Assembly: GCF_003254525.1 (NCBI RefSeq)
Contig: NZ_QFYS01000002.1
Span: 124,001 to 188,000, forward strand
DNA: 64,000 nt
Direction: 5' to 3'
DNA from: Phenylobacterium kunshanense
Lineage (GTDB): Bacteria > Pseudomonadota > Alphaproteobacteria > Caulobacterales > Caulobacteraceae
Shown: one piece after another, positions 1-64,000 of the stretch
Position numbering within the stretch: position 1 is the first letter of the stretch
Layout: every line of letters starts with the position of its first letter
Made by a program: the position numbers and the translations under genes
Notes under the pieces: model-generated
Told to the model about the DNA's origin: nothing
The model's database searches: none
Seen by the model: the letters and a program-made list of their open reading frames with translations, nothing else

Positions 1-1109
1 GCGGCCATGGCGAAGCCCACCACCATGGAGATGCGCAAGTCCATCATCCGGACGATCCGGCCCGCGATCGGGGAGGAGACGAACATGGCGAGACCCGACA
101 CCAGCATCGTGGTGCCCACCTCGGCCGAGGAAAATCCGCGGATCTGACCGAGGAAGATCGGCATCAGGAAGGTGCCGCCGAAGAGACTGATCCCCGTGAC
201 GAAGGTCATCAGGATGCCCAGCGCGAAGTTCGGATCCCGGAAGGGCTTCAGGGACACGATCGGCTGCCAGTAGGCGAGCTGGCGCCAGATGAAGGCGACG
301 CCCGTGATCACGGCCGTGACGGTCAACCACAGAATGAGGGTGTCCTCGAACCAGTTCTCGCTCGCCCCCTCCTCGAGGACGTACTGCATGGAGAGCAGGA
401 ATACCGCCATGAGGATGAGGCCCCACCAGTCGATCCCCTTCGACAGGCTCGGGTCGCCCTTGTCGAAGTCGGCGTAGCGGCCGACGAGGAAGATCACCAG
501 CACACCCACCGGGATGTTGATGAAGAACAGCCAGCGCCAGCTCAGCAGGTCGGTGAGATGTCCGCCGAGCGTTGGACCGATCGTCGAGGACAGCGTCACG
601 ATCAGGCCCACGATGACGTTGGCGGTCACGCGGCGCTCGGGCGGGAAGACCGTCATGGCCGTGGCGAAGACCGGCGGGATCATCGCCCCCGCGAACAGGC
701 CCTGAAGCGCACGGAAGCCGATCATGAGCGGCACGGAGGACGACAGTCCCACCGCCGCGGAGGTTATGACGAAGCCGATGACGGCGCCCACATAGACCGC
801 GCGGGTGCCCCACATCTTGGTCAGGTAGGCGGTGAGCGGCATGATCACCACCTCGGCCAGGAGGTAGATGGTCTGCACCCAGCTGATCTCGTCGGCGGTG
901 GCGCCAATGCCCGACTGGATCTGCACCAGCGAGCTGGCCACGATCTGAATGTCGAGCATGGCCATGAACTGGCCGATGACCATCCCGCCGAAGCCGAGGA
1001 AGACCTTGACCCAGTCCACATATGCGCCATCCGCCCCCAGCACGGCGGGCGGGGGCGCGGGCGGCGGCCGGGGCCGCTTGCCGCCGGAGGGAAGGACCGC
1101 GTCGGTCAC
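1..1109 (-). CDS. DHA2-family drug:H+ antiporter (EmrB-like), 3' end outside window
   Basis: Multidrug efflux permease of the 14-helix DHA2 branch of the major facilitator superfamily, acting in the inner membrane with the adaptor encoded just upstream. About 369 codons are visible and the frame is still open at base 1. The N-terminal region holds the family signatures: a first helix ending MAMLDIQIVASSLVQIQ, the loop LTKMWGTRAVY, then helices around FRALQGLFAGAMIPP and TIGPTLGG (motif C). The GTG start at 1109 lies 4 nt after the adaptor's stop, so the two genes are probably translationally coupled. No good ribosome binding site is visible, so the exact start is a best guess. Substrate unknown. 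Confidence 0.88.
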   Translation of the reverse strand, partial: MTDAVLPSGGKRPRPPPAPPPAVLGADGAYVDWVKVFLGFGGMVIGQFMAMLDIQIVASSLVQIQSGIGATADEISWVQTIYLLAEVVIMPLTAYLTKMWGTRAVYVGAVIGFVITSAAVGLSSSVPLMIGFRALQGLFAGAMIPPVFATAMTVFPPERRVTANVIVGLIVTLSSTIGPTLGGHLTDLLSWRWLFFINIPVGVLVIFLVGRYADFDKGDPSLSKGIDWWGLILMAVFLLSMQYVLEEGASENWFEDTLILWLTVTAVITGVAFIWRQLAYWQPIVSLKPFRDPNFALGILMTFVTGISLFGGTFLMPIFLGQIRGFSSAEVGTTMLVSGLAMFVSSPIAGRIVRMMDLRISMVVGFAMA

Positions 1110-1113
1110 GGGA

Positions 1114-2226
1114 TCAGCGCTGCGCGCCCTGGCGGGCGAGGCGGGTCGCCGCGTCGGAAGCGCCGGACTCGGCGAACGAGGGCCCCGTGTCGCGGGTCAC
1201 ATCCACCTTCACCTTCAGCGACAGGCCAGGACGCAGGCCGCCAGCCAGCTTCTGGTCGCGATCGATGGCGATGCGGACCGGCAGGCGCTGGGTGATCTTG
1301 GTAAAGTTGCCGACCGCGTTCTCAACGGGGATCAGGGCGAACTCCGCCCCAGTGGCCGGCGCGAACGACGCCACCCGGCCACGGATGGCCTCGTCGCCGA
1401 AAGCGTCGGCGCGGATCTCCACCGGTTGCCCGATGCGAAGGCGCGCGACCTGGGTCTCCTTGAAATTGGCGACCACATAGGCCTGCTGCAGCGGGACCAG
1501 GCTCATCAGCGCGCCGCCGGGACGGACGTATTGCCCGACCCGCACGCTGCGGGCCCCGACCACACCCGCCGTCGGCGCGCGGATCTCGGTCCGGGAAAGA
1601 TCGATGCGGATCTGCTCGGCCGCCGCGCGCGCCGCCGCCGCCTGGGCCAGGCTCTGAGCCCGGGCGGAGCCCAGCGACTCCGCGACCCTACGCTCGGCCT
1701 CCAGGGCGGCCTGCGCCTGAGTGACGCCGGCGACAGCCTGCTCCTGCGTCGTGCGGGCGGTCTGGGCCCGCTGGGTGGAGACCCAGCCGGACTTCGCAAG
1801 CTGGCCATAGCGGTTCAGCTCGGACGTCGCCCACTTCGCCTGGGCTTCGGCGCTGGCCACCGCGGCGGCCCGCTGGGCGATCAGCGCCTGTTCCAGGCGG
1901 GCCTTGTCGTCCACAGCCGCGACCGCCGCCTCCAGGGCCTGGGCGCTGGCCTCGGCCTGGGCGAGCCGCGCCCGGATGGTGGCCGGATCGATGCGGACCA
2001 GCACCTGGCCGGGGGTCACCGCCTGGTTGTCGTCCACCAGGACCTCGGCCACATAGCCGTCCACGAGCGGTGCGATCGTCACCTTGTCGGCCGCGACGAA
2101 GGCGTTGTCTGTCGTCTCGTATTTCTGACGTTCGGCCCACCAGAGCCCGCCGCCGACGGCGACCGCCAGCGCGGCCAGCCCCCCCGCGGCCAGGGGAACG
2201 ACGCGACCCTTCGGCAAACCGGCCAT
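1114..2226 (-). CDS. HlyD/EmrA-family efflux membrane-fusion protein
   Basis: Periplasmic adaptor of a tripartite efflux pump, linking the DHA2 permease downstream to an outer-membrane channel. The 370-aa product starts MAGLPKGRVVPL and has one membrane anchor (about residues 8-27), then the biotinyl-lipoyl half motif VDGYVAEVLVDDNQ, a long Ala/Gln/Glu-rich coiled-coil hairpin (roughly 90-200), the second half motif around RAPTAGVVGARSV and a beta-barrel with ANFKETQVARLRIGQ, typical of EmrA/VceA. I chose the ATG at 2226 over an upstream in-frame ATG at 2307, because the longer version adds 27 atypical residues and runs across an operator-like palindrome. First gene of an emrAB-type operon. 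Confidence 0.9.
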   Translation of the reverse strand: MAGLPKGRVVPLAAGGLAALAVAVGGGLWWAERQKYETTDNAFVAADKVTIAPLVDGYVAEVLVDDNQAVTPGQVLVRIDPATIRARLAQAEASAQALEAAVAAVDDKARLEQALIAQRAAAVASAEAQAKWATSELNRYGQLAKSGWVSTQRAQTARTTQEQAVAGVTQAQAALEAERRVAESLGSARAQSLAQAAAARAAAEQIRIDLSRTEIRAPTAGVVGARSVRVGQYVRPGGALMSLVPLQQAYVVANFKETQVARLRIGQPVEIRADAFGDEAIRGRVASFAPATGAEFALIPVENAVGNFTKITQRLPVRIAIDRDQKLAGGLRPGLSLKVKVDVTRDTGPSFAESGASDAATRLARQGAQR

Positions 2227-2253
2227 TCGAAAATCCAGTCCCGCACTGAAAAT

Positions 2254-2269
2254 TGGACTACGCAGTCCA
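2254..2269. promoter_or_regulatory. Operator-like palindrome 1 (TGGAC-N6-GTCCA)
   Basis: Perfect inverted repeat TGGACTACGCAGTCCA, 28 bases upstream of the efflux adaptor start. A second copy with the same arms lies at 2316-2331. The form suits a dimeric TetR- or MarR-type repressor; no such regulator gene is in the window. Confidence 0.55.
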
Positions 2270-2315
2270 TTCTCTTCGAAAATGGAGACGCGAACCGCCT
2301 GTCGCAAGCGAAATA

Positions 2316-2331
2316 TGGACGCATCGGTCCA
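2316..2331. promoter_or_regulatory. Operator-like palindrome 2 (TGGAC-N6-GTCCA)
   Basis: TGGACGCATCGGTCCA has the same 5-base arms and 6-base spacer as the palindrome at 2254-2269, with a different spacer sequence. The centres are 62 bp apart, about six helical turns, so two bound dimers would sit on nearly the same DNA face between the divergent efflux and hydroxylase genes. Confidence 0.5.
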
Positions 2332-2388
2332 GTCTTGGCGGCCCGCGGCGACTGGACGCGGCCGGTCTTTTCATGGCCTATCCGCGCC

Positions 2389-3642
2389 ATGAGCGAAGGG
2401 TTCGACGCGGACGTCATCATCGCCGGCGCTGGCGTGGCCGGGGCGACCCTGGCCCTGGGGTTGGCCCAGGGCGGGCTGAAACCCCTGCTGATCGATCCCG
2501 TGCCCTTCGAGAGCCAACTGGCGCCCACGTTCGACGGGAGGGCCTGGGCGATCGCCTACGCGGCCTACCGCCAGTGGCGCGCGCTTGGCCTCGCGGAGGC
2601 GCTGGATCCCCACGCCCAGCGGATCGAGCAGATCCTGGTCACCGACGGCCGCACGCCCGGCGCGGCGGCGGCGGCGCAGACGCCGTTCTTCCTCCGGTTC
2701 GATTCCGACGAGATCGCCGACCGGTCCGATGGCGAACCGCTTGGCTACCTCCTGGAGAACCGCCACGTCCGCGCCGCGGTAGCGGACGCCCTGGCGGCGG
2801 CAGGCGTCGAGGTCCTGGCCCCGGCGCGCGTCGCCTCGGCGACGTTCGGGGCGCGCTGCGCCGAGGTGACCCTCGCCGACGGCCGCGTGCTGAGGGCGCC
2901 GCTTGTAGTGGGAGCCGAAGGTCGCGGCTCGATCATCCGCGAGCAGGCCGGCATCGGCGCCATCGGCTGGGACTACGGACAGACCGGCGTCGTGGCGACC
3001 GTTCGCCTCGAGCGTCCGCACGAGGGGGTGGCGCACGAGTACTTCCTGCCCGGCGGGCCCTTCGCGATCCTGCCCCTGACCGACAACCGCGCCAGCCTGG
3101 TGTGGACCGAGAGCGCGGCGCGGGGGGCGGCGCTGAAGTCGGCGCGGCCTGAGATGTTCCAGGCCCACCTGGAACGGCGCTTCGGCGACTTCCTGGGCGA
3201 CGTCCAGGTGGAGGGTCCGGTCTTCGCCTATCCGCTGAACCTGCAGCTCGCCGAGCGGCTCGCAGCGCCGCGCGTGGCGCTACTGGGAGACGCCGCCCAT
3301 GGCGTGCACCCGATCGCCGGTCAGGGGCTGAACCTGGGCCTGAAGGGCTCGGCCGCACTCGCCGAAACACTGGTCGAGGCCGCGCGTCTCGGCGAGGACA
3401 TCGGCTCGGAAGTCGTCCTGGAGCGCTACGCCGCCTGGCGAAGGTTCGACACGGTGATGCTGTCCGCCGGCATGGACGCCTTCGTGCACCTGTTCTCGAA
3501 CGACAACCCGCTGCTGCGCCTGGGTCGCGGGATCGGCATGGCCGCGGTCAACCGGATCGCGCCGGCCCGCCGCTTCTTCATGCACGAAGCCGGCGGCGCC
3601 GTCGGCGACCTGCCGAAGCTGCTGCGCGGCGAGGCGCTGTAG
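2389..3642 (+). CDS. UbiH/UbiF/COQ6-family FAD-dependent hydroxylase
   Basis: Flavoprotein monooxygenase of the ubiquinone-biosynthesis family that hydroxylates the polyprenyl aromatic ring. The 417-aa protein has the N-terminal Rossmann motif IIAGAGVAGATLALGLA (about residues 9-25), a mid-protein VVGAEGRGSIIREQAG segment (DG-like NADPH/FAD motif) and the C-terminal FAD motif GDAAHGVHPIAGQGLNLGLK that defines UbiH/COQ6 proteins. Start is the ATG at 2389 (MSEGFDADV); the frame is open far upstream, but that part is antisense to the efflux genes. Which ring position it modifies (UbiH, UbiI, UbiF, UbiL or UbiM type) cannot be told from sequence alone. It ends directly against the stop of the convergent Trm112-like gene. 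Confidence 0.88.
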   Translation: MSEGFDADVIIAGAGVAGATLALGLAQGGLKPLLIDPVPFESQLAPTFDGRAWAIAYAAYRQWRALGLAEALDPHAQRIEQILVTDGRTPGAAAAAQTPFFLRFDSDEIADRSDGEPLGYLLENRHVRAAVADALAAAGVEVLAPARVASATFGARCAEVTLADGRVLRAPLVVGAEGRGSIIREQAGIGAIGWDYGQTGVVATVRLERPHEGVAHEYFLPGGPFAILPLTDNRASLVWTESAARGAALKSARPEMFQAHLERRFGDFLGDVQVEGPVFAYPLNLQLAERLAAPRVALLGDAAHGVHPIAGQGLNLGLKGSAALAETLVEAARLGEDIGSEVVLERYAAWRRFDTVMLSAGMDAFVHLFSNDNPLLRLGRGIGMAAVNRIAPARRFFMHEAGGAVGDLPKLLRGEAL

Positions 3643-3837
3643 CTACTCGCCCTCGTCCAGGGCGCGCGCTTCCTCGGGCAGCATGATCGGCACGCCGTCG
3701 CGGATCGGATAGGCAAGGCGGGCGCCCCTGCTGATCAGTTCGCCCTTCTCGCGGTCGTAGTCCAGCGGCCCGCGGGTGACCGGGCAGACCAGGATCTCCA
3801 GCAGGCGGGGATCGACGGCGGCGTTCGTTTCGCTCAT
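3643..3837 (-). CDS. Trm112/UPF0434 (YcaR-like) small protein
   Basis: A 64-aa Trm112-family protein. The core [17 protein letters not shown], followed by [25 protein letters not shown], is the signature of this short beta-rich fold; in other organisms Trm112 activates methyltransferases, while the bacterial role is poorly known. Only one cysteine is present, so the zinc knuckle seen in eukaryotic Trm112 is absent, as is usual for bacterial members. Start is the ATG at 3837 ([10 protein letters not shown]). It follows the LON-domain gene by 10 nt and probably belongs to the run CnoX, LON-domain, Trm112. Its stop codon abuts the stop of the convergent UbiH-like gene. Confidence 0.85.
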
Positions 3838-3847
3838 GGACCTCGTC

Positions 3848-4504
3848 CTACTGCAGCGACGGCCGCTCGTCATCCGCGTCGCTGGCGTCGATTTCCAGCA
3901 GCGTCGTCAGCGTCTCGAACCGGGCCGGAAGGTCGGGAACCTCCAGGAAAGCCTGCTTCTCGGCCGGCTCGAAGGGCAGGCCCATGCAGAGGCTGTTCAC
4001 CAGCGCCTCGAGCGGCGCCCCGCTGGCGGTGTCCCAGTCGATGTCCAGTTCGCGCCGGTTCAGGTAGCGCTTGAGCGCGGTGGCGAAACGCGCGCGGGCA
4101 GGGGCCGCCACCTCGACCTCTTCGTCGCGCGCGAGATCGCCGGCGAACCGATCGTATCTCGCCCGCACCTGGCGATAGGGCAGGCGCAAGTCGAGTTCCT
4201 CGCCGACCTCGAAGCGGCACACGCCCGTGAGGGTGATCAAATAGCGGCCGTCCGACGTCTCGGCATAGCTCGTGATCCTTCCGAGGCAGCCCACGTGTTC
4301 CAGGATCGGCCGGGCCCGCGACCCACCCCGGGTCTGAACCATGCCAATGACCCGGTCCCCAGCCATCGCGTCATCGACCATGTTCAGGTAGCGCGGCTCG
4401 AAGATCTGCAGCGGCAGGTCGCCGCCGGGCAGCAGCAGCGCCCCGTCCAGCGGGAACACCGGGATGAGCTGCGGCAGTTCCGACGTCTGGCGATAGGACG
4501 CCAT
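3848..4504 (-). CDS. LON peptidase substrate-binding (LonN) domain protein
   Basis: Stand-alone LON N-terminal domain protein of 218 aa with no ATPase or peptidase part. It begins with the typical strand [34 protein letters not shown] and continues with IGMVQTR...LGRITSY and a helical C-terminal half ending [11 protein letters not shown]-like. Such single-domain proteins are common next to thioredoxin genes in alphaproteobacteria; a role in substrate recognition or proteostasis is assumed from the domain and has not been shown. The gene lies 9 nt after the CnoX-type thioredoxin gene and 10 nt before the Trm112-like gene, suggesting one transcript. Confidence 0.88.
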
Positions 4505-4513
4505 GGCGCACCC

Positions 4514-5428
4514 TCAGCTGAACAGTATGGCGGACAGTTTGCGGCGGCCCTGCTTGGCGACATCCGACATCGGACCGGCGGCCTCGAAGATGGTGAGCAG
4601 CTGCTTGCGGGCCGCCTGCTCGTTCCATTCCCGATCGCGGCCGATGCTTTCGATGAGCTGGTCCGCCGCCTCCATCAGCCGGTTCTGGCCGGCCAGGGCC
4701 TTGGCGTACTCCAGGCGCGCCTCATGGTCGTCAGGGTCGGCGGCCAGACGTCGTTCGAACTCCGCCGTCTCCGATGGCGCCTCGGCCGCCAGCGTCAGCG
4801 CGGCGCGCACCGCGTCGATGTCGGGGTCCTTGGCGTCCTCCGGCGCCATCTCCAGCACCTCCGCCGCGCGCTCGAGGTCGCCGGCCTGTTGGTAGAGGCG
4901 CGCGAGACCGCCGATCGCCTTCACGTTCGAAGGGTCCATCTGCAGCACCTGAGCATAGGCCTGGGCGGCCCCGCCCATGTCGCCGAGCTCGAGGGATTCC
5001 TTGGCGAGCGCCAGCAGGTCGTCCACCGGCGAGCCGCTCCCGCCGCCGCCCATACCAGCGATGCGGTCGATGAACTGCTTCACCTGGCTGTCGGGCAGGG
5101 CTCCCATGAACCCGTCCACGGGCCGGCCGTCCACGAAGGCGAACACGGCCGGGATCGACTGAACACGGAGCTGACCCGCGTAGGCGGGGTTCCGGTCGAT
5201 GTCGATCTTCACCAGCTTCACCGCGCCCTTGGCGGCCAGGACCGCCTTCTCCAGCGCCGGGCCAAGCTGGCGGCATGGGCCGCACCATGTCGCCCAGAAG
5301 TCGACGATCACTGGCGTCGTCTTCGACGCCTCGACCACGTCGGCCATGAAGCTCTGGTCGGTGGCGTCCTTGATGAGGTCCGCCTTGTTGGCCGCCGGTT
5401 GGCCTTGGGTTTCCCCGATCAGGGTCAT
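4514..5428 (-). CDS. CnoX/YbbN-type thioredoxin with TPR-like C-terminal domain
   Basis: Chaperedoxin-type protein of 304 aa: an N-terminal thioredoxin domain (residues about 20-125) joined to tetratricopeptide-like helices (about 135-300). It acts in the cytosol as a holdase that guards unfolded proteins during oxidative stress. The redox motif is intact, WATWCGPC with Cys49 and Cys52, unlike Escherichia coli YbbN where the motif has degenerated. The cis-proline loop is VQSIPAVFAF. The C-terminal part has repeats such as GDMGGAAQAYAQVLQMDP and AGDLERAAEVLEMAP. The start at 5428 (MTLIGETQGQ) gives the usual family length. Probably the first gene of an operon with the LON-domain gene. Confidence 0.9.
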   Translation of the reverse strand: MTLIGETQGQPAANKADLIKDATDQSFMADVVEASKTTPVIVDFWATWCGPCRQLGPALEKAVLAAKGAVKLVKIDIDRNPAYAGQLRVQSIPAVFAFVDGRPVDGFMGALPDSQVKQFIDRIAGMGGGGSGSPVDDLLALAKESLELGDMGGAAQAYAQVLQMDPSNVKAIGGLARLYQQAGDLERAAEVLEMAPEDAKDPDIDAVRAALTLAAEAPSETAEFERRLAADPDDHEARLEYAKALAGQNRLMEAADQLIESIGRDREWNEQAARKQLLTIFEAAGPMSDVAKQGRRKLSAILFS

Positions 5429-5496
5429 GCCCGTCCGTTCCTTGTAGGTGAGAGTCTAACGTCCTGCCGCCAAGATGGTCGCAACCGGCCCGCGCT

Positions 5497-6015
5497 TCAA
5501 CGCGCGAGCGGCTCGACGACCGCCATGGCCTCGAAATCCACCACTATCGGCTCCACGCCGATAGCAGCCAGGAACCGCCGCAAGCCCTCCTGGCTGACGG
5601 TCGTGGTCGCGGTGTTGGTCAGGGGGTGGAAGTTCACAAGCTCCGCCTCGGCCAGCGTTCGGTCGAGGACGAACCTCACCCGGCGGCCGCTGTCGTTCAG
5701 CAGGCCGAAGGCCGTCACCGAGCCCGGGGCCACCCCCAGCGTCTCCGCCATCAGCTCGGCATTGCCGAACGACAGCCGGGCCGAACCGATTACGGTGTGC
5801 AGCTTCTTCAGGTCGATCCGCGCGTGGCCCTCGGCCGAGACGAGCCAGAGCTGGCCCTTGGCGTCCTTGAGGAACAGGTTCTTCGTGTGCGCGCCCGGTA
5901 TCCGGGCCTTGATCTCCTCGCCCTCGTCCACGGTGAACACCGCGGGGTGATCGTGGGTGGTCTGTTGCACGCCGTGGTCGGCGAGAAAGTCGAGCAGATC
6001 ATCGCGAGCGAGCAT
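5497..6015 (-). CDS. ProXp-ala/YbaK-type prolyl-tRNA deacylase
   Basis: Free-standing editing-domain protein of 172 aa that hydrolyses mischarged Ala-tRNA(Pro) (PrdX/ProXp-ala branch of the YbaK superfamily), acting in the cytosol beside prolyl-tRNA synthetase. The core shows [17 protein letters not shown] with the conserved lysine of the active site, then [30 protein letters not shown], and the closing [11 protein letters not shown] motif typical of this branch. Monocistronic: 68 nt separate its stop from the thioredoxin gene's start, and a promoter-like AT-rich region lies upstream toward 6060. Family is clear; tRNA specificity follows the family. Confidence 0.88.
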
Positions 6016-6114
6016 GCCCCGTAATGCGATGCCCGCCCGTCAGGGGGCAACCGCCTTGGCGCGCGATAGAAGCAAGCTCCTGGTGTGAAACGGGTTGCAA
6101 TTCCCTTTTCTGGC

Positions 6115-6156
6115 GATTCGATTCGACGAACGGCGTTTCATTAATGTATCGTTAAC
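6115..6156 (+). promoter_or_regulatory. CtrA box with two adjacent GANTC sites
   Basis: TTAA (6141-6144), 7 bases, TTAAC (6152-6156) is an exact match to the full CtrA binding consensus of Caulobacterales. Two GATTC sites, targets of the cell-cycle methylase CcrM, lie directly in tandem at 6115-6119 and 6120-6124. The group ends 45 bases upstream of the PEP-CTERM start at 6202, so it probably overlaps that promoter. Binding and methylation effects are inferred. Confidence 0.65.
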
Positions 6157-6201
6157 ACGATGCCTTCGCGGCCACAGGGCCGAATGTTGGGGAGTCGGAA
6201 G

Positions 6202-6897
6202 ATGAAGAAGCTAACCGTTGCCATGTCGGCTGTCGGCCTACTGTTGGGAGGGGCCAGCTCCGCGTCCGCTGCTGTCTCCTGGCTCGAATCCGAGGCGAAC
6301 AACCTCTACGGCGCGCCGCTCAAGTACGGCCAGACGATGCTGCTCGACTTCGACGGCATCCCCAACGCCAATGTCAGCTACGTCGGCAATGTTCAGAGCC
6401 TGGAAAATCCGGTGAGCGACTCCGCCGCGCCGCCGGTTACCGGCGGAACGACCATCTGCTGCGCCGGTGGCAATCCCTACGACGCGGACCCGACGCTATA
6501 CGCCTCGGTCCAGGGCGGCCAGACGGGGATTTTCTCCGCCCTGAACGGCTACTTCCTGACGTCGTTCAGCTTCTACATGGGCTCGCCGGACACCTATAAC
6601 CGCGTGAGGTTCAACTACGTCGGGGGCGGATTCGACGAGTTCGTCGGCGAAGACATCTGGGGCGGCACCCCGGCGGGCACCGGCGACCGGACGCAGGGCT
6701 ACCGCGTCTACTACGACTTCGGTGGCTCGAGGGTCAGCTCGATCGAATTCTCGTCTACTCAGGACGCATTCGAGTTCGATGGACTCGCGGGCACGCTGGC
6801 CGTGCCGGAACCCGGCACCTGGGCGCTCATGATCCTCGGCTTCGGCAGCGCGGGCGCCATGCTCCGCAGCCAGCGCCGTCGCATCGTCGCGGCCTGA
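6202..6897 (+). CDS. Exported PEPxxWA-CTERM protein
   Basis: Secreted protein of 231 aa sorted to the cell surface. It has a signal peptide (MKKLTVAMSAVGLLLGGASSASA, cleaved near residue 23) and a C-terminal sorting tail VPEPGTWALMILGFGSAG followed by an Arg-rich end, the PEPxxWA variant found in sphingomonads and Caulobacteraceae. The mature part is Gly-, Ser- and aromatic-rich with no named domain I recognise; a CCAGG pair of cysteines (about residues 91-92) could form a disulfide. ATG at 6202 is preceded by a GGGGAG ribosome binding site. A CtrA box lies upstream and a strong terminator follows, so this is a single-gene unit. Confidence 0.85.
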   Translation: MKKLTVAMSAVGLLLGGASSASAAVSWLESEANNLYGAPLKYGQTMLLDFDGIPNANVSYVGNVQSLENPVSDSAAPPVTGGTTICCAGGNPYDADPTLYASVQGGQTGIFSALNGYFLTSFSFYMGSPDTYNRVRFNYVGGGFDEFVGEDIWGGTPAGTGDRTQGYRVYYDFGGSRVSSIEFSSTQDAFEFDGLAGTLAVPEPGTWALMILGFGSAGAMLRSQRRRIVAA

Positions 6898-6924
6898 CGC
6901 CAGACGTTCCACTGCATTCACGGC

Positions 6925-6958
6925 AGGCCCCGGATCGCGCCGCGATCCGGGGCCTTTG
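6925..6958 (+). terminator. Rho-independent terminator
   Basis: Near-perfect inverted repeat AGGCCCCGGATCGCG / CGCGATCCGGGGCCT with a short T run immediately after, 27 bases past the stop of the PEP-CTERM gene. The very GC-rich stem and T tail fit an intrinsic terminator on the plus strand. Confidence 0.8.
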
Positions 6959-7027
6959 CTTGTGTGCTGGACGCCGCGCGCCCGCCGCGCTTAGAGGGGC
7001 CGGCAACAGTCAGCGCAGGCGAGGGCC

Positions 7028-7771
7028 ATGGAACTGGAATGCTTCCCCACCACCGAACGGCCGCCCGAGCTGATTCCCGGGCGCCCGCAGCGGGCCTGGA
7101 TGGACCGTTTCGCCTCGCGCCATCCCTATCGATGCCTGCCGCTGTCGATGGCCAACTGTTCGGGCTGGGAGCTGCTCTGTCCCACCGCCTTCACCGCCGA
7201 GTGGAACGGCGGGAACATGCAGACCGACATCACCCTGACGCCCGATCACCCGAACCCAGACTTCCACAAGCTGGCCACCAGCCACTTCAGCCATGGGGTC
7301 CTGACCTTTCACTCTGGCTACCTGTTCCGCACGCCGCCGGGCTGGTCGATGTGGGTGATGGGGCCGCCCAACCACGTGAAGGACGGCATTCAGCCCCTGG
7401 CCGGCGTGGTCGAGACCGACTGGCTGCCCTTTCCCTTCACGATGAACTGGATCTTCACCCGGCCTGGCCGGGTGCGGTTCGAGAAGGGCGAGCCCTTCTG
7501 CTTCATCACCCTGCTGCAGGACCACACCCTGCACGAGATCCAGCCGGTGATCCGGCGCATGGATTCCGACCCCGAGCTTCGCCACCAGTACGACGTCTGG
7601 GAAAAGCACCGCAGCGAGTTCAACCAGAAGATCTTCCGCGGCGATCCCGAGGCCACCAAGGAGGCTTGGCAGCGATTCTACTTCAAGGGCGAGTTCCCCG
7701 AGGAAGCGGGCGCGCCGAACCCGGAAGGGCACATCAACAAGCGCCGGCTGAAGGCTCCGAAATTCCGCTGA
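7028..7771 (+). CDS. DUF6065 family protein
   Basis: Cytosolic-looking 247-aa protein without signal peptide or membrane segments. It matches my recollection of the DUF6065 family: an aromatic-rich N-terminal part (RCLPLSMANCSGWELLCP), the middle HFSHGVLTFHSGYLFRTPPGWSMWVMGPPN, and TDWLPFPFTMNWIFTRPG before an acidic and basic tail (EKHRSEFNQKIFRGDPEA). Members occur near metabolic or secondary-metabolite genes, but no function is established. The ATG at 7028 is the first in frame with this composition. It stands between a terminator and the tRNA-Gly promoter, so it is probably transcribed alone. Confidence 0.8.
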   Translation: MELECFPTTERPPELIPGRPQRAWMDRFASRHPYRCLPLSMANCSGWELLCPTAFTAEWNGGNMQTDITLTPDHPNPDFHKLATSHFSHGVLTFHSGYLFRTPPGWSMWVMGPPNHVKDGIQPLAGVVETDWLPFPFTMNWIFTRPGRVRFEKGEPFCFITLLQDHTLHEIQPVIRRMDSDPELRHQYDVWEKHRSEFNQKIFRGDPEATKEAWQRFYFKGEFPEEAGAPNPEGHINKRRLKAPKFR

Positions 7772-7792
7772 AAATTCTCTTCGGAGAGGCGC

Positions 7793-7821
7793 TTGCAAAC
7801 CGGAAAGCGGTCTGCCATAAG
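7793..7821 (+). promoter_or_regulatory. Sigma-70-type promoter of tRNA-Gly
   Basis: TTGCAA (7793-7798), a 17-base spacer and CATAAG (7816-7821) form a well-spaced housekeeping promoter. It ends 42 bases before the tRNA and begins 22 bases after the DUF6065 stop, so it most likely drives the tRNA. Confidence 0.6.
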
Positions 7822-7863
7822 GCCGCCTCTCGCATTTGGGGGCCACAAAAACCCCCACGGAGC

Positions 7864-7938
7864 GCGGGCGTAGCTCAGGGGTAGAGCACAACCTTGCCAA
7901 GGTTGGGGTCGGGCGTTCGAATCGCCTCGCCCGCTCCA
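7864..7938 (+). tRNA. tRNA-Gly (anticodon GCC)
   Basis: A complete cloverleaf can be drawn. The acceptor GCGGGCG (7864-7870) pairs with CGCCCGC (7928-7934); the D arm contains GCTC...GAGC; the anticodon stem CAACC/GGTTG encloses the loop TTGCCAA with anticodon GCC; and the T arm carries GGGCGTTCGAATCGCC. Discriminator T at 7935, and CCA (7936-7938) is encoded. It reads the GGC/GGT glycine codons that dominate this GC-rich genome. Confidence 0.97.
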
Positions 7939-8069
7939 TTTTGCGAGAGTCTCAGACTCTGCCGTACCTAGCGGAAGACACGAGGCCTTCGGGCCTCGGA
8001 GCGATGGCGCGCGGGCTGAAAGCCGGCTAGTTCCCTATCCAAAGCAACGCCGATGGCAGGGGAACGACC

Positions 8070-9047
8070 ATGAAGACGCGCATCACCGAAATGCTGGGCA
8101 TCCGCCACCCGATCGTGCAGGGCGGCATGCACTATGTGGGTTTCGCCGAGATGGCGGCGGCGGTGTCGAACGCCGGCGGCCTGGGCGTCATCACCGGCCT
8201 GACCCAGGGCACGCCCGACAAGCTGCGGGCCGAGATCGAGAAGTGCCGCGGCCTGACCAACAAGCCGTTCGGCGTGAACCTCACCTTCCTGCCTGCGGTG
8301 ACGCCGCCCGACTATCCGGGCCTGGTGCAGGTGATCATCGAGAGCGGCGTGAAGGTGGTCGAGACCGCTGGCAACAATCCGCAGAAGTACCTGCCGGCTC
8401 TGAAGGACGCCGGGATCAAGGTGATCCACAAGTGCACGTCCGTCCGCCATGCCCTGAAGGCCGAGGCCATCGGCTGCGACGCGGTCAGCGTCGACGGCTT
8501 CGAGTGCGGCGGCCACCCGGGCGAGGACGATGTGGCGAACTTCATCCTGCTGCCGCGCGCCGGCGAGGAGCTGAAGGTGCCGTTCCTGGCCTCGGGCGGC
8601 ATGGCCGACGGCCGCAGCCTGGTCGCCGCCCTGGCCATGGGCGCCGACGGGATGAACATGGGCACCCGCTTCATCGCCACCAAGGAAGCCCCGGTGCATG
8701 AGAACGTGAAGCAGGCCCTGGTGGCCGCGAGCGAGCTCGACACCCGCCTGATCATGCGCCCGCTGCGCAACACCGAGCGCGTGCTCAACAACGCCGGCGT
8801 GGAGCGCCTGCTGGAAAAGGAGCGCACCCTTGGGGACAAGCTGACCTTCAACGACATCGCGCCCGAAGTGGCCGGCGTCTATCCGAGGATCATGCGCGAT
8901 GGCGAGATGGACGCCGGCGGCTGGTCCTGCGGCCAGGTGGCCGGCCTGATCCACGACATCCCCTCGGTGCAGGAGCTGATCGACCGGATCATGAAGCAGG
9001 CCAACGACATCATCCGTCAGCGGCTGGTCGGCCTGCTCGACGACTGA
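8070..9047 (+). CDS. Nitronate monooxygenase (2-nitropropane dioxygenase family)
   Basis: FMN-dependent TIM-barrel enzyme of 325 aa that oxidises alkyl nitronates such as propionate 3-nitronate; some members instead act as FabK-like enoyl-ACP reductases. The N-terminal HPIVQGGMHYVGFAEMAAAVSNAGGLGVI is the family's FMN-contacting signature. The phosphate-binding parts are GFECGGHPGEDD (conserved GGH-G) and LASGGMADGRSLVAALAMGADGMNMGTRFIA. The ATG at 8070 follows a GGGGAA ribosome binding site. It stands alone, 131 bases downstream of the tRNA and convergent with the SH3 gene. Nitronate oxidation is the most likely role by family. Confidence 0.88.
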   Translation: MKTRITEMLGIRHPIVQGGMHYVGFAEMAAAVSNAGGLGVITGLTQGTPDKLRAEIEKCRGLTNKPFGVNLTFLPAVTPPDYPGLVQVIIESGVKVVETAGNNPQKYLPALKDAGIKVIHKCTSVRHALKAEAIGCDAVSVDGFECGGHPGEDDVANFILLPRAGEELKVPFLASGGMADGRSLVAALAMGADGMNMGTRFIATKEAPVHENVKQALVAASELDTRLIMRPLRNTERVLNNAGVERLLEKERTLGDKLTFNDIAPEVAGVYPRIMRDGEMDAGGWSCGQVAGLIHDIPSVQELIDRIMKQANDIIRQRLVGLLDD

Positions 9048-9093
9048 CGGCCTCGGGCGGGCCCGGTCGCGCGCCGGCCGGGCCTGGCCGGTC

Positions 9094-10536
9094 TCAGCTC
9101 CAGCGCCAGTTCGAGAGCATGGCGTAGAAGACGTTGTCCCGCCGCTGTGCGGCCTGGATGTCGGTCATCAGCGCGCCGAGGCGGCCCTTGCCCTCGTCAC
9201 GCGCGACGATGACCTGGCGGTTGTAGGCGCGAATGTTCGTCGGGCCGGCCACCGCCGGGGGAGCGGGCGCAGCGGCGGCAGCCTTGGGGGGCGGGCCCTT
9301 GCCACGCCCCTTTCCTGCCGCGGCTGTCTGGACGGGAGCGGCGGGCGCGGAACCGGGCGGCCCCACCTCGGCGGCCCGGACATAGCCGGTCTCGCCCTCC
9401 ACATCGACTTCCCACCAGCCGCCCTCGGCATTGGCCGTCTTGGCCTGCAGCGCCGTGCCCACCGGCAGGTTGCGGACCGGAGCCGCCGAGGCCACCGGCC
9501 CGGAGCGGAGCACAGCGACCCTGGTGGTCACGAGTGCGGCCGGCGCGGCGGCGGGCGCGGACGCCTGCTGGGGCGCGCCTCCGGACGAGGCCGCGCCTTT
9601 CGGCATGGACAGCCGCGTCACCTCCGGCGCGGCGGCGTAGGCCGGCGCCTGGCCACCCAGCACATCGGCTTCGGACGCCCCATCGGTCATGGCGCGGCCC
9701 TGGGTGAAGGTCTTGGCCATACCTGTGTGCTGTTCGACCACGCTGCCGGTGACGTCGATATCCTTCTTCAGGTCGCTGATCAGTTCGGTGCGTTCGCGCC
9801 TGATCGCCTTGCGATCCTTATCGTTGCTGGCGCTGGCGAGGCGGGTGTTGATGTCGTTGAGCTGTCGGCTGCGGCATTCCACGAGGGCGTTGCCTGAATC
9901 GGAGATCTGGCGCGCCACCTCGAGCTGGCGACCGGCGTCCTGGTCGATGTTGTGCGAGGCCTTCCTGAGGTCGCCGCCCGCCTCTTCTTCCTTGAGCTTG
10001 GCGTAGGCGTCGGCCGTGGCGACGATGGCCACCAGCACCGCCAGCGCCGCGTAGGCCTTGCCGTTGTCGCCGCCGCCGAAGCCGCCATAGCTGGTGACGC
10101 CAGGCACATAGAGGCCGGACGCGCCGGCCAGCATGTCAGGGCCGAACATCAGGCCCGACGGCGCCGGAGCCGCCCCGCCGGTCTGCTGCTGGGCCGCGCT
10201 CTGCATCGCAAGGCCGCCGACGGCCCCCATCAGGCTGCCCATGCCCCCCATGCCGCCGAAGCCGCCACCCCGGCCGCCGGGAAGGCCGATGTTGCCGCTG
10301 GCCACGCCCTTGGCGAGCACCATGGCGCCGGACTTGAGGCCCTCGCCGATGGCCTTGCTCATCTTCGAGCGCTTGAGGTCGTCATATTCCTTGTCGAGCT
10401 TCACGAGTGGCGCCCGCTCGGCCGCGCAGGCGTCCGCGTCCTTCTTCTGCGCCAGCACCGGCTGGGCCGTGACGCCGAGAAGGGCGATCACGCTCACCGC
10501 CACCCTCAACCGCCGATCGTTGCGAAGCCTGTCCAT
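9094..10536 (-). CDS. Exported SH3-domain protein, partner of the caspase gene
   Basis: Secreted or periplasmic protein of 480 aa that I cannot assign to a named family. It has a signal peptide (RVAVSVIALLGVTAQPVLA, cut near residue 29), a Gly/Met-rich low-complexity stretch (GGRGGGFGGMGGMGSLMG), one hydrophobic helix (KAYAALAVLVAIVATADAYAKL), a charged coiled-coil part, an Ala/Pro-rich linker and a bacterial SH3 domain (about residues 340-395: RVAVLRSGP...GGWWEVDVEGETGYVRAAEVG). I chose the ATG at 10536 because GGGGGA sits just before it. It follows the caspase gene closely and is probably co-transcribed with it; a scaffold or wall-binding partner is plausible. Confidence 0.8.
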   Translation of the reverse strand: MDRLRNDRRLRVAVSVIALLGVTAQPVLAQKKDADACAAERAPLVKLDKEYDDLKRSKMSKAIGEGLKSGAMVLAKGVASGNIGLPGGRGGGFGGMGGMGSLMGAVGGLAMQSAAQQQTGGAAPAPSGLMFGPDMLAGASGLYVPGVTSYGGFGGGDNGKAYAALAVLVAIVATADAYAKLKEEEAGGDLRKASHNIDQDAGRQLEVARQISDSGNALVECRSRQLNDINTRLASASNDKDRKAIRRERTELISDLKKDIDVTGSVVEQHTGMAKTFTQGRAMTDGASEADVLGGQAPAYAAAPEVTRLSMPKGAASSGGAPQQASAPAAAPAALVTTRVAVLRSGPVASAAPVRNLPVGTALQAKTANAEGGWWEVDVEGETGYVRAAEVGPPGSAPAAPVQTAAAGKGRGKGPPPKAAAAAPAPPAVAGPTNIRAYNRQVIVARDEGKGRLGALMTDIQAAQRRDNVFYAMLSNWRWS

Positions 10537-10557
10537 ATCGTCCCCCATCATCCTTGC

Positions 10558-12591
10558 TCAGCTCACGCCAAGCCGGTCGAGCTCGCCCCTGGCGGCCTCA
10601 TCTCCGGCCTGGGCGGCCTTGCGGTAGTAGTCGATCGCCTTCTTCCGGTCGGCGCGGACGCCCTGCCCGGTTTCGTACATGATCCCCAGGTTGCGCATCG
10701 CCGCAGCGCTGCCTCGGTCGGCGGCCGCCTGGAAGAGGCGGATCGCCTCGGCCGGATTGGCCCGCACCCCCGCGCCGCGCGCGGTCAGGCTGCCTAGCCC
10801 CAGATAGCCGCGCGCGTCACCCGCGTTTGCGGCCAAACGGTAGTATTCTGCGGCGCGCGCGTGGTCCTGGGGCAGACCAGCGCCATTCTCCAGCATCACG
10901 GCGAGGCTCGACATGCCCTCGCTGTTCCCGGCCTCCGCGGCCCGCTGGTACCAGGTGGCGGCCTGGACCTCGTCCTTGGCCACCACCTCGCCGTCCTCGT
11001 AGGCATAGCCCAGGCGGACCATGGCGTCGGCGTCGCCCGCGACGGCCGCGCGTTCGAAGAGGGTGAACGCCCGCCGGGTATCGCGCGGGACGCCCTCGCC
11101 CCGCTCGTAGAGATCGGCGAGTTGCAGGATCGACGGGCCATCCCCGGCATCGACGGCCTTCTGCAGCCAGCCCGCGGCGGCCCGCGGATCGGCCGGCGCG
11201 CCGCGACCGCGGAGATAGGCCTCGGCCAGCATACCCATACCGGTCGCCGAACCCTTGCTGGCCGCCTGCTCCAGCCAGCGGAAGCCCTCGGCCTCGTTCC
11301 GTCCGGTCCCGAAGCCGTTGAGCAGGCAGAGCGCCCAGTTGACCATGCCGCCCGAATGGCCGGCGTCGGCCGAGGCCTTGAACCACCGCGCGGCGGCGGC
11401 CACGTCCTTCGTCGCGCCCTTGCCGGTCAGGGACAGGACGCCGAGGTTATACATCGCCGCGCCGTTGCCCGCCTCAGCCGCGGTGGTCCAGTCGGCGGCG
11501 GCCCGGCGATAGTCGCCGCGGGCGAAGGCTTCCCGGGCGGAGGTGACCAGTTCCTGCCCCGGCTGGGCCGAGCGGGAAGCCATCTGGAACGAGCCCGCCG
11601 GCAGCTTCTCCAACGCGCGGATGCGGTTGGCGGCGAGGCGACGGAACGAGCCGGTGATCTCGCCGCGATCCTGGGCCTCCATGTATGCCTTGAAGTCGGC
11701 CGGATCGTCGGAATCCTTGATCGACGTCCAGAAGGCCTGGTCCTTCTCCCACTTGATCTTGGTGAGGTCGGCGGCGTTGGCCTGCGCCTGGCGGGCCGGG
11801 CCGTTGGGGTCGAAGCTCCAGTGCACGTTAGGCCAGATGCCCTGCAGGTCGGGCGTCTGCTGGCCCTCGGTCATCCGCTCGACCTCGGCCTGCACGTAGC
11901 TTGGCAGTTCGCCGACCGTGATGCCGGGACGGGTCAGGCCCTCGGTGAGGGCGATGGCGAAGGGGCTGTTGCCACCCGAACCGTCCTGGGCCACCTCACC
12001 CGGGCCGGCGGCCATCAGCGTCACGACCTGCACGCTGGTGGGGCCCGCCTCGCGCGCCAGGCCGCGGGTGTTGCCGCCGAGGCTCCGGGTGGCGGTGGGG
12101 TTGTTGCGGCAGGCGTCGAGGATGATCAGGCGGACCGCCTTGGCGCCGGTCATCGCCGCGCCCAGCCGGGCCGACTCGACCGCACTGCCGGTCAGGGCGG
12201 ACTTGGTGGTGGCGATGGCGTCCTTCGGCAGGAGGTAGTTCACCCCCTCGATCATCGCCCCGTGGCCGGCGTAGTAGATCACGGCCGCTTCAGCGCCGGC
12301 GGCCGCCTGTTCGAACTCGCCAAGCCCCTCGATGAGCTGCGAACGGTTCGGGTCGGTGAGCACCTTCACTTCGAAGCCGAGCTTCTGGAGCGTCTTCTGG
12401 ACGAGCTGGGCGTCCTTGGACGGATTGGCGAGGCTGGGGACCTTGTCGTACTTCGAGACGCCCACGATCAGGGCGACACGACTCGCAGCCCAGGCGCCGG
12501 GAACGGCGGCGGCGTTGATCATCACCGCGATGATGACCGCCTTCCACCGGCGTCCGTGCCGGAGATGATCACTGGGCCGCGCCTCGCGCAT
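10558..12591 (-). CDS. Exported caspase-family (C14) protein with Sel1 repeats
   Basis: A 677-aa protein: signal peptide (about 17-36, ending GAWAA), p20-like caspase domain (about 37-270), linker, then eight Sel1 repeats (about 360-670). The catalytic dyad is present: His110 in VIYYAGHGAMIEGVNYLLP and Cys161 in LIILDACRNNP. Bacterial members of the C14 family cleave after basic or acidic residues, and Sel1 repeats bind other proteins. I chose ATG 12591 with GAGGG upstream; a GTG at 12612 would add 7 residues. It forms a two-gene unit with the SH3 protein and faces the hybrid kinase gene. Substrate and trigger are unknown. Confidence 0.88.
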   Translation of the reverse strand: MREARPSDHLRHGRRWKAVIIAVMINAAAVPGAWAASRVALIVGVSKYDKVPSLANPSKDAQLVQKTLQKLGFEVKVLTDPNRSQLIEGLGEFEQAAAGAEAAVIYYAGHGAMIEGVNYLLPKDAIATTKSALTGSAVESARLGAAMTGAKAVRLIILDACRNNPTATRSLGGNTRGLAREAGPTSVQVVTLMAAGPGEVAQDGSGGNSPFAIALTEGLTRPGITVGELPSYVQAEVERMTEGQQTPDLQGIWPNVHWSFDPNGPARQAQANAADLTKIKWEKDQAFWTSIKDSDDPADFKAYMEAQDRGEITGSFRRLAANRIRALEKLPAGSFQMASRSAQPGQELVTSAREAFARGDYRRAAADWTTAAEAGNGAAMYNLGVLSLTGKGATKDVAAAARWFKASADAGHSGGMVNWALCLLNGFGTGRNEAEGFRWLEQAASKGSATGMGMLAEAYLRGRGAPADPRAAAGWLQKAVDAGDGPSILQLADLYERGEGVPRDTRRAFTLFERAAVAGDADAMVRLGYAYEDGEVVAKDEVQAATWYQRAAEAGNSEGMSSLAVMLENGAGLPQDHARAAEYYRLAANAGDARGYLGLGSLTARGAGVRANPAEAIRLFQAAADRGSAAAMRNLGIMYETGQGVRADRKKAIDYYRKAAQAGDEAARGELDRLGVS

Positions 12592-12765
12592 ATGCCGTAC
12601 CCTCAAACCCACAGCTGGACAGTTTACTCTAAGAGGCCGTGTCGCGGCCAGACGCCCCCCGATCGGGTGTCTGGCGTGAGGCTCCCGTCCGCATATTCGT
12701 GCCGCGACGACGGTTGGACGCGCCGGCGGACCCGGCGTTAACCCAGCGTTCGCCGGTCGGAGGCT

Positions 12766-14544
12766 ATGCCGATTGCGAGTGAGCGCCGGGGGGGGCTCGT
12801 GTTCGGAAGTCTCTTCGACGAGCGGTTTGCAGGGGCGGCGGCGGGAATCTACGCCTACGCGCCCGTGCGCCTCGTCCTGTGCGTCGCCGTCACGATCTTC
12901 GTCGGCATGGGCGTGGGCTGGGCGGCGGCCCTGCCATGGTGCGCCGCGGCGCTTCTGGCCGAAGCCGCGCTGCTGATCGCCACCCGGCAGACCGCCCGCG
13001 CGCCGCAGGGACGGGCCATCTCGGGCCGGGCATGCGCCCTAGTCTACATGCTGGCCGTCCTCACCTGGAGCATGGCCGGCGTCCTGCTTTGGAGCGCGGA
13101 CAGCGTTGCGTGCCAGGTGGCCGCCGCCGCCTTCTTCGCCAGCCACCTGATGTACATCCAGGCCCTGCACGCCCATTCCCCCGGAGCGGCGATCCCGACC
13201 CTGCCGGCGGTGCTGCTTCCGGCGGGCGTGCCCTTGGCCCTGCCCCATTTCCAGGGTTCGGACCAGGCGCTGGTCTGCCTGTCCATGCTGGTGGTGTCGC
13301 TGCATACGCTGGTCAGCATGTGGGTCAGCCTACGGAAGTCCCGCGCGCTCCAGGAGGCGCAGACCGCCATCGAGGCCGCCAGCGACGCCAAGAGCGCGTT
13401 CCTGGCCCGGATGAGCCACGAAATCCGCACCCCTCTGAACGGCGTGCTTGGCATGGCCCAGGCCCTGGCGGCCGAGACGGACCTGAAGCCGGAGCACCGG
13501 CGCCGGCTGTCGGTCATCCAGGAGTCCGGGGAGAGCCTCCTGGTGATCCTGAACGACATCCTCGACCTCTCGAAGGTTGAAGCCGGACGGCTGGAACTGG
13601 AGAAGATCCCGTTCGATCTCGGCGAGGTCGTACGCGCCGCCCAGGAGGCGTTCGGACCCCAGGCGGCCACGAAGGGCGTGAGCTTCCGCGTCGACCTCGA
13701 CCCCAGGGCCGCGGGCGTCTACCTGGGCGACCCGACGCGGTTCCGTCAGATCCTCTACAACCTGCTCTCGAACGCCGTGAAGTTCACCGACCGCGGCGAG
13801 GTGGCGCTGGCCGTCTCGTGGCGCAATGAAGTGCTCGAGGTGGAGGTATCGGACAGTGGCGTCGGGATCGCGCCCGAGGACCTCGCGCGCCTGTTCAGCC
13901 GTTTCCAGCAGGTCGACACCTCGACGACGCGGCGGTACGGCGGGACCGGTCTGGGGCTCTCGATCTGCCGCGAGCTGGCCGAACTGATGGGCGGCGCGAT
14001 CGAGGCCCACAGCGCGCCCGGAACAGGCGCTAGATTCACCCTTCTGTTGCCGCTGAGGCGCGTCGGCGACGCCGAGACCCAACTGCGTGAGGTGGAGACC
14101 CCGGCGGAGCGTTCCGCCGCCGCGCTTGCCGAGGGCGGACCGCCCCTTCGCGTGCTGGCCGCCGAAGACAACGCGGTGAACCAGCTCGTCCTCCGGACCC
14201 TGCTGGAACAGATCGGCATCGACCCCGTGATCGTCGGCGACGGCGCGGCGGCGGTCGAGGCCTGGCGCGCGACCCCCTGCGACCTGATCCTGATGGACGT
14301 CGAAATGCCGGTGCTCGACGGGGTCGCCGCCGCCCGCGCCATCCGAGACGCCGAGGCCGCCGAGGGCCGCCCCCGGACGCCGATCCTGGCCCTGACCGCC
14401 AATGCGATGCAGCACCAGGTAACGGCCTATCTGGCGGCCGGCCTGGACGGCCACGTCGCGAAGCCGATCGATGCTGCACAGCTCTACGAGGCCATCGCCT
14501 CGGCGGCCCAGTCGAGTCGCGGCGACGCCGCAGCGGTGGCCTGA
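12766..14544 (+). CDS. Membrane hybrid sensor histidine kinase with receiver domain
   Basis: 592-aa inner-membrane kinase. Residues 20-185 hold five to six hydrophobic segments (for example VRLVLCVAVTIFVGMGVGWA) with no separate periplasmic domain. A HisKA domain follows with phospho-acceptor His218 (ARMSHEIRTPLNG), then an HATPase with N box LLSNAVKFTDRG, G1 DSGVGIAPEDL and G2 RYGGTGLGLSI, and a C-terminal receiver with Asp511 (LILMDVEMP) and ALTANAM/HVAKPI. A hybrid without HPt usually passes phosphate to a separate HPt protein. It diverges from the caspase gene across a 174-base promoter region; a functional link is possible but unproven. Confidence 0.9.
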   Translation: MPIASERRGGLVFGSLFDERFAGAAAGIYAYAPVRLVLCVAVTIFVGMGVGWAAALPWCAAALLAEAALLIATRQTARAPQGRAISGRACALVYMLAVLTWSMAGVLLWSADSVACQVAAAAFFASHLMYIQALHAHSPGAAIPTLPAVLLPAGVPLALPHFQGSDQALVCLSMLVVSLHTLVSMWVSLRKSRALQEAQTAIEAASDAKSAFLARMSHEIRTPLNGVLGMAQALAAETDLKPEHRRRLSVIQESGESLLVILNDILDLSKVEAGRLELEKIPFDLGEVVRAAQEAFGPQAATKGVSFRVDLDPRAAGVYLGDPTRFRQILYNLLSNAVKFTDRGEVALAVSWRNEVLEVEVSDSGVGIAPEDLARLFSRFQQVDTSTTRRYGGTGLGLSICRELAELMGGAIEAHSAPGTGARFTLLLPLRRVGDAETQLREVETPAERSAAALAEGGPPLRVLAAEDNAVNQLVLRTLLEQIGIDPVIVGDGAAAVEAWRATPCDLILMDVEMPVLDGVAAARAIRDAEAAEGRPRTPILALTANAMQHQVTAYLAAGLDGHVAKPIDAAQLYEAIASAAQSSRGDAAAVA

Positions 14545-14572
14545 GCCTCCGACGATCGGCGCTGCGCTGAGC

Positions 14573-15154
14573 CTACTTCGGCGCGGGATACTGGATCCGC
14601 GGACGCAGGTTCTCGATCACCGCCCGGGCGTCGAAGGCGCGCACGTCGCCCTCGGGCTTGCGACCCCGGCTCATGAAGATCTCTGCGGAGGCTTCGAAAC
14701 GCTCCACTGTCCGGACATCCACCCGGTCGGCCCAGAAGGGGTCGCCCCAGAACGGATCCCAGGAACGCCAGCCGAAACCGCGGCCGTAGTAGCGCCACGA
14801 CGGACGCCAGAAACCGTAGCTGCCGTACCAGGGCCGATAGAACGGATCGGGCTCCACATAGGTCCGGCTCTTCTTGTCCACGTCGCGCTCGACGACGGAG
14901 AACCAGTCGTACCCATTCTGCACCGTGAGCTCGGCGGCGCGGAACAGGAGGTAGGCCTCCACCGTCTCGCGGCTGGTCAGCGAGTTTCCGGCGAAGGTCA
15001 CGCGGTACCGGTCAGCTTCCAGCCTCACCTCGGAATAGCCGCCCGAGGTGGCGCTGCCGCGCACGTTGGGCTGGTACGGCGTCGGCGTGGCGCAGGCCGC
15101 GAGGCCCGCCGAGAGGGCGACGGCCACGGCGACGGCTACAGAATTCCTGGACAT
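14573..15154 (-). CDS. CC0125/CC1285-family lipoprotein
   Basis: Outer-envelope lipoprotein of 193 aa. The signal sequence VAVAVAVALSAGLAACATP ends in a lipobox with the acylated Cys at about residue 21. The mature part has GYSEVRLEADRYRVTFAGN and TSRETVEAYLLFRAAELT, the motifs I associate with this Caulobacteraceae family, followed by a Trp/Tyr-rich stretch (RPWYGSYGFWRPSWRYYGRG). Function unknown; such proteins are seen in the cell envelope. The ATG at 15154 is chosen because it directly precedes the signal peptide; the frame is open further upstream without coding character. It is convergent with the hybrid kinase gene. Confidence 0.8.
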   Translation of the reverse strand: MSRNSVAVAVAVALSAGLAACATPTPYQPNVRGSATSGGYSEVRLEADRYRVTFAGNSLTSRETVEAYLLFRAAELTVQNGYDWFSVVERDVDKKSRTYVEPDPFYRPWYGSYGFWRPSWRYYGRGFGWRSWDPFWGDPFWADRVDVRTVERFEASAEIFMSRGRKPEGDVRAFDARAVIENLRPRIQYPAPK

Positions 15155-15236
15155 GATCAGGTCTCGAACTCGGGCGTCCCCCGCGGTGGGGAACGTAAGG
15201 TCCACAACACTCCGCCGCAATTGTGGTTGCGATAGG

Positions 15237-15641
15237 TCAAGCTTGCGTGACGAACGCCACATAGATGATCCGGCCCAGGGATCCGAACAGCAGAACGGCC
15301 ACCGCCAGCGCCTGGATCAGGAAGCCCAGCTCCCGCTTGGCGGGGTCCTTCACATAGCCGAGCTGGTAGAGCACCCGGCCGACGATCCAGACCACGCCGA
15401 CGCCGGCGGCCACGAGGTCGTTCCAGTAGAGCGCGAAGAGCCACAGCGGCACGAGGAACAGCGGCAGCCATTCGAGGGTGTTGTGGTGGGCGCGGATGCT
15501 CCGCTCCAGGAGAGGGTCGCCCGTCATGGCCGGCGCGGCGATGCCCGTCTTCTGTCGGGCGCGACCGACCTGGAGCCCCATCCAGAAGTAGGTCAGAAGC
15601 GCCAGCAGGCTGACGATGGCGACGTAGGCATGGGACTGCAT
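15237..15641 (-). CDS. MAPEG-family membrane protein
   Basis: A 134-aa four-helix membrane protein of the MAPEG superfamily (membrane-associated proteins in eicosanoid and glutathione metabolism). The signature ERSIRAHHNTLEWLPLFLV (about residues 46-64) contains the conserved Glu-Arg-x-x-Arg-Ala-x-x-Asn-x-x-Glu pattern that binds glutathione in eukaryotic members. Four hydrophobic segments can be placed at about 5-23, 58-75, 80-95 and 108-130. Bacterial MAPEG proteins may conjugate or reduce with glutathione, but this has rarely been tested. Stands alone between the lipoprotein and the KTSC gene. Confidence 0.86.
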   Translation of the reverse strand: MQSHAYVAIVSLLALLTYFWMGLQVGRARQKTGIAAPAMTGDPLLERSIRAHHNTLEWLPLFLVPLWLFALYWNDLVAAGVGVVWIVGRVLYQLGYVKDPAKRELGFLIQALAVAVLLFGSLGRIIYVAFVTQA

Positions 15642-15777
15642 CCCGTCCTCCCCTCATTTTGATTGGCGGCGAAGCTTCGCCTTGTGGGAAGGAACTTGGC
15701 GCCATCCGGGCCCAAGGGGAACCAGCGCCGCGGGCCCGGGCGTTTCTAAGGTCATATCCACGGCAGGGAGCAGGCCG

Positions 15778-15984
15778 ATGGACGTCGACTCAGCGGCTAT
15801 CCAGGCGATCGACTACGACCAGGACCGGGCCAAGCTTTTCGTCCGCTTCGTCAGCGGAGAGCGATACGTCTACGTCGGCGTCCCCGGCGAGGTGCATCGC
15901 TCGTTCGTGGACGCCGACTCCAAGGGTCGGTTCTTCCAGGCCGAGATCCGGGACCGGTATCCCTACAACCGGCTGGAGCGTTAG
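15778..15984 (+). CDS. KTSC domain protein
   Basis: A 68-aa single-domain protein: [20 protein letters not shown], then [19 protein letters not shown] and [19 protein letters not shown] match the KTSC fold, named after the Lys-Thr-Ser-Cys motif of a lysyl-tRNA synthetase-linked member. The domain is small and beta-rich; its role is unknown, with RNA binding suggested. The ATG at 15778 is the only start that leaves the whole domain and no extra. The stop TAG overlaps the argG stop on the other strand in the four bases TTAG. Confidence 0.82.
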
Positions 15985-17207
15985 CCCCGCCGGTCGCGCT
16001 TGGCCGCCACGCGGAGGCGAAGGGCGTTGAGCTTGATGAAGCCCGCCGCGTCGCGGTGATCGTAGGCGACCTTGCCTTCCTCGAACGTGACCAGCTCCTG
16101 GTCGTACAGCGAGTAGGGGCTGGTGCGGCCGATCACGGTGACGCTGCCCTTGTAGAGCTTCACCCGCACCTGGCCTGTGACGTTCTTCTGGCTGAGGTCG
16201 ATGGCCGCCTGCAGCATCTCGCGCTCGGGGGCGAACCAGAAGCCGTTGTAGATGAGCGAGGCGTACTTCGGCATCAGCTCGTCCTTGAGGTGCATGGCGC
16301 CCCGGTCGAGGGTGATGCTCTCCATGCCGCGGTGGGCGTGCAGAAGGATCGTGCCGCCCGGGGTCTCGTAGACGCCGCGAGACTTCATGCCGACGTAGCG
16401 GTTCTCGACCAGGTCCAGGCGGCCGACGCCATTGTCGTGGCCGAGCTGGTTCAGCTTGGTCAGCAGGGCGGCCGGCGACAGCTTCTGGCCGTCGATGGCG
16501 ACGGGGTCGCCGTTCTCGAAGTCCATCGTGAAGACGGTGGGCGTGTCGGGCGCGGCCTCAGGACTGATCGTGCGCATGTGCACGTACTCGGGGGCCTCGA
16601 CACCCGGATCCTCCAGGACCTTTCCCTCGGACGAGGAATGCAGCAGGTTCGCGTCGACGCTGAAGGGCGCCTCGTTGCGCTTGTCCTTGGTGATCGGGAT
16701 CTGGTGCTTCTCGGCGAAGTCCAGTAGCGCCTCGCGGCTCTTGAAGTCCCATTCGCGCCAGGGGGCGACGACGTGGATGTCGGGCTCGAGGGCGTAGTAG
16801 GCGATCTCGAAGCGGACCTGGTCGTTGCCCTTGCCAGTGGCGCCGTGGGCGACCGCGTCCGCGCCGATCCTGCGGGCGATCTCGATCTGCTTCTTGGCGA
16901 TCAGCGGCCGCGCGATCGAGGTGCCCAGCAGGTACTGGCCCTCGTAGACCGTGTTGGCGCGGAACATCGGGAAGACGTAGTCGCGCACGAACTCCTCGCG
17001 CACGTCCTCGACGAAGGCGTACTCGGGTTTCACGCCCAGGGTGATGGCCTTGTGGCGCGCCGGCTCGACCTCTTCGCCCTGGCCCAGGTCGGCCGTGAAG
17101 GTCGCCACCTCGGCGCCCAGCTCGGTCTGCAGCCACTTGACGATGGTGGAGCTGTCGAGCCCGCCGGAATAGGCGAGGACGACCTTCTTGACGGACTTGT
17201 CGGCCAT
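15981..17207 (-). CDS. argG: Argininosuccinate synthase
   Basis: Joins citrulline and aspartate with ATP to make argininosuccinate, the seventh step of arginine synthesis, in the cytosol as a tetramer. The 408-aa product has the PP-loop pyrophosphate motif [16 protein letters not shown] near the N-terminus (about 11-26), then [15 protein letters not shown] (about 115-130), which contacts citrulline and aspartate, and [18 protein letters not shown]-like C-terminal residues seen here as [17 protein letters not shown]. The start is ATG 17207, since homologues begin a few residues before [10 protein letters not shown]. Convergent with the KTSC gene. No other arg gene is nearby. Confidence 0.97.
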
Positions 17208-17274
17208 GGCGTGGAAGGGCTTTCGAAGAGGTGTGGAGAGGTCGCGCGCCTTTAAGGACAGGCGGGCCGCGGGT

Positions 17275-17646
17275 TCAAGGCTTAAGCACGCCTTCGGCGG
17301 CAAGCGTGCGCAAGACTCCTCGCAGCCACAGCATGTGAACGAGGATGAACAGCGGCGCCGTGGCCGCGCGCACCAGGAACAGGATCAGCAGCTCGTCAGG
17401 CGCGAACTGCGGGGCGCGGGCCAGGGCCGACAGGACCAGGCCGAACACGATCGCGAACCCCAATGCGAGGCCGAGCGCCGGCGCCTTGCGCGCCCGCCAT
17501 CCCACCTTGCCGTTCAGCCCCCACTGCATGGGCAGCCGCGCGTCCGCCGGCAGGGCCCGCCAGACGCCACGCGTCGCCGACGCAATCATGGCCGTAGCGA
17601 CGATCCAGAAGGCGTCGCCCAGGATGGATAGAACGCTGAGCGGCAC
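17275..17646 (-). CDS. Small membrane protein with DUF1648-like motif
   Basis: A 123-aa membrane protein with about three hydrophobic segments (residues 5-22, 54-74, 85-112). Between the first two is [22 protein letters not shown], which resembles the IP-x-HW-N-x-x-G motif of DUF1648 domains found in SdpI-like proteins; this assignment is tentative because the protein is short. A GTG start at 17646 lies one base after the kup stop codon, so translation is likely coupled to kup and the two proteins may be made together in the inner membrane. Function unknown. Confidence 0.7.
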
Positions 17647-17647
17647 G

Positions 17648-19570
17648 TCAGACGGTGACCTGGGCGCCCATCTCGACCACGCGGCCGGGTGGGATCTTGT
17701 AGAAGTCGGTGGGGTTGGCCGCGTTCCGCATCAGGAAGATGAACAGCTTGTCCTGCCAGAGCGGCATGCCCGACTGCGCCGACGGCACGACGGAGCGACG
17801 GCCCAGGAAGAAGCTGGTGGCCATGATGTCGAACTTCAGCCCCAGTTTGCGGCAAAGGCCCAGCGCCTTCGGCACATTGGGGCTCTCCATGAAGCCGTAG
17901 TTGATGATGACCTTCTTGAAGTCGTCGTTCAACGGTTCGATCCGCACGCGGTTCTCCTCGCTGACGCGGGGGGTTTCGGCGGTGGAGACCGAGAGGATGA
18001 TGTTCTTCTCGTGCAGGACCTTGTTGTGCTTGAGGTTGTGCATCAGCGCGACCGGCGCCGTATCGGGGTCGGAGGTCAGGAAGATCGCCGTACCGGGCGC
18101 CCTATGCGGCGACCGCGCCTTCAGGATGTCGGCGAGTTCGGCCAGGGGAACGCTGTCGCGACGCGTCTTGTCGGCGAGGATCGCCGCGCCGCGGTTCCAG
18201 GTCCACATGATGAGGACGAGGCCCGCGCCCAGCACCAGCGGCATCCACGCGCCGTCGAAGAACTTCAGCAGGTTCGAGGTGATGAAGACGACGTCGACGA
18301 GGCCGAAGGCCAGCGACGCGCCCGCCGCCTGCCAGACCGGCCGCTTCCACATGTAGCGGACGATGTAGAAGAACAGCAGGGTGTCGACGAACATCGATCC
18401 GGTGACCGCGATCCCATAGGCCGAGGCCAGGTTCGACGAGGTGCGGAACATGAACAGCAGCACCAGGACGCCGATCAGCAGCATCGTGTTGACCTGCGGC
18501 ACATAGATCTGGCCGGCCTGGGTCTCGGACGTGCGGCGGATGTCGATGCGCGGGAAGAGGCCCAGGGAGACCGCCTGCTGGGTCATGGAGAAAGCGCCCG
18601 TGATCACCGCCTGGCTGGCGATGATGGCCGCGGCCGTCGCCAGCAGCAGCACCGGCCAGTAGATCGCCTGGGGGACCATCTCAAAGAAGGGATTGGCCCG
18701 CGCTTCCGGGTGCGCCAGCACCATGGCGCCCTGGCCGAAGTAGTTCATCACCAGGCACGGCAGCACCAGGCCCAGCCAGGCATATCGGATCGGCTTTTTC
18801 CCGAAGTGCCCCATGTCGGCGTAGAGCGCCTCCGCCCCCGTCACCGCCAGGAAGACGGACCCGAGGATGATGAAGCCCAGGAAGCCGTTGTCGATCAGGA
18901 ACGTGACGCCGTACCACGGCGACAGCGCCCGCAGGATCGAGATGTCGTCCGAGATGTGGAACAGGCCGAGGCCGCCCAGGGTCAGAAACCACACGGCGGT
19001 GATCGGGCCGAAGAACTTCGCCACGCTGGCCGTGCCGCGGGATTGGATGAGGAACAGCGCGATCAGGATGCCCGCCGAGATCGGCAGCACCAGGTCCTCC
19101 GCGCCGGCGGGGACACCCGGCGCATCGCGCAGGCCCTCCACCGCGCCCAGCACCGATACCGCGGGGGTGATGATCCCGTCGCCGTAGAACAGCGCCGCCC
19201 CGAGCACACCCAGGATGAAGATGATCCGGGAACGCCCCCCGGGACTGACCCGCTGGGCCAGCGCCATGAGCGCGAGCGTACCGCCCTCGCCCTTGTTGTC
19301 GGCCCGCATGAGGAAGACGACGTACTTGACCGTGACGATCAGGATCAGGGCCCAGGTGATCAGCGACACGACGCCGAGCACGGCCATCTCGCCGCCGCCG
19401 CCGCCGCGCGAGTGCCCGAGGGCCTCGCGCATGGCGTAGAGGGGACTGGTCCCGATGTCGCCGAAGACCACGCCGATGGATCCGATGGCGAGCGCCCAGA
19501 ATCCCTCCTTGTGGCCAGAGTGCGACGAGTCTCCGTTCGCCTTGTCGGCGTCGACGGCCTGATCAGCCAT
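17648..19570 (-). CDS. kup: Low-affinity K+ uptake protein Kup
   Basis: Inner-membrane potassium/proton symporter of the KUP/HAK/KT family, constitutive in most bacteria. The 640-aa protein starts with a hydrophilic tail then FWALAIGSIGVVFGDIGTSPLYAMREAL, the family signature of helix 1. Twelve hydrophobic helices run to about residue 440, including YGDGIITPAVSVLGAVEGL, and a cytosolic C-terminal part of about 190 residues follows. ATG at 19570 gives the usual length. It is divergent from an SDR gene across 182 bases, and its stop is one base from the start of a small membrane protein gene. Confidence 0.96.
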   Translation of the reverse strand: MADQAVDADKANGDSSHSGHKEGFWALAIGSIGVVFGDIGTSPLYAMREALGHSRGGGGGEMAVLGVVSLITWALILIVTVKYVVFLMRADNKGEGGTLALMALAQRVSPGGRSRIIFILGVLGAALFYGDGIITPAVSVLGAVEGLRDAPGVPAGAEDLVLPISAGILIALFLIQSRGTASVAKFFGPITAVWFLTLGGLGLFHISDDISILRALSPWYGVTFLIDNGFLGFIILGSVFLAVTGAEALYADMGHFGKKPIRYAWLGLVLPCLVMNYFGQGAMVLAHPEARANPFFEMVPQAIYWPVLLLATAAAIIASQAVITGAFSMTQQAVSLGLFPRIDIRRTSETQAGQIYVPQVNTMLLIGVLVLLFMFRTSSNLASAYGIAVTGSMFVDTLLFFYIVRYMWKRPVWQAAGASLAFGLVDVVFITSNLLKFFDGAWMPLVLGAGLVLIMWTWNRGAAILADKTRRDSVPLAELADILKARSPHRAPGTAIFLTSDPDTAPVALMHNLKHNKVLHEKNIILSVSTAETPRVSEENRVRIEPLNDDFKKVIINYGFMESPNVPKALGLCRKLGLKFDIMATSFFLGRRSVVPSAQSGMPLWQDKLFIFLMRNAANPTDFYKIPPGRVVEMGAQVTV

Positions 19571-19752
19571 CCCAAATCTCCGGGTGACCGGGAGGTCCCC
19601 AAGGCGGCCCTATGCCGTCGCGGCGGGCGCGAATACACCCAATCATCACGCGGTTCAATCGCACGACGCCCTTCGCGCGAATCCGCCGCAAGCGTAACCT
19701 TGAACCGTTCCGCACAGGCCGTAGTTTCTGCGGGTCGCATTCGGGGACCGGT

Positions 19753-20553
19753 ATGGACCGCAAACTTGCGCTCGTGACAGGCGCCTCGGCCGGCATAGGC
19801 GCAGCCTTTGCCCGCATCCTGGCCAGCCACGGCTATGACCTGGCGCTGACCGCCCGCCGCGTCGAACGGCTGGACGCGATCGCCGAGGAAGTGCGGCTCC
19901 GGTACGGGGTCGAGACCCTGACGGTCGCGGCCGACCTGAGCGAGCCGGACGCGCCGGGAACCATCCTCGACCACCTGACCGCCCACGGCCGGACCGTGGA
20001 CTGCCTGATCAACAACGCCGGCTATGGCCTGCCTGGCGCCTACGCGGAGACCCGCTGGAAAGAACAGGCGGCGTTCATCCAGGTGATGGTCACTTCGCCC
20101 TGCGAACTGGCGCACCGGGTGTTGGCGGGGATGCAGCAGCGCAAGTTCGGTCGCATCGTCAACGTGGCGTCACTGGCGGGTCTCGTCCCCGCGGCGGCCG
20201 GCCATACGCTCTATGCCGCGTCCAAGGCCTTCCTGATCAAGTTCTCGCAGAGCCTGCACCTGGAGAATGTGCCCGAGGGCGTGCACGTCACCGCTCTGTG
20301 CCCCGGTTTCACCTGGTCGGAATTCCACGACGTCAACGGCACCCGCGCCCTGGCGAGCTCATCGACCCCGGCGTGGCTGTGGATGGGCGCGGACGAGGTG
20401 GCTGCCGCCGGCTACGAGGCCATGGAGGCGAACCGCGCCGTCTGCGTGCCCGGGGCGCCCAACAAGGCGATCTCGGCCATCGCCAAGGCGATCCCCGACG
20501 AGTGGGCGCTGGCGCTGATGGCCTCGCAGGGCGGGCGTTTCCGAAAGGTCTAG
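19753..20553 (+). CDS. SDR-family NAD(P)-dependent oxidoreductase
   Basis: Classical short-chain dehydrogenase/reductase of 266 aa. It has the cofactor motif TGASAGIGAAFARILA at the N-terminus, the structural NNAGYG (about residue 85-90), the catalytic Ser in VNVASLAGLVP and the YAASKAF segment with Tyr and Lys of the active site. The residue after the second beta strand (ALTARRVERLD, basic) suggests preference for NADP(H). Substrate unknown; its class resembles YqjQ/DltE-type proteins. ATG at 19753 has GGGGAC upstream. Divergent from kup; the stop TAG is shared as CTAG with the convergent marC-like gene. Confidence 0.88.
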   Translation: MDRKLALVTGASAGIGAAFARILASHGYDLALTARRVERLDAIAEEVRLRYGVETLTVAADLSEPDAPGTILDHLTAHGRTVDCLINNAGYGLPGAYAETRWKEQAAFIQVMVTSPCELAHRVLAGMQQRKFGRIVNVASLAGLVPAAAGHTLYAASKAFLIKFSQSLHLENVPEGVHVTALCPGFTWSEFHDVNGTRALASSSTPAWLWMGADEVAAAGYEAMEANRAVCVPGAPNKAISAIAKAIPDEWALALMASQGGRFRKV

Positions 20554-21236
20554 TGGCCGTAGGGATTCGCGATCGACGGCCGGATGAAGCCGCTGGTGCT
20601 CTCGGCGAAGCCGGCCAGGATGAACTGCACCGCCAGGGCGCAGAGGATCAGGCCCAGCACCCGGACGACGATGCTGAGGCCGATGCGGCCCAGGATCCGC
20701 GACAGGATCGGCGTCGCCAGGAACGACAGCAGGGTCGCCACCGCCACCGCGCCGATCACGCCTACGCCGACGAAGGCCCCCTGAAGCCCGAACTGCCGCG
20801 CCTGGCTGGCATAGATCACGACGCTGGAGATCGCGCCCGGCCCGATCAGCAGGGGCATGGCGAACGGCACGATCATCCGCTCGAACCGCTTGCGGGCATA
20901 GGCGCGGCCCGTGCCGTTCGGCGCATCCGCCGCTTCGGCGAAGGTTGAGGTGAAGTCGTCGCGGGCCATCTCGAGGCCCAGCAGGAACAGGATCACGCCG
21001 CCGGCGATGCGGAAGGCCGGCAGCGAGATGCCGAAGAACTCCAGCAGCGACAGGCCCGAGAAGTAGAAGAAGGTCAGGAAGCCGAAAGCGAACAGCGCGA
21101 TGTAGAGCGCGATCCAGGCGCGATCCTTCGACTTGGCCCCCGCCGTGGCCGCGGCGAACAGCGGCACATTCCCCACCGGGTCCAGGAGGGCGAACAGCGC
21201 GACGAAGAAGTTGACCGCGAACTCGGTCTGGCTCAT
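20550..21236 (-). CDS. MarC-family integral membrane protein
   Basis: A 228-aa inner-membrane protein with six predicted helices. The start FAVNFFVALFALLDPVGNVPLF and the internal repeat-like VPFAMPLLIGPGAISSVVIYA are the two conserved halves of the MarC/UPF0056 family (the Asp-Pro-x-Gly-Asn and Gly-Pro-Gly-Ala motifs). The family was once linked to multiple antibiotic resistance, but that link was not upheld, and its transport role is unknown. ATG 21236 (MSQTEF) is preferred over a start three codons upstream. Its stop overlaps the SDR stop as CTAG. Confidence 0.9.
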   Translation of the reverse strand: MSQTEFAVNFFVALFALLDPVGNVPLFAAATAGAKSKDRAWIALYIALFAFGFLTFFYFSGLSLLEFFGISLPAFRIAGGVILFLLGLEMARDDFTSTFAEAADAPNGTGRAYARKRFERMIVPFAMPLLIGPGAISSVVIYASQARQFGLQGAFVGVGVIGAVAVATLLSFLATPILSRILGRIGLSIVVRVLGLILCALAVQFILAGFAESTSGFIRPSIANPYGH

Positions 21237-21293
21237 GCAGCGCACTTAGCCCTATTCGAACCCTGCGGACCACCCCGCCCACGGAGCCAAGCC

Positions 21294-22016
21294 ATGGCCG
21301 CCGCCGATCTTGCGCAACCCGCCGTCAAAGCCGACCCGCGGCTGATCATTCCGCTGGACCTGCCGACGGTCGACGAGGCTCGGGCCATGGTCGACGCGCT
21401 GGGCGACGCCGTGAGTTTCTACAAGGTGGGATTGGAGCTGTTCGCCGGCGGCGAGGGCATGACCCTGGCGCGCGAGCTGAAAGCCGCCGGAAAGCAGGTG
21501 TTCCTGGACTGGAAGCTGCACGATATCGGCACCACGGTGCAGCGGGCGGCCGCGGTTCTGGCCGGCTCGGGCTGCGATTTCCTCACCGTGCACGGCGAGC
21601 CGCAGGTGATGGCCGCGGCGGTGCGGGGCAAGGGCAAGTCGAACCTGAAGATCCTGGCCGTGACCGTCCTCACCAGCCTGACGGACGACGACCTGGTCGA
21701 GACCGGCTACCACGAGACCGCCCGCCAGCTTGTAGAGCGGCGGATCCACCAGGCCATCGCGACCGGCTGTGACGGCGTGATCGCCAGCCCCCACGAGGCC
21801 GAACTGGCTCGGGCGCTGGGTGGCAAGGACTTCCTGGTGGTGACCCCCGGCGTGCGGCCTGACTGGGCGGCCAAGAACGACCAGGCTCGCGCCGCGACCC
21901 CGCGCGACGCCCTGAAGGCCGGCGCCTCGCACATCGTCTGCGGCCGTCCGATCACGGCGGCGAACGATCCGCAGACGGCCGCCCGCCGCGTCGCCGCGGA
22001 GATGGCGGGGGCCTGA
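21294..22016 (+). CDS. pyrF: Orotidine 5'-phosphate decarboxylase
   Basis: Last step of UMP synthesis: decarboxylation of OMP in the cytosol. The 240-aa TIM-barrel protein has an N-terminal LIIPLDLPTVDEARAMVDAL strand, the catalytic array VFLDWKLHDIGTTVQRA (Lys and Asp of D-x-K-x-x-D), the TVHGEPQVM segment, and the phosphate-binding end VTPGVRPDWA ... ASHIVCGRPITAANDP. ATG 21294 lies in GCCATGGCC with no strong ribosome binding site. The gene stands alone between marC-like and hisE; 30 bases separate its stop from the convergent hisE stop. Confidence 0.97.
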   Translation: MAAADLAQPAVKADPRLIIPLDLPTVDEARAMVDALGDAVSFYKVGLELFAGGEGMTLARELKAAGKQVFLDWKLHDIGTTVQRAAAVLAGSGCDFLTVHGEPQVMAAAVRGKGKSNLKILAVTVLTSLTDDDLVETGYHETARQLVERRIHQAIATGCDGVIASPHEAELARALGGKDFLVVTPGVRPDWAAKNDQARAATPRDALKAGASHIVCGRPITAANDPQTAARRVAAEMAGA

Positions 22017-22046
22017 GAGCTCCGGAACCCGGGTTCGGCGCAGGGC

Positions 22047-22373
22047 TCAGCCGCCCTTTCGCGCAGCCTTCTCCGCCAGGCCAGAGACACCTTCACGGGC
22101 CTCCAGCTTCTCGGCGACCTCGTCGAGGCTCACCCCCGCGGCGGCGATCAGCACCAGCCAGTGGTACATGAGGTCGGCGCTCTCGGCGGTGAGGGCGTCC
22201 CGGTCGCCCTGGGCGGCGGCGATGACCGCCTCGACGGCTTCCTCACCCATCTTCTTGGCCGCCCGGTCGATGTCGGCCAGGAGCTGCGCCGTGTAGGACG
22301 TGGACGCATCGCCACCCTTGCGGCTCTCGATGGTGGCCGAAAGCCGGCCGATGACCTCGGTGAACCGGCTCAT
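22047..22373 (-). CDS. hisE: Phosphoribosyl-ATP pyrophosphatase
   Basis: Second step of histidine synthesis: hydrolyses PR-ATP to PR-AMP and pyrophosphate. The 108-aa all-alpha MazG-like protein has [28 protein letters not shown] with the metal-binding Glu pair (E-E-x-x-E pattern) and [27 protein letters not shown] carrying the second acidic site. It is the last gene of the his cluster; its ATG at 22373 overlaps the hisF stop by four bases (ATGA). HisI is not fused to it and is not found in the window. Confidence 0.96.
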
Positions 22374-23143
22374 GCGGCGACAGGCTCCGTCAGGCGCACG
22401 GGGATGCCGGCGGCGGCCATGGCGGCCTTGGCCTCGCCGATCCCGACCTCGCCGAAGTGGAAGATGGAGGCGGCCAGCACCGCATCGGCGCCGGCGCGGA
22501 CGCCCTCGACCAGGTGCTGCACGTTGCCCGCCCCGCCCGATGCGATCACCGGCACCGACACCGCCGAGCTGACCGCGCGCACGAGGTCGAGATCATAGCC
22601 GATCTTCGCGCCGTCGCGGTCCATGGACGTCAGCAGGATTTCGCCCGCACCCTTGGCGACCACTTCCACCGCGTAGTCGACGGCGTTGAGGCCGGTGGGA
22701 TTGCGGCCGCCATGGGTGAACACTTCCCAGTGGTCGCCGGTCCGCTTGGCGTCGACCGAAACCACCACCGCCTGGCTGCCGAAGGCGTCGGCGCAGCGGG
22801 CGACCACGTCGCGGTCGTTCACCGCCGCGGTCATGATCGAGATCTTGTCGGCGCCCGCCAGCAGCAGCCTGCGGCCGTCCTCGACGCTGCGGATGCCCCC
22901 GCCCACGCTGAGCGGCATGAAGCAGACCTCGGCCGTGCGGGCGACCACGTCCAGGATCGTCCCGCGGTTCTCGTGGCTGGCGGTGATGTCGAGGAACATC
23001 AACTCGTCCGCGCCGGCCGCGTCATAGGCCTGCGCCTGTTCCACCGGATCGCCGGCGTCGCGCAGGTTCACGAACTGAACGCCCTTCACCACCCGGCCGT
23101 CCTTGACGTCCAGGCACGGAATGACCCGGACCTTCAAGCTCAC
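22370..23143 (-). CDS. hisF: Imidazole glycerol phosphate synthase, cyclase subunit
   Basis: Forms imidazole glycerol phosphate and AICAR from PRFAR using ammonia made by HisH. The 257-aa TIM barrel begins [20 protein letters not shown], with the catalytic Asp in CLDV, and includes the second catalytic Asp in [18 protein letters not shown]. Phosphate-binding Gly loops ([10 protein letters not shown] and [11 protein letters not shown]) are intact. It overlaps hisA (stop 23140) and hisE by four bases each, a tightly coupled arrangement. HisF binds HisH encoded two genes upstream. Confidence 0.98.
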
Positions 23144-23871
23144 GCGGCGATCTCCAGCGCCTGGGCCGGGTCGATGGCTCCATTGTAGAGCGCGCGACCG
23201 AGCACTGCGCCCGCCACCGGCACGCCCTTACGCGCCTTCAGCTTGGCGATGTCGTCGACGCTGGCGAGGCCGCCGGCGGCGATCACCGGGATCGACACGG
23301 CGTCGGCCATGGCCCCGAAGGCCTCGACGTTGAAGCCCATGACGGTGCCGTCGCGGTCGATGTCGGTGACGATCAGGGCCGCGACGCCGACATCCTCGAA
23401 CCGCTTGGCGACGGTGATGGCGTCCAGGTCGGAGTCGGCGGTCCAGCCGTCGACGGCGACCTTGCCCTTGCGGACGTCGACGCTGACGGCGATCTGTTCG
23501 GGATACTTCCGCGCCGCCTCGATGACGATCTCGGGCTGCTTCACGGCGACCGTGCCCAGGATCACGCGGCTGACGCCCGCCTCGATCCAGCGCTCGATGT
23601 CGGCCAGGGTGCGAATCCCGCCGCCGAGCTGCACCGGGATCGAGACCGACGAGAGGATCGCCTCGACCGCCGAGGCGTTGATCGCCTTGCCCTGGACCGC
23701 GCCGTTCAGGTCGACCACGTGCACCCAGTGGAAGCCGGCGGCCGCGAAGGACTTCGCCTGCGCGCCCGGGTCGTTGTTGAACACCGTCGCGGTGGACAGG
23801 TCGCCATGCAGGACGCGCACGCACTGGCCGTCCTTCAGGTCGATCGCGGGGTAAAGGATCACGGTCGCCAC
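23140..23871 (-). CDS. hisA: ProFAR isomerase
   Basis: 1-(5-phosphoribosyl)-5-[(5-phosphoribosylamino)methylideneamino]imidazole-4-carboxamide isomerase, the fourth step of histidine synthesis. The 243-aa half-barrel-repeat TIM protein starts [20 protein letters not shown] with the catalytic Asp in AIDLKDG, and has the second acid in [12 protein letters not shown], along with the phosphate loops [11 protein letters not shown] and [11 protein letters not shown]. The start at 23871 overlaps the hisH 3' end by 13 bases. It resembles HisF throughout because the two arose by duplication; the D-L-K-D-G spacing and position before hisF assign it to HisA. Confidence 0.98.
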
Positions 23872-24494
23872 TCCAGGAAGCCGGCGAGCAGACCGAGCCC
23901 GACGGATTGGGATTTCTCGGGGTGGAACTGCACCCCGACCATGTTGCCGCGCGCCACCGCCGCGGGGAAGCGTCCGCCATGGTCGACCCAGGCGGCCACA
24001 TCGGCTTCATCCTCGGGGAACATGGCGAACGAGTGGGTGAAATAGACCGGCTGGCCGGCCTTGGGGCCGGCGAACATCGGCAGGTCCGAGACCACGTCCA
24101 GATTGTTCCAGCCCATGTGCGGCACCTTCAGCGCCGGATCGGCAGGCGCGATCTTGCGGACGTCTCCGGGAATCCAGCCGAGGCCGGCGGTGACGCCGAA
24201 CTCGTGGCCGCGACTGGCCATGAGCTGCATGCCGACGCAGATGCCGAGGAACGGCGCGCCGCGCTGGCGGACCGCCGTCTCCATGGCCTCGATCACCCCG
24301 TCCCGGGCGCTGAGCGCGGCCATGCAGGCGGCGAAGGCGCCCACGCCCGGCAGCACCACCGCGTCTGCGGCGGCCACGAACTCGGGGTCATGGGTCACGA
24401 CGATGTTCGCCCGGCCGTCGGCGGCGCGGACGAGAGCCTTTTCGGCCGAGCGGAGGTTGCCCGACCCATAGTCGATCAGGGCGACGCTCTTCAT
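23859..24494 (-). CDS. hisH: Imidazole glycerol phosphate synthase, glutaminase subunit
   Basis: Glutamine amidotransferase that feeds ammonia to HisF. The 211-aa class I GATase has the nucleophile Cys in PFLGICVGMQLMASRGHE and the triad His/Glu in GVQFHPEKSQSVG; the oxyanion strand is VVLPGVGAFAACM. The start is ATG 24494 (MKSVALIDYGSGNLRSAEKAL), a typical HisH N-terminus, even though the frame is open upstream inside hisB. It follows hisB by 11 bases and overlaps hisA by 13. Confidence 0.97.
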   Translation of the reverse strand: MKSVALIDYGSGNLRSAEKALVRAADGRANIVVTHDPEFVAAADAVVLPGVGAFAACMAALSARDGVIEAMETAVRQRGAPFLGICVGMQLMASRGHEFGVTAGLGWIPGDVRKIAPADPALKVPHMGWNNLDVVSDLPMFAGPKAGQPVYFTHSFAMFPEDEADVAAWVDHGGRFPAAVARGNMVGVQFHPEKSQSVGLGLLAGFLEWRP

Positions 24495-24505
24495 CAGGAA
24501 GCTTC

Positions 24506-25096
24506 CTAGAGCACGCCCTTGGTGGAGGGGGCGTGACCGTGGGTCTTGGGGTCGAGTTCGACGGCCTGGCGCAGGGCGCGAGCCAGGGCCTTGAAGCCGC
24601 TCTCGGCGATGTGGTGGCTGTTGGTCCCGCGCAGCAGGTCCAGGTGCACGCACGCGCCCGCGTTCATGGCGAAGGCGTGGTGGAATTCCTTGAACAGCTC
24701 GGTGTCCATGTCGCCGACCTTGGGCGTCCGGAACTCGACGTTCCAGATCAGGTAGGGCCGGTTCGACAGGTCCAGGGCGCACCGCGACAGTGTCTCGTCC
24801 ATCGGGATGTAGGCGTGGCCGAAGCGGCGGACGCCCTTGAAGCCGTCCAGCGCCTGCTTGATCGCCTGGCCGAGGACGATGCCGGTGTCCTCGACCGTGT
24901 GGTGCATATCGATGTGCAGGTCGCCCTTGGCCTCGACCTCGATGTCGATGCCGCCGTGTCGCGCGAAGCTATCCAGCATGTGGTCGAAGAAGCCGATCCC
25001 CGTGGAGACCTTCGATGCACCCGTTCCGTCCAGGTCCACGGCGACGCGGATCTGGGTTTCCTTGGTGTTGCGGACGACTTCGGCCTTGCGGCTCAT
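24506..25096 (-). CDS. hisB: Imidazoleglycerol-phosphate dehydratase
   Basis: Removes water from imidazole glycerol phosphate to give imidazole acetol phosphate. The 196-aa single-domain enzyme (no phosphatase domain) carries the manganese-binding motifs [34 protein letters not shown] and the C-terminal [22 protein letters not shown], all present. Start is ATG 25096 ([16 protein letters not shown]). It lies five bases after the stop of the PfkB-type kinase gene, so the kinase is most likely part of the same transcript, and 11 bases before hisH. Confidence 0.97.
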
Positions 25097-25101
25097 CGCG
25101 G

Positions 25102-26091
25102 TCAGTATCCCTTCGACTCGGCCAGTTCCTTCAGCGACACCGCCGGACGCGGGCCGTAGTGCGAGATCACCTCGGCCGCGGCCAGGCTGGCCAGCTTGCC
25201 GCACTGCTGCAGCGGCCGTCCCCGCGAGAGGCCGAACATGAACCCGGCCGCGTATTGGTCGCCCGCGCCCGTCGAGTCCACGACTTTTTCCACAGGCTCC
25301 ACCGCGACGGTCAGCCGCTCGCCGTGGTCGATGATCACCGAGCCCTTCTCGCTCCGGGTCACGGCGGCGATCTTCACGTGGGGGCGAAGAGCGTTCAGCG
25401 CCGCGTCGAAGTCGTCGGTCTGGAACAGCGACTTCAGCTCGTCCTCGTTGGCGAACAAGAGGTCAACCTGGCCCTCGATGAAGCCCAGCAGGGCGGCGCG
25501 GTGGCGCTCCACCACGAAGCTGTCCGAGAGGGTCAGGGCGATCATCCGGCCCGAGCCGTGAGCCAGGGCGGCCGCCTTGGCGAAGGCCTTGCGGGCCGCC
25601 TCGGCGTCGAACAGGTAGCCTTCGAGGTAGACGATCTTAGCCGCCTCGACGATGTCCTTCTCGACGTCGTCGTCGGTGAACTCCACCGAGGCGCCGAGGT
25701 AGGTGCACATGGTGCGCTGGGCGTCGGGGGTGACGTTGATCATCGAGACCGCCGTCGCCGGCCCGCCGACCAGCGGCTTGTTCTCGAACCGGGCGCCGAT
25801 GGCGCGCATGTCGTTGGCGAAGGTGCGGCCGAGCTGGTCGTCGGCGACCTTGCCCATGAAGGCGCCCTTGCCGCCGAAGCTGGCCAGGCCCGCGATGGTG
25901 TTGGCCGCCGAGCCGCCCGAGGCCTCCACCGCCTGGGCCATTTTCGAATAGAGCGCCGCGCTGGCGTCGGGGTCGACCAGCATCATGGCCCCCTTGGTCA
26001 ACCCGTTATCCGAAAGGAAGGCGTCCGTGCAGGGCGCGATCACGTCGACGATGGCGTTGCCGATGGCGGCGACGTCGTAAAGCTCGGGCAT
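25102..26091 (-). CDS. PfkB-family carbohydrate/nucleoside kinase (adenosine kinase-like)
   Basis: Ribokinase-fold kinase of 329 aa that phosphorylates a sugar or nucleoside. The first part has [17 protein letters not shown] and the Gly-Gly pair [27 protein letters not shown]; the catalytic base lies in the second signature [18 protein letters not shown]. The length and N-terminus fit the adenosine kinase/inosine-guanosine kinase branch. It is probably the first gene of the his operon (5 bases to hisB). AICAR and purine recycling are linked to histidine synthesis, which makes the neighbourhood sensible, but the substrate is a guess. Confidence 0.88.
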
Positions 26092-26148
26092 CAGGGGGCT
26101 TTCCGGTGGCGTAGGCCGGGGCCGATTACAGGGAAAGCCGCGGCGGCG

Positions 26149-26799
26149 CTAGCGGGGCGCGGACGGCGGCTCCGCCTTCTTCATGCCGTAGGCCGTATCC
26201 ATCTCCCAAGCCAAGGGCGGGGACTTGTCTAACAGCTTCCGGGGTCGAACCCAGATGAAGACCTTCACGGGCGCCCAGTTTCGGCTGTCCTTGGCCGCCC
26301 TACGGACGGCGCTTGCATCCTCTGCGCGGCAAGAGCTGGGCTCCTCTCCATTCATCGTCAGACCGGGCCCAGGCGTCTTCGTCGGTCTTCGCTCACCCTC
26401 AGGCGTGATCACCGGTGGTCCGCATTCGACCGGCCACAGCTCGAAAGCGTCGATCTTTCCTGACTTGTCGAGGTGCGTGGGCCGAAGGCCCGCGTAGGCA
26501 TAGGACGAGCCCTCATCGGTCGTCATGCGAAGCTGGTAGATCATCGGATCGCCGCGTGCGAGCACGAGGCCTTCGATCCCTGGCCGTAAGATGCGAGCGC
26601 TTGCGCAGGTGGGCCAGTGCTGAACCGTTTCCCCAGCCCGAGGGATCGGGCAATCGGCCTGAACGCTAGCCCAGACGCCGGCCTTGAAGGCCCGCTCCGC
26701 GACCGCCTCCCGATCAAACATCGGCCGGTCCGTAATGACCAGGTTGCATCCCGCCAGCACTGTGGAAGCAACCAGCGCCAGCAACCCAAGCGACCGCAT
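26149..26799 (-). CDS. Hypothetical lipoprotein
   Basis: A 216-aa predicted lipoprotein. The signal peptide LGLLALVASTVLAGCNLV has a clear lipobox with the acylated Cys at residue 17. The mature part contains DREAVAERAFKAGVW, MIYQLRMTTDEGSSYAYAGLRPT and several Cys and Pro residues (ELWPVECGPPVI, EPSSCRAEDAS), and no known domain is recognised. GC at third positions is a little lower than in neighbours (for example around 26700-26800), so the gene may be younger here. It is separated from the kinase start by 57 bases and from fabB by 59 bases. Confidence 0.72.
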   Translation of the reverse strand: MRSLGLLALVASTVLAGCNLVITDRPMFDREAVAERAFKAGVWASVQADCPIPRAGETVQHWPTCASARILRPGIEGLVLARGDPMIYQLRMTTDEGSSYAYAGLRPTHLDKSGKIDAFELWPVECGPPVITPEGERRPTKTPGPGLTMNGEEPSSCRAEDASAVRRAAKDSRNWAPVKVFIWVRPRKLLDKSPPLAWEMDTAYGMKKAEPPSAPR

Positions 26800-26858
26800 G
26801 CGGCGTCTCCGATCCGGAGCGTCACCTTATGCGGATCACGAAGCCGTGAACAGCGGGC

Positions 26859-28064
26859 TCAGACCCGCGCCATCACCAGAGTGCCGTTGGTGCCGCCGAA
26901 GCCGAAGCTGTTGCTCATCACCGTCTCGAGCTGCCGATCCACGCGCTGGCGCACGATCGGCATGTCGGCGAAGGCCGGGTCGAGGTTCTCGATGTGGGCG
27001 CTCTCGGCGACGAAGCCGTTGTTGAGCATCAGCAGCGAATAGATCGCCTCCTGCGCGCCGGCGGCGCCCAGGCTGTGGCCGGTCAGGGACTTGGTGGACG
27101 AGATCAGCGGCGCCTTGTCGCCGAACACGGCGCGGACGGCCTCCATCTCCTTCAGGTCGCCGACCGGCGTGCCGGTGCCGTGCGGGTTGAGGTAGTCGAT
27201 GGCCCGGCCCTCGGGGTTGGCCAGGCGCATGCAGCGCGCGGCGCCCTCGCCAGAGGGGGCGACCATGTCGAAGCCGTCGGAGTTGGCGGCATAGCCGACG
27301 ATCTCGCCATAGATCTTGGCCCCGCGGGCCTTGGCGCGCTCGTACTCCTCCAGCACCACGATCCCGGCGCCGCCGGCGATGACGAAGCCGTCGCGGTCCA
27401 CGTCATAGGCGCGGCTGGCGACTTCCGGCCTGTCGTTGAACTTGCTGCTCATGGCGCCCATGGCGTCGAACAGGACGCTGAGGGTCCAGTCCAGCTCCTC
27501 GGTTCCGCCGGCGAAGACCACGTCCTGCTTGCCCATCAGGATCTGCTCATAGCCGACGCCGATGCAGTGGGCCGAGGTGGCGCAGGCCGAGCTGATCGAG
27601 AAGTTCAGGCCGCGGATCTTGAACCAGGTGGCGAGCGTGGCCGACGGGCCCGAGCTCATCGCCTTGGGCACGGCGAACGGGCCGACGCGCTTGGGGCCGC
27701 GCTCCTTGGCGGTCTGGGCCGCCTCGATGATGCTGCGGGTGGAGGGACCGCCCGAGCCGACGATCAGGCCGGTCTTCTCATGGCTGACCTCGCCCTCCTC
27801 GAGCCCGGAGTCGGCGATCGCCTGCTCCATGGCGATGTGGCTGAAGCCCGTGCCCTGGGCGAGGAACCGCGCGGCGCGGCGATCGACCATCGCCTCCCAG
27901 TCGATGCGCGGCGGGGCGTGAACCTGGCAGCGGAAGCCGAGCTCAGCGTACTCCGGCGCCGCGGTGACGCCCGACTTCGCCTCGCGCAGGGCGGCGAGCA
28001 CCTCGTTGGTGTTGTTGCCGATGGACGAGACGATGCCCATCCCGGTGACCACGACGCGACGCAT
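26859..28064 (-). CDS. fabB: Beta-ketoacyl-ACP synthase I
   Basis: Condensing enzyme of fatty acid elongation needed for unsaturated fatty acids, working after FabA. The 401-aa thiolase-fold protein starts [18 protein letters not shown] and has the nucleophile Cys in [16 protein letters not shown] and the two His in [11 protein letters not shown] and [18 protein letters not shown], with the Gly-rich end [18 protein letters not shown]. Start is ATG 28064; the frame upstream to 28148 lies in the fabA-fabB spacer and is not typical. It follows fabA by 31 bases, a common fabA-fabB operon. Confidence 0.96.
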
Positions 28065-28095
28065 CAGTCGCACTCCTCCGAACGCTTGCCGGCCT

Positions 28096-28623
28096 TCACG
28101 CCTGGCCTTCTGGTTTGAACAGGCCGACGCGCAGGTCCTTGGCCTCATAGATGGGCTTGCCGTCAGCCAGGAGAACCGCGTCGCCGATGCCCATGACCAG
28201 GCGGCGCAGGATCACCCGCTTCATCTCGATCTTGTAGGTCACCTTCTTGATGTCGGGGGTGACCTCGCCGAAGAACCGCACCTCGCCGGCGCCCAGGGCG
28301 CGGCCGCGGCCCGGCGCGCCGCTCCAGCCGAGGAAGAAGCCGACCAGCTGCCACATGGCGTCCAGGCCCAGGCAGCCGGGCATGACGGGGTCGTTGATGA
28401 AGTGGCAGGCGAAGAACCAGAGGTCCGGATTGATGTCGAGCTCCGCCTCGATGTAGCCCTTGCCGTGCTCGCCGCCGGTCGAGTTGATCTCGATGATGCG
28501 GTCGAACATCAGCATCGGCGGCGCGGGGAGCTGGGCGTTGCCCGGGCCGAACATCTCGCCGCGCGAGCAGGCCAGCAGCTCTTCGTAGCTGTAGCTGGAG
28601 GGCCGGTTCGCCACGTCGTTCAT
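28096..28623 (-). CDS. fabA: 3-hydroxydecanoyl-ACP dehydratase/isomerase
   Basis: Dehydrates 3-hydroxydecanoyl-ACP and isomerises trans-2 to cis-3 decenoyl-ACP, the branch point to unsaturated fatty acids. The 175-aa hot-dog protein has the catalytic His in [19 protein letters not shown] and the conserved Asp in [14 protein letters not shown]. The N-terminus [17 protein letters not shown] and the end [12 protein letters not shown] are typical. ATG 28623 is right after a 56-base region holding a likely promoter. It is the first gene of fabA-fabB. Confidence 0.96.
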
Positions 28624-28679
28624 CTGGGAAACCTCGAAATCAGAGAGGGGCCGGCCCTACCACACGCCTGTGCGGAGCC

Positions 28680-29177
28680 TCAACGACATTGCACCGTCTC
28701 GGTCGTGCCCCAAAGCGTTCCCTCGCGCACCCAGCCCGACGTGCGGTCGGTCTTCACCCGGCACCAGCCCTTCTCGCAGCGGACCAGCGAGGCCAGCGCG
28801 CGGCTGTTCAGATAGGCGATCGTCTCGGCGCCAGCCTTGGGCTTTCGGTAAAGCGGCGCTGGCCGGTTCCGGGTGTTGATCACCGAGCGGCGGCCGTCGG
28901 TCACGCGCTTGTGCACCCAGGCGAGGCCCCCATCCGGGTCGCACACCCGCCGCCACTCCGCGGTCTCGGCGACCACCTGCACCGGCAGGCCCCGCGCCGA
29001 ATAGACCCACAGCAGGCGGTGGTCGTCGCCCGGGCCGGCGCGGGCGTTCACCTTGCCGAACTTGAGCGTGACGTAGCGGGGCACCGGGTAGCCCGACGGC
29101 GTCACGCGGCCCACGTCGGCTGCCGCGGCCGTGGCCGCCACGGTTCCGATCACGAGCGCCGCCAGCGCCGGCGCCAT
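28680..29177 (-). CDS. Exported SH3-domain protein
   Basis: A 165-aa exported protein with signal peptide (APALAALVIGTVAATAAAA, cut near residue 20) and two bacterial SH3-like folds: YVTLKFGKVNARAGPGDDHRLLWVY (about 35-95) and a second repeat with VINTRNRPAPLYRKPKAGAETIAYL and GWCRVKTDRTSGWV (about 105-160). The pair resembles the SH3 domains of Bax-type or wall-binding proteins in alphaproteobacteria (YgiM-like). Start is ATG 29177, giving a clean signal peptide. It is divergent from the 2-hydroxyacid dehydrogenase across 119 bases; binding to peptidoglycan or to proteins is plausible. Confidence 0.82.
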   Translation of the reverse strand: MAPALAALVIGTVAATAAAADVGRVTPSGYPVPRYVTLKFGKVNARAGPGDDHRLLWVYSARGLPVQVVAETAEWRRVCDPDGGLAWVHKRVTDGRRSVINTRNRPAPLYRKPKAGAETIAYLNSRALASLVRCEKGWCRVKTDRTSGWVREGTLWGTTETVQCR

Positions 29178-29296
29178 GCGCCTCCTTAACCTCAAGCCGT
29201 CAGCCTCGCCTTGGCCGTGCCGGGCCCCTTTGCTAAGGGATTGGCACAACGACGCGCCAGAAGCGGCGCGGGAAACGTCCCTTTTTCCGTAGGCCC

Positions 29297-30283
29297 ATGC
29301 CCGCCCGCAAGCCGAAAGTCATCGTCACCCGCAGACTGCCGGATCAGGTCGAGACCCGGATGCGCGAGCTGTTCGATACCGAACTCAACGTCACCGACGA
29401 GCCGTTCACCCGCAAACAGCTCGTGGAGGCGGTGGGCCGCTGCGACGTGCTAGCCTCGACGATCACCGACAAGATCGACGCCTCGCTGATCGAGAAGGCG
29501 GGCGAGCGGCTGAAGCTCATCGCCAACTTCGGCGCGGGGGTCGACCACATCGACGTCGCCGCCGCCAACGCCCGCGGGATCATGGTGACGAATACGCCCG
29601 GCGTGCTCACCGAGGACACCGCCGACCTGACCATGACCCTGCTGATGGCCACGCTTCGGCGGGTCATAGAGGGGGCCAATGCGGTGCAGGCCGGCGAGTT
29701 CACCGGCTGGGCGCCGACATGGATGCTGGGCCGGCGGATCACCGGCAAGCGGCTGGGGATCATCGGCATGGGCCGGATCGGCACCGCCGTCGCCCGGCGC
29801 GCCCGCGCCTTCGGCCTGCAGATCCACTACCACAACCGCAAGCCGGTCAGCTCTCGCGTCGCCGAGGAGCTGGAGGCGACGTACTGGGACAGCCTGGACC
29901 AGATGCTGGCGCGGATGGACATCATCTCGGTCCACTCGCCGCATACGCCGGCCACCTACCACCTGCTCTCGGCTCGGCGCCTGAAGCTGATGCCGCCGCA
30001 CGCTGTGCTGATCAACACGGCCCGGGGCGAGATCATCGACGAACAGGCCCTGGCCGACCTCCTCGCCGAGGGCAAGCTGGCCGGCGCGGGCCTCGACGTC
30101 TTCGAGCACGAACCCCGGATCAATCCGAAGCTCCTGAAGCAGCCCAACGCGGTGCTGTTGCCTCACATGGGCTCCGCCACGGTCGAGGCGCGGGTCGACA
30201 TGGGCGAGAAGGTGATCATCAACATCAAGACCTGGATGGACGGACATCGCCCGCCCGACCGCGTCCTGCCACAGATGCTCTAG
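29297..30283 (+). CDS. D-2-hydroxyacid dehydrogenase (glyoxylate/hydroxypyruvate reductase type)
   Basis: NAD(P)-dependent D-isomer-specific 2-hydroxyacid dehydrogenase of 328 aa. The cofactor motif is RLGIIGMGRIGTAVARRARAFG, and the active-site trio is Arg in INTARGEIIDEQAL, Glu in FEHEPRINPKL and His in VLLPHMGSATVEARV. The N-terminus KPKVIVTRRLPDQVETRMRELFD and the C-terminal KTWMDGHRPPDRVL fit the glyoxylate/hydroxypyruvate reductase or D-glycerate dehydrogenase group. ATG at 29297 follows a T-rich stretch, with no clear ribosome binding site. Probably transcribed separately from the S9 peptidase. Confidence 0.9.
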   Translation: MPARKPKVIVTRRLPDQVETRMRELFDTELNVTDEPFTRKQLVEAVGRCDVLASTITDKIDASLIEKAGERLKLIANFGAGVDHIDVAAANARGIMVTNTPGVLTEDTADLTMTLLMATLRRVIEGANAVQAGEFTGWAPTWMLGRRITGKRLGIIGMGRIGTAVARRARAFGLQIHYHNRKPVSSRVAEELEATYWDSLDQMLARMDIISVHSPHTPATYHLLSARRLKLMPPHAVLINTARGEIIDEQALADLLAEGKLAGAGLDVFEHEPRINPKLLKQPNAVLLPHMGSATVEARVDMGEKVIINIKTWMDGHRPPDRVLPQML

Positions 30284-30356
30284 CGGCGGCGCATTGACGG
30301 CCACGGCTCGGAATCGCAACGTCGCCTGAAGTAACCGCGGGTTCGGGGCGCCCAGG

Positions 30357-32366
30357 ATGTTGACTCGTCGCTCGATGCTGGCGGCCGGCGCCGCAGCGCC
30401 GGCGATGACGCCCAGCGTGCTCCGCGCGGCGACCGAAGGCCCCAGGCCGCCGACGATCGACGAACTGCTGGCCGAGCCGCACCTGCGTGACGCGGCGATC
30501 TCGCCCGACGGCGAGCAGCTCGCGATCCTGCGGACCCAGCCGGGCGGCGATGGCAAAACCACCGCCTACGTCACGCTGTCGCGGATGGCCGATCTTTCGG
30601 CGCCCCCCGCCGTCGTCAAGCTGGGCGAGCAGAAGGCCCAGCAGGTCGAGTGGGCCAACAACGAGCGCCTGCTGATCTGGATCACCTTCGACGCGGACGA
30701 CCGGGGCCGGCCCTATGGCGTCGTCTTCTACGGGACCTTCGTGCCGATCCCGGTTCGGCGGGTCGTGTCGGTCGACCTCGAGGGCAAGAACCCGGTGGTC
30801 ATGTTCTCGGGAACGCCGGCGGTGCTCCGGCGCGGGTTTGACGCCTCGCGGGTCGTCGACTTCGTGAAGGACGATCCGCGCCACATCCTCATGCAGGCCT
30901 GGAACGAGAGCCGCGGCGCGTACGCGCTCTACAGGGTCGACGTCTACACGGGTGAAGCCGAACTGGTGGAGCAGGGCGCGCCGGCGACCGACTACTGGCT
31001 CACCCAGGACGGCGTGGCCATGTTGCGGGTCGACACCAACGCCCGGGGGACGGTGGGCTGGATCTACGGCCGCGCGCCCGGCGAGAAGGACTGGAAGCTG
31101 GTCCGCCGGTCGCGGTTCAACGAGCTGAAGAAGTTCCCCGACTTCGATGTCGTCGGGCCGACCCCACGGGCGGGCGTGTTCCTCGTCTGCCAGCGGCCGG
31201 AGGGGCGGGACACCCGGGTTATTCGTACGTTCGACCTGGCCACCCTGGAGTTCGGCGAGGTGGTGGCCGAGCGGCCGGACCGCGACCTGGAGGGAGCGTT
31301 CGTGGACGAATCCCAGCGGCTCGTGGCCAGCGCCTACTGGGACGACCGGCTGAACTACCACTTCGCCGACCCGGCGCTCGCGCCGCACTTCCGGGCCGTG
31401 AACGCCGCGCTGAAGAACGCCTGCAACGTCCAACTCTACGACATCGACACGGATCACCGGAGGCTGCTGTTCCGGACCACCGGGCCGCAGGAGCCGGGGG
31501 CTTTCGTCGTCTACGACCGCGAGCGCAAGGCCCTGGAGTATGTGGGCCACGCCAAGCCCTGGCTCTCGCCAGACCGGCTGGCCCGGACCGAGGCCTTGCG
31601 GGTGAAGACGCGCGACGGCGCCGAGATCACGGCCTATCTGACTACGCCCGTCGGCGCCGGCGGCGGCCCGCTGCCGATGGTGGTCATGCCCCACGGGGGT
31701 CCTGAGCTGCGCGACACGCTCGACTGGGACACCAGCGCCCAGGCGCTGGCGGCCAGGGGCTGGCTGGTGCTGCAACCCAATTTCCGCGGCTCGGGCGGTT
31801 ATGGCCAGGCCTTCGCCGACCAGGGCCGCCGGCAGTGGGGCGATCGGATGCAGGCCGACATCGAGGACGCCGTCGACCACGTCGTCACCGCCGGACGCGC
31901 CGATGCGAAACGCCTGGCCATCTTCGGCGCCAGCTTCGGCGGCTACTCGGCCCTGATGGGCGCCGTGCGCCGGCCGCAGGCATACAAGGCGGTGGTGTCG
32001 GTGGCCGGCGACGCCGACCTCCTGGAAACGCTGGCGTTCTCCCGCCGTGAGGATGGGGCGGACTCCCCCGCCTACGCCTACTGGCGCGGCTCCATCGGCG
32101 ACCCGAAGGCCGACGAAGCAATGCTGGTGCGCGCCTCCCCCGCCCGCCGCGCGGCCGAGATCGCGGCGCCGGTCCTGCTGATCCACGGCACGGATGACCG
32201 GATTGTCGACCCGAGACAGTCCCGCCTGATGGCCAAGGCGCTCAAGACGGCCGGGAAAGGCTGCGAGCTGGTGGAGCTGAACGGCGAGGGCCACAACAAC
32301 TGGGATGCGGCCACCTGGAAGACGGTGCTGGAAAAGGCGACCGCCTTCATCGGCGAGCGGATCTGA
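30357..32366 (+). CDS. Exported S9-family prolyl-oligopeptidase-type peptidase
   Basis: 669-aa serine peptidase. The N-terminus MLTRRSMLAAGAAAPAMTP looks like a twin-arginine signal, so export as a folded enzyme is likely. A beta-propeller part (about 35-410) with SPDGEQLAILRTQ is followed by the alpha/beta-hydrolase domain: nucleophile Ser526 in GASFGGYSALMG, acid Asp614 in HGTDDRIVDP, and His646 in GEGHNNW. This is the dipeptidyl aminopeptidase or acylaminoacyl-peptidase class. Start ATG 30357, 73 bases after the dehydrogenase. Convergent with the VOC gene at 7 bases. Substrate peptides are unknown. Confidence 0.92.
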   Translation: MLTRRSMLAAGAAAPAMTPSVLRAATEGPRPPTIDELLAEPHLRDAAISPDGEQLAILRTQPGGDGKTTAYVTLSRMADLSAPPAVVKLGEQKAQQVEWANNERLLIWITFDADDRGRPYGVVFYGTFVPIPVRRVVSVDLEGKNPVVMFSGTPAVLRRGFDASRVVDFVKDDPRHILMQAWNESRGAYALYRVDVYTGEAELVEQGAPATDYWLTQDGVAMLRVDTNARGTVGWIYGRAPGEKDWKLVRRSRFNELKKFPDFDVVGPTPRAGVFLVCQRPEGRDTRVIRTFDLATLEFGEVVAERPDRDLEGAFVDESQRLVASAYWDDRLNYHFADPALAPHFRAVNAALKNACNVQLYDIDTDHRRLLFRTTGPQEPGAFVVYDRERKALEYVGHAKPWLSPDRLARTEALRVKTRDGAEITAYLTTPVGAGGGPLPMVVMPHGGPELRDTLDWDTSAQALAARGWLVLQPNFRGSGGYGQAFADQGRRQWGDRMQADIEDAVDHVVTAGRADAKRLAIFGASFGGYSALMGAVRRPQAYKAVVSVAGDADLLETLAFSRREDGADSPAYAYWRGSIGDPKADEAMLVRASPARRAAEIAAPVLLIHGTDDRIVDPRQSRLMAKALKTAGKGCELVELNGEGHNNWDAATWKTVLEKATAFIGERI

Positions 32367-32372
32367 GGCGAA

Positions 32373-32792
32373 CTACGTCGGGGGACGTTCGCCCAGGTCC
32401 TGGAATAAGCGGAGGAGGTAGCCGTCAGGGTCCGCAACGACGAACTGGCGGTTTCCCTTCTCCACGGAGCCGGCGCGGTACCAGCGGGTCTCGAGCCCAA
32501 CGATGACTTCGGCGCCGGCGATGACCGCGCGACCATGGAGCGCTTCCACGTCGGCGCAGGCGATCTGCAGATTGACCCCCCGGCCAAACGGCCGCTCCAG
32601 GGGCGCGGTCCGGAAGCGGCGACCGGGGCCGTCCGCTTCCTCCAGCATCAGCTCGGCTTGGCCGCGTTCCAGGTAGGCGAAGCGCTCCTCTGGGCGCTCG
32701 TATCGGACAGCGAAGCCGAGCGTTCCCACATAGAACCGCAGGCTGTCGGCCAGGTCGGACACGTCCAGCTCGGGTACGACAGCGGCGGTCAC
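32373..32792 (-). CDS. VOC-superfamily (glyoxalase/bleomycin-resistance fold) protein
   Basis: A 139-aa vicinal oxygen chelate protein with the two beta-alpha-beta-beta-beta units: PELDVSDLADSLRFYVGTLGFAVRYERP and ADVEALHGRAVIAGAEVIVGLE ... QFVVADPDGYLLRLFQDLG. The domain resembles the bleomycin-binding/lactoylglutathione lyase class (GloA-like). Start is a GTG at 32792 that overlaps the ThiF-type gene's TGA stop in GTGA, so the two are translationally coupled. The metal ligands expected in lyases cannot be assigned safely; a resistance, binding or isomerase role is possible. Confidence 0.82.
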   Translation of the reverse strand: MTAAVVPELDVSDLADSLRFYVGTLGFAVRYERPEERFAYLERGQAELMLEEADGPGRRFRTAPLERPFGRGVNLQIACADVEALHGRAVIAGAEVIVGLETRWYRAGSVEKGNRQFVVADPDGYLLRLFQDLGERPPT

Positions 32793-33538
32793 GGCGCACC
32801 GCCGCTCCCGCACACCGGGCACTCCGGATCGCCGGCCACGCGGACCGTCCGAGTCTCGGCGGCCAGGGCGTCGTAGACGAGGAGGCGGCCGGCCAGCGGC
32901 TCTCCCGCTCCCGTTATGGTCTTGATCGCCTCGAGGGCCATCATCGAGCCGATGACCCCCGCGAGCGCGCCCACCACGCCCACCGCCACGCAGGTCTCGG
33001 CGTCGGGCGGGGTCTCGGGCACGAGGCAGCGGTAGCAGGGCTGGCGCCCGAAGACGCCCACCTGGCCGGTCCAGCGGCCGATGGCGCCCGAAACCAGGGG
33101 CTTGCCGTGGCGCACGCAGGCCTCGTTGACGCAGAAGCGGACTCCGAAGTCGTCGGTGCCGTCCAGCACCAGGTCGACCCCCTCCACCAGCCGGTCGGCG
33201 CTTTCCGCGTCGAAGGCCCCATGGAAGCCGGCGACGAAGACATGGGGGTTTAGGGCGGCCAGGCGGTCGGCGGCGGCCTCGACCTTCGGCCGGCCGAGGT
33301 CTTCATCGGCGTAGATCACCTGCCGCTGGAGGTTTGAACGGTCGACCTCGTCCGGGTCGGCCATCACGATCGTGCCGATGCCCGCCGCGGCAAGATAGAG
33401 CGCCGCGGGCGAGCCCAGCCCGCCAGCGCCGACGATCAGCACGCTGGCTGCCTTCAGCTTCTGCTGGCCGGGGCCGCCGACCTCGCGGAGCACCAGATGG
33501 CGGGCGTACCGCTCGATCTCTTCGTCGGTGAAAGTCAT
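32789..33538 (-). CDS. ThiF/MoeB/HesA-family adenylyltransferase
   Basis: E1-like enzyme of 249 aa that adenylates the C-terminal Gly-Gly of a ubiquitin-like sulfur carrier (MoaD or ThiS type) in molybdopterin or thiamine synthesis. It has the ATP-binding motif [20 protein letters not shown], the Arg finger in [17 protein letters not shown], the Cys in [17 protein letters not shown], and zinc-binding pairs CYRCLV and CPVCGS. The start is ATG 33538, just after a divergent promoter shared with hslV. No thi or moa genes are nearby, so the partner (ThiS or MoaD) is unclear; downstream VOC gene is coupled. Confidence 0.92.
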
Positions 33539-33591
33539 GGTCTCGTCGTGGCGTACTTGACCCGAGGGAGCGTGCTGCTCACATCGCGCCG

Positions 33592-34143
33592 ATGTCGAAT
33601 ACCTCAACCTTCCCCGATTGGCACGGAACCACGATCCTGGCCGTGCGCAAGGACGGCCGCACGGTGATCGCCGGCGACGGCCAGGTCTCCATGGGCCAGA
33701 CCATCGTCAAGGGCGCCGCCAAGAAGGTGCGCAAGCTGGCCGGCGGGCGGGTGATCGCGGGCTTCGCCGGCTCCACGGCCGACGCCTTCACCCTGCTCGA
33801 GCGCCTCGAGGCCAAGCTGGAGCAGTATCCCGAACAGCTCGCCCGCGCCTGCGTCGACCTGGCCAAGGACTGGCGGACCGACCGCTACCTGCGGCGGCTG
33901 GAGGCCATGCTGATCGTGGCGGACAAGGACAGCATCTTCACGGTCACCGGCGCCGGCGACGTGCTGGAGCCCGAGCACCGGGTCGCAGCCATAGGCTCTG
34001 GCGGCAACTACGCCCTGGCCGCGGCCCGTGCGCTGGTGGACGTCGACGGCCTCGACGCCGAGACCATCGCCCGCAAGGCCATGGCGATCGCCGCGGAGAT
34101 CTGTGTCTACACCAACGGAAACCTGACCGTTGAAACGCTCTAG
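33592..34143 (+). CDS. hslV: ATP-dependent protease subunit HslV
   Basis: Proteolytic core of the HslVU (ClpYQ) protease. The 183-aa N-terminal nucleophile hydrolase has a leader [12 protein letters not shown] before the catalytic Thr in [12 protein letters not shown], so about 12 residues must be removed to expose Thr13 or Thr14, typical of alphaproteobacterial HslV where the Escherichia coli protein has only Met. Further typical parts are [16 protein letters not shown] and [14 protein letters not shown]. Divergent from the ThiF gene. hslU does not follow directly: an NTF2-like gene lies in between. Confidence 0.96.
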
Positions 34144-35029
34144 GTCTGGCGCCGCCCTGATAGCCGCCCTGCTGGTCAGCTCCTCGCCGGCCGTCGCCGC
34201 CGAGATCGACCCCGCGCCGGTGGTCGCCGCGGAGCGCGCGTTCGCGGCCGACGGGCTGGAGCTGGGCGTACAGGCGAGCTTCCTGAAACATTCCGCGCCG
34301 GACGGCATCGTCTTCGCGCCCGAGCCGGTGCTGGCGCACGCGGTCTATGGCGAGCCCCGGCCCAAGGGCGCGCCGCTGGTGTGGTGGCCGCTGTGGGCGG
34401 GGATCGCCCGGTCCGGCGACCTGGGGTTCACGACCGGGCCCTACACCTTCGGCGGCGAGCCGCGGGGGTACTACTTCACCGTCTGGACGAGGCGGGCCGA
34501 CGGGTCGTGGAAGTGGGTGTTCGACGGCGGCGCGCCGAGCGACTCCACCGGGGCGCCGCCCAAGGATTCCCCGGTCGCCTACGCGCGGCTTTCCACGCGG
34601 GTGGCAGGCTCGCCCGCCAAGGCGATGGCGGAGGTGGCCGCCGCCGAAGCGGCGCTGCACGCCTCGGCCCGCAACGACGTGAAGTCCGCGTTTCTGGACG
34701 TCCTCGCCGAGGACGGGCGCGTGGTGGGCTCGAAGGCCCGGCCGCCGGCCGGCCGCGCCGAGCTGGAGACCGAACTCGGCCGGCGGTCATCCTCGATCAC
34801 CTATGGCCCTCTCGGCGGATCGGCGTCGAGCGCCGGCGACATGGCCTGGACCTATGGAGTCGCCCGCTGGACCGAGGCCGAGGGCGAACGTCGCGGGCAC
34901 TACGTCCGGATCTGGCGGAACGACGCCGTCGGCTGGCGCCTGCTGTTCGACGAGCTGCTGCCCGGCCCGCCGCTGAAGACGCCGCCCGTCGCTCCCCAGG
35001 CGCCGGCAGGGGTGTCAGGCGCGGGCTGA
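34130..35029 (+). CDS. Exported NTF2-like (DUF4440-type) protein between hslV and hslU
   Basis: A 299-aa exported protein: signal peptide ([19 protein letters not shown], cut near residue 24), then an NTF2-like cone fold. [20 protein letters not shown] and [25 protein letters not shown] resemble DUF4440/SnoaL domains; the C-terminal half ([22 protein letters not shown] ... [11 protein letters not shown]) looks like a second copy of the same fold, so the protein may be a tandem repeat. The start overlaps the hslV 3' end by 14 bases, so it is likely in the same transcript as hslV and hslU. Function unknown. Confidence 0.75.
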
Positions 35030-35047
35030 TCCCCTATCTAGCGGGCC

Positions 35048-36352
35048 ATGACCGAGTTTTCCCCCCGCGAGATCGTCTCAGAGCTCGACCGCTACATCGT
35101 CGGCCACGCCGAGGCCAAGCGCGCGGTGGCCGTGGCCTTGCGCAACCGCTGGCGGCGGCGGCGCGTGGCGGACGACCTGCGCGACGAGGTGACGCCGAAG
35201 AACATCCTGATGATCGGGCCGACCGGCGTCGGAAAGACCGAGATCGCCCGGCGGCTCGCCAAGCTGGCCCAGGCGCCGTTCCTGAAGGTGGAAGCCACCA
35301 AGTTCACCGAGGTGGGCTATGTGGGCCGCGACGTGGACCAGATCGTCCGTGACCTGGTCGAAAGCGCCATCGCCATGGTGCGCGAGAAGCGCCGCGCCGG
35401 CGTGCGCGCTCGGGCCGAAGCGGCGGCCGAGGAGCGGATTCTCGACGCGCTGACGGGACCCGGTTCGACGGCCGCGCGCGAGAGCTTCCGCAAGAAGCTG
35501 CGCGCCGGGGAACTGGACGACAAGGAGGTCGAACTACAGCTCGCCGACACGGCCTCGCCGCTCGGGATGATGGACATCCCCGGCCAGCCGGGCCCCTCGA
35601 TGGGTATGCTCAACATCGGCGAGATGTTCGGCAAGGCGTTCGGGGGGCGGACCAAGACGCACAAGACCACGGTGTCGGGCGCCTGGGCGCCGCTGATCGC
35701 CGAGGAGAGCGACAAGCTGGTGGATCAGGAGGCCCTGACCACCGAGGCGCTGGAGCTGGCCGAGAACCAGGGCATCGTCTTCCTCGACGAGATCGACAAG
35801 GTGGCCAGCCGCTCAGAGCGCCAGGGCGCCGATGTCTCCCGCGAAGGCGTGCAGCGCGACCTGCTGCCGCTGATCGAGGGCACGACCGTCTCCACGAAGC
35901 ATGGTCCGGTAAAGACCGACCACATCCTCTTCATCGCCTCGGGCGCGTTCCACGTGGCCAAGCCGTCCGACCTGCTGCCCGAGCTGCAGGGCCGCCTGCC
36001 GATCCGCGTGGAACTGCAGGCCCTGAGCCGCGACGACATGCGCCGGATCCTGACCGAGCCCGAGGCGAACCTCATCCGGCAACACCAGGCGCTGCTCGCG
36101 ACCGAGGGCCTGACCGTCACCTTCACCGACGACGCCGTCGATGCGCTGGCCGACGCGGCTGTGGCGGTGAACGGCTCGGTGGAGAACATCGGGGCGCGCC
36201 GCCTGCAGACCGTGCTGGAGAAGGTGATGGAGGAGATCAGCTTCACCGCCGCCGACCGCACGGGCGAGACCATCGTGATCGACGCGGCCTACGTCACCAG
36301 CCGGATCGGCGACCTGGCGAAGAACGCCGACCTGTCGAAGTTCATCCTCTGA
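35048..36352 (+). CDS. hslU: HslUV protease ATPase subunit HslU
   Basis: AAA+ unfoldase that feeds substrates to HslV. The 434-aa protein has [22 protein letters not shown] at the N-terminus, Walker [16 protein letters not shown], Walker [16 protein letters not shown], sensor and arginine-finger parts ([16 protein letters not shown] and [19 protein letters not shown]), and the C-terminal tail ADLSKFIL that inserts into HslV. The I domain (about 100-230) is present. It follows the NTF2-like gene by 18 bases; its stop TGA overlaps the ATG of the M48 gene in TGATG, suggesting coupling. Confidence 0.97.
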
Positions 36353-37128
36353 TGTGCTGCCGCTGCGCGCTTTCGCGGCGCTGGGTGCTGGCCGGTATCG
36401 GCGCGGCGGCCCTGGCGGGCTGCAGCGAGAACGCCGCCACCGGGCGCAAGCAATTCGTGGTGGTCGACGATGGCCAGCTCGCCGGCATGGCCGACCAGGC
36501 CTGGAACGAGGTGCTGTCCAAGGTGAAGCCGGTGGCCGACCCCGCGGCGCATGCGCGGCTGGCGCGGATCGGCGCGCCCCTGGTGAAGGCCTCGGGCCGC
36601 ACCGACCTCGACTGGTCGTTCACGGTGCTGGATAGCCCGGAGCTGAACGCCTTCGTCCTGCCGAATGGGCGGGTGGGCTTCTTCCGCGGCCTGCTGGAAT
36701 TGGCGAAGAGCGACGACGAGGTCGCCTCGGTGCTGGGCCACGAGGTCGGCCACGTCCTGGCGCGCCACGCGGCAGAGCGGATGAGCCAGGAGATCGCGGC
36801 CCAGGCGGGCGTCGCCATCGCCCAGATGCTGATCTCCGACCAGGCGGGCGAGTACACCGACGAGATCGGCGCCGCGCTCGGGATGGGGGCCGTCTACGGC
36901 GTGATCCTGCCCTACTCGCGCAAGCACGAGCTGGAGGCCGACCGCGTGGGCGTGGACCTGATGCGCAAGGCCGGCCTCGATCCGTCGGCGGCGGTGCGGT
37001 TCTGGGAGCGGATGGTGGCCCGCGGCGCCGAGGCTCAGCGACCCCCGGAAGTGATCTCGACGCATCCGGCCGATGAGCGGCGGCTGGCCGAGCTGAAGGC
37101 GGCGGTAGCGGGCGCCCCCGCCGTCTAG
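36352..37128 (+). CDS. M48-family (BepA/LoiP-like) metalloprotease lipoprotein
   Basis: A 258-aa peptidase with a lipoprotein signal (WVLAGIGAAALAGCSENA, acylated Cys at residue 24), placing it in the outer-membrane inner leaflet or periplasm. The zinc site HEVGH is at residues 130-134 (GHEVGHVLARHAAE), and the third ligand Glu lies in KHELEADRVGVDLM. This is the family of LoiP/BepA-type envelope proteases that clear misfolded outer-membrane proteins. The ATG at 36352 overlaps the hslU stop by one base. The end TAG is shared as CTAG with the convergent P1 peptidase gene. Confidence 0.93.
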   Translation: MCCRCALSRRWVLAGIGAAALAGCSENAATGRKQFVVVDDGQLAGMADQAWNEVLSKVKPVADPAAHARLARIGAPLVKASGRTDLDWSFTVLDSPELNAFVLPNGRVGFFRGLLELAKSDDEVASVLGHEVGHVLARHAAERMSQEIAAQAGVAIAQMLISDQAGEYTDEIGAALGMGAVYGVILPYSRKHELEADRVGVDLMRKAGLDPSAAVRFWERMVARGAEAQRPPEVISTHPADERRLAELKAAVAGAPAV

Positions 37129-38267
37129 CGCTTCCGCAGCAGGGCCGGATCGAGCGCCTCGCCCTTTACAGGCCGGCCGTCGAGGTCGCGGCTTTCGATC
37201 GTGCGGGCCTTGAGCAGCGAATTGTAGATCGCCTCCTCCGTGGCGTCGGCTACCGCGACGAAGAGGGGCGAGGTGTCGTCGTTGGCGACCTCCTCGACCT
37301 TGGCTACGCCCAGGCGGCGGGCAGGCGTGCGACGCACCGAGGCGGATGTGGAGAAGGCGATGGCGTAGTCGCCCGACCCGTTGGTGAAGGCCGAGCCCGT
37401 TCGCGCGAGGCCTGCGAAGCTGCGCCGCGCCAGCCGTGTCAGGGCCCGGTCGCCCAGCGGCGCGTCGGTGGCGATGACGATCATGATCGAACCGTCGGCC
37501 ACCGAGGGGCTCGACGCCGCGGCGGGTGCGTATTCCCGCAGGTAGAAGCGGCCCGTACGGCGGCCGACGGGGTCCCCGTCGATCACCAGCGAGCCGCCGT
37601 AGTTGCTCTGGACCAGGACGCCCACCGTGTAGCCGCCCAGCTTCGCCGGCAGGACGCGCGAGCTGGTGCCGATGCCGCCCTTGAGGTCGAAGGCCATGGT
37701 CCCGGTTCCGGCGCCGACGGCGCCCTCCGCCACTGGGCCCGCCTTGGCCTCGCGCAGCGCCGTCAGGACGTCGGCCTCGGTGATGACGCGCTTGCGGATG
37801 TTGTTCAGGTAGCCGTCGTTGGTCTCGCCCACCACGGCGTTCACCGACCGCACCTTGTCATTGCCCGGCTGGGCCAGGGTCCAGGTGACGAGGGCGTCGG
37901 CGGCCCGCCAGACCGAGAGGGTGTTGGTGAGCACGATGGGGGTCTCGATCTCGCCCAGCTCGACGATCTGGCTGATCCCGGTCAGCTTGCCGAAGCCGTT
38001 GGCGATAGCGAGGCCGGCCGGGACCTTGTCCTGGAAGACGTTGCCGCCGTGCGGGAGGATGGCGGTGACGCCGGTCCGGACATCCTCGCCCTCTATCCGT
38101 GTGACGTGTCCCACCAGCACCCCGGAGACGTCGGTGATGGCGTTGTGCGGGCCCGTCGCCAGGACGCCGGGTGCGATGCCGAGGTCGCGGGCCCGCGGAC
38201 GCTCGGCGGCGGTCGTCCCGCTGACGGCCAGGGTGGCCAGCGCCATAGCCAGCATCAACGCACGCAT
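37125..38267 (-). CDS. P1 (DmpA/BapA-type) aminopeptidase, exported
   Basis: N-terminal-nucleophile peptidase of the P1 family, 380 aa, with a signal peptide (LMLAMALATLAVSGTTAA). The protein would cleave itself into two chains. It has the conserved RARDLGIAPGVLATGPHNAITDVSGVLVGHVT, GTGTMAFDLKGGIGTSSRVL (near the processing zone) and TVGVLVQSNYGGSLVIDG. Enzymes of this family cleave D- or beta-amino acyl N-termini, including carnosine-type peptides. The self-cleavage Ser is expected inside the stretch before VLVQSNYG, but I cannot fix it. Stop shared as CTAG with the M48 gene. Downstream of the DUF2244 gene on the same strand. Confidence 0.86.
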   Translation of the reverse strand: MRALMLAMALATLAVSGTTAAERPRARDLGIAPGVLATGPHNAITDVSGVLVGHVTRIEGEDVRTGVTAILPHGGNVFQDKVPAGLAIANGFGKLTGISQIVELGEIETPIVLTNTLSVWRAADALVTWTLAQPGNDKVRSVNAVVGETNDGYLNNIRKRVITEADVLTALREAKAGPVAEGAVGAGTGTMAFDLKGGIGTSSRVLPAKLGGYTVGVLVQSNYGGSLVIDGDPVGRRTGRFYLREYAPAAASSPSVADGSIMIVIATDAPLGDRALTRLARRSFAGLARTGSAFTNGSGDYAIAFSTSASVRRTPARRLGVAKVEEVANDDTSPLFVAVADATEEAIYNSLLKARTIESRDLDGRPVKGEALDPALLRKR

Positions 38268-38278
38268 GGAATGTCCTT

Positions 38279-38758
38279 TCAGTCGCGGTGCCGCCGGGCG
38301 CGCCAGATGGCCTCCTCCAGCGCGCGGCCGAACTCGCGCCGCTCTCCGGGGCTGAGGCTGGCCGCCACGGGCGTCCCGCGGCCCGACAGCGCGAGGCCCA
38401 GGGCCATGACCCGGTCCTCCTCGTCATGCTCGCGGGTGATGCGGGTGAAGGCGGTCGGGCTCTCCCAGACCAGCCGCACGGCGCCCCCGGCCTCGTGGGT
38501 CACTTTCACGTGGCTGGGGCTGACCTGCACGCGCTCGACCATCTGGCCGGACCGGTAGTTGGCCATGAACGCCACGACCACCGCCAACACATCGATGCCC
38601 ATGAAGATCGGAACCAGGAACGCGCCCTGCGACAGGAACACCAGGGCGGCCGCCACATTGGCCGCCGTCACCACGGCGATCAGGATCATGAAGCCGCGCC
38701 GCGAAAGCGAGCGGTTCGGGCGGATCTCGGCGTCCATGAAGAGGGGCGCGGCGGGCAT
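38279..38758 (-). CDS. DUF2244 membrane protein
   Basis: A 159-aa inner-membrane protein of the DUF2244 family. Two hydrophobic helices (about residues 23-42 and 46-67: RRGFMILIAVVTAANVAAALVF and FLVPIFMGIDVLAVVVAFM) are followed by a soluble beta domain (MVERVQVSPSHVKVTHE, AVRLVWESPTAFTRI) and a helical tail. The start is ATG 38758, shortly after the divergent promoter of the PfpI-like gene. Members often sit near cytochrome oxidase genes, but no such gene is nearby here. Function unknown. It is 11 bases upstream of the P1 peptidase gene, so co-transcription is likely. Confidence 0.82.
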   Translation of the reverse strand: MPAAPLFMDAEIRPNRSLSRRGFMILIAVVTAANVAAALVFLSQGAFLVPIFMGIDVLAVVVAFMANYRSGQMVERVQVSPSHVKVTHEAGGAVRLVWESPTAFTRITREHDEEDRVMALGLALSGRGTPVAASLSPGERREFGRALEEAIWRARRHRD

Positions 38759-38867
38759 GGGGCGGACACTACGCCGGCCGGGCGCCAAGTCCACCGTCGC
38801 GGAACTGGCGCTCACCTCAAAGGTCTCCCGCGCCCCAGATTTCGGCGCGACAGCAAGGAGACCTGCC

Positions 38868-39434
38868 ATGAAGATCGCCATGGTCGCGTACGACGGGTTC
38901 ACCGACGTCGACCTCTTCCTGCCCTGGGACCTGTTCTACCGGGTCAAGGACCCAACCTATGCCGCCTACGAAGGGGCATGGGACGTGCGCATCTGCGCCG
39001 ACACGCCCCGGATCACGTCGTACTCCGGCCTCGCCATAGACCGGCACGAGCCGCTGGAGTGGGCGCAGGGGGCGGATGCGGTGTTCGTGGTCTCAGGCGT
39101 CGGCAGCCGGCGGAAGATCAGGGACCCGGCATTCCTGGCGGCCCTGCGGCTCGATCCCGCCCGGCAGATGGTCGCCGCAATCGACTCCGGCGCGCTGGTG
39201 CTGGCGGCGCTGGGCCTGCTTGAAGGGCTCAGCGCAACCACCTATCCCAGCATCTTCGCCGAACTGGAGGCGATGGGCGTGCGCACCGAGCGGCGGCCCC
39301 TGGTGATCCACGGCAATGTCGCCACCGGCGGCGGCTGCCTGGCCTGCCAGGACCTGGCGGCCTGGATCGTGGGACGGCTCGTCGGTCCGCAGGCGGCGAC
39401 GCAGATCGTGGATTCCGTGGCGAAGGTGGAATGA
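38868..39434 (+). CDS. DJ-1/PfpI-family protein lacking the nucleophile Cys
   Basis: Class I glutamine amidotransferase-like protein of 188 aa. It follows the DJ-1/PfpI fold: KIAMVAYDGFTDVDLFLPWDLFYR at the N-terminus, VFVVSGVGSRRKI, and the nucleophile elbow. That elbow reads AIDSGALVLAALGLLEG, where family members normally have a Cys (A-I-C-T-G-A); here Asp replaces it, so the usual protease, chaperone or isocyanide hydratase chemistry is doubtful. A Cys pair occurs later (GGGCLACQDLA). The ATG at 38868 follows an AAGGAG site. It overlaps the SDR gene (ATGA). Function unknown. Confidence 0.84.
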   Translation: MKIAMVAYDGFTDVDLFLPWDLFYRVKDPTYAAYEGAWDVRICADTPRITSYSGLAIDRHEPLEWAQGADAVFVVSGVGSRRKIRDPAFLAALRLDPARQMVAAIDSGALVLAALGLLEGLSATTYPSIFAELEAMGVRTERRPLVIHGNVATGGGCLACQDLAAWIVGRLVGPQAATQIVDSVAKVE

Positions 39435-40201
39435 TGACCGAACGTTGGGCGGAGGGCCGCATCGCCCTGGTGACGGGGGCCACCTCGGGCTTCGGCGAGG
39501 CCATGACCCGGCGGCTGGTCGCCGGCGGGGCCAAGGTGATCGCCACCGGCCGGCGGGCCGACCGGCTTCGGGCGCTGGCCGCCGATCTGGGCGAACAGGT
39601 GCTGACCCGGGAGCTGGACGTCCGTTCGGCGGCCTCCATCGACGCCCTGCTGCCCAGCCTTCCCGCCGAGTTCGCGGCGATCGACGTACTCTACAACAAC
39701 GCCGGCCTGGCCCTGGGCCTGGGCAAGGCGCACGAGGCGAACCTCGACGACTGGACGACGATGATCGACACGAACGTCACCGGCCTCGTCCGCATCACCC
39801 GGGCGGTGCTGCCGGGCATGGTCGCCCGTAACCGCGGCGACGTGATGAACATCTCGTCGGTGGCGGCGACCTACCCCTATCCGGGCGGCAATGTTTACGG
39901 GGCGACCAAGGCCTTCGTGCGCCAGTTCTCCCTGAACCTGCGCGCCGACCTGCTGGGCACGAAAGTGCGGGTCACGTCGATCGAGCCGGGCATGGCCGAG
40001 ACGGAGTTCTCGGTGGTCCGCTTCAAGGGGGACGAGGGCGCGGCCGGAAAGGTCTATCAGGGCGTCCACGCCATGAGCGCCGACGACGTGGCCCTGGTGT
40101 GCGAGCAGGTGTTGCGCCTGCCGGCCCACATCAACGTGAACACCCTGGAGCTGATGCCGGTGCAGCAGGCCTTCTCGCCCTTCGCCGTGGACCGCGGCTG
40201 A
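39431..40201 (+). CDS. SDR-family NAD(P)-dependent oxidoreductase
   Basis: Classical SDR of 256 aa: TGATSGFGEAMTRRLVAGGA cofactor motif (with ATGRRADRLRALAAD, suggesting NADP(H)), NNAGLALGLG, ISSVAATYPYPGGNVYGATKAFVRQFSLNLR with catalytic Ser, Tyr and Lys. The end VNVNTLELMPVQQAFSPF is characteristic of the YdfG (malonic semialdehyde/serine dehydrogenase) class. The start overlaps the previous stop in ATGATGA, so coupling to the PfpI-like protein is likely. The gene ends one base before the nth start. Confidence 0.9.
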   Translation: MMTERWAEGRIALVTGATSGFGEAMTRRLVAGGAKVIATGRRADRLRALAADLGEQVLTRELDVRSAASIDALLPSLPAEFAAIDVLYNNAGLALGLGKAHEANLDDWTTMIDTNVTGLVRITRAVLPGMVARNRGDVMNISSVAATYPYPGGNVYGATKAFVRQFSLNLRADLLGTKVRVTSIEPGMAETEFSVVRFKGDEGAAGKVYQGVHAMSADDVALVCEQVLRLPAHINVNTLELMPVQQAFSPFAVDRG

Positions 40202-40202
40202 C

Positions 40203-40895
40203 GTGGCCAGGCCCGCACCGAAGACGAAGCGGCCCGCTCCGAAGAAGCTGAAGCCCGCGGAACAGGCCCGGATCGCCGAGCTGTTCGAGCGGTTCCAGGC
40301 CCAGGAGTCGGACCCGCGCACCGAGCTGGACTATTCCAGCCCCTACACCCTGGTCGTGGCGGTGGCGCTGTCGGCCCAGGCGACGGACGTGTCGGTCAAC
40401 AAGGCCACGGCGAAGCTTTTCGCGGTCGCCGACACCCCGCAGAAGATGCTGGCGCTGGGCGAGGAGGGGCTGAAGCCGTTCATCTCCTCGATCGGCCTCT
40501 TCAACACCAAGGCCAAGAACGTCATCCGCACGGCCCAGATCCTGGTGGACGAGTACGGCGGCGAGGTCCCGCTGGAGCGGGAGAAGCTGCAGGCCCTGCC
40601 GGGGGTCGGCCGCAAGACCGCCTCGGTGGTGCTGAACGAGCTCAGGATCGAGCCGGCCATCGCGGTCGACACCCACGTCTTCCGGGTCTCGCACCGGCTG
40701 GGGCTGGCGACCGGCAAGACGCCCGACGCGGTCGAGGCCGAACTGATGGCCGTCGTGCCCGAGCCGTACCTGACGCGGGCGCACCACTGGCTGATCCTGC
40801 ACGGGCGCTACGTCTGCGTCGCCCGGCGGCCCAAGTGCGAGGACTGCCCCGTGGCGGACCTCTGCCCGTCACGGCATCTGTTCGTCGGATCCTGA
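40203..40895 (+). CDS. nth: Endonuclease III
   Basis: Base-excision-repair glycosylase/AP lyase of 230 aa that removes oxidised pyrimidines. The helix-hairpin-helix and catalytic Lys lie in LPGVGRKTASVVLNEL, the catalytic Asp in IAVDTHVFRVSHRLGLATG, and the [4Fe-4S] ligands in CVARRPKCEDCPVADLC (C-x6-C-x2-C-x5-C). The N-terminus has a basic tail (MARPAPKTKRPAPKKLKP). Start is GTG at 40203, one base after the SDR stop. It is convergent with dnaN and 6 bases separate the two stops. Confidence 0.97.
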   Translation: MARPAPKTKRPAPKKLKPAEQARIAELFERFQAQESDPRTELDYSSPYTLVVAVALSAQATDVSVNKATAKLFAVADTPQKMLALGEEGLKPFISSIGLFNTKAKNVIRTAQILVDEYGGEVPLEREKLQALPGVGRKTASVVLNELRIEPAIAVDTHVFRVSHRLGLATGKTPDAVEAELMAVVPEPYLTRAHHWLILHGRYVCVARRPKCEDCPVADLCPSRHLFVGS

Positions 40896-40901
40896 GCGGG
40901 A

Positions 40902-42020
40902 TCAGACCCGCAGCGGCATCAGGATGTACTGGACGTCGGCGTCCGCCGGGTCGAGCACCAGGGCCGGGTCGTTCGGGCCGCCGAACCGCAGTTCGGCAGT
41001 GCCGCCCGAGATCTGGTCGGTGATGTCCAGCAGGTAGCGGGCGTTGAACGACAGCTCGAAGGGCTCGCCGTCGTAGTCGATCTCGAGCTCTTCCACCGCC
41101 TGGCCAGCTTCCATGTTGCGGACCGTCAGGACGACCCGCCCGGATTCGATGGCCATCCGAACCGACCGGCTCTTCTCGGCCGAGATGGTGGCGACGCGGT
41201 CCACCGCCTGGGCGAACAGCTTGGCGTCGACCATCACCGTACGGTTGTTGTCCTTGGGGATGACGCGCCCGTAGTCGGGGAAGTTGCCGTCGATGACCTT
41301 GGAGGTCAGGGCCGCGCCGTTCAGCTCCATGCGGATCTTCTGCGGGCTGATCTGCAGGTCGACGGTCTCGCCCGCGTCCTCCAGCAGGCGGCGGGCCTCG
41401 CCGATGGTCTTGCGGGGCACGATGACGCCGGGCGCGCCGGCCGCGCCCTCCGGGGCCGGCATGTCGGCCAGGGCCAGGCGGGAGCCGTCGGTGGCCACCG
41501 CGCGCAGACGGGCCTGGCCGTCCACGATGATCGTGTGGAGGTAGAGGCCGTTCAGGTAGTAGCGGGTCTCCTCCGCCGAGATGGCGAAGCGGGTCTTGTC
41601 GATCAGCCGGATCAGGTCGTTCACGTCGACGGCCATCGAGCCGGCGAAACCCTCGGACGACATCACCGGGAAGTCGCCGGCCGGCAGCACCGGCAGGTTG
41701 AAGCGCGACCTGCCGGCGGCGACGGTCAGGCGCGGATCCTCGCCCGTGAAGCTGAGCGAGACGTCGGCGCCCTCGGGCAGCTTGCGGACGATCTCGTACA
41801 GGGTGTGCGCTGGGGCGGTGATCTGTCCGGGCTGGTCCACCTGGGCCACGGCCTCGTCGACGATCTCCATGTCGAGGTCGGTGGCGGAGAAGGTCAGCCG
41901 GTCGCGGTCGGCCGACAGCAGCACGTTCGACAGGATCGGGATCGTGTTGCGGCGCTCCACCGCGCTCTGCACGTGTCCCAGCGCGCGAAGCAGCGCGGCG
42001 CGTTCAATCGTCAGCTTCAT
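40902..42020 (-). CDS. dnaN: DNA polymerase III sliding clamp, beta subunit
   Basis: Ring-shaped dimer that tethers polymerase to DNA. The 372-aa protein has the N-terminal MKLTIERAALLRALGHVQSAVERRNTIPILSNVLL and the C-terminal DPADADVQYILMPLRV, the conserved end that forms the protein-binding pocket with LNARYLLDI-like FNARYLLDITDQI. Three similar domains are visible. ATG 42020. Unlike many bacteria it is not next to dnaA or recF here, which is also true of Caulobacter. Upstream it has a GATTC site at about 42053, a possible CcrM site in the promoter. Confidence 0.98.
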   Translation of the reverse strand: MKLTIERAALLRALGHVQSAVERRNTIPILSNVLLSADRDRLTFSATDLDMEIVDEAVAQVDQPGQITAPAHTLYEIVRKLPEGADVSLSFTGEDPRLTVAAGRSRFNLPVLPAGDFPVMSSEGFAGSMAVDVNDLIRLIDKTRFAISAEETRYYLNGLYLHTIIVDGQARLRAVATDGSRLALADMPAPEGAAGAPGVIVPRKTIGEARRLLEDAGETVDLQISPQKIRMELNGAALTSKVIDGNFPDYGRVIPKDNNRTVMVDAKLFAQAVDRVATISAEKSRSVRMAIESGRVVLTVRNMEAGQAVEELEIDYDGEPFELSFNARYLLDITDQISGGTAELRFGGPNDPALVLDPADADVQYILMPLRV

Positions 42021-42151
42021 ATCGGTCCCGGCTCGCCAATCGCGCGCCGTCGGCGAATCACCCGAGCCGGCGCACGCCCCGAAGGGAGGGGACTTGCGAC
42101 ATTAGCGAATTCCTAAGGGTGTGGAAGCCCGACGGGGCCTCACCCACAGGC

Positions 42152-42179
42152 AAAACGCCCCGTGGCTGACCACGGGGCG
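42152..42179 (-). terminator. Rho-independent terminator of the nidogen-type PEP-CTERM gene
   Basis: On the minus strand CGCCCCGTGG, TCAG loop, CCACGGGGCG, then GTTTTG: a perfect 10-bp stem with a T run. It is 28 bases past the stop of the gene that ends at 42208, and separates it from dnaN. Confidence 0.88.
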
Positions 42180-42207
42180 CCTTGCGGCTCATTCCGGCTC
42201 GATCGCC

Positions 42208-43083
42208 CTAGGCGAGGGCGAGGGTCCGGCGGCGACGCAGCACGGTTCCGGCGGCGCCGAAGCCCATGATCATCATCGCCCAGGTCGCGGGCTCGGGGAT
42301 GGCGCCCGGATCGCCCGGATCGACCACGCCGTTCCGGACCGTGAACCGGTACTGCCCGAGGACGCCGGTGTTGGTGCCCGCCACAAGGGCGTTGGGCCCG
42401 CCGTCCAGAAGCGCGCCGTTCACCAGCGAACCCGGCAGTTGGTAGTAGGTGCCCGCGAGACCCGTCCCGTTGGAGAAGCCCGCCGCGGCGGACACGCCGC
42501 CCAGGCCGCCCGCGCCGCCGCTGGCGTCACCCGTCTCCCATTCGATGGTGTCGTAGTGGAAGTAGATGTCGAAATCGCCGATCCCGATGTCCGAGCGGTC
42601 GGTCAGGATGAGCTGGAAGGTGTTCAGCTTGTCGGTGTGGGCGCCATAGTAGCCCACGTCACGCCAGGACACGCCGAAAGCGTCGCGGCCGGCGTAGGTG
42701 CCCGTACCGAACGCGGTCAGGCCGCTGCCGGCGCCGCGGGTGTCAACATCGGCGAAGAAGGGGGCGATGATCGGCTGGCCCACATAGCCGGCGCCCAGGC
42801 CGTACGGGGTGTACGTGCCCATGTTGTCGCTGAACGTGATGTTGCCGTTGTTGTTGACGTAGAAGCTCGAATAGGTGGTCCCGAAGAAGTTCATCGCGAA
42901 CCCAGGAGCCACCGCCGGGCCATAGGACCCGTCGTCATTGGCCGGGATCGTGGTGGAATCGAAGCCGGCGGCCACCGGACCAGCGATAGCGGCGGTGGCC
43001 CCAAGCGCCATGGGCGCAGCGAGTGCGAGCGCCAGGACCGCCCCAGTGGCGCGCCCCCGGCGAGTGAGTTGAACCTTAGTCAT
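42208..43083 (-). CDS. Exported nidogen-like (NIDO) PEPxxWA-CTERM protein
   Basis: Surface protein of 291 aa: signal peptide (about 11-36, ending AAIAG), an extracellular NIDO-like domain (GPAVAPGFAMNFFGTTYSS, FYVNNNGNITFSDNMG, NTFQLILTDRSDIGIGDFDIYF), and the sorting tail IPEPATWAMMIMGFGAAG with a trailing RRRR. NIDO domains occur in adhesive proteins. ATG 43083 is preceded by GGAGG. It is followed by its own terminator. A palindrome TTGACC-GG-GGTCAA lies upstream at 43141. Adhesion or matrix role is inferred only from the domain. Confidence 0.88.
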   Translation of the reverse strand: MTKVQLTRRGRATGAVLALALAAPMALGATAAIAGPVAAGFDSTTIPANDDGSYGPAVAPGFAMNFFGTTYSSFYVNNNGNITFSDNMGTYTPYGLGAGYVGQPIIAPFFADVDTRGAGSGLTAFGTGTYAGRDAFGVSWRDVGYYGAHTDKLNTFQLILTDRSDIGIGDFDIYFHYDTIEWETGDASGGAGGLGGVSAAAGFSNGTGLAGTYYQLPGSLVNGALLDGGPNALVAGTNTGVLGQYRFTVRNGVVDPGDPGAIPEPATWAMMIMGFGAAGTVLRRRRTLALA

Positions 43084-43140
43084 TCCAGCCTCCACGAATG
43101 CCATTCGGCGCGAAGGCTAGGCCGACCCGAAGAGACCCGA

Positions 43141-43154
43141 TTGACCGGGGTCAA
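43141..43154. promoter_or_regulatory. Palindrome in the promoter region of the NIDO gene
   Basis: TTGACC-GG-GGTCAA is a perfect inverted repeat 58 bases upstream of the NIDO start and 63 bases past the terminator of the next unit. It may overlap a -35 box (TTGACC) and act as an operator. Confidence 0.4.
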
Positions 43155-43217
43155 GGTTACTCGCCTGTAAGGAGTCGCTCCCACTCAAATTGTGGACTTC
43201 GGCGCAGGCCGGCGGGC

Positions 43218-43250
43218 AAAAAGAAACGTCCCGCGGTCGCCCGCGGGACG
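43218..43250 (-). terminator. Rho-independent terminator of the second PEP-CTERM gene
   Basis: On the minus strand CGTCCCGCGG, GCGA loop, CCGCGGGACG, then a T-rich run (TTTCTTTTT). Perfect 10-bp stem. It follows the stop at 43278 by 27 bases. Confidence 0.88.
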
Positions 43251-43277
43251 CTGCTATCTGTCGTTGCGCAGTCTGGA

Positions 43278-44036
43278 TCAGGCGACCGAGACAGCCGGGC
43301 GGCGGCGCAGGGCAGCGCCGGCGGAGCCGAAACCGAGGATCATAAGGGCCCACGTCCCCGGCTCGGGGATCGCGCCCGTCTGGTCGCGGAGCGTGGCCGT
43401 GACCTTGATGTTGTCGATGCCCCAGCTCTCGTCAGCGCCGCCCTGCCAGCCGGTCCCACCGGCTCTGATGCCTAGGGTGAAGGTCGACGCAGTGTGGGCG
43501 AAGGTCAGCCCGCTGGCGCCGGACATGTCGACGATGCGGTCGCTGTAGCCGTTGTAGACGAAGTTCCCTGGGCCAAACGTCTGGGTCCCGCCGGCGAAAT
43601 CGTTGGTCGTCCCGGACGTGTTCGCCGCCGTAAGCTGCCCCCAGAGCACGCCATCGAGGTAGATCTCGAGGTAGTCGGGCGAAACGCCGGCCCCACCGTT
43701 GGTGCTGTCCCACGAGTCGATGAACATCAGGTGGAAGTCGACATCCAACGCGGTGTGACTGGGCAGGTTCGACAACGTGAAGGTGGTCATCTGCGGGGCG
43801 GGGCCGCCGCCGTAGTTGTTGCCGGTGTCGTTGTAGAGGAAGCTGCCGGTGACTCCGCCGTAGTTCGTCACGCCGAAACCGCCGATCGCTTGCGGCCCCG
43901 CGACGGCCGCGGTCACGCCCGCCGCCGTGGACGAGGTGTCGAAATCGTTCTGGTACACCACGGTGGTCGAGGCGATCGCCGATCCCGCCGCCGCCGCTAG
44001 CCCCAGCGCGGCGATCGTTCCAACAAGCTTCTTCAT
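43278..44036 (-). CDS. Exported PEPxxWA-CTERM protein
   Basis: Surface protein of 252 aa: signal peptide (MKKLVGTIAALGLAAAAGSA, cut near residue 22), a Gly/Asn/Thr-rich body resembling a beta-sandwich (DFDTSSTAAGVTAAVAG, HTALDVDFHLMFIDSWDS, YLEIYLDGVLWGQL) and the tail IPEPGTWALMILGFGSAG. The LPSHTALDVDF and NDFAGGTQTFGPGNFVY parts look like a carbohydrate-binding or lectin-like fold, but I cannot name it. ATG 44036 follows GAGGAA. An own terminator follows. It sits beside the NIDO gene on the same strand, but each has its own terminator. Confidence 0.86.
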   Translation of the reverse strand: MKKLVGTIAALGLAAAAGSAIASTTVVYQNDFDTSSTAAGVTAAVAGPQAIGGFGVTNYGGVTGSFLYNDTGNNYGGGPAPQMTTFTLSNLPSHTALDVDFHLMFIDSWDSTNGGAGVSPDYLEIYLDGVLWGQLTAANTSGTTNDFAGGTQTFGPGNFVYNGYSDRIVDMSGASGLTFAHTASTFTLGIRAGGTGWQGGADESWGIDNIKVTATLRDQTGAIPEPGTWALMILGFGSAGAALRRRPAVSVA

Positions 44037-44202
44037 GGTCCTGTTTCCTCTCCGATCGAGCGCAGGGCGCCCTTCACCAGGCGGGACAGTTCGCCAGTGT
44101 AACCATACCTTCAATTCGACTCCCCGGCGGCGGGAGCGGGGTGCAACCCCAGGCTCATCGACCTCCGGTATTTGGCGGATAGCGCTCCGGTTGATCGGAG
44201 GT

Positions 44203-44811
44203 TCAGGCGCGGGTGTCGACCGACCCGCCGGCGTCGCCCTCCTCGCCTGCGGCATAGGGATTGCCGGCGCCTTCCGCCTTCGGCGCGGCGCCTGTCTCCT
44301 TGGCCGCCACCACCACCGTGGCCGGGCGCACGAGGCGGCCCAGGAGCTCGTAGCCGGGCTGCATCAGCTGCAGAACCGCGCCAGGCGGCACAGCGCCCTC
44401 CGCCGGCTGTTCGGACATCGCCTGGTGCTGGTGCGGATCGAACTTGTCGCCCGGCTTCGGCGCGATTTTCTTCAGGCCATTCCGCTCGAAGGCGGACTGC
44501 AGCTCCTTCTCGGTCATCTGCACGCCGACGACGAAGTTCTTCACGACGCTGTCGGCGTGGTCCGCCGGCGCATGGGCGGTGGCCATGGCCAGGTAGTCAG
44601 CGGCGGCCAGCAGGTCCTTGGCGAACTTCTGGATCGCGTAGGCGCGGGCGTCATTGGCCTCGCGCTCGGCCCGGCGGCGCGTGTTCTCCATGTCGGCGGC
44701 GTAGCGGAGCACCTGCTCCTTCAGCGCCTGGACCTCCGCCAGCAGGGCGGGGACGTCGGCGTCGCTGCCGTCGGCCGGCGCGCCGTCAACGGGCGTGTTC
44801 TCTTCGGACAT
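44203..44811 (-). CDS. grpE: Nucleotide-exchange factor GrpE
   Basis: Co-chaperone that releases ADP from DnaK. The 202-aa protein has an acidic N-terminal part, a long helix (EVQALKEQVLRYAADMENTRRRAERE), and the beta-domain signature NGLKKIAPKPGDKFDPHQHQAM ... GAVLQLMQPGYELLGRLVRPATVVVA. The start is ATG 44811. It follows hrcA by 17 bases in an hrcA-grpE operon. In Caulobacter this operon is known to be transcribed with hrcA; dnaK and dnaJ are elsewhere. Confidence 0.97.
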   Translation of the reverse strand: MSEENTPVDGAPADGSDADVPALLAEVQALKEQVLRYAADMENTRRRAEREANDARAYAIQKFAKDLLAAADYLAMATAHAPADHADSVVKNFVVGVQMTEKELQSAFERNGLKKIAPKPGDKFDPHQHQAMSEQPAEGAVPPGAVLQLMQPGYELLGRLVRPATVVVAAKETGAAPKAEGAGNPYAAGEEGDAGGSVDTRA

Positions 44812-44828
44812 GTCTTCTCAGTGACCCT

Positions 44829-45944
44829 TTACGCGTTCATCACCTGGCCAAGCACGCGGGCGGTATAGTCCACCAACGGGATGACCCGGGCATAGTTCAG
44901 TCGGGCGGGCCCGATCACGCCGATCGCGCCGACCACCCGCTGCGAGCCCGACATATAGGGCGCCGCGATCACAGCGGAACCCGAAAGGGAAAAGAGCCGC
45001 GTCTCGGCGCCGATGAAGATGCGCACGCCCTGGCCGTCGCGGACGCCATCGAGCAGCTGGATCAGCTGTTCCTTCTGCTCCAAGTCCTCGAACAGCGAGC
45101 GGACGCGTTCCAGGTCCTCCAGCGCCTCGCGGTCTTCCAGCAGGTTGGCGCGGCCGCGGACGATGAGGGCGCGGTCCTCGGCGTCGCCGCCACTCCAGGC
45201 GGCCAGGCCGTCCTCCACGAGGCGCGCGGCGGTGGTGTCGAGCTCCCGGCGAGCGCGGTCCAGCTCGACCCGCAGGTCAGCCTTGGCCTCGGCGAAGGTG
45301 CGGCCCCGCATGCGGGCGTTGAGGAAATTCGACGCCTCCTGCAGCGCCGACGGCGTCACCCCCTGCGGCAGGCGGATCAGCCGGTTTTCCACCGAGCCGT
45401 CGTCCAGAACGACGATCGCCAGAGTCCGGTCGCCGGACAGGGGCACGAATTCCACATGCGACACCCCCGCGTCGCGCATCGGGCTGACCACCACGCCCGC
45501 GCCTCCGGCCAGGCCCGACAGGATGGCCGAGGCTTCGTTCAGCGCGTCCTCGTAGTTGCGGCCGTGGGCCAGCAACCGGGTCTCGATGCTGCGCCGCTCG
45601 TCGTCGCCGACGTCGCCCACCTCCATCAACCCATCGACGAACAGCCGCAGGCCCGCGTGGGTCGGCAGGCGTCCGGCGCTCACGTGCGGCGCGCCCAGCA
45701 GGCCGAGCTGCGTCAGGTCCTGCATGGTGTTGCGGATCGAGGCGGGGGATAGCGAGAGGCCGCCTTTCGAGAGCGTGCGTGAACCGACGGGCTCGCCGGT
45801 CTCGAGATAGCTCTCCACGATACGGCGGAAGATCTCCCGCGCGCGGGTGTCCATATCAGCGAGCGTCGGCCCGCGGGAGAGGAATGGCGATGGCACGGCG
45901 TGCGGCTGGTGTCTCTCGGCGCCCATGGACTGGACCTTCGTCAT
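44829..45944 (-). CDS. hrcA: Heat-inducible transcription repressor HrcA
   Basis: Repressor of groESL and other chaperone genes through CIRCE elements. The 371-aa protein has an N-terminal winged helix with [25 protein letters not shown] and [18 protein letters not shown], the IDD dimerisation part, and the C-terminal [39 protein letters not shown]. The first ATG is at 45944; a second in-frame ATG at 45854 (MDTRAREIF) would remove 30 less typical residues and no ribosome binding site decides between them. No CIRCE repeat is seen in the window, so its own promoter appears not to carry that operator. Confidence 0.94.
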
Positions 45945-46003
45945 CTAGGATAAGCGCGACCTTCGTCGGCGCAAGGCGCCCAGACCGTCAGAGAGCTCCA
46001 CCG

Positions 46004-46720
46004 ATGCGCCCGTCCGAACGCGCCCCCGACCTGCTTCGTCCCGTCACCCTGGAAACCGGCGTCACCCGGTACGCCGAAGGCTCGTGCCTGGCGACCTTCG
46101 GTCACACCAAGGTGCTGGTGACCGCCAGCGTGGAGGAAGGGGTCCCCGGGTTCCTGCGCGGGAAGGGCCAGGGCTGGGTCACGGCCGAGTACGGGATGCT
46201 GCCCCGGGCCACCCACACCCGCGGGCGGCGCGAGGCGGCCCAGGGCAAGCAGTCGGGCCGCACCCAGGAGATCCAGCGCCTCATCGGCCGTTCGATGCGG
46301 GCGATCATCGACCTGAAGGCGCTGGGCGAGCGGCAGATCACGCTGGACTGCGACGTGCTGCAGGCCGACGGCGGAACGCGCACGGCCTCGATCACCGGCG
46401 CCTGGGTCGCCCTGCGGCTGGCGACGCAGTACCTGCGGGACGAGGGCGTGATCGCGACCGACCCGATCCTGGATCAGGTAGCGGCGATCAGCTGCGGAAT
46501 CTTCGCGGGCACGCCGGTCCTCGACCTCGACTACGAGGAGGACTCCAATGCCGAAGCCGACGCCAACTTCGTGCTGACGGGCTCGGGCGACATCGTCGAG
46601 GTGCAGGCCACCGGCGAGAAGCGCGGCTTCAGCCAGGCTGAGTTCGAGGCGCTGTTCTCGCTGGCCCGCAAGGGCATCGGCGAGCTCTGCGTGATGCAGA
46701 GGGCGGCGACCGGCGGCTAA
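46004..46720 (+). CDS. rph: Ribonuclease PH
   Basis: 3'-5' phosphorolytic exoribonuclease that trims tRNA ends. The 238-aa PDX-fold protein has [43 protein letters not shown], and [19 protein letters not shown] with the Arg residues that bind phosphate. The C-terminal part has [30 protein letters not shown]. Start is ATG 46004. Divergent from hrcA across 59 bases, as in Caulobacter. The stop codon sits in the loop of a perfect 8-bp hairpin (46710-46728). Confidence 0.97.
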
Positions 46721-46728
46721 GCCGCCGG
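46710..46728 (+). repeat. Perfect hairpin around the rph stop codon
   Basis: CCGGCGGC-TAA-GCCGCCGG places the rph stop TAA in the loop of a perfect 8-bp stem. No T run follows, so it is not a standard terminator; it could stall the exoribonuclease or be part of the composite repeat just downstream. Confidence 0.6.
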
Positions 46729-46730
46729 CG

Positions 46731-46780
46731 AGAGCGCGTCAGGCGAAAGTGGATGCCGGTTTCGCCGCGTGACGCGCTCT
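46731..46780. repeat. Palindromic intergenic repeat element (REP-like)
   Basis: Outer arms AGAGCGCGTCA (46731-46741) and TGACGCGCTCT (46770-46780), inner arms GGCGAAA (46742-46748) and TTTCGCC (46760-46766) around the loop GTGGATGCCGG. This form (GAAAGTGG..CCGGTTTC inside AGAGCGCGT arms) resembles an abundant intergenic palindrome that I recall from alphaproteobacterial genomes. Confidence 0.65.
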
Positions 46781-46804
46781 TACGAAGAGACCGAGCCAGC
46801 TTGT

Positions 46805-46832
46805 CGGGTTCAGATGTTTCCATCTGAACCCG
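46805..46832. repeat. 12-bp perfect hairpin with longer imperfect stem
   Basis: CGGGTTCAGATG (46805-46816), loop TTTC, CATCTGAACCCG (46821-46832). The stem continues imperfectly outward to about 46791 and 46843 (CCGAG arms). It lies just past the 34-aa ORF on the minus strand and could end its transcript, though no T run follows. Confidence 0.6.
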
Positions 46833-46859
46833 GCAGGCTCTCGGCCCGGGTTCCGTCTC

Positions 46860-46964
46860 TTAGAAGAAGACGCCGAAGCGCATGGCTTGCGGCGGAACGC
46901 GTTCGAGCTCGCGGGCGAGCGGGGCGAACAGCGCATCGAGGAACCGTTCGATCAGGGCGATCAT
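46860..46964 (-). CDS. Putative 34-aa microprotein
   Basis: A short frame coding MIALIERFLDALFAPLAREL and then ERVPPQAMRFGVFF, with the stop TAA at 46860. A GGAGTG site lies 6 bases before the ATG at 46964, and G/C at third codon positions is high, so it looks translated. The N-terminal half forms an amphipathic helix with a hydrophobic face (IALIERFLDALFAPLA) and the C-terminus is aromatic; peripheral membrane binding is possible. Upstream is the perfect palindrome GTTGC-AGT-GCAAC. Too short for homology calls by eye; it could also be a leader peptide. Confidence 0.5.
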   Translation of the reverse strand: MIALIERFLDALFAPLARELERVPPQAMRFGVFF

Positions 46965-46975
46965 TGGCTTCACTC

Positions 46976-46994
46976 CATGTTGCAGTGCAACGTG
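46976..46994. promoter_or_regulatory. TTGC-N3-GCAA palindrome before the 34-aa ORF
   Basis: Core GTTGC-AGT-GCAAC at 46979-46991 is perfect, and 8-base arms with one mismatch extend to 46976-46994. It begins 12 bases upstream of the microprotein start, in the 5' untranslated region or promoter end. It looks like an operator and resembles the TGC-N3-GCA core I recall for the polyhydroxybutyrate regulator PhaR. Confidence 0.5.
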
Positions 46995-47079
46995 GAAGCG
47001 CAGATAGGCTCCACCGAGGCGCAGTTCAAGTAATTCTCACATCAGTGAATTGATCTGCGCCGCAATGCCGCATGAGTGT

Positions 47080-47094
47080 TGTTGCGACGCAACA
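47080..47094. promoter_or_regulatory. TGTTGC-GAC-GCAACA palindrome before the thioesterase gene
   Basis: Perfect 6-base arms and a 3-base spacer, of the same type as the palindrome at 46976-46994; the centres are 102 bp apart. It lies 81 bases upstream of the thioesterase start in the divergent promoter region. A weaker TGC-GCC-GCA is at 47056-47064. Confidence 0.5.
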
Positions 47095-47174
47095 TGACGC
47101 GACGGCCGCCTGCGGCAACCCTAGGTTTGGCTGAGCCAGCATTCGTGCCAGTCTGGTCACGGGGGAGGACGCGC

Positions 47175-47606
47175 ATGCCGCAGACGACCAACAATACCAG
47201 CGTCGAGAGGCTGAATCTCGCGAACGACGGGAAGCTGCCCGGCCACATCGGCCTGCGGGTGACCGAGGTGGACGACGGTCGCGTGGTGGGACGCTTCATC
47301 GTTCGGCCCGACCTCGTGGCGCATACCGGCTACCTGCTGGCCGGCACGGTGCTGTCGGTCGCCGACATCCTCTGCGCCTATGGCGTCTCGACCGCGTGGC
47401 CGGAAGGCGCCAGCGGCTTCACCACCGCCGAGGTGAAGTGCAACTTCACCGGCACCCTGCGCGAAGGTGAGGCGGTTTGCACCGCCACCCTGCTGCACGG
47501 CGGACGCACCACCCAGGTCTGGGACGCCAGGGTCGAGGATGCGGCGACGGGAAAGCTGATGGCGGCCTTCCGCTGCACCCAGGTGATCCTCTACCCGCGC
47601 GGCTAG
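47175..47606 (+). CDS. PaaI-type hot-dog acyl-CoA thioesterase
   Basis: A 143-aa single hot-dog domain of the PaaI/YbgC-like (4-hydroxybenzoyl-CoA/PaaI) class that hydrolyses acyl- or aryl-CoA in the cytosol. The fold parts are LPGHIGLRVTEVDDGRVVGRF, the catalytic region RPDLVAHTGYLLAGTVLSVADILCAYGV (in place of the usual N-x-x-G-x-x-H-x-G), and TTAEVKCNFTGTLREGEAVCTATLLHGGRTTQVWDARV. ATG 47175 has a near-perfect GGGGGAGGA site. The gene is convergent with a HTH gene, sharing CTAG as stop. Substrate unknown. Confidence 0.85.
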   Translation: MPQTTNNTSVERLNLANDGKLPGHIGLRVTEVDDGRVVGRFIVRPDLVAHTGYLLAGTVLSVADILCAYGVSTAWPEGASGFTTAEVKCNFTGTLREGEAVCTATLLHGGRTTQVWDARVEDAATGKLMAAFRCTQVILYPRG

Positions 47607-47839
47607 TCCTCGTCGTCGATCGGGGCGTCGTCCGGGCCGGGTTCGTAGACGAGGAGGTCGCCCGGCTGGCAGTCGAGCTCGCGGCAGAGCGCCGACAGGG
47701 TCGAGAAGCGGACCGCGCGCGCCTTGCCGGTCTTCAGGATAGAGAGATTGGCGATGGTCACGCCGACGCGGTCGGCGAGTTCGGTCAGCGACATGCGGCG
47801 TTCCAGGAGGACGCGGTCGAGGCTTACGCGGATGGGCAT
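47603..47839 (-). CDS. Small HTH transcriptional regulator (YozG/XRE-like)
   Basis: A 78-aa regulator that is nearly all DNA-binding domain: VSLDRVLLERRMSLTELADRVGVTIANLSILKTGKARAVRFSTL carries the helix-turn-helix, followed by LSALCRELDCQPGDLLVYEP. This is the YozG/HTH_26 type, often linked with DUF2975 membrane proteins. It starts 19 bases after the DUF2975 stop and forms an operon with it and probably with the 35-aa ORF. It may repress its own promoter through the TATCGA palindromes at 48680-48741. Stop shared as CTAG with the thioesterase gene. Confidence 0.88.
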   Translation of the reverse strand: MPIRVSLDRVLLERRMSLTELADRVGVTIANLSILKTGKARAVRFSTLSALCRELDCQPGDLLVYEPGPDDAPIDDED

Positions 47840-47858
47840 CGGGTCTGTCCGGGCCTCT

Positions 47859-48413
47859 TCAGATCGTCAGTTCGGCTTCGCGCCGCAGTCGCGCGCCTTC
47901 GCGGAACACCTCCGCGAGCACGAAGACCACGAGGACCGAGAACCAGGCGGTCAGGCTCAGCGACGGCTGGATGCGGTCCACGCCCGAAAAGGCCCAGGCG
48001 CTGATCGCCCAGAAGGCGTAGCGGCCCAGCTCCAGACCCGCGAGCATCAGGCCGATCAGGCGCAGGCGCGCCACGTTGTCCGGATGGAAGGGGTCGCCGA
48101 TGGTCAGGGTCGTAAAGATGCGGCGCAGGGATCCGACGATCACCAGAATGCCGCCAACGTAGAGACCCAGGCCCAGGAGTCCGCCGGCCACCGAGGGGCC
48201 GTTTTCCAGCAGCTCGCGGATCGAGCTGTTGCGCTCGGCCTCGCCAGGATCGGAGCCGGTGAGGCCGCCGAGCAGGTCGGGATTGTAGCTGAGGAGGAGC
48301 GCCGCGAGCGTGAGCAGGGCGACGATGCCGAGGCCGATCCATAGGGCGGCGAAGACCACATCGAGGATGATCTTCAGGAAACTCGATACGGAACCCGGAC
48401 CCAAGGCGCGCAT
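47859..48413 (-). CDS. DUF2975 membrane protein
   Basis: A 184-aa inner-membrane protein with four hydrophobic helices (about 14-42, 75-95, 118-140, 148-170). Characteristic parts are LRRIFTTLTIGDPFHPDNVARLRLIGLMLAGLELGRY, with the conserved GDPF-x-P-x-N-x-x-R-L motif of DUF2975. Pairs of DUF2975 with a YozG-type HTH protein are widespread and thought to be signal-response modules, but the signal is unknown. It is followed by the HTH gene at 19 bases. Upstream, a hairpin and the 35-aa microprotein gene lie on the same strand. Confidence 0.85.
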   Translation of the reverse strand: MRALGPGSVSSFLKIILDVVFAALWIGLGIVALLTLAALLLSYNPDLLGGLTGSDPGEAERNSSIRELLENGPSVAGGLLGLGLYVGGILVIVGSLRRIFTTLTIGDPFHPDNVARLRLIGLMLAGLELGRYAFWAISAWAFSGVDRIQPSLSLTAWFSVLVVFVLAEVFREGARLRREAELTI

Positions 48414-48438
48414 GCCTGACTGCTCCCCGCTTCGTCTG

Positions 48439-48483
48439 GATCCGCCCGGCGGCCGGCGTTTCAGCCGAGGGCCGGGGCGGATC
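48439..48483 (-). repeat. Long hairpin between the 35-aa ORF and DUF2975
   Basis: GATCCGCCCGGC (48439-48450) pairs with GCCGGGGCGGATC (48471-48483) with one bulged base. It has no T run. In the transcript it lies between the microprotein and DUF2975 and could attenuate or set mRNA ratios. Confidence 0.5.
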
Positions 48484-48513
48484 GGACGATCCCCATGACT
48501 TGCGTTTGAAGTC

Positions 48514-48621
48514 TTAGAGGAAGGCGGCGCGGGCGGCGATGCTCAGGATCGGCGTAGCGGCCAGGACGAGCACCAGGCTCATGGCGGTGCGGTCGACGAA
48601 GGACATGACGTTGGCGAACAT
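48514..48621 (-). CDS. Putative 35-aa membrane microprotein
   Basis: Codes MFANVMSFVDRTAMSLVLVL followed by AATPILSIAARAAFL, ending TAA at 48514. A GGAG site lies 8 bases before ATG 48621. It has a single hydrophobic helix (about residues 14-33), a short charged N-terminus and high G/C at third positions. It is followed by the DUF2975 and HTH genes on the same strand and preceded by a cluster of TATCGA-type palindromes, so it is likely the first gene of a three-gene cassette. Confidence is moderate because of the length; no homologue is known to me. Confidence 0.55.
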   Translation of the reverse strand: MFANVMSFVDRTAMSLVLVLAATPILSIAARAAFL

Positions 48622-48639
48622 TTCTAGGCTCCGGTTTTG

Positions 48640-48654
48640 TGCTGCGCTGCAGCA
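48640..48654. promoter_or_regulatory. TGCTGC-GCT-GCAGCA palindrome before the 35-aa ORF
   Basis: Perfect 6-base arms and a 3-base spacer, 18 bases upstream of the microprotein start at 48621. It has the same geometry as the palindromes at 46979-46991 and 47080-47094 (TGC-N3-GCA core), next to the other microprotein gene. Confidence 0.5.
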
Positions 48655-48679
48655 TCTGTGTGGGTGAAGCTCTGTGCTT

Positions 48680-48741
48680 CGATGTGATTATCGATACGCC
48701 CACATCGATTTTCGATCACGTGAATATCGAGTAACGATATT
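48680..48741. promoter_or_regulatory. Cluster of TATCGA-type palindromes (likely operator of the HTH/DUF2975 unit)
   Basis: An AT-rich stretch between the 35-aa ORF and rdgB holds CGATGTG-N14-CACATCG (48680-48707), with TATCGATA inside it at 48690-48697, ATCGATTTTCGAT at 48704-48716, and AATATCG-AGTAA-CGATATT (48723-48741). Such repeats next to a HTH gene suggest autoregulation; they also lie upstream of rdgB on the other strand. Confidence 0.55.
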
Positions 48742-48803
48742 AAACTTTCGCAATGCAACAGTCCGCGCCCGGCGCTAGGGTCCGCCTCCCAAAGGAGACG
48801 CAG

Positions 48804-49403
48804 ATGGCGCTGAAGCTGGAGCCGGGGACCCGTCTGGTGGTCGCCACCCACAACCCGGGCAAGGCGCGCGAGCTGGCCGAAATCCTCGATGGACGGTTCG
48901 AACTGGTCGCGGCCGGCGAACTCGGCCTGCCCGAGCCGGACGAGACTGAGATGACCTTCAGCGGCAATGCGCTGCTCAAGGCGCGCGCCGCGGCGGACGC
49001 CTCGGGGCTGATCGCCCTGGCCGACGATTCCGGGCTCTCGGTCGCGGCTCTGGACGGCGCGCCCGGCATCTACTCCGCCCGTTGGGCCGGGCCGGAGAAG
49101 GACTTCGCCATGGCCATGCGCAAGGTCGAGGAGCGGCTGGAGGAGGCGGGCGCCGAGGATCGCGCGGCCTGGTTCACCTCGGCCCTGGCCGTCGCCTGGC
49201 CAAACGGGCCGGCGGTGGTGGTCGAGGGACGGGTGGACGGGACGCTGACTTTCCCCCCGCGTGGTGACAGGGGCTTCGGCTACGACCCGATCTTCGTTCC
49301 CGAGGGCGAGACCCTGACGTTCGGCGAAATGGACCCGGCGGTGAAGGACGGCATGAGCCACCGCGCCCGGGCCTTCGTGAAGCTGAAGGCCGCCCTGTTG
49401 TGA
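48804..49403 (+). CDS. rdgB: Non-canonical purine NTP pyrophosphatase (RdgB/HAM1)
   Basis: Hydrolyses dITP, ITP and XTP to monophosphates so damaged purines stay out of DNA and RNA. The 199-aa protein has the N-terminal [15 protein letters not shown] with the conserved Thr-x-Asn-x-x-Lys, the [50 protein letters not shown] block, and the HAM1 signature [23 protein letters not shown] and [13 protein letters not shown] 48804 has AAAGGAG upstream. The stop overlaps the hemW GTG start in GTGA. Confidence 0.96.
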
Positions 49404-50560
49404 GCGGCGGACCGCCGCTTGGAGTCTATATCCACTGGCCCTACTGCGCGCGCATCTGCCCCTACTGCGACTTCAACGTCTTCCGCGCACGGGGCCGCGA
49501 GACCGAAGCGGCTGAACTGGCCCGCGCCATCCTCGCCGACCTGGAGGCGCAGCGGGTGCTGACCGGCCCCCGCGAGCTGGTCTCGGTCTTCTTCGGCGGC
49601 GGCACGCCGTCGCTGATGGATCCGGCCTGGGTGGCGGCGATCGTGGCGGCCGCCCGAAGCTTCTGGACGCCGGCTCCGAATGTGGAGGTCAGCCTCGAGG
49701 CGAATCCCACTGACGCCGAGGCCGACCGTTTCACCGCGCTCGCCGCGGCCGGCGTCGATCGACTGTCGCTCGGCCTGCAGTCCCTGGATGACGCCGCGCT
49801 GGCGTTCCTGGGCCGAAACCATGACGCGGCGGAGGGGCGACGGGCGGCGGAAGCCGCGGCCCGGGCCTTTCCCCGGCTGTCCGTCGACCTGATCTATGCG
49901 CTGCCGGACCAGACGCCGGCCGCCTGGGCCGAGGAACTCCGGGCCGCGGTCGCGCTGGGCGCCGAGCACATCTCGCCCTACCAGCTCACGATCGAGGAAG
50001 GCACGGCCTTCGACCGCGCCGTGCGGAGGGGTCGGTTCATCCCTCCGGCTGACGAGCCTGCGGCCGAGCTCTACGAGACGACCCAGGCAGTCCTGAAGGC
50101 CGAAGGGTTCGAGGCCTACGAGGTGTCCAACCACGCCCGCGGCCTTGCCGCGCGTTCGCGCCACAACCTCGTCTACTGGCAAGGCCTGGACTATGTGGGC
50201 GCCGGCCCGGGGGCGCATGGCCGGCTCACCCTCGAGGGCCAGCGGACGGCGACCCGCGCCGAAGACCGACCCGCCGACTACATCTGCACCGTCGGCGCGA
50301 CCGGGGTGGGGTTCGCCGAGCGTGAGCCCCTCGGGCCCGTCGAAGCCGCCGAGGAGCGCCTGCTCAGCGGCCTCAGGATCGGCGAGGGCGTGGGCTTCGG
50401 CGAGGTGGAGGTCCTTGGCCTTGCGCCCGAACACCCGGAGGTGCGCCACCTGGTCGATCTCGGCCTGCTGGCGGACGACCGCTCTCGGCTGCGCGCCACC
50501 GCCGCGGGTCGGCGGGTGCTGGACAGCCTGACCGCAGCGCTGGCGACCGCGGCCCGCTGA
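49400..50560 (+). CDS. hemW: Heme chaperone HemW (radical SAM, CPO-like)
   Basis: A radical-SAM protein of 386 aa, related to oxygen-independent coproporphyrinogen oxidase but with HemW features, moving heme to respiratory enzymes. The cluster motif is [19 protein letters not shown] (C-x3-C-x2-C) near the N-terminus, then [21 protein letters not shown] and [17 protein letters not shown]. HemN would have a Cys-x3-Cys-x2-Cys-x-Cys arrangement with an N-terminal extension, absent here. The GTG start at 49400 overlaps the rdgB stop, so the two genes are coupled. Confidence 0.9.
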
Positions 50561-50606
50561 CGCCTGCCCTTGCCATTCGCCCCCGGACCGGCGAACCCTC
50601 CGCGCC

Positions 50607-51473
50607 ATGGCCCGCGCCCTTCCTCCTCCCGCACTCGACGACGCGCCCCTGGCGGCGGGGCTGTACGTGGTCGCGACGCCGATCGGGAACCTGCGCGACA
50701 TCACGCTGCGGGCGCTGGACGTGCTGGCCCAAGCCGACCTGGTGCTGGCCGAGGACACCCGCGTCACCGGCAAGCTGCTCTCGGCCTACGGTCTATCGGC
50801 CAGGCTGGAGCGGCACGACGAGCACGCTGCGGAACGGGCGCGTCCCAAGGCGATGGCCGTCCTGGCCGAAGGCGGACGCGTGGCGCTGGTCAGCGACGCC
50901 GGCACGCCGCTGATCTCGGACCCTGGCTACAGGCTGGTGCGCGAGGCCGCTGCAGCCGGACACCGGGTGTTCCCCGTCCCCGGGGCCTCCGCGCTGCTGG
51001 CCGGACTCTCCGCCGCGGGCCTGCCGACCGACCGCTTCCTGTTCGTGGGGTTCCCGCCGCCGAAGAGCGCGGCGCGGCGTACGTTCCTGGCCGAATTCGC
51101 GGGCGTGCGGGCCACCTTGGCCTTCTTCGAGGGCGGCTCGCGCCTGGCGGACTGTCTTGCCGACATGGCCGCCGTGCTGGGCGGTGACCGCGAGGCGGTG
51201 GTGTGCCGCGAACTCACCAAGCTCTACGAGACCTTCTACCGCGGGCCCCTGGCGACCCTGGCGGCCGACCCGGCGCTGGATGCGCCCAGGGGAGAGATCG
51301 TCATCCTGGTGGCGCCGGGCCGCGAGACCGAGGCCACGGCGGCAGATGCGGACGCGGCCCTGATCGAGGCGTTGGGCCGGCTGAAGCCCGCCGATGCCGC
51401 GGCCGAGGTGGCCAAGGCCCTGGGCCTGCCCCGGCGAGATCTCTACCGTCGGGCGCTGGAGCTGAAACGGTGA
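50607..51473 (+). CDS. rsmI: 16S rRNA C1402 2'-O-ribose methyltransferase
   Basis: Methylates the 2'-OH of C1402 in 16S rRNA using SAM. The 288-aa tetrapyrrole-methylase fold begins LAAGLYVVATPIGNLRDITLRALDVLAQADLVLAEDTRVT, includes VALVSDAGTPLISDPGYRLV, VFPVPGASALLAGLSAAGLPTDRFLFVGFPP and FFEGGSRLADCLADM ... CRELTKLYETFYRG. The C-terminal HTH-like tail is EVAKALGLPRRDLYRRALELK. ATG 50607. The gene overlaps the yraN start in GTGA, so they are coupled, in the widespread rsmI-yraN arrangement. Confidence 0.96.
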   Translation: MARALPPPALDDAPLAAGLYVVATPIGNLRDITLRALDVLAQADLVLAEDTRVTGKLLSAYGLSARLERHDEHAAERARPKAMAVLAEGGRVALVSDAGTPLISDPGYRLVREAAAAGHRVFPVPGASALLAGLSAAGLPTDRFLFVGFPPPKSAARRTFLAEFAGVRATLAFFEGGSRLADCLADMAAVLGGDREAVVCRELTKLYETFYRGPLATLAADPALDAPRGEIVILVAPGRETEATAADADAALIEALGRLKPADAAAEVAKALGLPRRDLYRRALELKR

Positions 51474-51841
51474 GCGCCCGATCCGCCCGCGGCGCAGCGG
51501 CGCGCCTTTCCGGCCGTCGCGGCGAGGTGCTGGCGGCGATCTGGCTGATGGCCAAGGGCTATCGGATCCTCGGCTTCCGGCTGAAGACGCGCCAGGCGGA
51601 GATCGATCTCCTGGCGCAACGCGGCGACGTCCTGGCGGTTGTGGAGGTTAAGCGCCGCACATCCTTGGAGGTCGCCCTGGAGACCGTCACCCCCGACCAG
51701 CGCGAGCGGCTACGTCGCGCGGGACTCGCCATAGCCGCCGGCCGGCCGGCCCTTCGGGGGTGCGGCGTCAGGGTCGATCTGCTGGCACTCGCGCCCGGGA
51801 GGCTTCCCCGGCATATTCCCGACGCCTGGCAGGGCGCCTGA
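51470..51841 (+). CDS. YraN/UPF0102-family endonuclease-like protein
   Basis: A 123-aa restriction-endonuclease-fold protein. After a basic N-terminus it shows GRRGEVLAAIWLMAKGYRILGFRLKTRQAEIDLLAQRGDVLAVVEVKRRTSLEVALETV, which contains the Glu-Asp-Glu-x-Lys nuclease core (E-I-D and E-V-K), and FDLLALAPGRLPRHIPDAW-like residues here as VRVDLLALAPGRLP. Start is GTG 51470, overlapping the rsmI stop. The family is usually encoded next to rsmI. Its role is unsettled, with Holliday-junction or DNA-uptake functions proposed. Confidence 0.9.
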   Translation: MSARSARGAAARLSGRRGEVLAAIWLMAKGYRILGFRLKTRQAEIDLLAQRGDVLAVVEVKRRTSLEVALETVTPDQRERLRRAGLAIAAGRPALRGCGVRVDLLALAPGRLPRHIPDAWQGA

Positions 51842-51860
51842 CGGGAGTTTCTTGGGCGAG

Positions 51861-52676
51861 ATGGACCGGGAAGAGGCCGAAACCATCCTCACCGACGCCG
51901 GCGCGGCCGGCGATGGCGAGTTCCCCCTGCTGGAGGCGGCGATCGCCTGCGCCGTCCACGAGGACCCGACGCGGGATCCAGCGCTTGTCCGCGACCTCGC
52001 CGCGCTCGGCGTCGAGCGGCTTACCGACCGCCTGAAGCGGGAGAGCCCAGAGGAGGCGCTCGCCGAGACCATGGCCGGCGACCTGGGTCTTTCGGGCGAC
52101 CTCTTCACCCTGGACGATCCGGGAAACGCCGACGTGATCAGCGTCGCGCAGCGTCGCTGCGGCCTCGCGGTGACCCTGGGCGTCTACTACCTTCACGTCG
52201 CCCGGCGCTGCGGGCTGACGGTGCAGGGCGTGGATTTTCCGGGCCACTTCCTGCTGCGGATCGAAACCGAGGAGGGGCCGCTGGCGCTGGACCCCTTTTC
52301 GGAGGGACGGGTCGTCCTGCCGTCGGAACTGACCCGGCGCGCGCTGCACACCGGCCTGACGCCGAACGTGGCCGACCGGCTGGACCGGCTCATGGCGCCC
52401 GTCAGCGACCGGGCCGTGCTGATGCGCCTCCAGAACATCTGCTACGCCCAGGCAAGCGCCGCGGGGGACTTCGCCCGGGCCGAACGCGCCGCCCTGCGCC
52501 GGGCGCTGCTGGACCCGCTGGACCACCGGCCGTGGCTCGACGTGGCGGCCGCCCGCGAAGGGCAGGGGGCGCTGGCCGGCGCGCTTGAAGCCTTGCAGCG
52601 CGCGACTACACTCGATGGTGGCGCGGCGCTGGCCGCTCGCGCCCATCGCGAGCGGGTGAGGCTGAGGCTGAATTGA
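51861..52676 (+). CDS. SirB1/transglutaminase-like and TPR protein
   Basis: A 271-aa cytosolic protein of the SirB1 (YchA) family: FPLLEAAIACAVHEDPTRDPALV at the N-terminus, then FTLDDPGNADVISVAQRRCGLAVTLGVYYLHVARRCGL, a pseudo-transglutaminase core with GVDFPGHFLLRIE in the His position, and two TPR-like helices (SAAGDFARAERAALRRALLDP). The catalytic Cys seen in transglutaminases is not clear (the C in RRCGLAVT is a candidate). The start is ATG 51861; a TTG at 51852 is also possible. It overlaps the next gene by one base. Function unknown. Confidence 0.82.
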   Translation: MDREEAETILTDAGAAGDGEFPLLEAAIACAVHEDPTRDPALVRDLAALGVERLTDRLKRESPEEALAETMAGDLGLSGDLFTLDDPGNADVISVAQRRCGLAVTLGVYYLHVARRCGLTVQGVDFPGHFLLRIETEEGPLALDPFSEGRVVLPSELTRRALHTGLTPNVADRLDRLMAPVSDRAVLMRLQNICYAQASAAGDFARAERAALRRALLDPLDHRPWLDVAAAREGQGALAGALEALQRATTLDGGAALAARAHRERVRLRLN

Positions 52677-53149
52677 TGGGCCAGGATGCGGCGCAGGGCG
52701 ACGGGATCGTCTTCTTCAAGACTCGTCGCACCTACGTCGGCTACCTCGCCTGGGGACTCCTGCTGCTGGGAGTGGCGATCTGGGGAAGGTGGATCCGGCC
52801 GAATGGGCTGATCTTTGTCCTGTTCATCTGGCTGATCTGGGGTGGAGGGTTGCTCGTCACGATCGCCGTTCGGGGCTGGCGTGAGCCTGCGACGGTGGGG
52901 ATTACCCCGCAAGGATTGAGCCTCACGGAGCTTGGCCGGCGCCGCTTCTGGCCTTGGGAGCAACTCAGCCGCGTTGCCGCAGTCGGAGGCGCCCGGCCGG
53001 CGCTCATTCGGCTGAGGCCGCGCGGCCTTCATTCGATCTCCGACCCGTTTCCGATTGTGCTCCGTGACGAATGGAATGCCCCATTGGACGACATCAGGCG
53101 TCGGATCGCTGGCGTGCAGGGGGAAGAAGCCCTATCTCGCACAGCCTGA
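52676..53149 (+). CDS. Hypothetical membrane protein
   Basis: A 157-aa protein with two adjacent hydrophobic helices (about residues 22-40, [18 protein letters not shown], and 46-67, [21 protein letters not shown]), followed by a soluble beta-rich domain ([20 protein letters not shown], then [22 protein letters not shown]). It looks like a PH-like domain anchored by a hairpin, but I do not recognise the family. ATG 52676 overlaps the SirB1-like stop by one base. Third-position GC drops in its first half relative to the neighbours. Possibly the last gene of the same transcript; gshB follows 17 bases later. Confidence 0.7.
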
Positions 53150-53166
53150 GCCCGGGGGAACTGCGC

Positions 53167-54114
53167 ATGTCTCTGAAGGTCGCCGTCCAGATGGATCCCA
53201 TCGAGGGCATCAACATCGAGGGCGACACCACCTTCCTGATGATGGAGACGGCGCAGGCGCGGGGACACTCGATCTTCGTCTACCTGACCGACTCCCTCGC
53301 CATGGACGAAGGCCGGGTCTTCGCCCGCGGACGCGACGTCCAGGTCCAGCGGGTGAAGGGCGACCACTTCAAGGCCGGGCCCGTCCGGCGCGTGGAGCTG
53401 TCGGACTTTGACGTGGTGCTGATGCGGCAGGATCCGCCGTTCGACATGCACTACATCGACGCCACCTTCTTCCTGGAGGCGATCCATCCGAAGACCCTGG
53501 TGGTGAACAACCCGGCCGAGGTGCGCAGCGCGCCCGAGAAGCTGTTCGTGACCAAGTTCCCGGGCCTGCAGCCGCCGACGCTGATCACCTGGGACCGGGA
53601 GGCGATCCGCGACTTCCGCGCTCGCCACGGCGACATCGTGCTGAAGCCGCTGAACGGCCGCGGCGGGTCCGGCGTGACCCGGCACCTGGCCGACGATCCG
53701 AACCTGGATTCCCTGCTGGAGATCCACGCCGAACTCGGGCGCGAGCCGGTGATCGTGCAGAAGTTCCTGCCGTCGGTGACCAAGGGCGACAAGCGCATCC
53801 TGCTGGTGGACGGCGAACCGGTGGGGGCCATCAACCGCGTGCCGGCCAAGGGCCAGATCCGCTCCAACCTGGCGGTGGGTGGCGAGGCCCATCCGGTGGA
53901 GCTGTCGGCGCGCGACCGTGAGATCTGCGCGACGATCGGCCCGGAGCTGAGGGCGCGTGGGCTGATTTTCGTCGGCATCGATGTGATCGGCGACTACCTC
54001 ACCGAGATCAACGTCACGTCCCCGACGGGCGCACCGTCGCTCAAGCGCTTCACCGGCATCGACGCCACGGAAGTCATGTGGGACCGGGTTGAGGCCATCC
54101 GCGCCGCAGCTTAA
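53167..54114 (+). CDS. gshB: Glutathione synthetase
   Basis: ATP-dependent ligase joining gamma-Glu-Cys and Gly to make glutathione. The 315-aa protein has the N-terminal [23 protein letters not shown], the conserved [19 protein letters not shown], the ATP-grasp core [14 protein letters not shown] and the metal-binding ends [23 protein letters not shown] and [24 protein letters not shown] 53167, with GGGGGAA upstream. Followed 97 bases later by a DnaA box and comM. Glutathione may also serve the MAPEG protein encoded at 15.2-15.6 kb, but that is conjecture. Confidence 0.97.
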
Positions 54115-54211
54115 GGTGTATTGCAAGAGACGTCCGGAAGTTACGGAATTGTCTCAATTTCCCCCTAGGTTCACTATTCGTTCTTGATCTGAGCCGCAAG
54201 ACGTGCTCGGT

Positions 54212-54220
54212 TGTGGATAA
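54212..54220 (-). promoter_or_regulatory. Consensus DnaA box (TTATCCACA)
   Basis: TTATCCACA on the minus strand (plus: TGTGGATAA) is an exact match to the DnaA box. It lies 30 bases upstream of the comM/yifB start, in the promoter region, and may link that gene to replication control. No cluster of boxes, so this is not an origin. Confidence 0.55.
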
Positions 54221-54249
54221 CTTTCGAGCGTCTACAAGGGGTTGAGGTC

Positions 54250-55791
54250 ATGGCGGCGCGGGTGGTGACCCTGGCCTTCAGCGGCGTGGATTGCGTGCGT
54301 GTGGAGGTGGAGGTCCAGTTCACCCGCGGCGACTCGGCCTTCATCCTCGTCGGGCTGGGCGACAAGGCCGTGGCCGAGAGCCGCGAGCGGGTGCGGGCCG
54401 CCTTCACCGGACTGGGGCTGGCGCTACCCGCCAAGCGGATCATCGCGAACCTCGCCCCGGCCGACCTTCCCAAGGTGGGCAGTCACTACGACCTGCCGAT
54501 CGCCCTGGCGGTGATGGCCGGCATGGGGATCATCCCCCCGGATGCGCTGGAAGGCTGGGCGGCCATGGGCGAACTGTCGCTGGATGGCCGGATCGTGCCG
54601 GTGGCCGGCGCCTTGCCCGCCGCGGTCGCCGCCGGTGGCCTGGGTCTGGGCCTGATCTGCCCTGAGGCCTGCGGGCCGGAGGCGGCGTGGGCGGGCGATA
54701 CCCGGGTGCTGGCGGCGCCGTCGCTGATCGCGCTGGTCAACCACTTCCGCGGAACGCAGATGCTCGGGACGCCGAAGCCCGGCGACCTCCTCGACGACGA
54801 ACGGGTCCCCGACCTGCGGGATGTGAAGGGCCAGGAGAACGCCAAGCGGGCGCTGGAGATCGCGGCGGCGGGCGGCCACAACCTCTGCTTCATCGGGCCG
54901 CCAGGCTCGGGCAAGTCCATGATGGCCGCGCGCCTGCCGGGCCTCCTGCCGGCGCTGACGCCTGCCGAGCTTCTTGAGACCTCGATGGTCCACTCCATCG
55001 CGGGTCTCATCGCCCGCGGCCAGCTCAGCCGCGCCCGGCCGTTCCGGGCGCCGCACCACTCCGCCAGCATGGCCGCGCTCACCGGCGGCGGCCTGAAGGC
55101 CAAGCCGGGCGAGGTGAGCTTGGCGCACAACGGAGTCCTCTTCCTGGATGAGCTGCCCGAGTTCGGGGTGCAGGCGCTGGATTCCCTGCGGCAGCCCCTG
55201 GAGACGGGCGAGGTGGTGGTGGCGCGGGCCAACGCCCACGTGCGCTATCCGGCCCGGTTCCAGCTCGTGGCGGCGATGAACCCCTGCCGCTGCGGCCACG
55301 GCGGGCCGGGCCGGGGCGCCTGCGGTCGGGCGCCGCGCTGCCAGACGGACTACCAGGGGCGGATATCCGGCCCCCTGATGGACCGCATCGACCTGCAGGT
55401 GGAGGTCCCGCCGGTGACCGCCGCGGACCTTGCCCTGCCGCCGCCGTCCGAAGGCACCGCGGAGGCCGCCGCAAGGGTCTCTGCGGCCAGGTCGCGGCAG
55501 GTGGAGCGGGCTGTGGGGATTTCCGGGGCGGCCCCGCTGAACGCCCAGGCCGAGGGCGACTTCCTGGAAAGGGCCGCGGACCTGGCCCCGGACGCCCGGG
55601 CGCTGCTGACCCGCGCCGCCGAGGCCGGGGGCCTGTCGGCCCGCGGCTGGACCCGGACCCTCCGCCTCGCGCGCACCATCGCCGACCTGGAGGAGTCGGG
55701 CCCGGTTCGGCGCGTGCACGTGGCCGAGGCGCTGATCTATCGGCGCGTGGCGCCCGGCGCCGCGCTGGGCGTGTCGTCGGTGTCGGCGTAG
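54250..55791 (+). CDS. ComM/YifB-family Mg-chelatase-like AAA+ ATPase
   Basis: AAA+ protein of 513 aa linked in other bacteria to branch migration of DNA during natural transformation (ComM) or called YifB. It has an N-terminal LonB-like substrate part (VEVQFTRGDSAFILVGLGDKAVAESRERVRAAF), Walker A FIGPPGSGKSMMAARLPGLLPAL, Walker B GVLFLDELPEFGVQALD, sensor motif and a C-terminal zinc-like MNPCRCGHGGPG. ATG 54250. A DnaA box is 30 bases upstream. Its 3' end overlaps the convergent hypothetical gene by 55 bases. Confidence 0.93.
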   Translation: MAARVVTLAFSGVDCVRVEVEVQFTRGDSAFILVGLGDKAVAESRERVRAAFTGLGLALPAKRIIANLAPADLPKVGSHYDLPIALAVMAGMGIIPPDALEGWAAMGELSLDGRIVPVAGALPAAVAAGGLGLGLICPEACGPEAAWAGDTRVLAAPSLIALVNHFRGTQMLGTPKPGDLLDDERVPDLRDVKGQENAKRALEIAAAGGHNLCFIGPPGSGKSMMAARLPGLLPALTPAELLETSMVHSIAGLIARGQLSRARPFRAPHHSASMAALTGGGLKAKPGEVSLAHNGVLFLDELPEFGVQALDSLRQPLETGEVVVARANAHVRYPARFQLVAAMNPCRCGHGGPGRGACGRAPRCQTDYQGRISGPLMDRIDLQVEVPPVTAADLALPPPSEGTAEAAARVSAARSRQVERAVGISGAAPLNAQAEGDFLERAADLAPDARALLTRAAEAGGLSARGWTRTLRLARTIADLEESGPVRRVHVAEALIYRRVAPGAALGVSSVSA

Positions 55792-56189
55792 CGCGGCGCG
55801 GTCCAGGCCGCATAGCCGACGACCAGCAGGGTCAGGTAGTTGAACACCAGCGCCGCGGTCAGGTAGGCCCACCCGCTGACGGTCGAATCCAGAGCATGGG
55901 CCAGGTGGGTCACGACGGCGAGAAGCTGAAAGCCCGTGGCGAACAGCGGCCAGTAGCGACGGCTCCGCAGGGCGATCCACAGGAGGACAGCCAGCAGGGA
56001 AAAGTCGATGATCAGCACCGCCCATTGGGTGTCATCGCTGCGAGCCCTGAACACGACAAGCGTAAGCGCCCACGTCGCCAGCTCTGCGGCGGCTGCGAGC
56101 CGCTCTTCGTCGCGACCGCGCCACACAGCTATGGCGCAGACCGTCATCAGGACGGTCGGCCAGACCCACACCGGCAGCTGATAGGACAA
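55737..56189 (-). CDS. Hypothetical four-helix membrane protein
   Basis: A 150-aa membrane protein with about four hydrophobic segments: VWVWPTVLMTVCAIAVW (6-22), LATWALTLVVF (37-47), WAVLIIDFSLLAVLLWIAL (56-74) and GWAYLTAALVFNYLTLLVVGYAAW (105-128). I do not recognise a family. Its last 55 bases overlap the comM 3' end on the other strand. The start is ATG 56189, with a rho-independent terminator for the upstream unit right before it. G/C at third positions is weaker than in the neighbours, so it may be a young or poorly conserved gene. Confidence 0.62.
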   Translation of the reverse strand: MSYQLPVWVWPTVLMTVCAIAVWRGRDEERLAAAAELATWALTLVVFRARSDDTQWAVLIIDFSLLAVLLWIALRSRRYWPLFATGFQLLAVVTHLAHALDSTVSGWAYLTAALVFNYLTLLVVGYAAWTAPRYADTDDTPSAAPGATRR

Positions 56190-56225
56190 CGAAACGGCCC
56201 CCGGAATCTCAAACGCCGAGGGCCG
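56186..56225 (-). terminator. Rho-independent terminator
   Basis: On the minus strand CGGCCCTCGG, an 11-base loop, CCGGGGGCCG, then TTTCGTTGT. The stem has one G-U pair. It ends the transcript of the gene that stops at 56265, 40 bases upstream. Confidence 0.72.
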
Positions 56226-56264
56226 CAGTCTGACAGACGCGTCAGAGCGCGTCTCGCCCGGGTT

Positions 56265-56627
56265 CTATGATGCTACGCGCAGGTTGCGCAGCCGCACCCG
56301 TGTAGTCTCCAGACCCTCCGGCGGGGGCTTCTCGCCGCCGTCGCCGTTCATCTTCACGGCGCCGAGGCCGATCTGGCCCTGTACGACGCTGAGCTCCTTG
56401 TGCGTCTCGACGATGGCGCGACGGGCTTCCGCGAGCGCCATGATCGCCTGGCTGGCGCGCTCCACGGCATCCTGGCCGATGAGGGCGGACGCGCCCGCGG
56501 CCTTGCGCAGCGACGGCATCACCCCGGTCAGGTGGGCGGTCTTGGCGAGGGCCGCATCGATCGCGGCCTCGGCTTCGAAGAGGGCGCCGGCGACTTGCTC
56601 GGCCGCCAGGCGGCGTTCTTTGAGCAT
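56265..56627 (-). CDS. Hypothetical helical protein in the LuxR-HTH unit
   Basis: A 120-aa soluble, mostly helical protein: AAEQVAGALFEAEAAIDAALAKTAHLTGVMPSLRKAAGASALIGQDAVERASQAIMALAEARRAIVETHKELSVVQGQIGLGAVKMNGDG. I recall proteins of this shape next to small LuxR-type HTH genes in sphingomonads and Caulobacteraceae, but no function. It follows the HTH/transmembrane gene by 68 bases on the same strand. ATG 56627 has a GAGAGAA site. High G/C at third codon positions supports it. A rho-independent terminator follows. Confidence 0.78.
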   Translation of the reverse strand: MLKERRLAAEQVAGALFEAEAAIDAALAKTAHLTGVMPSLRKAAGASALIGQDAVERASQAIMALAEARRAIVETHKELSVVQGQIGLGAVKMNGDGGEKPPPEGLETTRVRLRNLRVAS

Positions 56628-56695
56628 GGGTTCTCTCCTGCGCGCCGCTGGTCACGACGCGCTGCCAGTTTCGGATTACGCGGTTTCCCGGCCGT

Positions 56696-57448
56696 TCAGG
56701 CCTTTAGTAAACTCGCCGCCAGGTCGTTCAGGGCGTGCAGCCCCGCCAGCATGCCCCCGAAGGCGAGGGCCGTGGCGATGGCGATGCCGACGATCGCTCC
56801 GAGCCTGGCGGTCGGGCTCAGTCGGTTCCGGTGGAGGTCGGGTCGGACTCGCCCTTGAAGTTCTCGTCCAACAGGACCCAGGTCAGGCAGAGCACTTCCC
56901 TGAGCACCATCTCCGGCGGCTTGAAGGGGGCCAGCTTCCGGGTCGCGGAAACCAGGTGCCTCGCCATGTCCGCCTGGGCGGGAGTCGCCGCGAGATCGAC
57001 GAGCTGCCGCTCGAGCTGCGTCCAGGAGAAGCTGGGGATCAGTTCCTCCCGCCTCGCCAGAGCCGGCCACTTCGCCTCGAAGTCGTCGATCTCCCGGCGC
57101 AGGCGCAGCGCCCGGCCCACCACTGCTCTGTTCTCGAAGTTCGGCAACTCGCCCATCGGATACTCCCTCGATTGCGGGATCATCCGGCCAGTTTCCGCCT
57201 GCGGTGTCTGTCCTGATCGTGTCCTGTCCTGACGCAGTCAGGACAGCGCCCGGGGCCCGGTCGCGAAGCAGCTTCGCCGCCTGGAACCGGTCGTCGACTC
57301 CCAGCTTCCGGCGGGCGCGGTCGCAGTAGGTGTCGACCGACGTCTTCGACATCCCGAGCTCTCGGGCGATCTGCTTGGAGCTGAGGTGCTGGTCGACAAG
57401 GCGCAGGCACTCTCGCTCGCGCTGCGTGAGTAGGTCGACAGGGTTCAT
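56696..57448 (-). CDS. LuxR-type HTH protein with C-terminal transmembrane segment
   Basis: A 250-codon frame whose two ends look real. Residues 1-65 form a LuxR/FixJ HTH: LLTQRERECLRLVDQHLSSKQIARELGMSKTSVDTY, with RRKLGVDDRFQAAKLL. Residues about 217-245 form a membrane helix (LGAIVGIAIATALAFGGMLAG). This HTH-linker-TM plan is known in sphingomonads. The middle third (about residues 95-210) has poor third-position G/C and the composition of an out-of-frame translation: another gene is read there in the next frame (56818-57156). ATG 57448, GGGGGG site. It may be expressed through a nested gene or frameshifting. Confidence 0.62.
   Translation of the reverse strand: MNPVDLLTQRERECLRLVDQHLSSKQIARELGMSKTSVDTYCDRARRKLGVDDRFQAAKLLRDRAPGAVLTASGQDTIRTDTAGGNWPDDPAIEGVSDGRVAELREQSSGGPGAAPAPGDRRLRGEVAGSGEAGGTDPQLLLDAARAAARRSRGDSRPGGHGEAPGFRDPEAGPLQAAGDGAQGSALPDLGPVGRELQGRVRPDLHRNRLSPTARLGAIVGIAIATALAFGGMLAGLHALNDLAASLLKA
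56818..57156 (-). CDS. Hypothetical protein nested out of frame inside the LuxR-type gene
   Basis: A 112-aa protein beginning MGELPNFENRAVVGRALRLR with helices such as EIDDFEAKWPALARREELI and QADMARHLVSATRKLAPF. An AGGGAG site lies seven bases before ATG 57156, and almost all third codon positions are G or C, so this frame is the coding one here. A TM-less cytosolic protein of unknown family, fully nested in the larger LuxR-type frame, read in the next frame. An in-frame ATG upstream at 57183 is less likely. It could also be joined to the HTH part by frameshifting. Confidence 0.7.
   Translation of the reverse strand: MGELPNFENRAVVGRALRLRREIDDFEAKWPALARREELIPSFSWTQLERQLVDLAATPAQADMARHLVSATRKLAPFKPPEMVLREVLCLTWVLLDENFKGESDPTSTGTD
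57224..57246. promoter_or_regulatory. 10-bp palindrome with repeated TGTCCTG units
   Basis: CTGTCCTGAC-GCA-GTCAGGACAG is a perfect inverted repeat inside the HTH coding frame, next to two further TGTCCTG copies (about 57207-57228). It lies just upstream of the nested gene start, where the coding frame switches. It could be an operator, an RNA hairpin that promotes frameshifting, or both. Confidence 0.5.
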
Positions 57449-57612
57449 AACGCCCCCCAAAGCGCACTCCAGTCCTCTAGTTCCCAGTAAACGACGGCTT
57501 CGGCCCCACGTCTACTTTAGCGCGACGGTTTCGACCCCTGGCGTTATTTTATAGCGACGTTCTGCGGCGATTTGACCGACCGTTAAGCCGTTGCCCCTAT
57601 GGCTGGCCGCGC

Positions 57613-59157
57613 ATGCGCAGACCGACCCGCCCACTCTCCGACCGCCGCCCCACCCGTGCGCAGATCAGCGCCGAGCAGCTCGCGTCGTTGAGCCACGAAT
57701 TCCGCACGCCCCTGAACGGCGTCCTGGGCATGGCGCGCCTGCTGCAGGGCACCAAGCTGACGGCCGAGCAGCGCGCCTACGTCACGGCGCTCCACGACAG
57801 CGGCCAGCACCTGCTGACCCTCGTCAACGACGTGCTGGACTTCGCCAAGCTCGGCGCCGGCCGCGTCGAACTGCATCCTGCCCCCATGGAACTCGAGGGC
57901 CTGCTCCAGGGCGTCTCGGAGCTGTTGAGCCCGCGCGCCTCCGAAAAGGGCCTCGAGATCGCCTGGGCCGCGCCGGCCGCGCCCGTCCAGGTCCACGCCG
58001 ACGAGGGTCGCCTGCGCCAGATCCTCCTCAACTTCGCCGGCAACGCCGTGAAGTTCACCAAGGAGGGCGGCGTCCTCATCACGGTTGCGGCGCCCGAGCC
58101 CGGGCGCCTGAGGTTCGTGGTGGACGACACCGGGCCCGGCGTTTCCGCCCCCGACCGCGACCGCATCTTCGAGGCCTTCGCCCAGGCCGACCAGGCCGAC
58201 GCCGATCTTGGCGGCGCCGGCCTCGGCCTCGCCATCGCCCGCCGGCTGGCTCGCGCCATGGGCGGCGAAGTCGGCGTCGACAGCGCGCCAGGCGGCGGCG
58301 CCCGATTCTGGTTCGAGGCGGCGCTTCCCGCCGTCGCCGGCCCGGCTCCCCAACAGTCGCTCGCTGGCCGGACGGTCGGCGTCGCCTCCCCCAACCCGAT
58401 GGTGCGCGAGGGCGCGCGCCAGCAGATCGAGGCGTCTGGGGGCGTGGCCGTCGTGACGGCCACCCTCGCGGAGTCGATCGCGCGCACGAAGCCCGGCGAC
58501 GTGGTCCTGGTCGACGCCAGCCTCGCTGGAGAGACCGGCGCCCTGCGCCCGCCCCTGCAGCGGCCGGCGATCATCCTGCTGGCGCCCGAAGAGCGTGACC
58601 GCATCGCCCGCTATCGCCGCGCGGGATTCGCCGGGTACCTCATCAAGCCGCTGCGGCGCGCCTCGGTGGCCGAGCGAGTGCTGATCGCCAGCGCAGGCGG
58701 TCGCGCCGCCGCCGAACCCCCGCGGGAGGACGAGCGCATCGCGACCGCCGCCGCCCCGGGCGCCCGCGTGCTGCTGGTCGAGGACAATCCGATCAACGCC
58801 CTGCTCGCCAAGGCCCTGCTGACCCGCGAGGGCTGCGAGGTGGAGCACGCGATCGGCGGCGAGGAGGCCCTGGCCGCGTGCGAGGTCAGCCAGTTCAGCC
58901 TGATCCTGATGGACATGCGCATGCCCGGGCTCTCCGGCGAAGAGACGGCGCGACGGCTGCGGGCCAACGGCGTGAAGACGCCGATCGTCGCCCTGACGGC
59001 CAACGCCTTCGAGGACGACCGCCACGCCTGCCTGGCCGCGGGCATGGACGACTTCATGGTCAAGCCGCTGTCGCCAGACGCCCTGCGCGCCGCCCTGGCC
59101 CGCTGGGCCAAGCCGACCCGCTGGACGAAGACCCCGGCGCGCGCCAAGTTCGCCTGA
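57613..59157 (+). CDS. ShkA-like c-di-GMP-responsive hybrid histidine kinase
   Basis: Soluble kinase of 514 aa: HisKA with His28 (LASLSHEFRTPLNGVLG), HATPase (NFAGNAVKFTKEGG, DDTGPGVSAPDRD, GGAGLGLAI), a pseudo-receiver (about 250-365) and a receiver with Asp434 (LILMDMRMP). In the pseudo-receiver Arg328, Tyr342, Ile344, Pro346, Arg348 and then D-E-R from Asp373 match, at a constant offset of four, the c-di-GMP ligands and DDR linker that I recall for Caulobacter ShkA (Tyr338 and so on; phospho-Asp430). ShkA feeds TacA in stalk and cell-cycle control. A CtrA-like TTGA-N7-TTAAG lies at 57572-57587. ATG 57613. Confidence 0.9.
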   Translation: MRRPTRPLSDRRPTRAQISAEQLASLSHEFRTPLNGVLGMARLLQGTKLTAEQRAYVTALHDSGQHLLTLVNDVLDFAKLGAGRVELHPAPMELEGLLQGVSELLSPRASEKGLEIAWAAPAAPVQVHADEGRLRQILLNFAGNAVKFTKEGGVLITVAAPEPGRLRFVVDDTGPGVSAPDRDRIFEAFAQADQADADLGGAGLGLAIARRLARAMGGEVGVDSAPGGGARFWFEAALPAVAGPAPQQSLAGRTVGVASPNPMVREGARQQIEASGGVAVVTATLAESIARTKPGDVVLVDASLAGETGALRPPLQRPAIILLAPEERDRIARYRRAGFAGYLIKPLRRASVAERVLIASAGGRAAAEPPREDERIATAAAPGARVLLVEDNPINALLAKALLTREGCEVEHAIGGEEALAACEVSQFSLILMDMRMPGLSGEETARRLRANGVKTPIVALTANAFEDDRHACLAAGMDDFMVKPLSPDALRAALARWAKPTRWTKTPARAKFA

Positions 59158-59194
59158 TCTCGGGCGCGGGGGCGCCTTCGATCCGGAGACCCTG

Positions 59195-60898
59195 GTGAGC
59201 GCGGACGCGGCGGAACCCAAAAGAGGCGCCCTTGCCGCCCTGGCGATCTTCCTGGAGCGCCGCGCCCTAGTGATGCTGGCCCTGGGGTTCGCCTCGGGCC
59301 TGCCGAACCTCCTGATCTTCGACACCCTGTCGCTGTGGCTGCGCGAGGCGGGCCTGTCGCTGAAGGTCATCTCGATCTTCGCCCTGGCGACGCTGTCCTA
59401 CTCGCTGAAGTTCCTGTGGGCCCCGCTGATCGACCGCACCCAGGTGCCGGTTCTGACGCGCCTCCTGGGTCATCGCCGGAGCTGGATGATCGTGCTGCAG
59501 GTCCTGCTGATGCTGGGCCTGTGGCTGATCTCCGGGACCGACCCGGCGATCAATCTCGGCGCCATGGCCGCTTTCGCCGCCCTCGTGGCCTTCGTCTCGG
59601 CGACCCAGGACATCGTCATCGACGCCTGGCGGATCGAGGCCGCCGAGGTCGAGAAGCAGGGGGCCATGGCCGCCGCCTACCAGTGGGGCTACCGGATCGC
59701 GATGATCGTCGCCGGCGCGGCGCCCCTGCTGCTGGCCGAGGCCTACGGCTGGAGCGCCTCGTACGCGGTCATGGCGGGCCTGATGCTGTTCGGCGTACTC
59801 GGCGTGCTCGGCGCCCCGCGCGAGAAGGCCCACGCGATCCGGCCGATCCACGCCGAAGGCGTGCCGAGCCGGCCCGCGCTGGAGATCCCGGAGTGGATCG
59901 GCCGGCTTGCCGTCTTCGCCCTCGGCGCCCTGCTGCTGGGCTCGGGGCTCGCCGCCGACGCCTCGATGCTGTCGGCCCTGCTGAGCGCCCAGGGAGCGAA
60001 TGGGGCCGCCGACGCCGTCCGTGGCGCGTGGGAGATGAAACCTGAGGGCGTCTACGTCCAGCTCCTGGCGGTCGCCGTCGGCCTCGCGATCATCGTCCTG
60101 GCCATCTGTCCCATCCCGGGCGTCAGGACCCGGCCCGGGGTCTATCTGTTCGCCGCGCTGGGCGATCCGCTGCGCGACTTCCTGGCCCGGTATCGCGGCG
60201 TGGCGGCGCTGATCCTGGCGCTGATCTGCCTCTACCGGCTGTCGGACTTCGTGCTGAACATCATGAACCCGTTCTACGCCGACCTCGGCTTCACCAAGGT
60301 CGAGATCGCCGAGGCGCGGAAGGTGTTCGGCGTGGTGATGACGGTGATCGGCGTCGGCATGGGCGGCTTCCTGGTGGCCCGCCTGGGCATGATGCGGGCG
60401 CTGGTGATCGGCGCCTTCGCCGGGCCGATCAGCAACCTCGCCTTCGGCTGGCTGGCGATCCAGGGGCCCCAGCTCTGGGCCCTGTTCGTGGCCATCGGCA
60501 TCGACAACGTGGCGGGCGGCGTCGCCGGCACCTGCCTGATCGCCTACATGTCCAGCCTGACCACCGCGGGCTTCACGGCCACGCAGTACGCGCTGTTCTC
60601 GTCGCTATACGCCTTGCCGGGAAAACTGGTGGCTTCGCAGTCCGGGCGGATCGTCGAGGGCTCGGCCGCCTCGGCGGACGCAGGGGGGGCGATCGCGGGC
60701 CTGAAGGGGCTGTTCGCCGGCCTGCCGCCGGAGGCCTTCGCCGGCGCCATGGCCAAGTCGGGGGTGACCCCGGCAGCCCTGGGCGCGGGCTACCTGGTCT
60801 TCTTCCTCTACTCGTCGCTGGTGGGGGTCGCGGCGATCATTCTGGCGTTCATGGTCGCCGCCCGCGAGCGCGACCGGGCCAAGGCCGACAAACCCTAG
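59195..60898 (+). CDS. AmpG-type muropeptide permease (MFS)
   Basis: Inner-membrane transporter of 567 aa for GlcNAc-anhydro-MurNAc peptides released from peptidoglycan, feeding wall recycling and, in other bacteria, beta-lactamase induction. The N-terminal part fits AmpG: LVMLALGFASGLPNLLIFDTLSLWLREAGLSLKVISIF, then SYSLKFLWAPLIDRTQVPVL and SATQDIVIDAWRIEAAE. At least 12 helices can be placed. It has an extra soluble part (about 200-290) typical of alphaproteobacterial AmpG. Start is GTG 59195. It ends sharing CTAG with the convergent protease gene. Confidence 0.88.
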   Translation: MSADAAEPKRGALAALAIFLERRALVMLALGFASGLPNLLIFDTLSLWLREAGLSLKVISIFALATLSYSLKFLWAPLIDRTQVPVLTRLLGHRRSWMIVLQVLLMLGLWLISGTDPAINLGAMAAFAALVAFVSATQDIVIDAWRIEAAEVEKQGAMAAAYQWGYRIAMIVAGAAPLLLAEAYGWSASYAVMAGLMLFGVLGVLGAPREKAHAIRPIHAEGVPSRPALEIPEWIGRLAVFALGALLLGSGLAADASMLSALLSAQGANGAADAVRGAWEMKPEGVYVQLLAVAVGLAIIVLAICPIPGVRTRPGVYLFAALGDPLRDFLARYRGVAALILALICLYRLSDFVLNIMNPFYADLGFTKVEIAEARKVFGVVMTVIGVGMGGFLVARLGMMRALVIGAFAGPISNLAFGWLAIQGPQLWALFVAIGIDNVAGGVAGTCLIAYMSSLTTAGFTATQYALFSSLYALPGKLVASQSGRIVEGSAASADAGGAIAGLKGLFAGLPPEAFAGAMAKSGVTPAALGAGYLVFFLYSSLVGVAAIILAFMVAARERDRAKADKP

Positions 60899-61725
60899 TT
60901 GTCCAGGCAGACCACCTGGGCGACCTGCAGCTCGCGCCGCAGCTCGTCGGCCACATAGAAGTAGTTCTGCGGCGTGATCGACTCGCCGAGCGCCGCGGCG
61001 TCGGGCCGGCGACCGCTGCCGGCGACCGTCGCGCGGACCACCTCGGGCGCGGTGGTGTAGATTCGCCCTCGCCGCGGGCTCTCGGCGATCGTCACCCCGA
61101 GCACCCGGCCCTGCGCGTCCAGCGCCGGCGCGCCCGACAGGCCGCCGAGCGTGCCCTTCAGGCCCTCGGTCCGTCCCGTCTCGGCCCACACCAGCACGGG
61201 CTCGGTGCGGGCGCCATGTCCCCTGACCACAAGGTTCTCCCGGCCCAGCAGGCGCGAGCTCGCCTCTCCCGGCTGGCCTTGCGGGAACCCGGGATGAAAG
61301 GCGCGTTGCCCGCGACGCAGCGGCTCGGCCAGGGCGAGCGGCAGGGGCGCCGCGCCGCCTTCGGTGTAGAGCAGCGCCGCCTCCCCCCTCGGATCGATCC
61401 GCACGTTCACCGCCACGCCGGTGCCGGGGCCGACGACGATGGCGGTCCGCCGGCAGCCATCGACCACGTGCCGCGCCGTGAGCCACACGCCGTTCCGCGC
61501 GATGGAGAAGGCTGTGCCGGCGGCGGGACCGGCCTTGGTCGGCACGTCCACCACCACGGCGGGGTCGAAGGGAGAGGCGGGGCCGAGCGCCTCGCCGAGC
61601 GGGTCCGCGCCCTTTGGCGGCGGCGGCGGGGCGTCTGTGCGCTCGTCGCGTCCGAGGGCGGCGAACAGCAGCGCCACGGTGATCGACGCATAGACCGCCC
61701 AGTCTGGAAGCCGGGGGAAGCGCAT
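60895..61725 (-). CDS. Membrane-anchored trypsin-like serine protease
   Basis: A 276-aa S1-type (DegP-like) protease anchored by one helix (WAVYASITVALLFAAL, residues 9-24). His86 is in WLTARHVVDGC and Ser197 in LGGLSGAPALD, both typical, but the acid place, usually an Asp in D-L-A-L-L, reads GEAALLY with Glu115. This may lower or change activity. There is a Pro-rich linker (APPPPPKGADP) and a C-terminal end without a PDZ domain, so it is not a full HtrA. The stop shares CTAG with the AmpG stop. DUF350 follows upstream on the same strand. Confidence 0.82.
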   Translation of the reverse strand: MRFPRLPDWAVYASITVALLFAALGRDERTDAPPPPPKGADPLGEALGPASPFDPAVVVDVPTKAGPAAGTAFSIARNGVWLTARHVVDGCRRTAIVVGPGTGVAVNVRIDPRGEAALLYTEGGAAPLPLALAEPLRRGQRAFHPGFPQGQPGEASSRLLGRENLVVRGHGARTEPVLVWAETGRTEGLKGTLGGLSGAPALDAQGRVLGVTIAESPRRGRIYTTAPEVVRATVAGSGRRPDAAALGESITPQNYFYVADELRRELQVAQVVCLDN

Positions 61726-61742
61726 GCCCGCCGCGCCCCGCC

Positions 61743-62162
61743 TCAGCTACGCGCCGCGGCGATCAGGAGGGCGGTGGCGATCTTGGCCCCCACCAGCAGG
61801 GCGGCGGCCGACATCTCCCCATCCTGGATCCGCTTCGGCAGGCCGCGCAGCAGCATGTCCACCAGCCGGAAGACCAGCAGCTGCACCACCACGGTGACGC
61901 CGCCCCACAGCGCGATCTCGATGACGTTGGTCGAGGCCCGGAGCGAGGCGGAGAGCGGAATGGCGAGCCCCAGCAGTACGCCGCCCAGCGACACCGCCGC
62001 GGCGGTGTTGCCCTCGCGGATCAGGGTGATCTCCTTGTGCGGCGTCAGAAGCACATAGACCGCCGCCGCCGCGAACAGGATCAGCACCGTGACGCTGGCG
62101 TGGGCCAGGAACACGGGGAATCCGGACGCGAAGGCCTGGATCTCTGGCGAGGCTGTGGGCAT
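61743..62162 (-). CDS. DUF350 membrane protein
   Basis: A 139-aa inner-membrane protein of the DUF350 (YjfL/UPF0719) family with four hydrophobic helices: FLAHASVTVLILFAAAAVYVLL, NTAAAVSLGGVLLGLAIPLSA, IALWGGVTVVVQLLVF and SAAALLVGAKIATALLIAA. The paired GN-T-x-A-A-V-x-x-G-G and the repeat of the second half are the family features. DUF350 proteins are found with stress and membrane repair genes, function unproven. The start is ATG 62162. It is 17 bases upstream of the protease gene on the same strand, so they could share a transcript. Confidence 0.88.
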   Translation of the reverse strand: MPTASPEIQAFASGFPVFLAHASVTVLILFAAAAVYVLLTPHKEITLIREGNTAAAVSLGGVLLGLAIPLSASLRASTNVIEIALWGGVTVVVQLLVFRLVDMLLRGLPKRIQDGEMSAAALLVGAKIATALLIAAARS

Positions 62163-62239
62163 CAGACGCGTCCCCGAACTGTCGCGGGCATACCTATCAC
62201 AGCCAAGCTATCCACAGGAACGCGGCGCAGCGGCGCGGC

Positions 62240-63415
62240 CTACTCGGCCGCCTGCGGCGAGTCGGTTTCGGCCTTGCGGCGGGCGCTGGCGCGCAGCTTC
62301 TCGCTCTCGCTCTTGAGCTGGCCGCAGGCGGCAAGGATGTCGCGGCCGCGCGGCGTGCGGATCGGCGAGGCGTAGCCGCCACGGTTCAGGATCGCCGCGA
62401 ACTGCTCGATCGTGGACCAGGACGAGCACTCGTAGTCCGTGCCCGGCCAGGGGTTGAACGGGATCAGGTTGATCTTGGCGGGGATGCCCTTCAGCAGCTG
62501 GACCAGGGCCTTGGCCTCGGCCGGGCTGTCGTTGACGCCCTTCAGCATCACGTACTCGAAGGTCACCCGCTTGGCGTTGCCCAGGCCCGGATAGGCGCGG
62601 ATGCCGGCCATCAGATCCTTCAGCGGGTATTTCTTGTTGAGCGGCACCAGCTTCTCGCGCAGCTCGTCGTTGGTGGCGTGGAGCGAGATGGCCAGCATCG
62701 CCTGGGTCTTCTCGCCCAGCTCCTTGAGCATGGGCACGACGCCGGACGTGGAGACGGTGATCCGCCGGCGGGAGATCGCGATCCCCTCGTTGTCGGCGAT
62801 GATGTCGATGGCCTTGGCCACGTTGTCGAGGTTGTAGAGCGGCTCGCCCATGCCCATGAACACGATGTTCGAGAGCCGGCGGTCCTCCTTCGGCGACGGC
62901 CATTCGCCCAGGTCGTCGCGCGCCACCTGCACCTGGGCCACGATCTCGGCGGCGGTCAGGTTGCGCACCAGGGCCTGGGTGCCCGTGTGGCAGAAGGTGC
63001 AGTTCAGGGTGCAGCCGACCTGCGAGCTGACGCAGAGCGCGCCGGCCCGGCCGACGTCGGGGATGTAGACGGTCTCGACCTCGATCCCCGGCGCCATGCG
63101 GATCAGCCACTTGCGGGTGCCGTCCTTCGACACCTGCCGCTCGACCACCTCGGGCCGCGCCAGGGTGAACGCGGCGGCCATCGCCGCGCGGGTCTCCTTG
63201 GCGATGTCGGTCATCTGGGCGAAATCGGTGACGCCGTAGTGGTGCATCCAGCGCCAGGCCTGCGAGGCGCGCATCTTCGCCTTCTCGGGCGGAGCGACGC
63301 CGGCCTCCACCAGTGCGGCCGCCAGCTCCTGGCGGGACAGGCCCGTCAGGTTGATCGGTGCGGCCGGCTGGGCCGCGAGCGGTTGCGCCGGCGCGCGGCT
63401 GAGATCGAGGGTCAC
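62240..63415 (-). CDS. rlmN: 23S rRNA A2503 C2-methyltransferase, dual tRNA A37
   Basis: Radical-SAM methyltransferase of 391 aa that adds a methyl to C2 of A2503 in 23S rRNA and A37 of tRNA. It has [23 protein letters not shown] with the C-x3-C-x2-C cluster, [36 protein letters not shown] and the C-terminal [18 protein letters not shown]. The second catalytic Cys is in [20 protein letters not shown]. The start is GTG 63415 or TTG 63421 (two residues longer). Divergent from the quinone reductase gene. Confidence 0.96.
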
Positions 63416-63562
63416 GCCCAAGGCAGGGGTCCTTCTGGAAGGCCGCGAATATAGGTGACAGACCGCAGGTCACCAAATTCCTCACGCCGCGGGCACTTCA
63501 AACATCCGTTCGACATCGCTAGGGTCGCGCCAACTCAAGGACCCGAGCGGGAGAGAACGTCC

Positions 63563-64000
63563 ATGAAAGCGCTGTTGAGCAAGGCCGTCGGCGGGCCCGA
63601 GACCCTGGTGCTGGAGGACGTGCCCGAACCCGTCGCCAAGCCCGGCCAGGCGGTCGTCGAGGTGAAAGCCATCGGGGTCAACTTCCCGGACGTGCTGATC
63701 ATCGAGGACAAGTACCAGTTCAAGCCCGAGCGCCCCTTCTCGCCAGGCGGCGAGATCGCCGGGGTGGTGAAGTCGGTGGGCGAGGGCGTCACCAATGTGA
63801 AGCCGGGCGACCGGGTGCTGGGCAACACCGGGTGGGGCGGCATGGCCGAGCAACTCGCGCTCGAGGCCTCGCGCCTGGTGAAGATCCCCGACTCCATGCC
63901 GTTCGACGAGGCCGCGGCCTTTATAATGACCTACGGCACAAGCTGGCACGCCCTGAAGGACCGGGCGCACCTGAAGGCCGGCCAGTCACTGCTGGTGCTG
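63563..64000 (+). CDS. NADPH:quinone reductase / zinc-binding dehydrogenase, 3' end outside window
   Basis: Medium-chain dehydrogenase/reductase family. The visible 146 residues begin MKALLSKAVGGPETLVLEDV and include the GroES-like fold with VKAIGVNFPDVLIIEDKYQFKP, GGEIAGVVKSVGEGVTNVKPGDRVLG and MTYGTSWHALKDRAHLKAGQSLLVL, which leads into the NAD(P) domain (cut at 64000). This N-terminus is that of QOR-like enzymes that reduce quinones or act on enoyl compounds and lack the catalytic zinc ligands. ATG 63563 has a GAGAG site. Divergent from rlmN across 147 bases. Confidence 0.9.
   Translation, partial: MKALLSKAVGGPETLVLEDVPEPVAKPGQAVVEVKAIGVNFPDVLIIEDKYQFKPERPFSPGGEIAGVVKSVGEGVTNVKPGDRVLGNTGWGGMAEQLALEASRLVKIPDSMPFDEAAAFIMTYGTSWHALKDRAHLKAGQSLLVL

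Follow-up and report, generated by a model that had tools for sequence, protein, structure and literature searches.

Does one stretch of a bacterial chromosome code for two proteins in two frames of the same strand? Outside viruses, long gene overlaps are a disputed subject, and the bacterial cases reported so far are mostly young or rest on expression data. The locus considered here lies in a 64,000-nucleotide stretch of the Phenylobacterium kunshanense genome (contig NZ_QFYS01000002.1, positions 124,001 to 188,000), hereafter the window, within which all positions are counted. An earlier note had described a frame that runs from a helix-turn-helix (HTH) through poor codons to a membrane helix, with a second gene in the next frame, and had offered true dual coding or programmed frameshifting as explanations. 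All the features described are present, on the minus strand. We conclude, with a probability of about 0.9, that the same DNA encodes two proteins, A and, nested within its frame, B. The inner reading frame lies wholly inside the outer one, the inner gene is conserved and has its own start, and the outer frame is open beyond chance, as in a nested same-strand pair.

The A/B pair offers a test case for the birth of new proteins by overprinting and for their persistence, because it combines retention across a family and in paralogues with measurable avoidance of stop codons and with a polarity supplied by a relative of the operon that has no B. There is a practical aspect as well. Annotation programs are described as disallowing long overlaps (PMC8665328), and in the account of an annotation clean-up of Caulobacter crescentus genes were retained by their peak of third-position GC and lack of overlap (PMC3951458); rules of this sort would drop one of the A/B proteins.

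Layout of the locus

Gene A occupies positions 56696..57448 of the minus strand, from an ATG at 57448 to a stop codon at 56696-56698, and encodes 250 amino acids. Its HTH domain (residues 6-59; 57272..57433, minus strand) is of the LuxR/GerE type and passes the curated threshold of the Pfam family PF00196 (GerE) with 51.5 bits against a cut-off of 23.5 (E 7.9e-14). A linker of about 150 residues follows, and the protein ends with a membrane helix at about residues 216-240 (56729..56803, minus strand), which is predicted from hydropathy and a profile only. This architecture suggests a protein that binds DNA while anchored in the membrane.

Gene B is nested in the linker. It runs on the same strand at 56818..57156, from an ATG at 57156 to a TGA at 56818-56820, wholly within frame A and in frame +1 relative to it, and encodes 112 amino acids. 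A ribosome-binding motif, GAGGGAG (57163..57169, minus strand), ends six bases 5' of the B ATG and contains the AGGGAG that the earlier note had assigned to B. The TGA of B overlaps a leucine codon of A, CTG (56818..56821, minus strand), in an R-N-x-L motif 5' of the membrane helix, and this leucine is found at the same place in the listed loci of the genus.

Third-position GC in the window is 0.89 over the HTH in frame A, 0.92 in frame B against 0.46 in frame A over the overlap, and 0.90 in frame A over the membrane part, which bears out the description of B as nearly all G/C, and frame A there as close to half A/T, at third positions. The means over 81 loci are similar (HTH 0.84, overlap 0.86 in frame B and 0.48 in frame A, membrane part 0.83). 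At third positions, A over B does not have the composition of a normal gene, which counts against dual coding.

Two small genes follow A on the minus strand. Gene D (56265..56627, 120 amino acids), directly 3' of A, encodes a conserved small protein that is also found in an outgroup family without B. Gene E (55737..56189), after D, encodes a small hydrophobic protein of 150 amino acids that has no Pfam family; by eye, a gene similar to E comes after D in several Caulobacter loci. On the other side, a divergent gene for a hybrid histidine kinase (HisKA, HATPase_c and receiver domains; 57613-59157) adjoins gene A.

Gene B as a conserved gene

Homologues of B are present in 28 of 35 genomes of the same genus, the genome of the window not being counted. 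Of the genomes sampled from the family, 89 of 199 have one, spread over 10 of 22 genera. No homologue was seen in 24 other genomes of the order. A profile search of the class, with the best 12 candidates at most per genome, found B in at least two of 385 genomes, both of them Caulobacteraceae, and plasmids and phages gave zero matches. The ten best named loci, mostly from Phenylobacterium, are 86-91% identical in B, and Caulobacter stands lower in the ranking. Across 56 aligned sequences identity falls to 27%, and W45, R73, E87 and D97 are invariant.

The start signal of B is also shared. In 72 of 85 loci at least one start codon of frame B has a GGAG, GAGG or AGGA motif before it, the motif test having failed in the other 13; over the same stretch, 84 of 283 start codons in frame B are preceded by such a motif, compared with 8 of 93 in the two remaining frames. 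Its conservation, its coding composition and, in most loci, a start motif of its own mark B as a real gene, judged from sequence.

An AlphaFold model of B is mostly helical, with a mean pLDDT of 83.2. The model matched no PDB structure at E <= 0.001, and among 260 aligned chains the best Z-score was a middling 6.5 over 61 residues, from which we draw no conclusion about the fold. A sequence search of the PDB returned nothing at E <= 0.1, and the B of the window belongs to no known family in Pfam, NCBIfam or PHROG. A match to Wzy_C_2 in one of the 56 aligned members (E 0.0064) was taken as chance.

Recurrence of the nested layout

The layout was followed over 94 loci, made up of the loci from the B homologue search, 40 regions picked from the family hit list and eight further copies; L002 (a weak match with no HTH) and L030 (broken) were dropped, and the end of B in L010 was set by hand. 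In 91 of the 94, frame A continues without a break across B and then encodes a membrane-like helix; B lies in phase A+1 in 92. The distance from the aligned HTH to the start of B takes 30 different values between 60 and 130 codons in the first 86 loci, measured from aligned rather than proven starts, and the phase is common to 85 of them. The A-B pair is kept in eight genera of Caulobacteraceae, as counted by genus label, as well as in paralogous copies, and the extra Caulobacter copies L266-L270 have the same layout. It is this conservation over many loci, and not the openness of one, that excludes chance.

Could B be a by-product and not a gene, or the layout an error of assembly? Many of the genomes are drafts, and there is a frame break in three of the 94 loci, between HTH and B in L056 and L252 and near the end of B in L087. 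In L056 the HTH and B share one frame, but a stop codon intervenes; L030, outside the set, is broken as well. Neither reading accounts for a layout that recurs in the remaining 91 loci or for a B that has coding composition and mostly its own start motif and keeps four invariant residues down to 27% identity, and we consider both extremely improbable. The check that the earlier note had proposed, a search of homologues for a single frame through all three parts or for indels, was run over the 94 loci, and the nested gene stands.

A separate observation concerns L010 (G015:C40), where B contains an in-frame TAG and frame A is intact; here B alone may have been lost naturally, or the assembly may be at fault.

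Is frame A read through B?

That frame A stays open over B is by itself weak evidence, because the first codon position of A coincides with the GC-rich third position of B. Stretches of 112 codons taken from ordinary genes are open in the corresponding frame in 608 of 966 cases among flanking genes and in 114 of 227 among genes of the window. We therefore compared stop codons with their expected number after shuffling synonymous codons of B within each locus. Over 57 non-redundant loci, frame A contains no stop within B where 94.7 are expected, and the third frame contains 222 against an expectation of 202.1. General avoidance of stops in ordinary genes exists but is far from complete: their corresponding frame holds 104 stops against 166.0 expected in one set and 380 against 557.2 in another, or 0.63-0.68 of the shuffle expectation, and at this ordinary-gene density 33-38 frame-A stops would be expected in 54 loci. 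The codons of B tell the same story from another side. Before AA, AG or GA, where a T would complete a frame-A stop, T-ending codons occur in 0 of 399 cases and C-ending codons in 609 of 2110 (54 loci, the contrast having been run on B loci only); in the ten loci below 65% identity the counts are 0 of 88 and 101 of 383. The shuffle test excluded L010, L056, L087, L031, L088 and L085, and also L078 and L084, which have an upstream stop in the aligned stretch; the 88% filter was applied there to equal-length pairs only, and the set for the T/C contrast was filtered by alignments. Exact p-values would be unsafe because the loci are related. Since the stops fall so far short of what ordinary genes show, we take frame A to be read through B.

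This result bears directly on programmed frameshifting, the alternative that the earlier note had set beside dual coding. Ribosomes would pass from the HTH into B by a +1 shift and from B into the membrane part by a -1 shift, so that a single HTH-B-TM protein is made and frame A inside B is untranslated. Such a mechanism, too, needs the fixed phase of HTH, B and membrane part (92/94), and the poor third positions of frame A over B speak for it. However, frame-A stops inside B would then be harmless, yet none is seen in 57 loci; B mostly has a start motif of its own; frame A alone already connects the HTH with the membrane helix; and the outgroup described below joins the two through an ordinary linker without B. 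HTH, B and membrane part are fused in one frame in none of the 94 loci. Frameshifting as the source of the layout is thus very unlikely, and the data do not support this part of the earlier proposal.

It might also be asked whether HTH, B and a membrane peptide are three separate genes whose frames happen to coincide, frame A over B being an accident of high GC. Chance openness is common, as the 608 of 966 control stretches illustrate, and some ATG, GTG or TTG is present in frame A near the B stop in 52 of 82 loci. The absence of a frame-A start near the B stop, which had been reported for the window, holds there (zero ATG, GTG or TTG from -90 to +30 bases around the B stop) and in 30 of 82 loci, the window included, but does not extend to the other 52, which have one or more, often GTG or TTG. 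These candidate starts recur at +30, within the helix, and at -81 from the B stop in several Caulobacter loci; their places nevertheless differ among the 52 loci, and the membrane part has no conserved start. Moreover, the phase holds across many HTH-B spacings, and stops are far scarcer than in ordinary genes. Three separate genes therefore have only a very small chance of being the right description, and we return to A as one continuous protein with B nested in it.

Does the amino acid sequence of A matter over B? Most sites that are silent in B alter the amino acid of A. With stops ignored and the pairs binned by divergence, beginning with the most diverged, the similarity in frame A minus that in the third frame is -0.116, -0.074, -0.009, +0.029 and +0.114 BLOSUM units, and against the shuffled expectation the excess in frame A is no greater than that in the third frame in four of the five identity bins. 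Because only the closest pairs lean towards A, we claim no amino acid constraint on A over B. An apparent amino acid excess of frame A over the third frame, obtained earlier, was dropped, since stops had been scored in it. Apart from staying open, the linker over B seems to be free in sequence, in the manner of a tether. Dual coding with a free linker, the other half of the earlier proposal, thus agrees with the data on all three counts: no frame-A stops in 57 loci, no clear constraint on A beyond that exerted by B, and a start motif for B in most loci.

An outgroup without B and the origin of the overlap

The earlier note had placed proteins with an HTH, a linker and a membrane helix in sphingomonads and Caulobacteraceae, and they are indeed present in another family of the class, f17, which we take to be the sphingomonads (as we take genus g13 to be Brevundimonas), where they serve as an outgroup. 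In this family 38 of 59 genomes match in a search with the A profile. We examined 31 HTH frames, 30 of f17 and L173 of Caulobacteraceae. A hydrophobic stretch follows the HTH in 27 of them, and a few have a further domain behind it. The HTH is of the same type as in A, and ten frames match the membrane profile of A (E from 0.00085 to 4e-14), sharing its end with the RND-L motif and the helix; several show an R-N-D-L motif. Unlike A, these proteins have an ordinary linker of varied length in which no B was found: the B profile gave no match at E <= 1 in the loci of the 31 frames, and the +1 frame of the linker contains at least one stop in 20 of 27 cases. The remaining seven linkers have none, a point against our main reading.

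Gene D links the two families. In 13 of the 31 frames its start lies 36-126 bases past A, the nine copies that were aligned are 35-63% identical to the D of the window, and in a sample of the class it was detected in 6 of 337 genomes, all in f17 or Caulobacteraceae. For D itself, Pfam families gave weak matches only (best E 0.0011), and GCS2, matched in 5 of 24 members with a best E of 0.0026, was likewise set aside. Copies of D also occur elsewhere (for example G000:C22:76393-76680), some of them without an adjoining A. Within Caulobacteraceae, L243 (G083:C1) has a gene for an HTH, a short linker and a membrane helix, followed by D, without B.

A locus orthologous to A but lacking B thus exists outside the group, and B is limited to one clade. 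Because the second family has the HTH-linker-membrane protein and D without B, the sequences make it most likely that this arrangement is the older state and that B was overprinted on it in one family, presumably in the stem of Caulobacteraceae. A loss of B in the other family is possible and is less simple.

Known systems

For CCNA_00832 of Caulobacter crescentus, Schrader et al. (2014) report a transcript start inside the gene, together with a start codon in the +2 frame, and the legend to their Figure 4E gives an 804-nt and a 360-nt coding sequence with LC-MS peptides for both (PMC4117421). Is this the same gene pair? Four Caulobacter loci (L059, L060, L061 and L067) allow an A of 804 nt, with its stop, and a B of 360 nt, without its stop. 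CCNA_00835 is named as a flagellin (PMC4551563) and CCNA_00830 as a putative beta-galactosidase (PMC9007349). Four Caulobacter genomes (L158, L055/L163, L165 and L275) have flagellin-like genes in the vicinity of A-B, although these appear in just one of 12 fetched 20-kb regions, and a Glyco_hydro_42/35 protein is encoded about 8 kb from A-B in one locus (L278). CCNA_00832 is therefore likely to be the orthologue of A/B. We infer this from sizes and neighbours rather than from sequence, and the orthology stays at that strength because the gene order differs from the numbering. By analogy with this probable orthologue, both proteins are presumably made in P. kunshanense as well.

In the parts of the 2014 paper that deal with the gene, the case is framed as a choice of transcription start in one species, and the HTH and membrane layout, the relatives and the origin do not come up (PMC4117421). 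Among open PMC articles, this was the one found to name CCNA_00832, and none was found that pairs Phenylobacterium with overlapping genes.

In layout the pair can be likened to the spanin genes Rz/Rz1 of phage lambda, where the inner gene is also contained entirely in the outer one, in its +1 frame, and where silent stretches of one protein are described as lying opposite sensitive parts of the other (PMC5295617). Rz and Rz1 are phage lysis proteins, whereas A/B is a regulator locus of the chromosome, and its outgroup has no B. Overprinted genes reported from Escherichia coli resemble B in that a second protein is encoded in another frame of a gene that is older (PMC4683798, PMC5810103). However, laoB is antiparallel and B lies on the same strand, and the title of one of these reports speaks of 'recent origin' (PMC4683798), whereas B is spread over a family.

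A model for the two proteins

How would the two proteins be made from one locus, and what might they do? In the reading that we prefer, frame A would be translated from its own ATG straight to its stop, giving an HTH, a linker and a membrane anchor. The translation of B would be a separate event that begins at its own start, behind its own ribosome-binding site, within the linker sequence and gives a small helical protein. The linker over B seems to need only to stay open, which is how it could host B: a second gene could live there because the sequence of a tether hardly matters. From the gene order, B and D are possible partners of A, and the three may form a regulatory unit that works at the membrane.

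An inverted repeat between HTH and B

Within the coding sequence of A, between the HTH and B, lies a perfect dyad, GTCCTGA-N5-TCAGGAC (TGTCCTGA-N5-TCAGGACA; 57226..57244). A further copy of TCAGGACA follows it, and TGTCCCGA/TCGGGACA occur in some relatives. A long inverted repeat stands out in the HTH-B spacer of 10 of 11 Phenylobacterium loci tested but, at P <= 0.05, of 1 of 16 others, and because of this last figure we do not claim a family-wide element. In 1 of 46 loci of the genus, half-sites of the dyad are found in the 250 bases that precede A.

Since the inner gene of C. crescentus has an internal transcript start, it is conceivable that the dyad is a putative operator for an internal promoter; that it is a putative hairpin acting on the translation of B is equally possible. 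A fuller scenario, in which a helical B was overprinted before the radiation of Caulobacteraceae and carried along by duplications of the whole locus, and in which A acts on the dyad in its own gene and thereby drives an internal promoter of B, strikes us as unlikely when taken as a whole. Other dyads are seen in the same spacer, such as TGACACG-N3-CGTGTCA in L076 and L079, and paired changes can be made out by eye in the spacer inverted repeat of some relatives.
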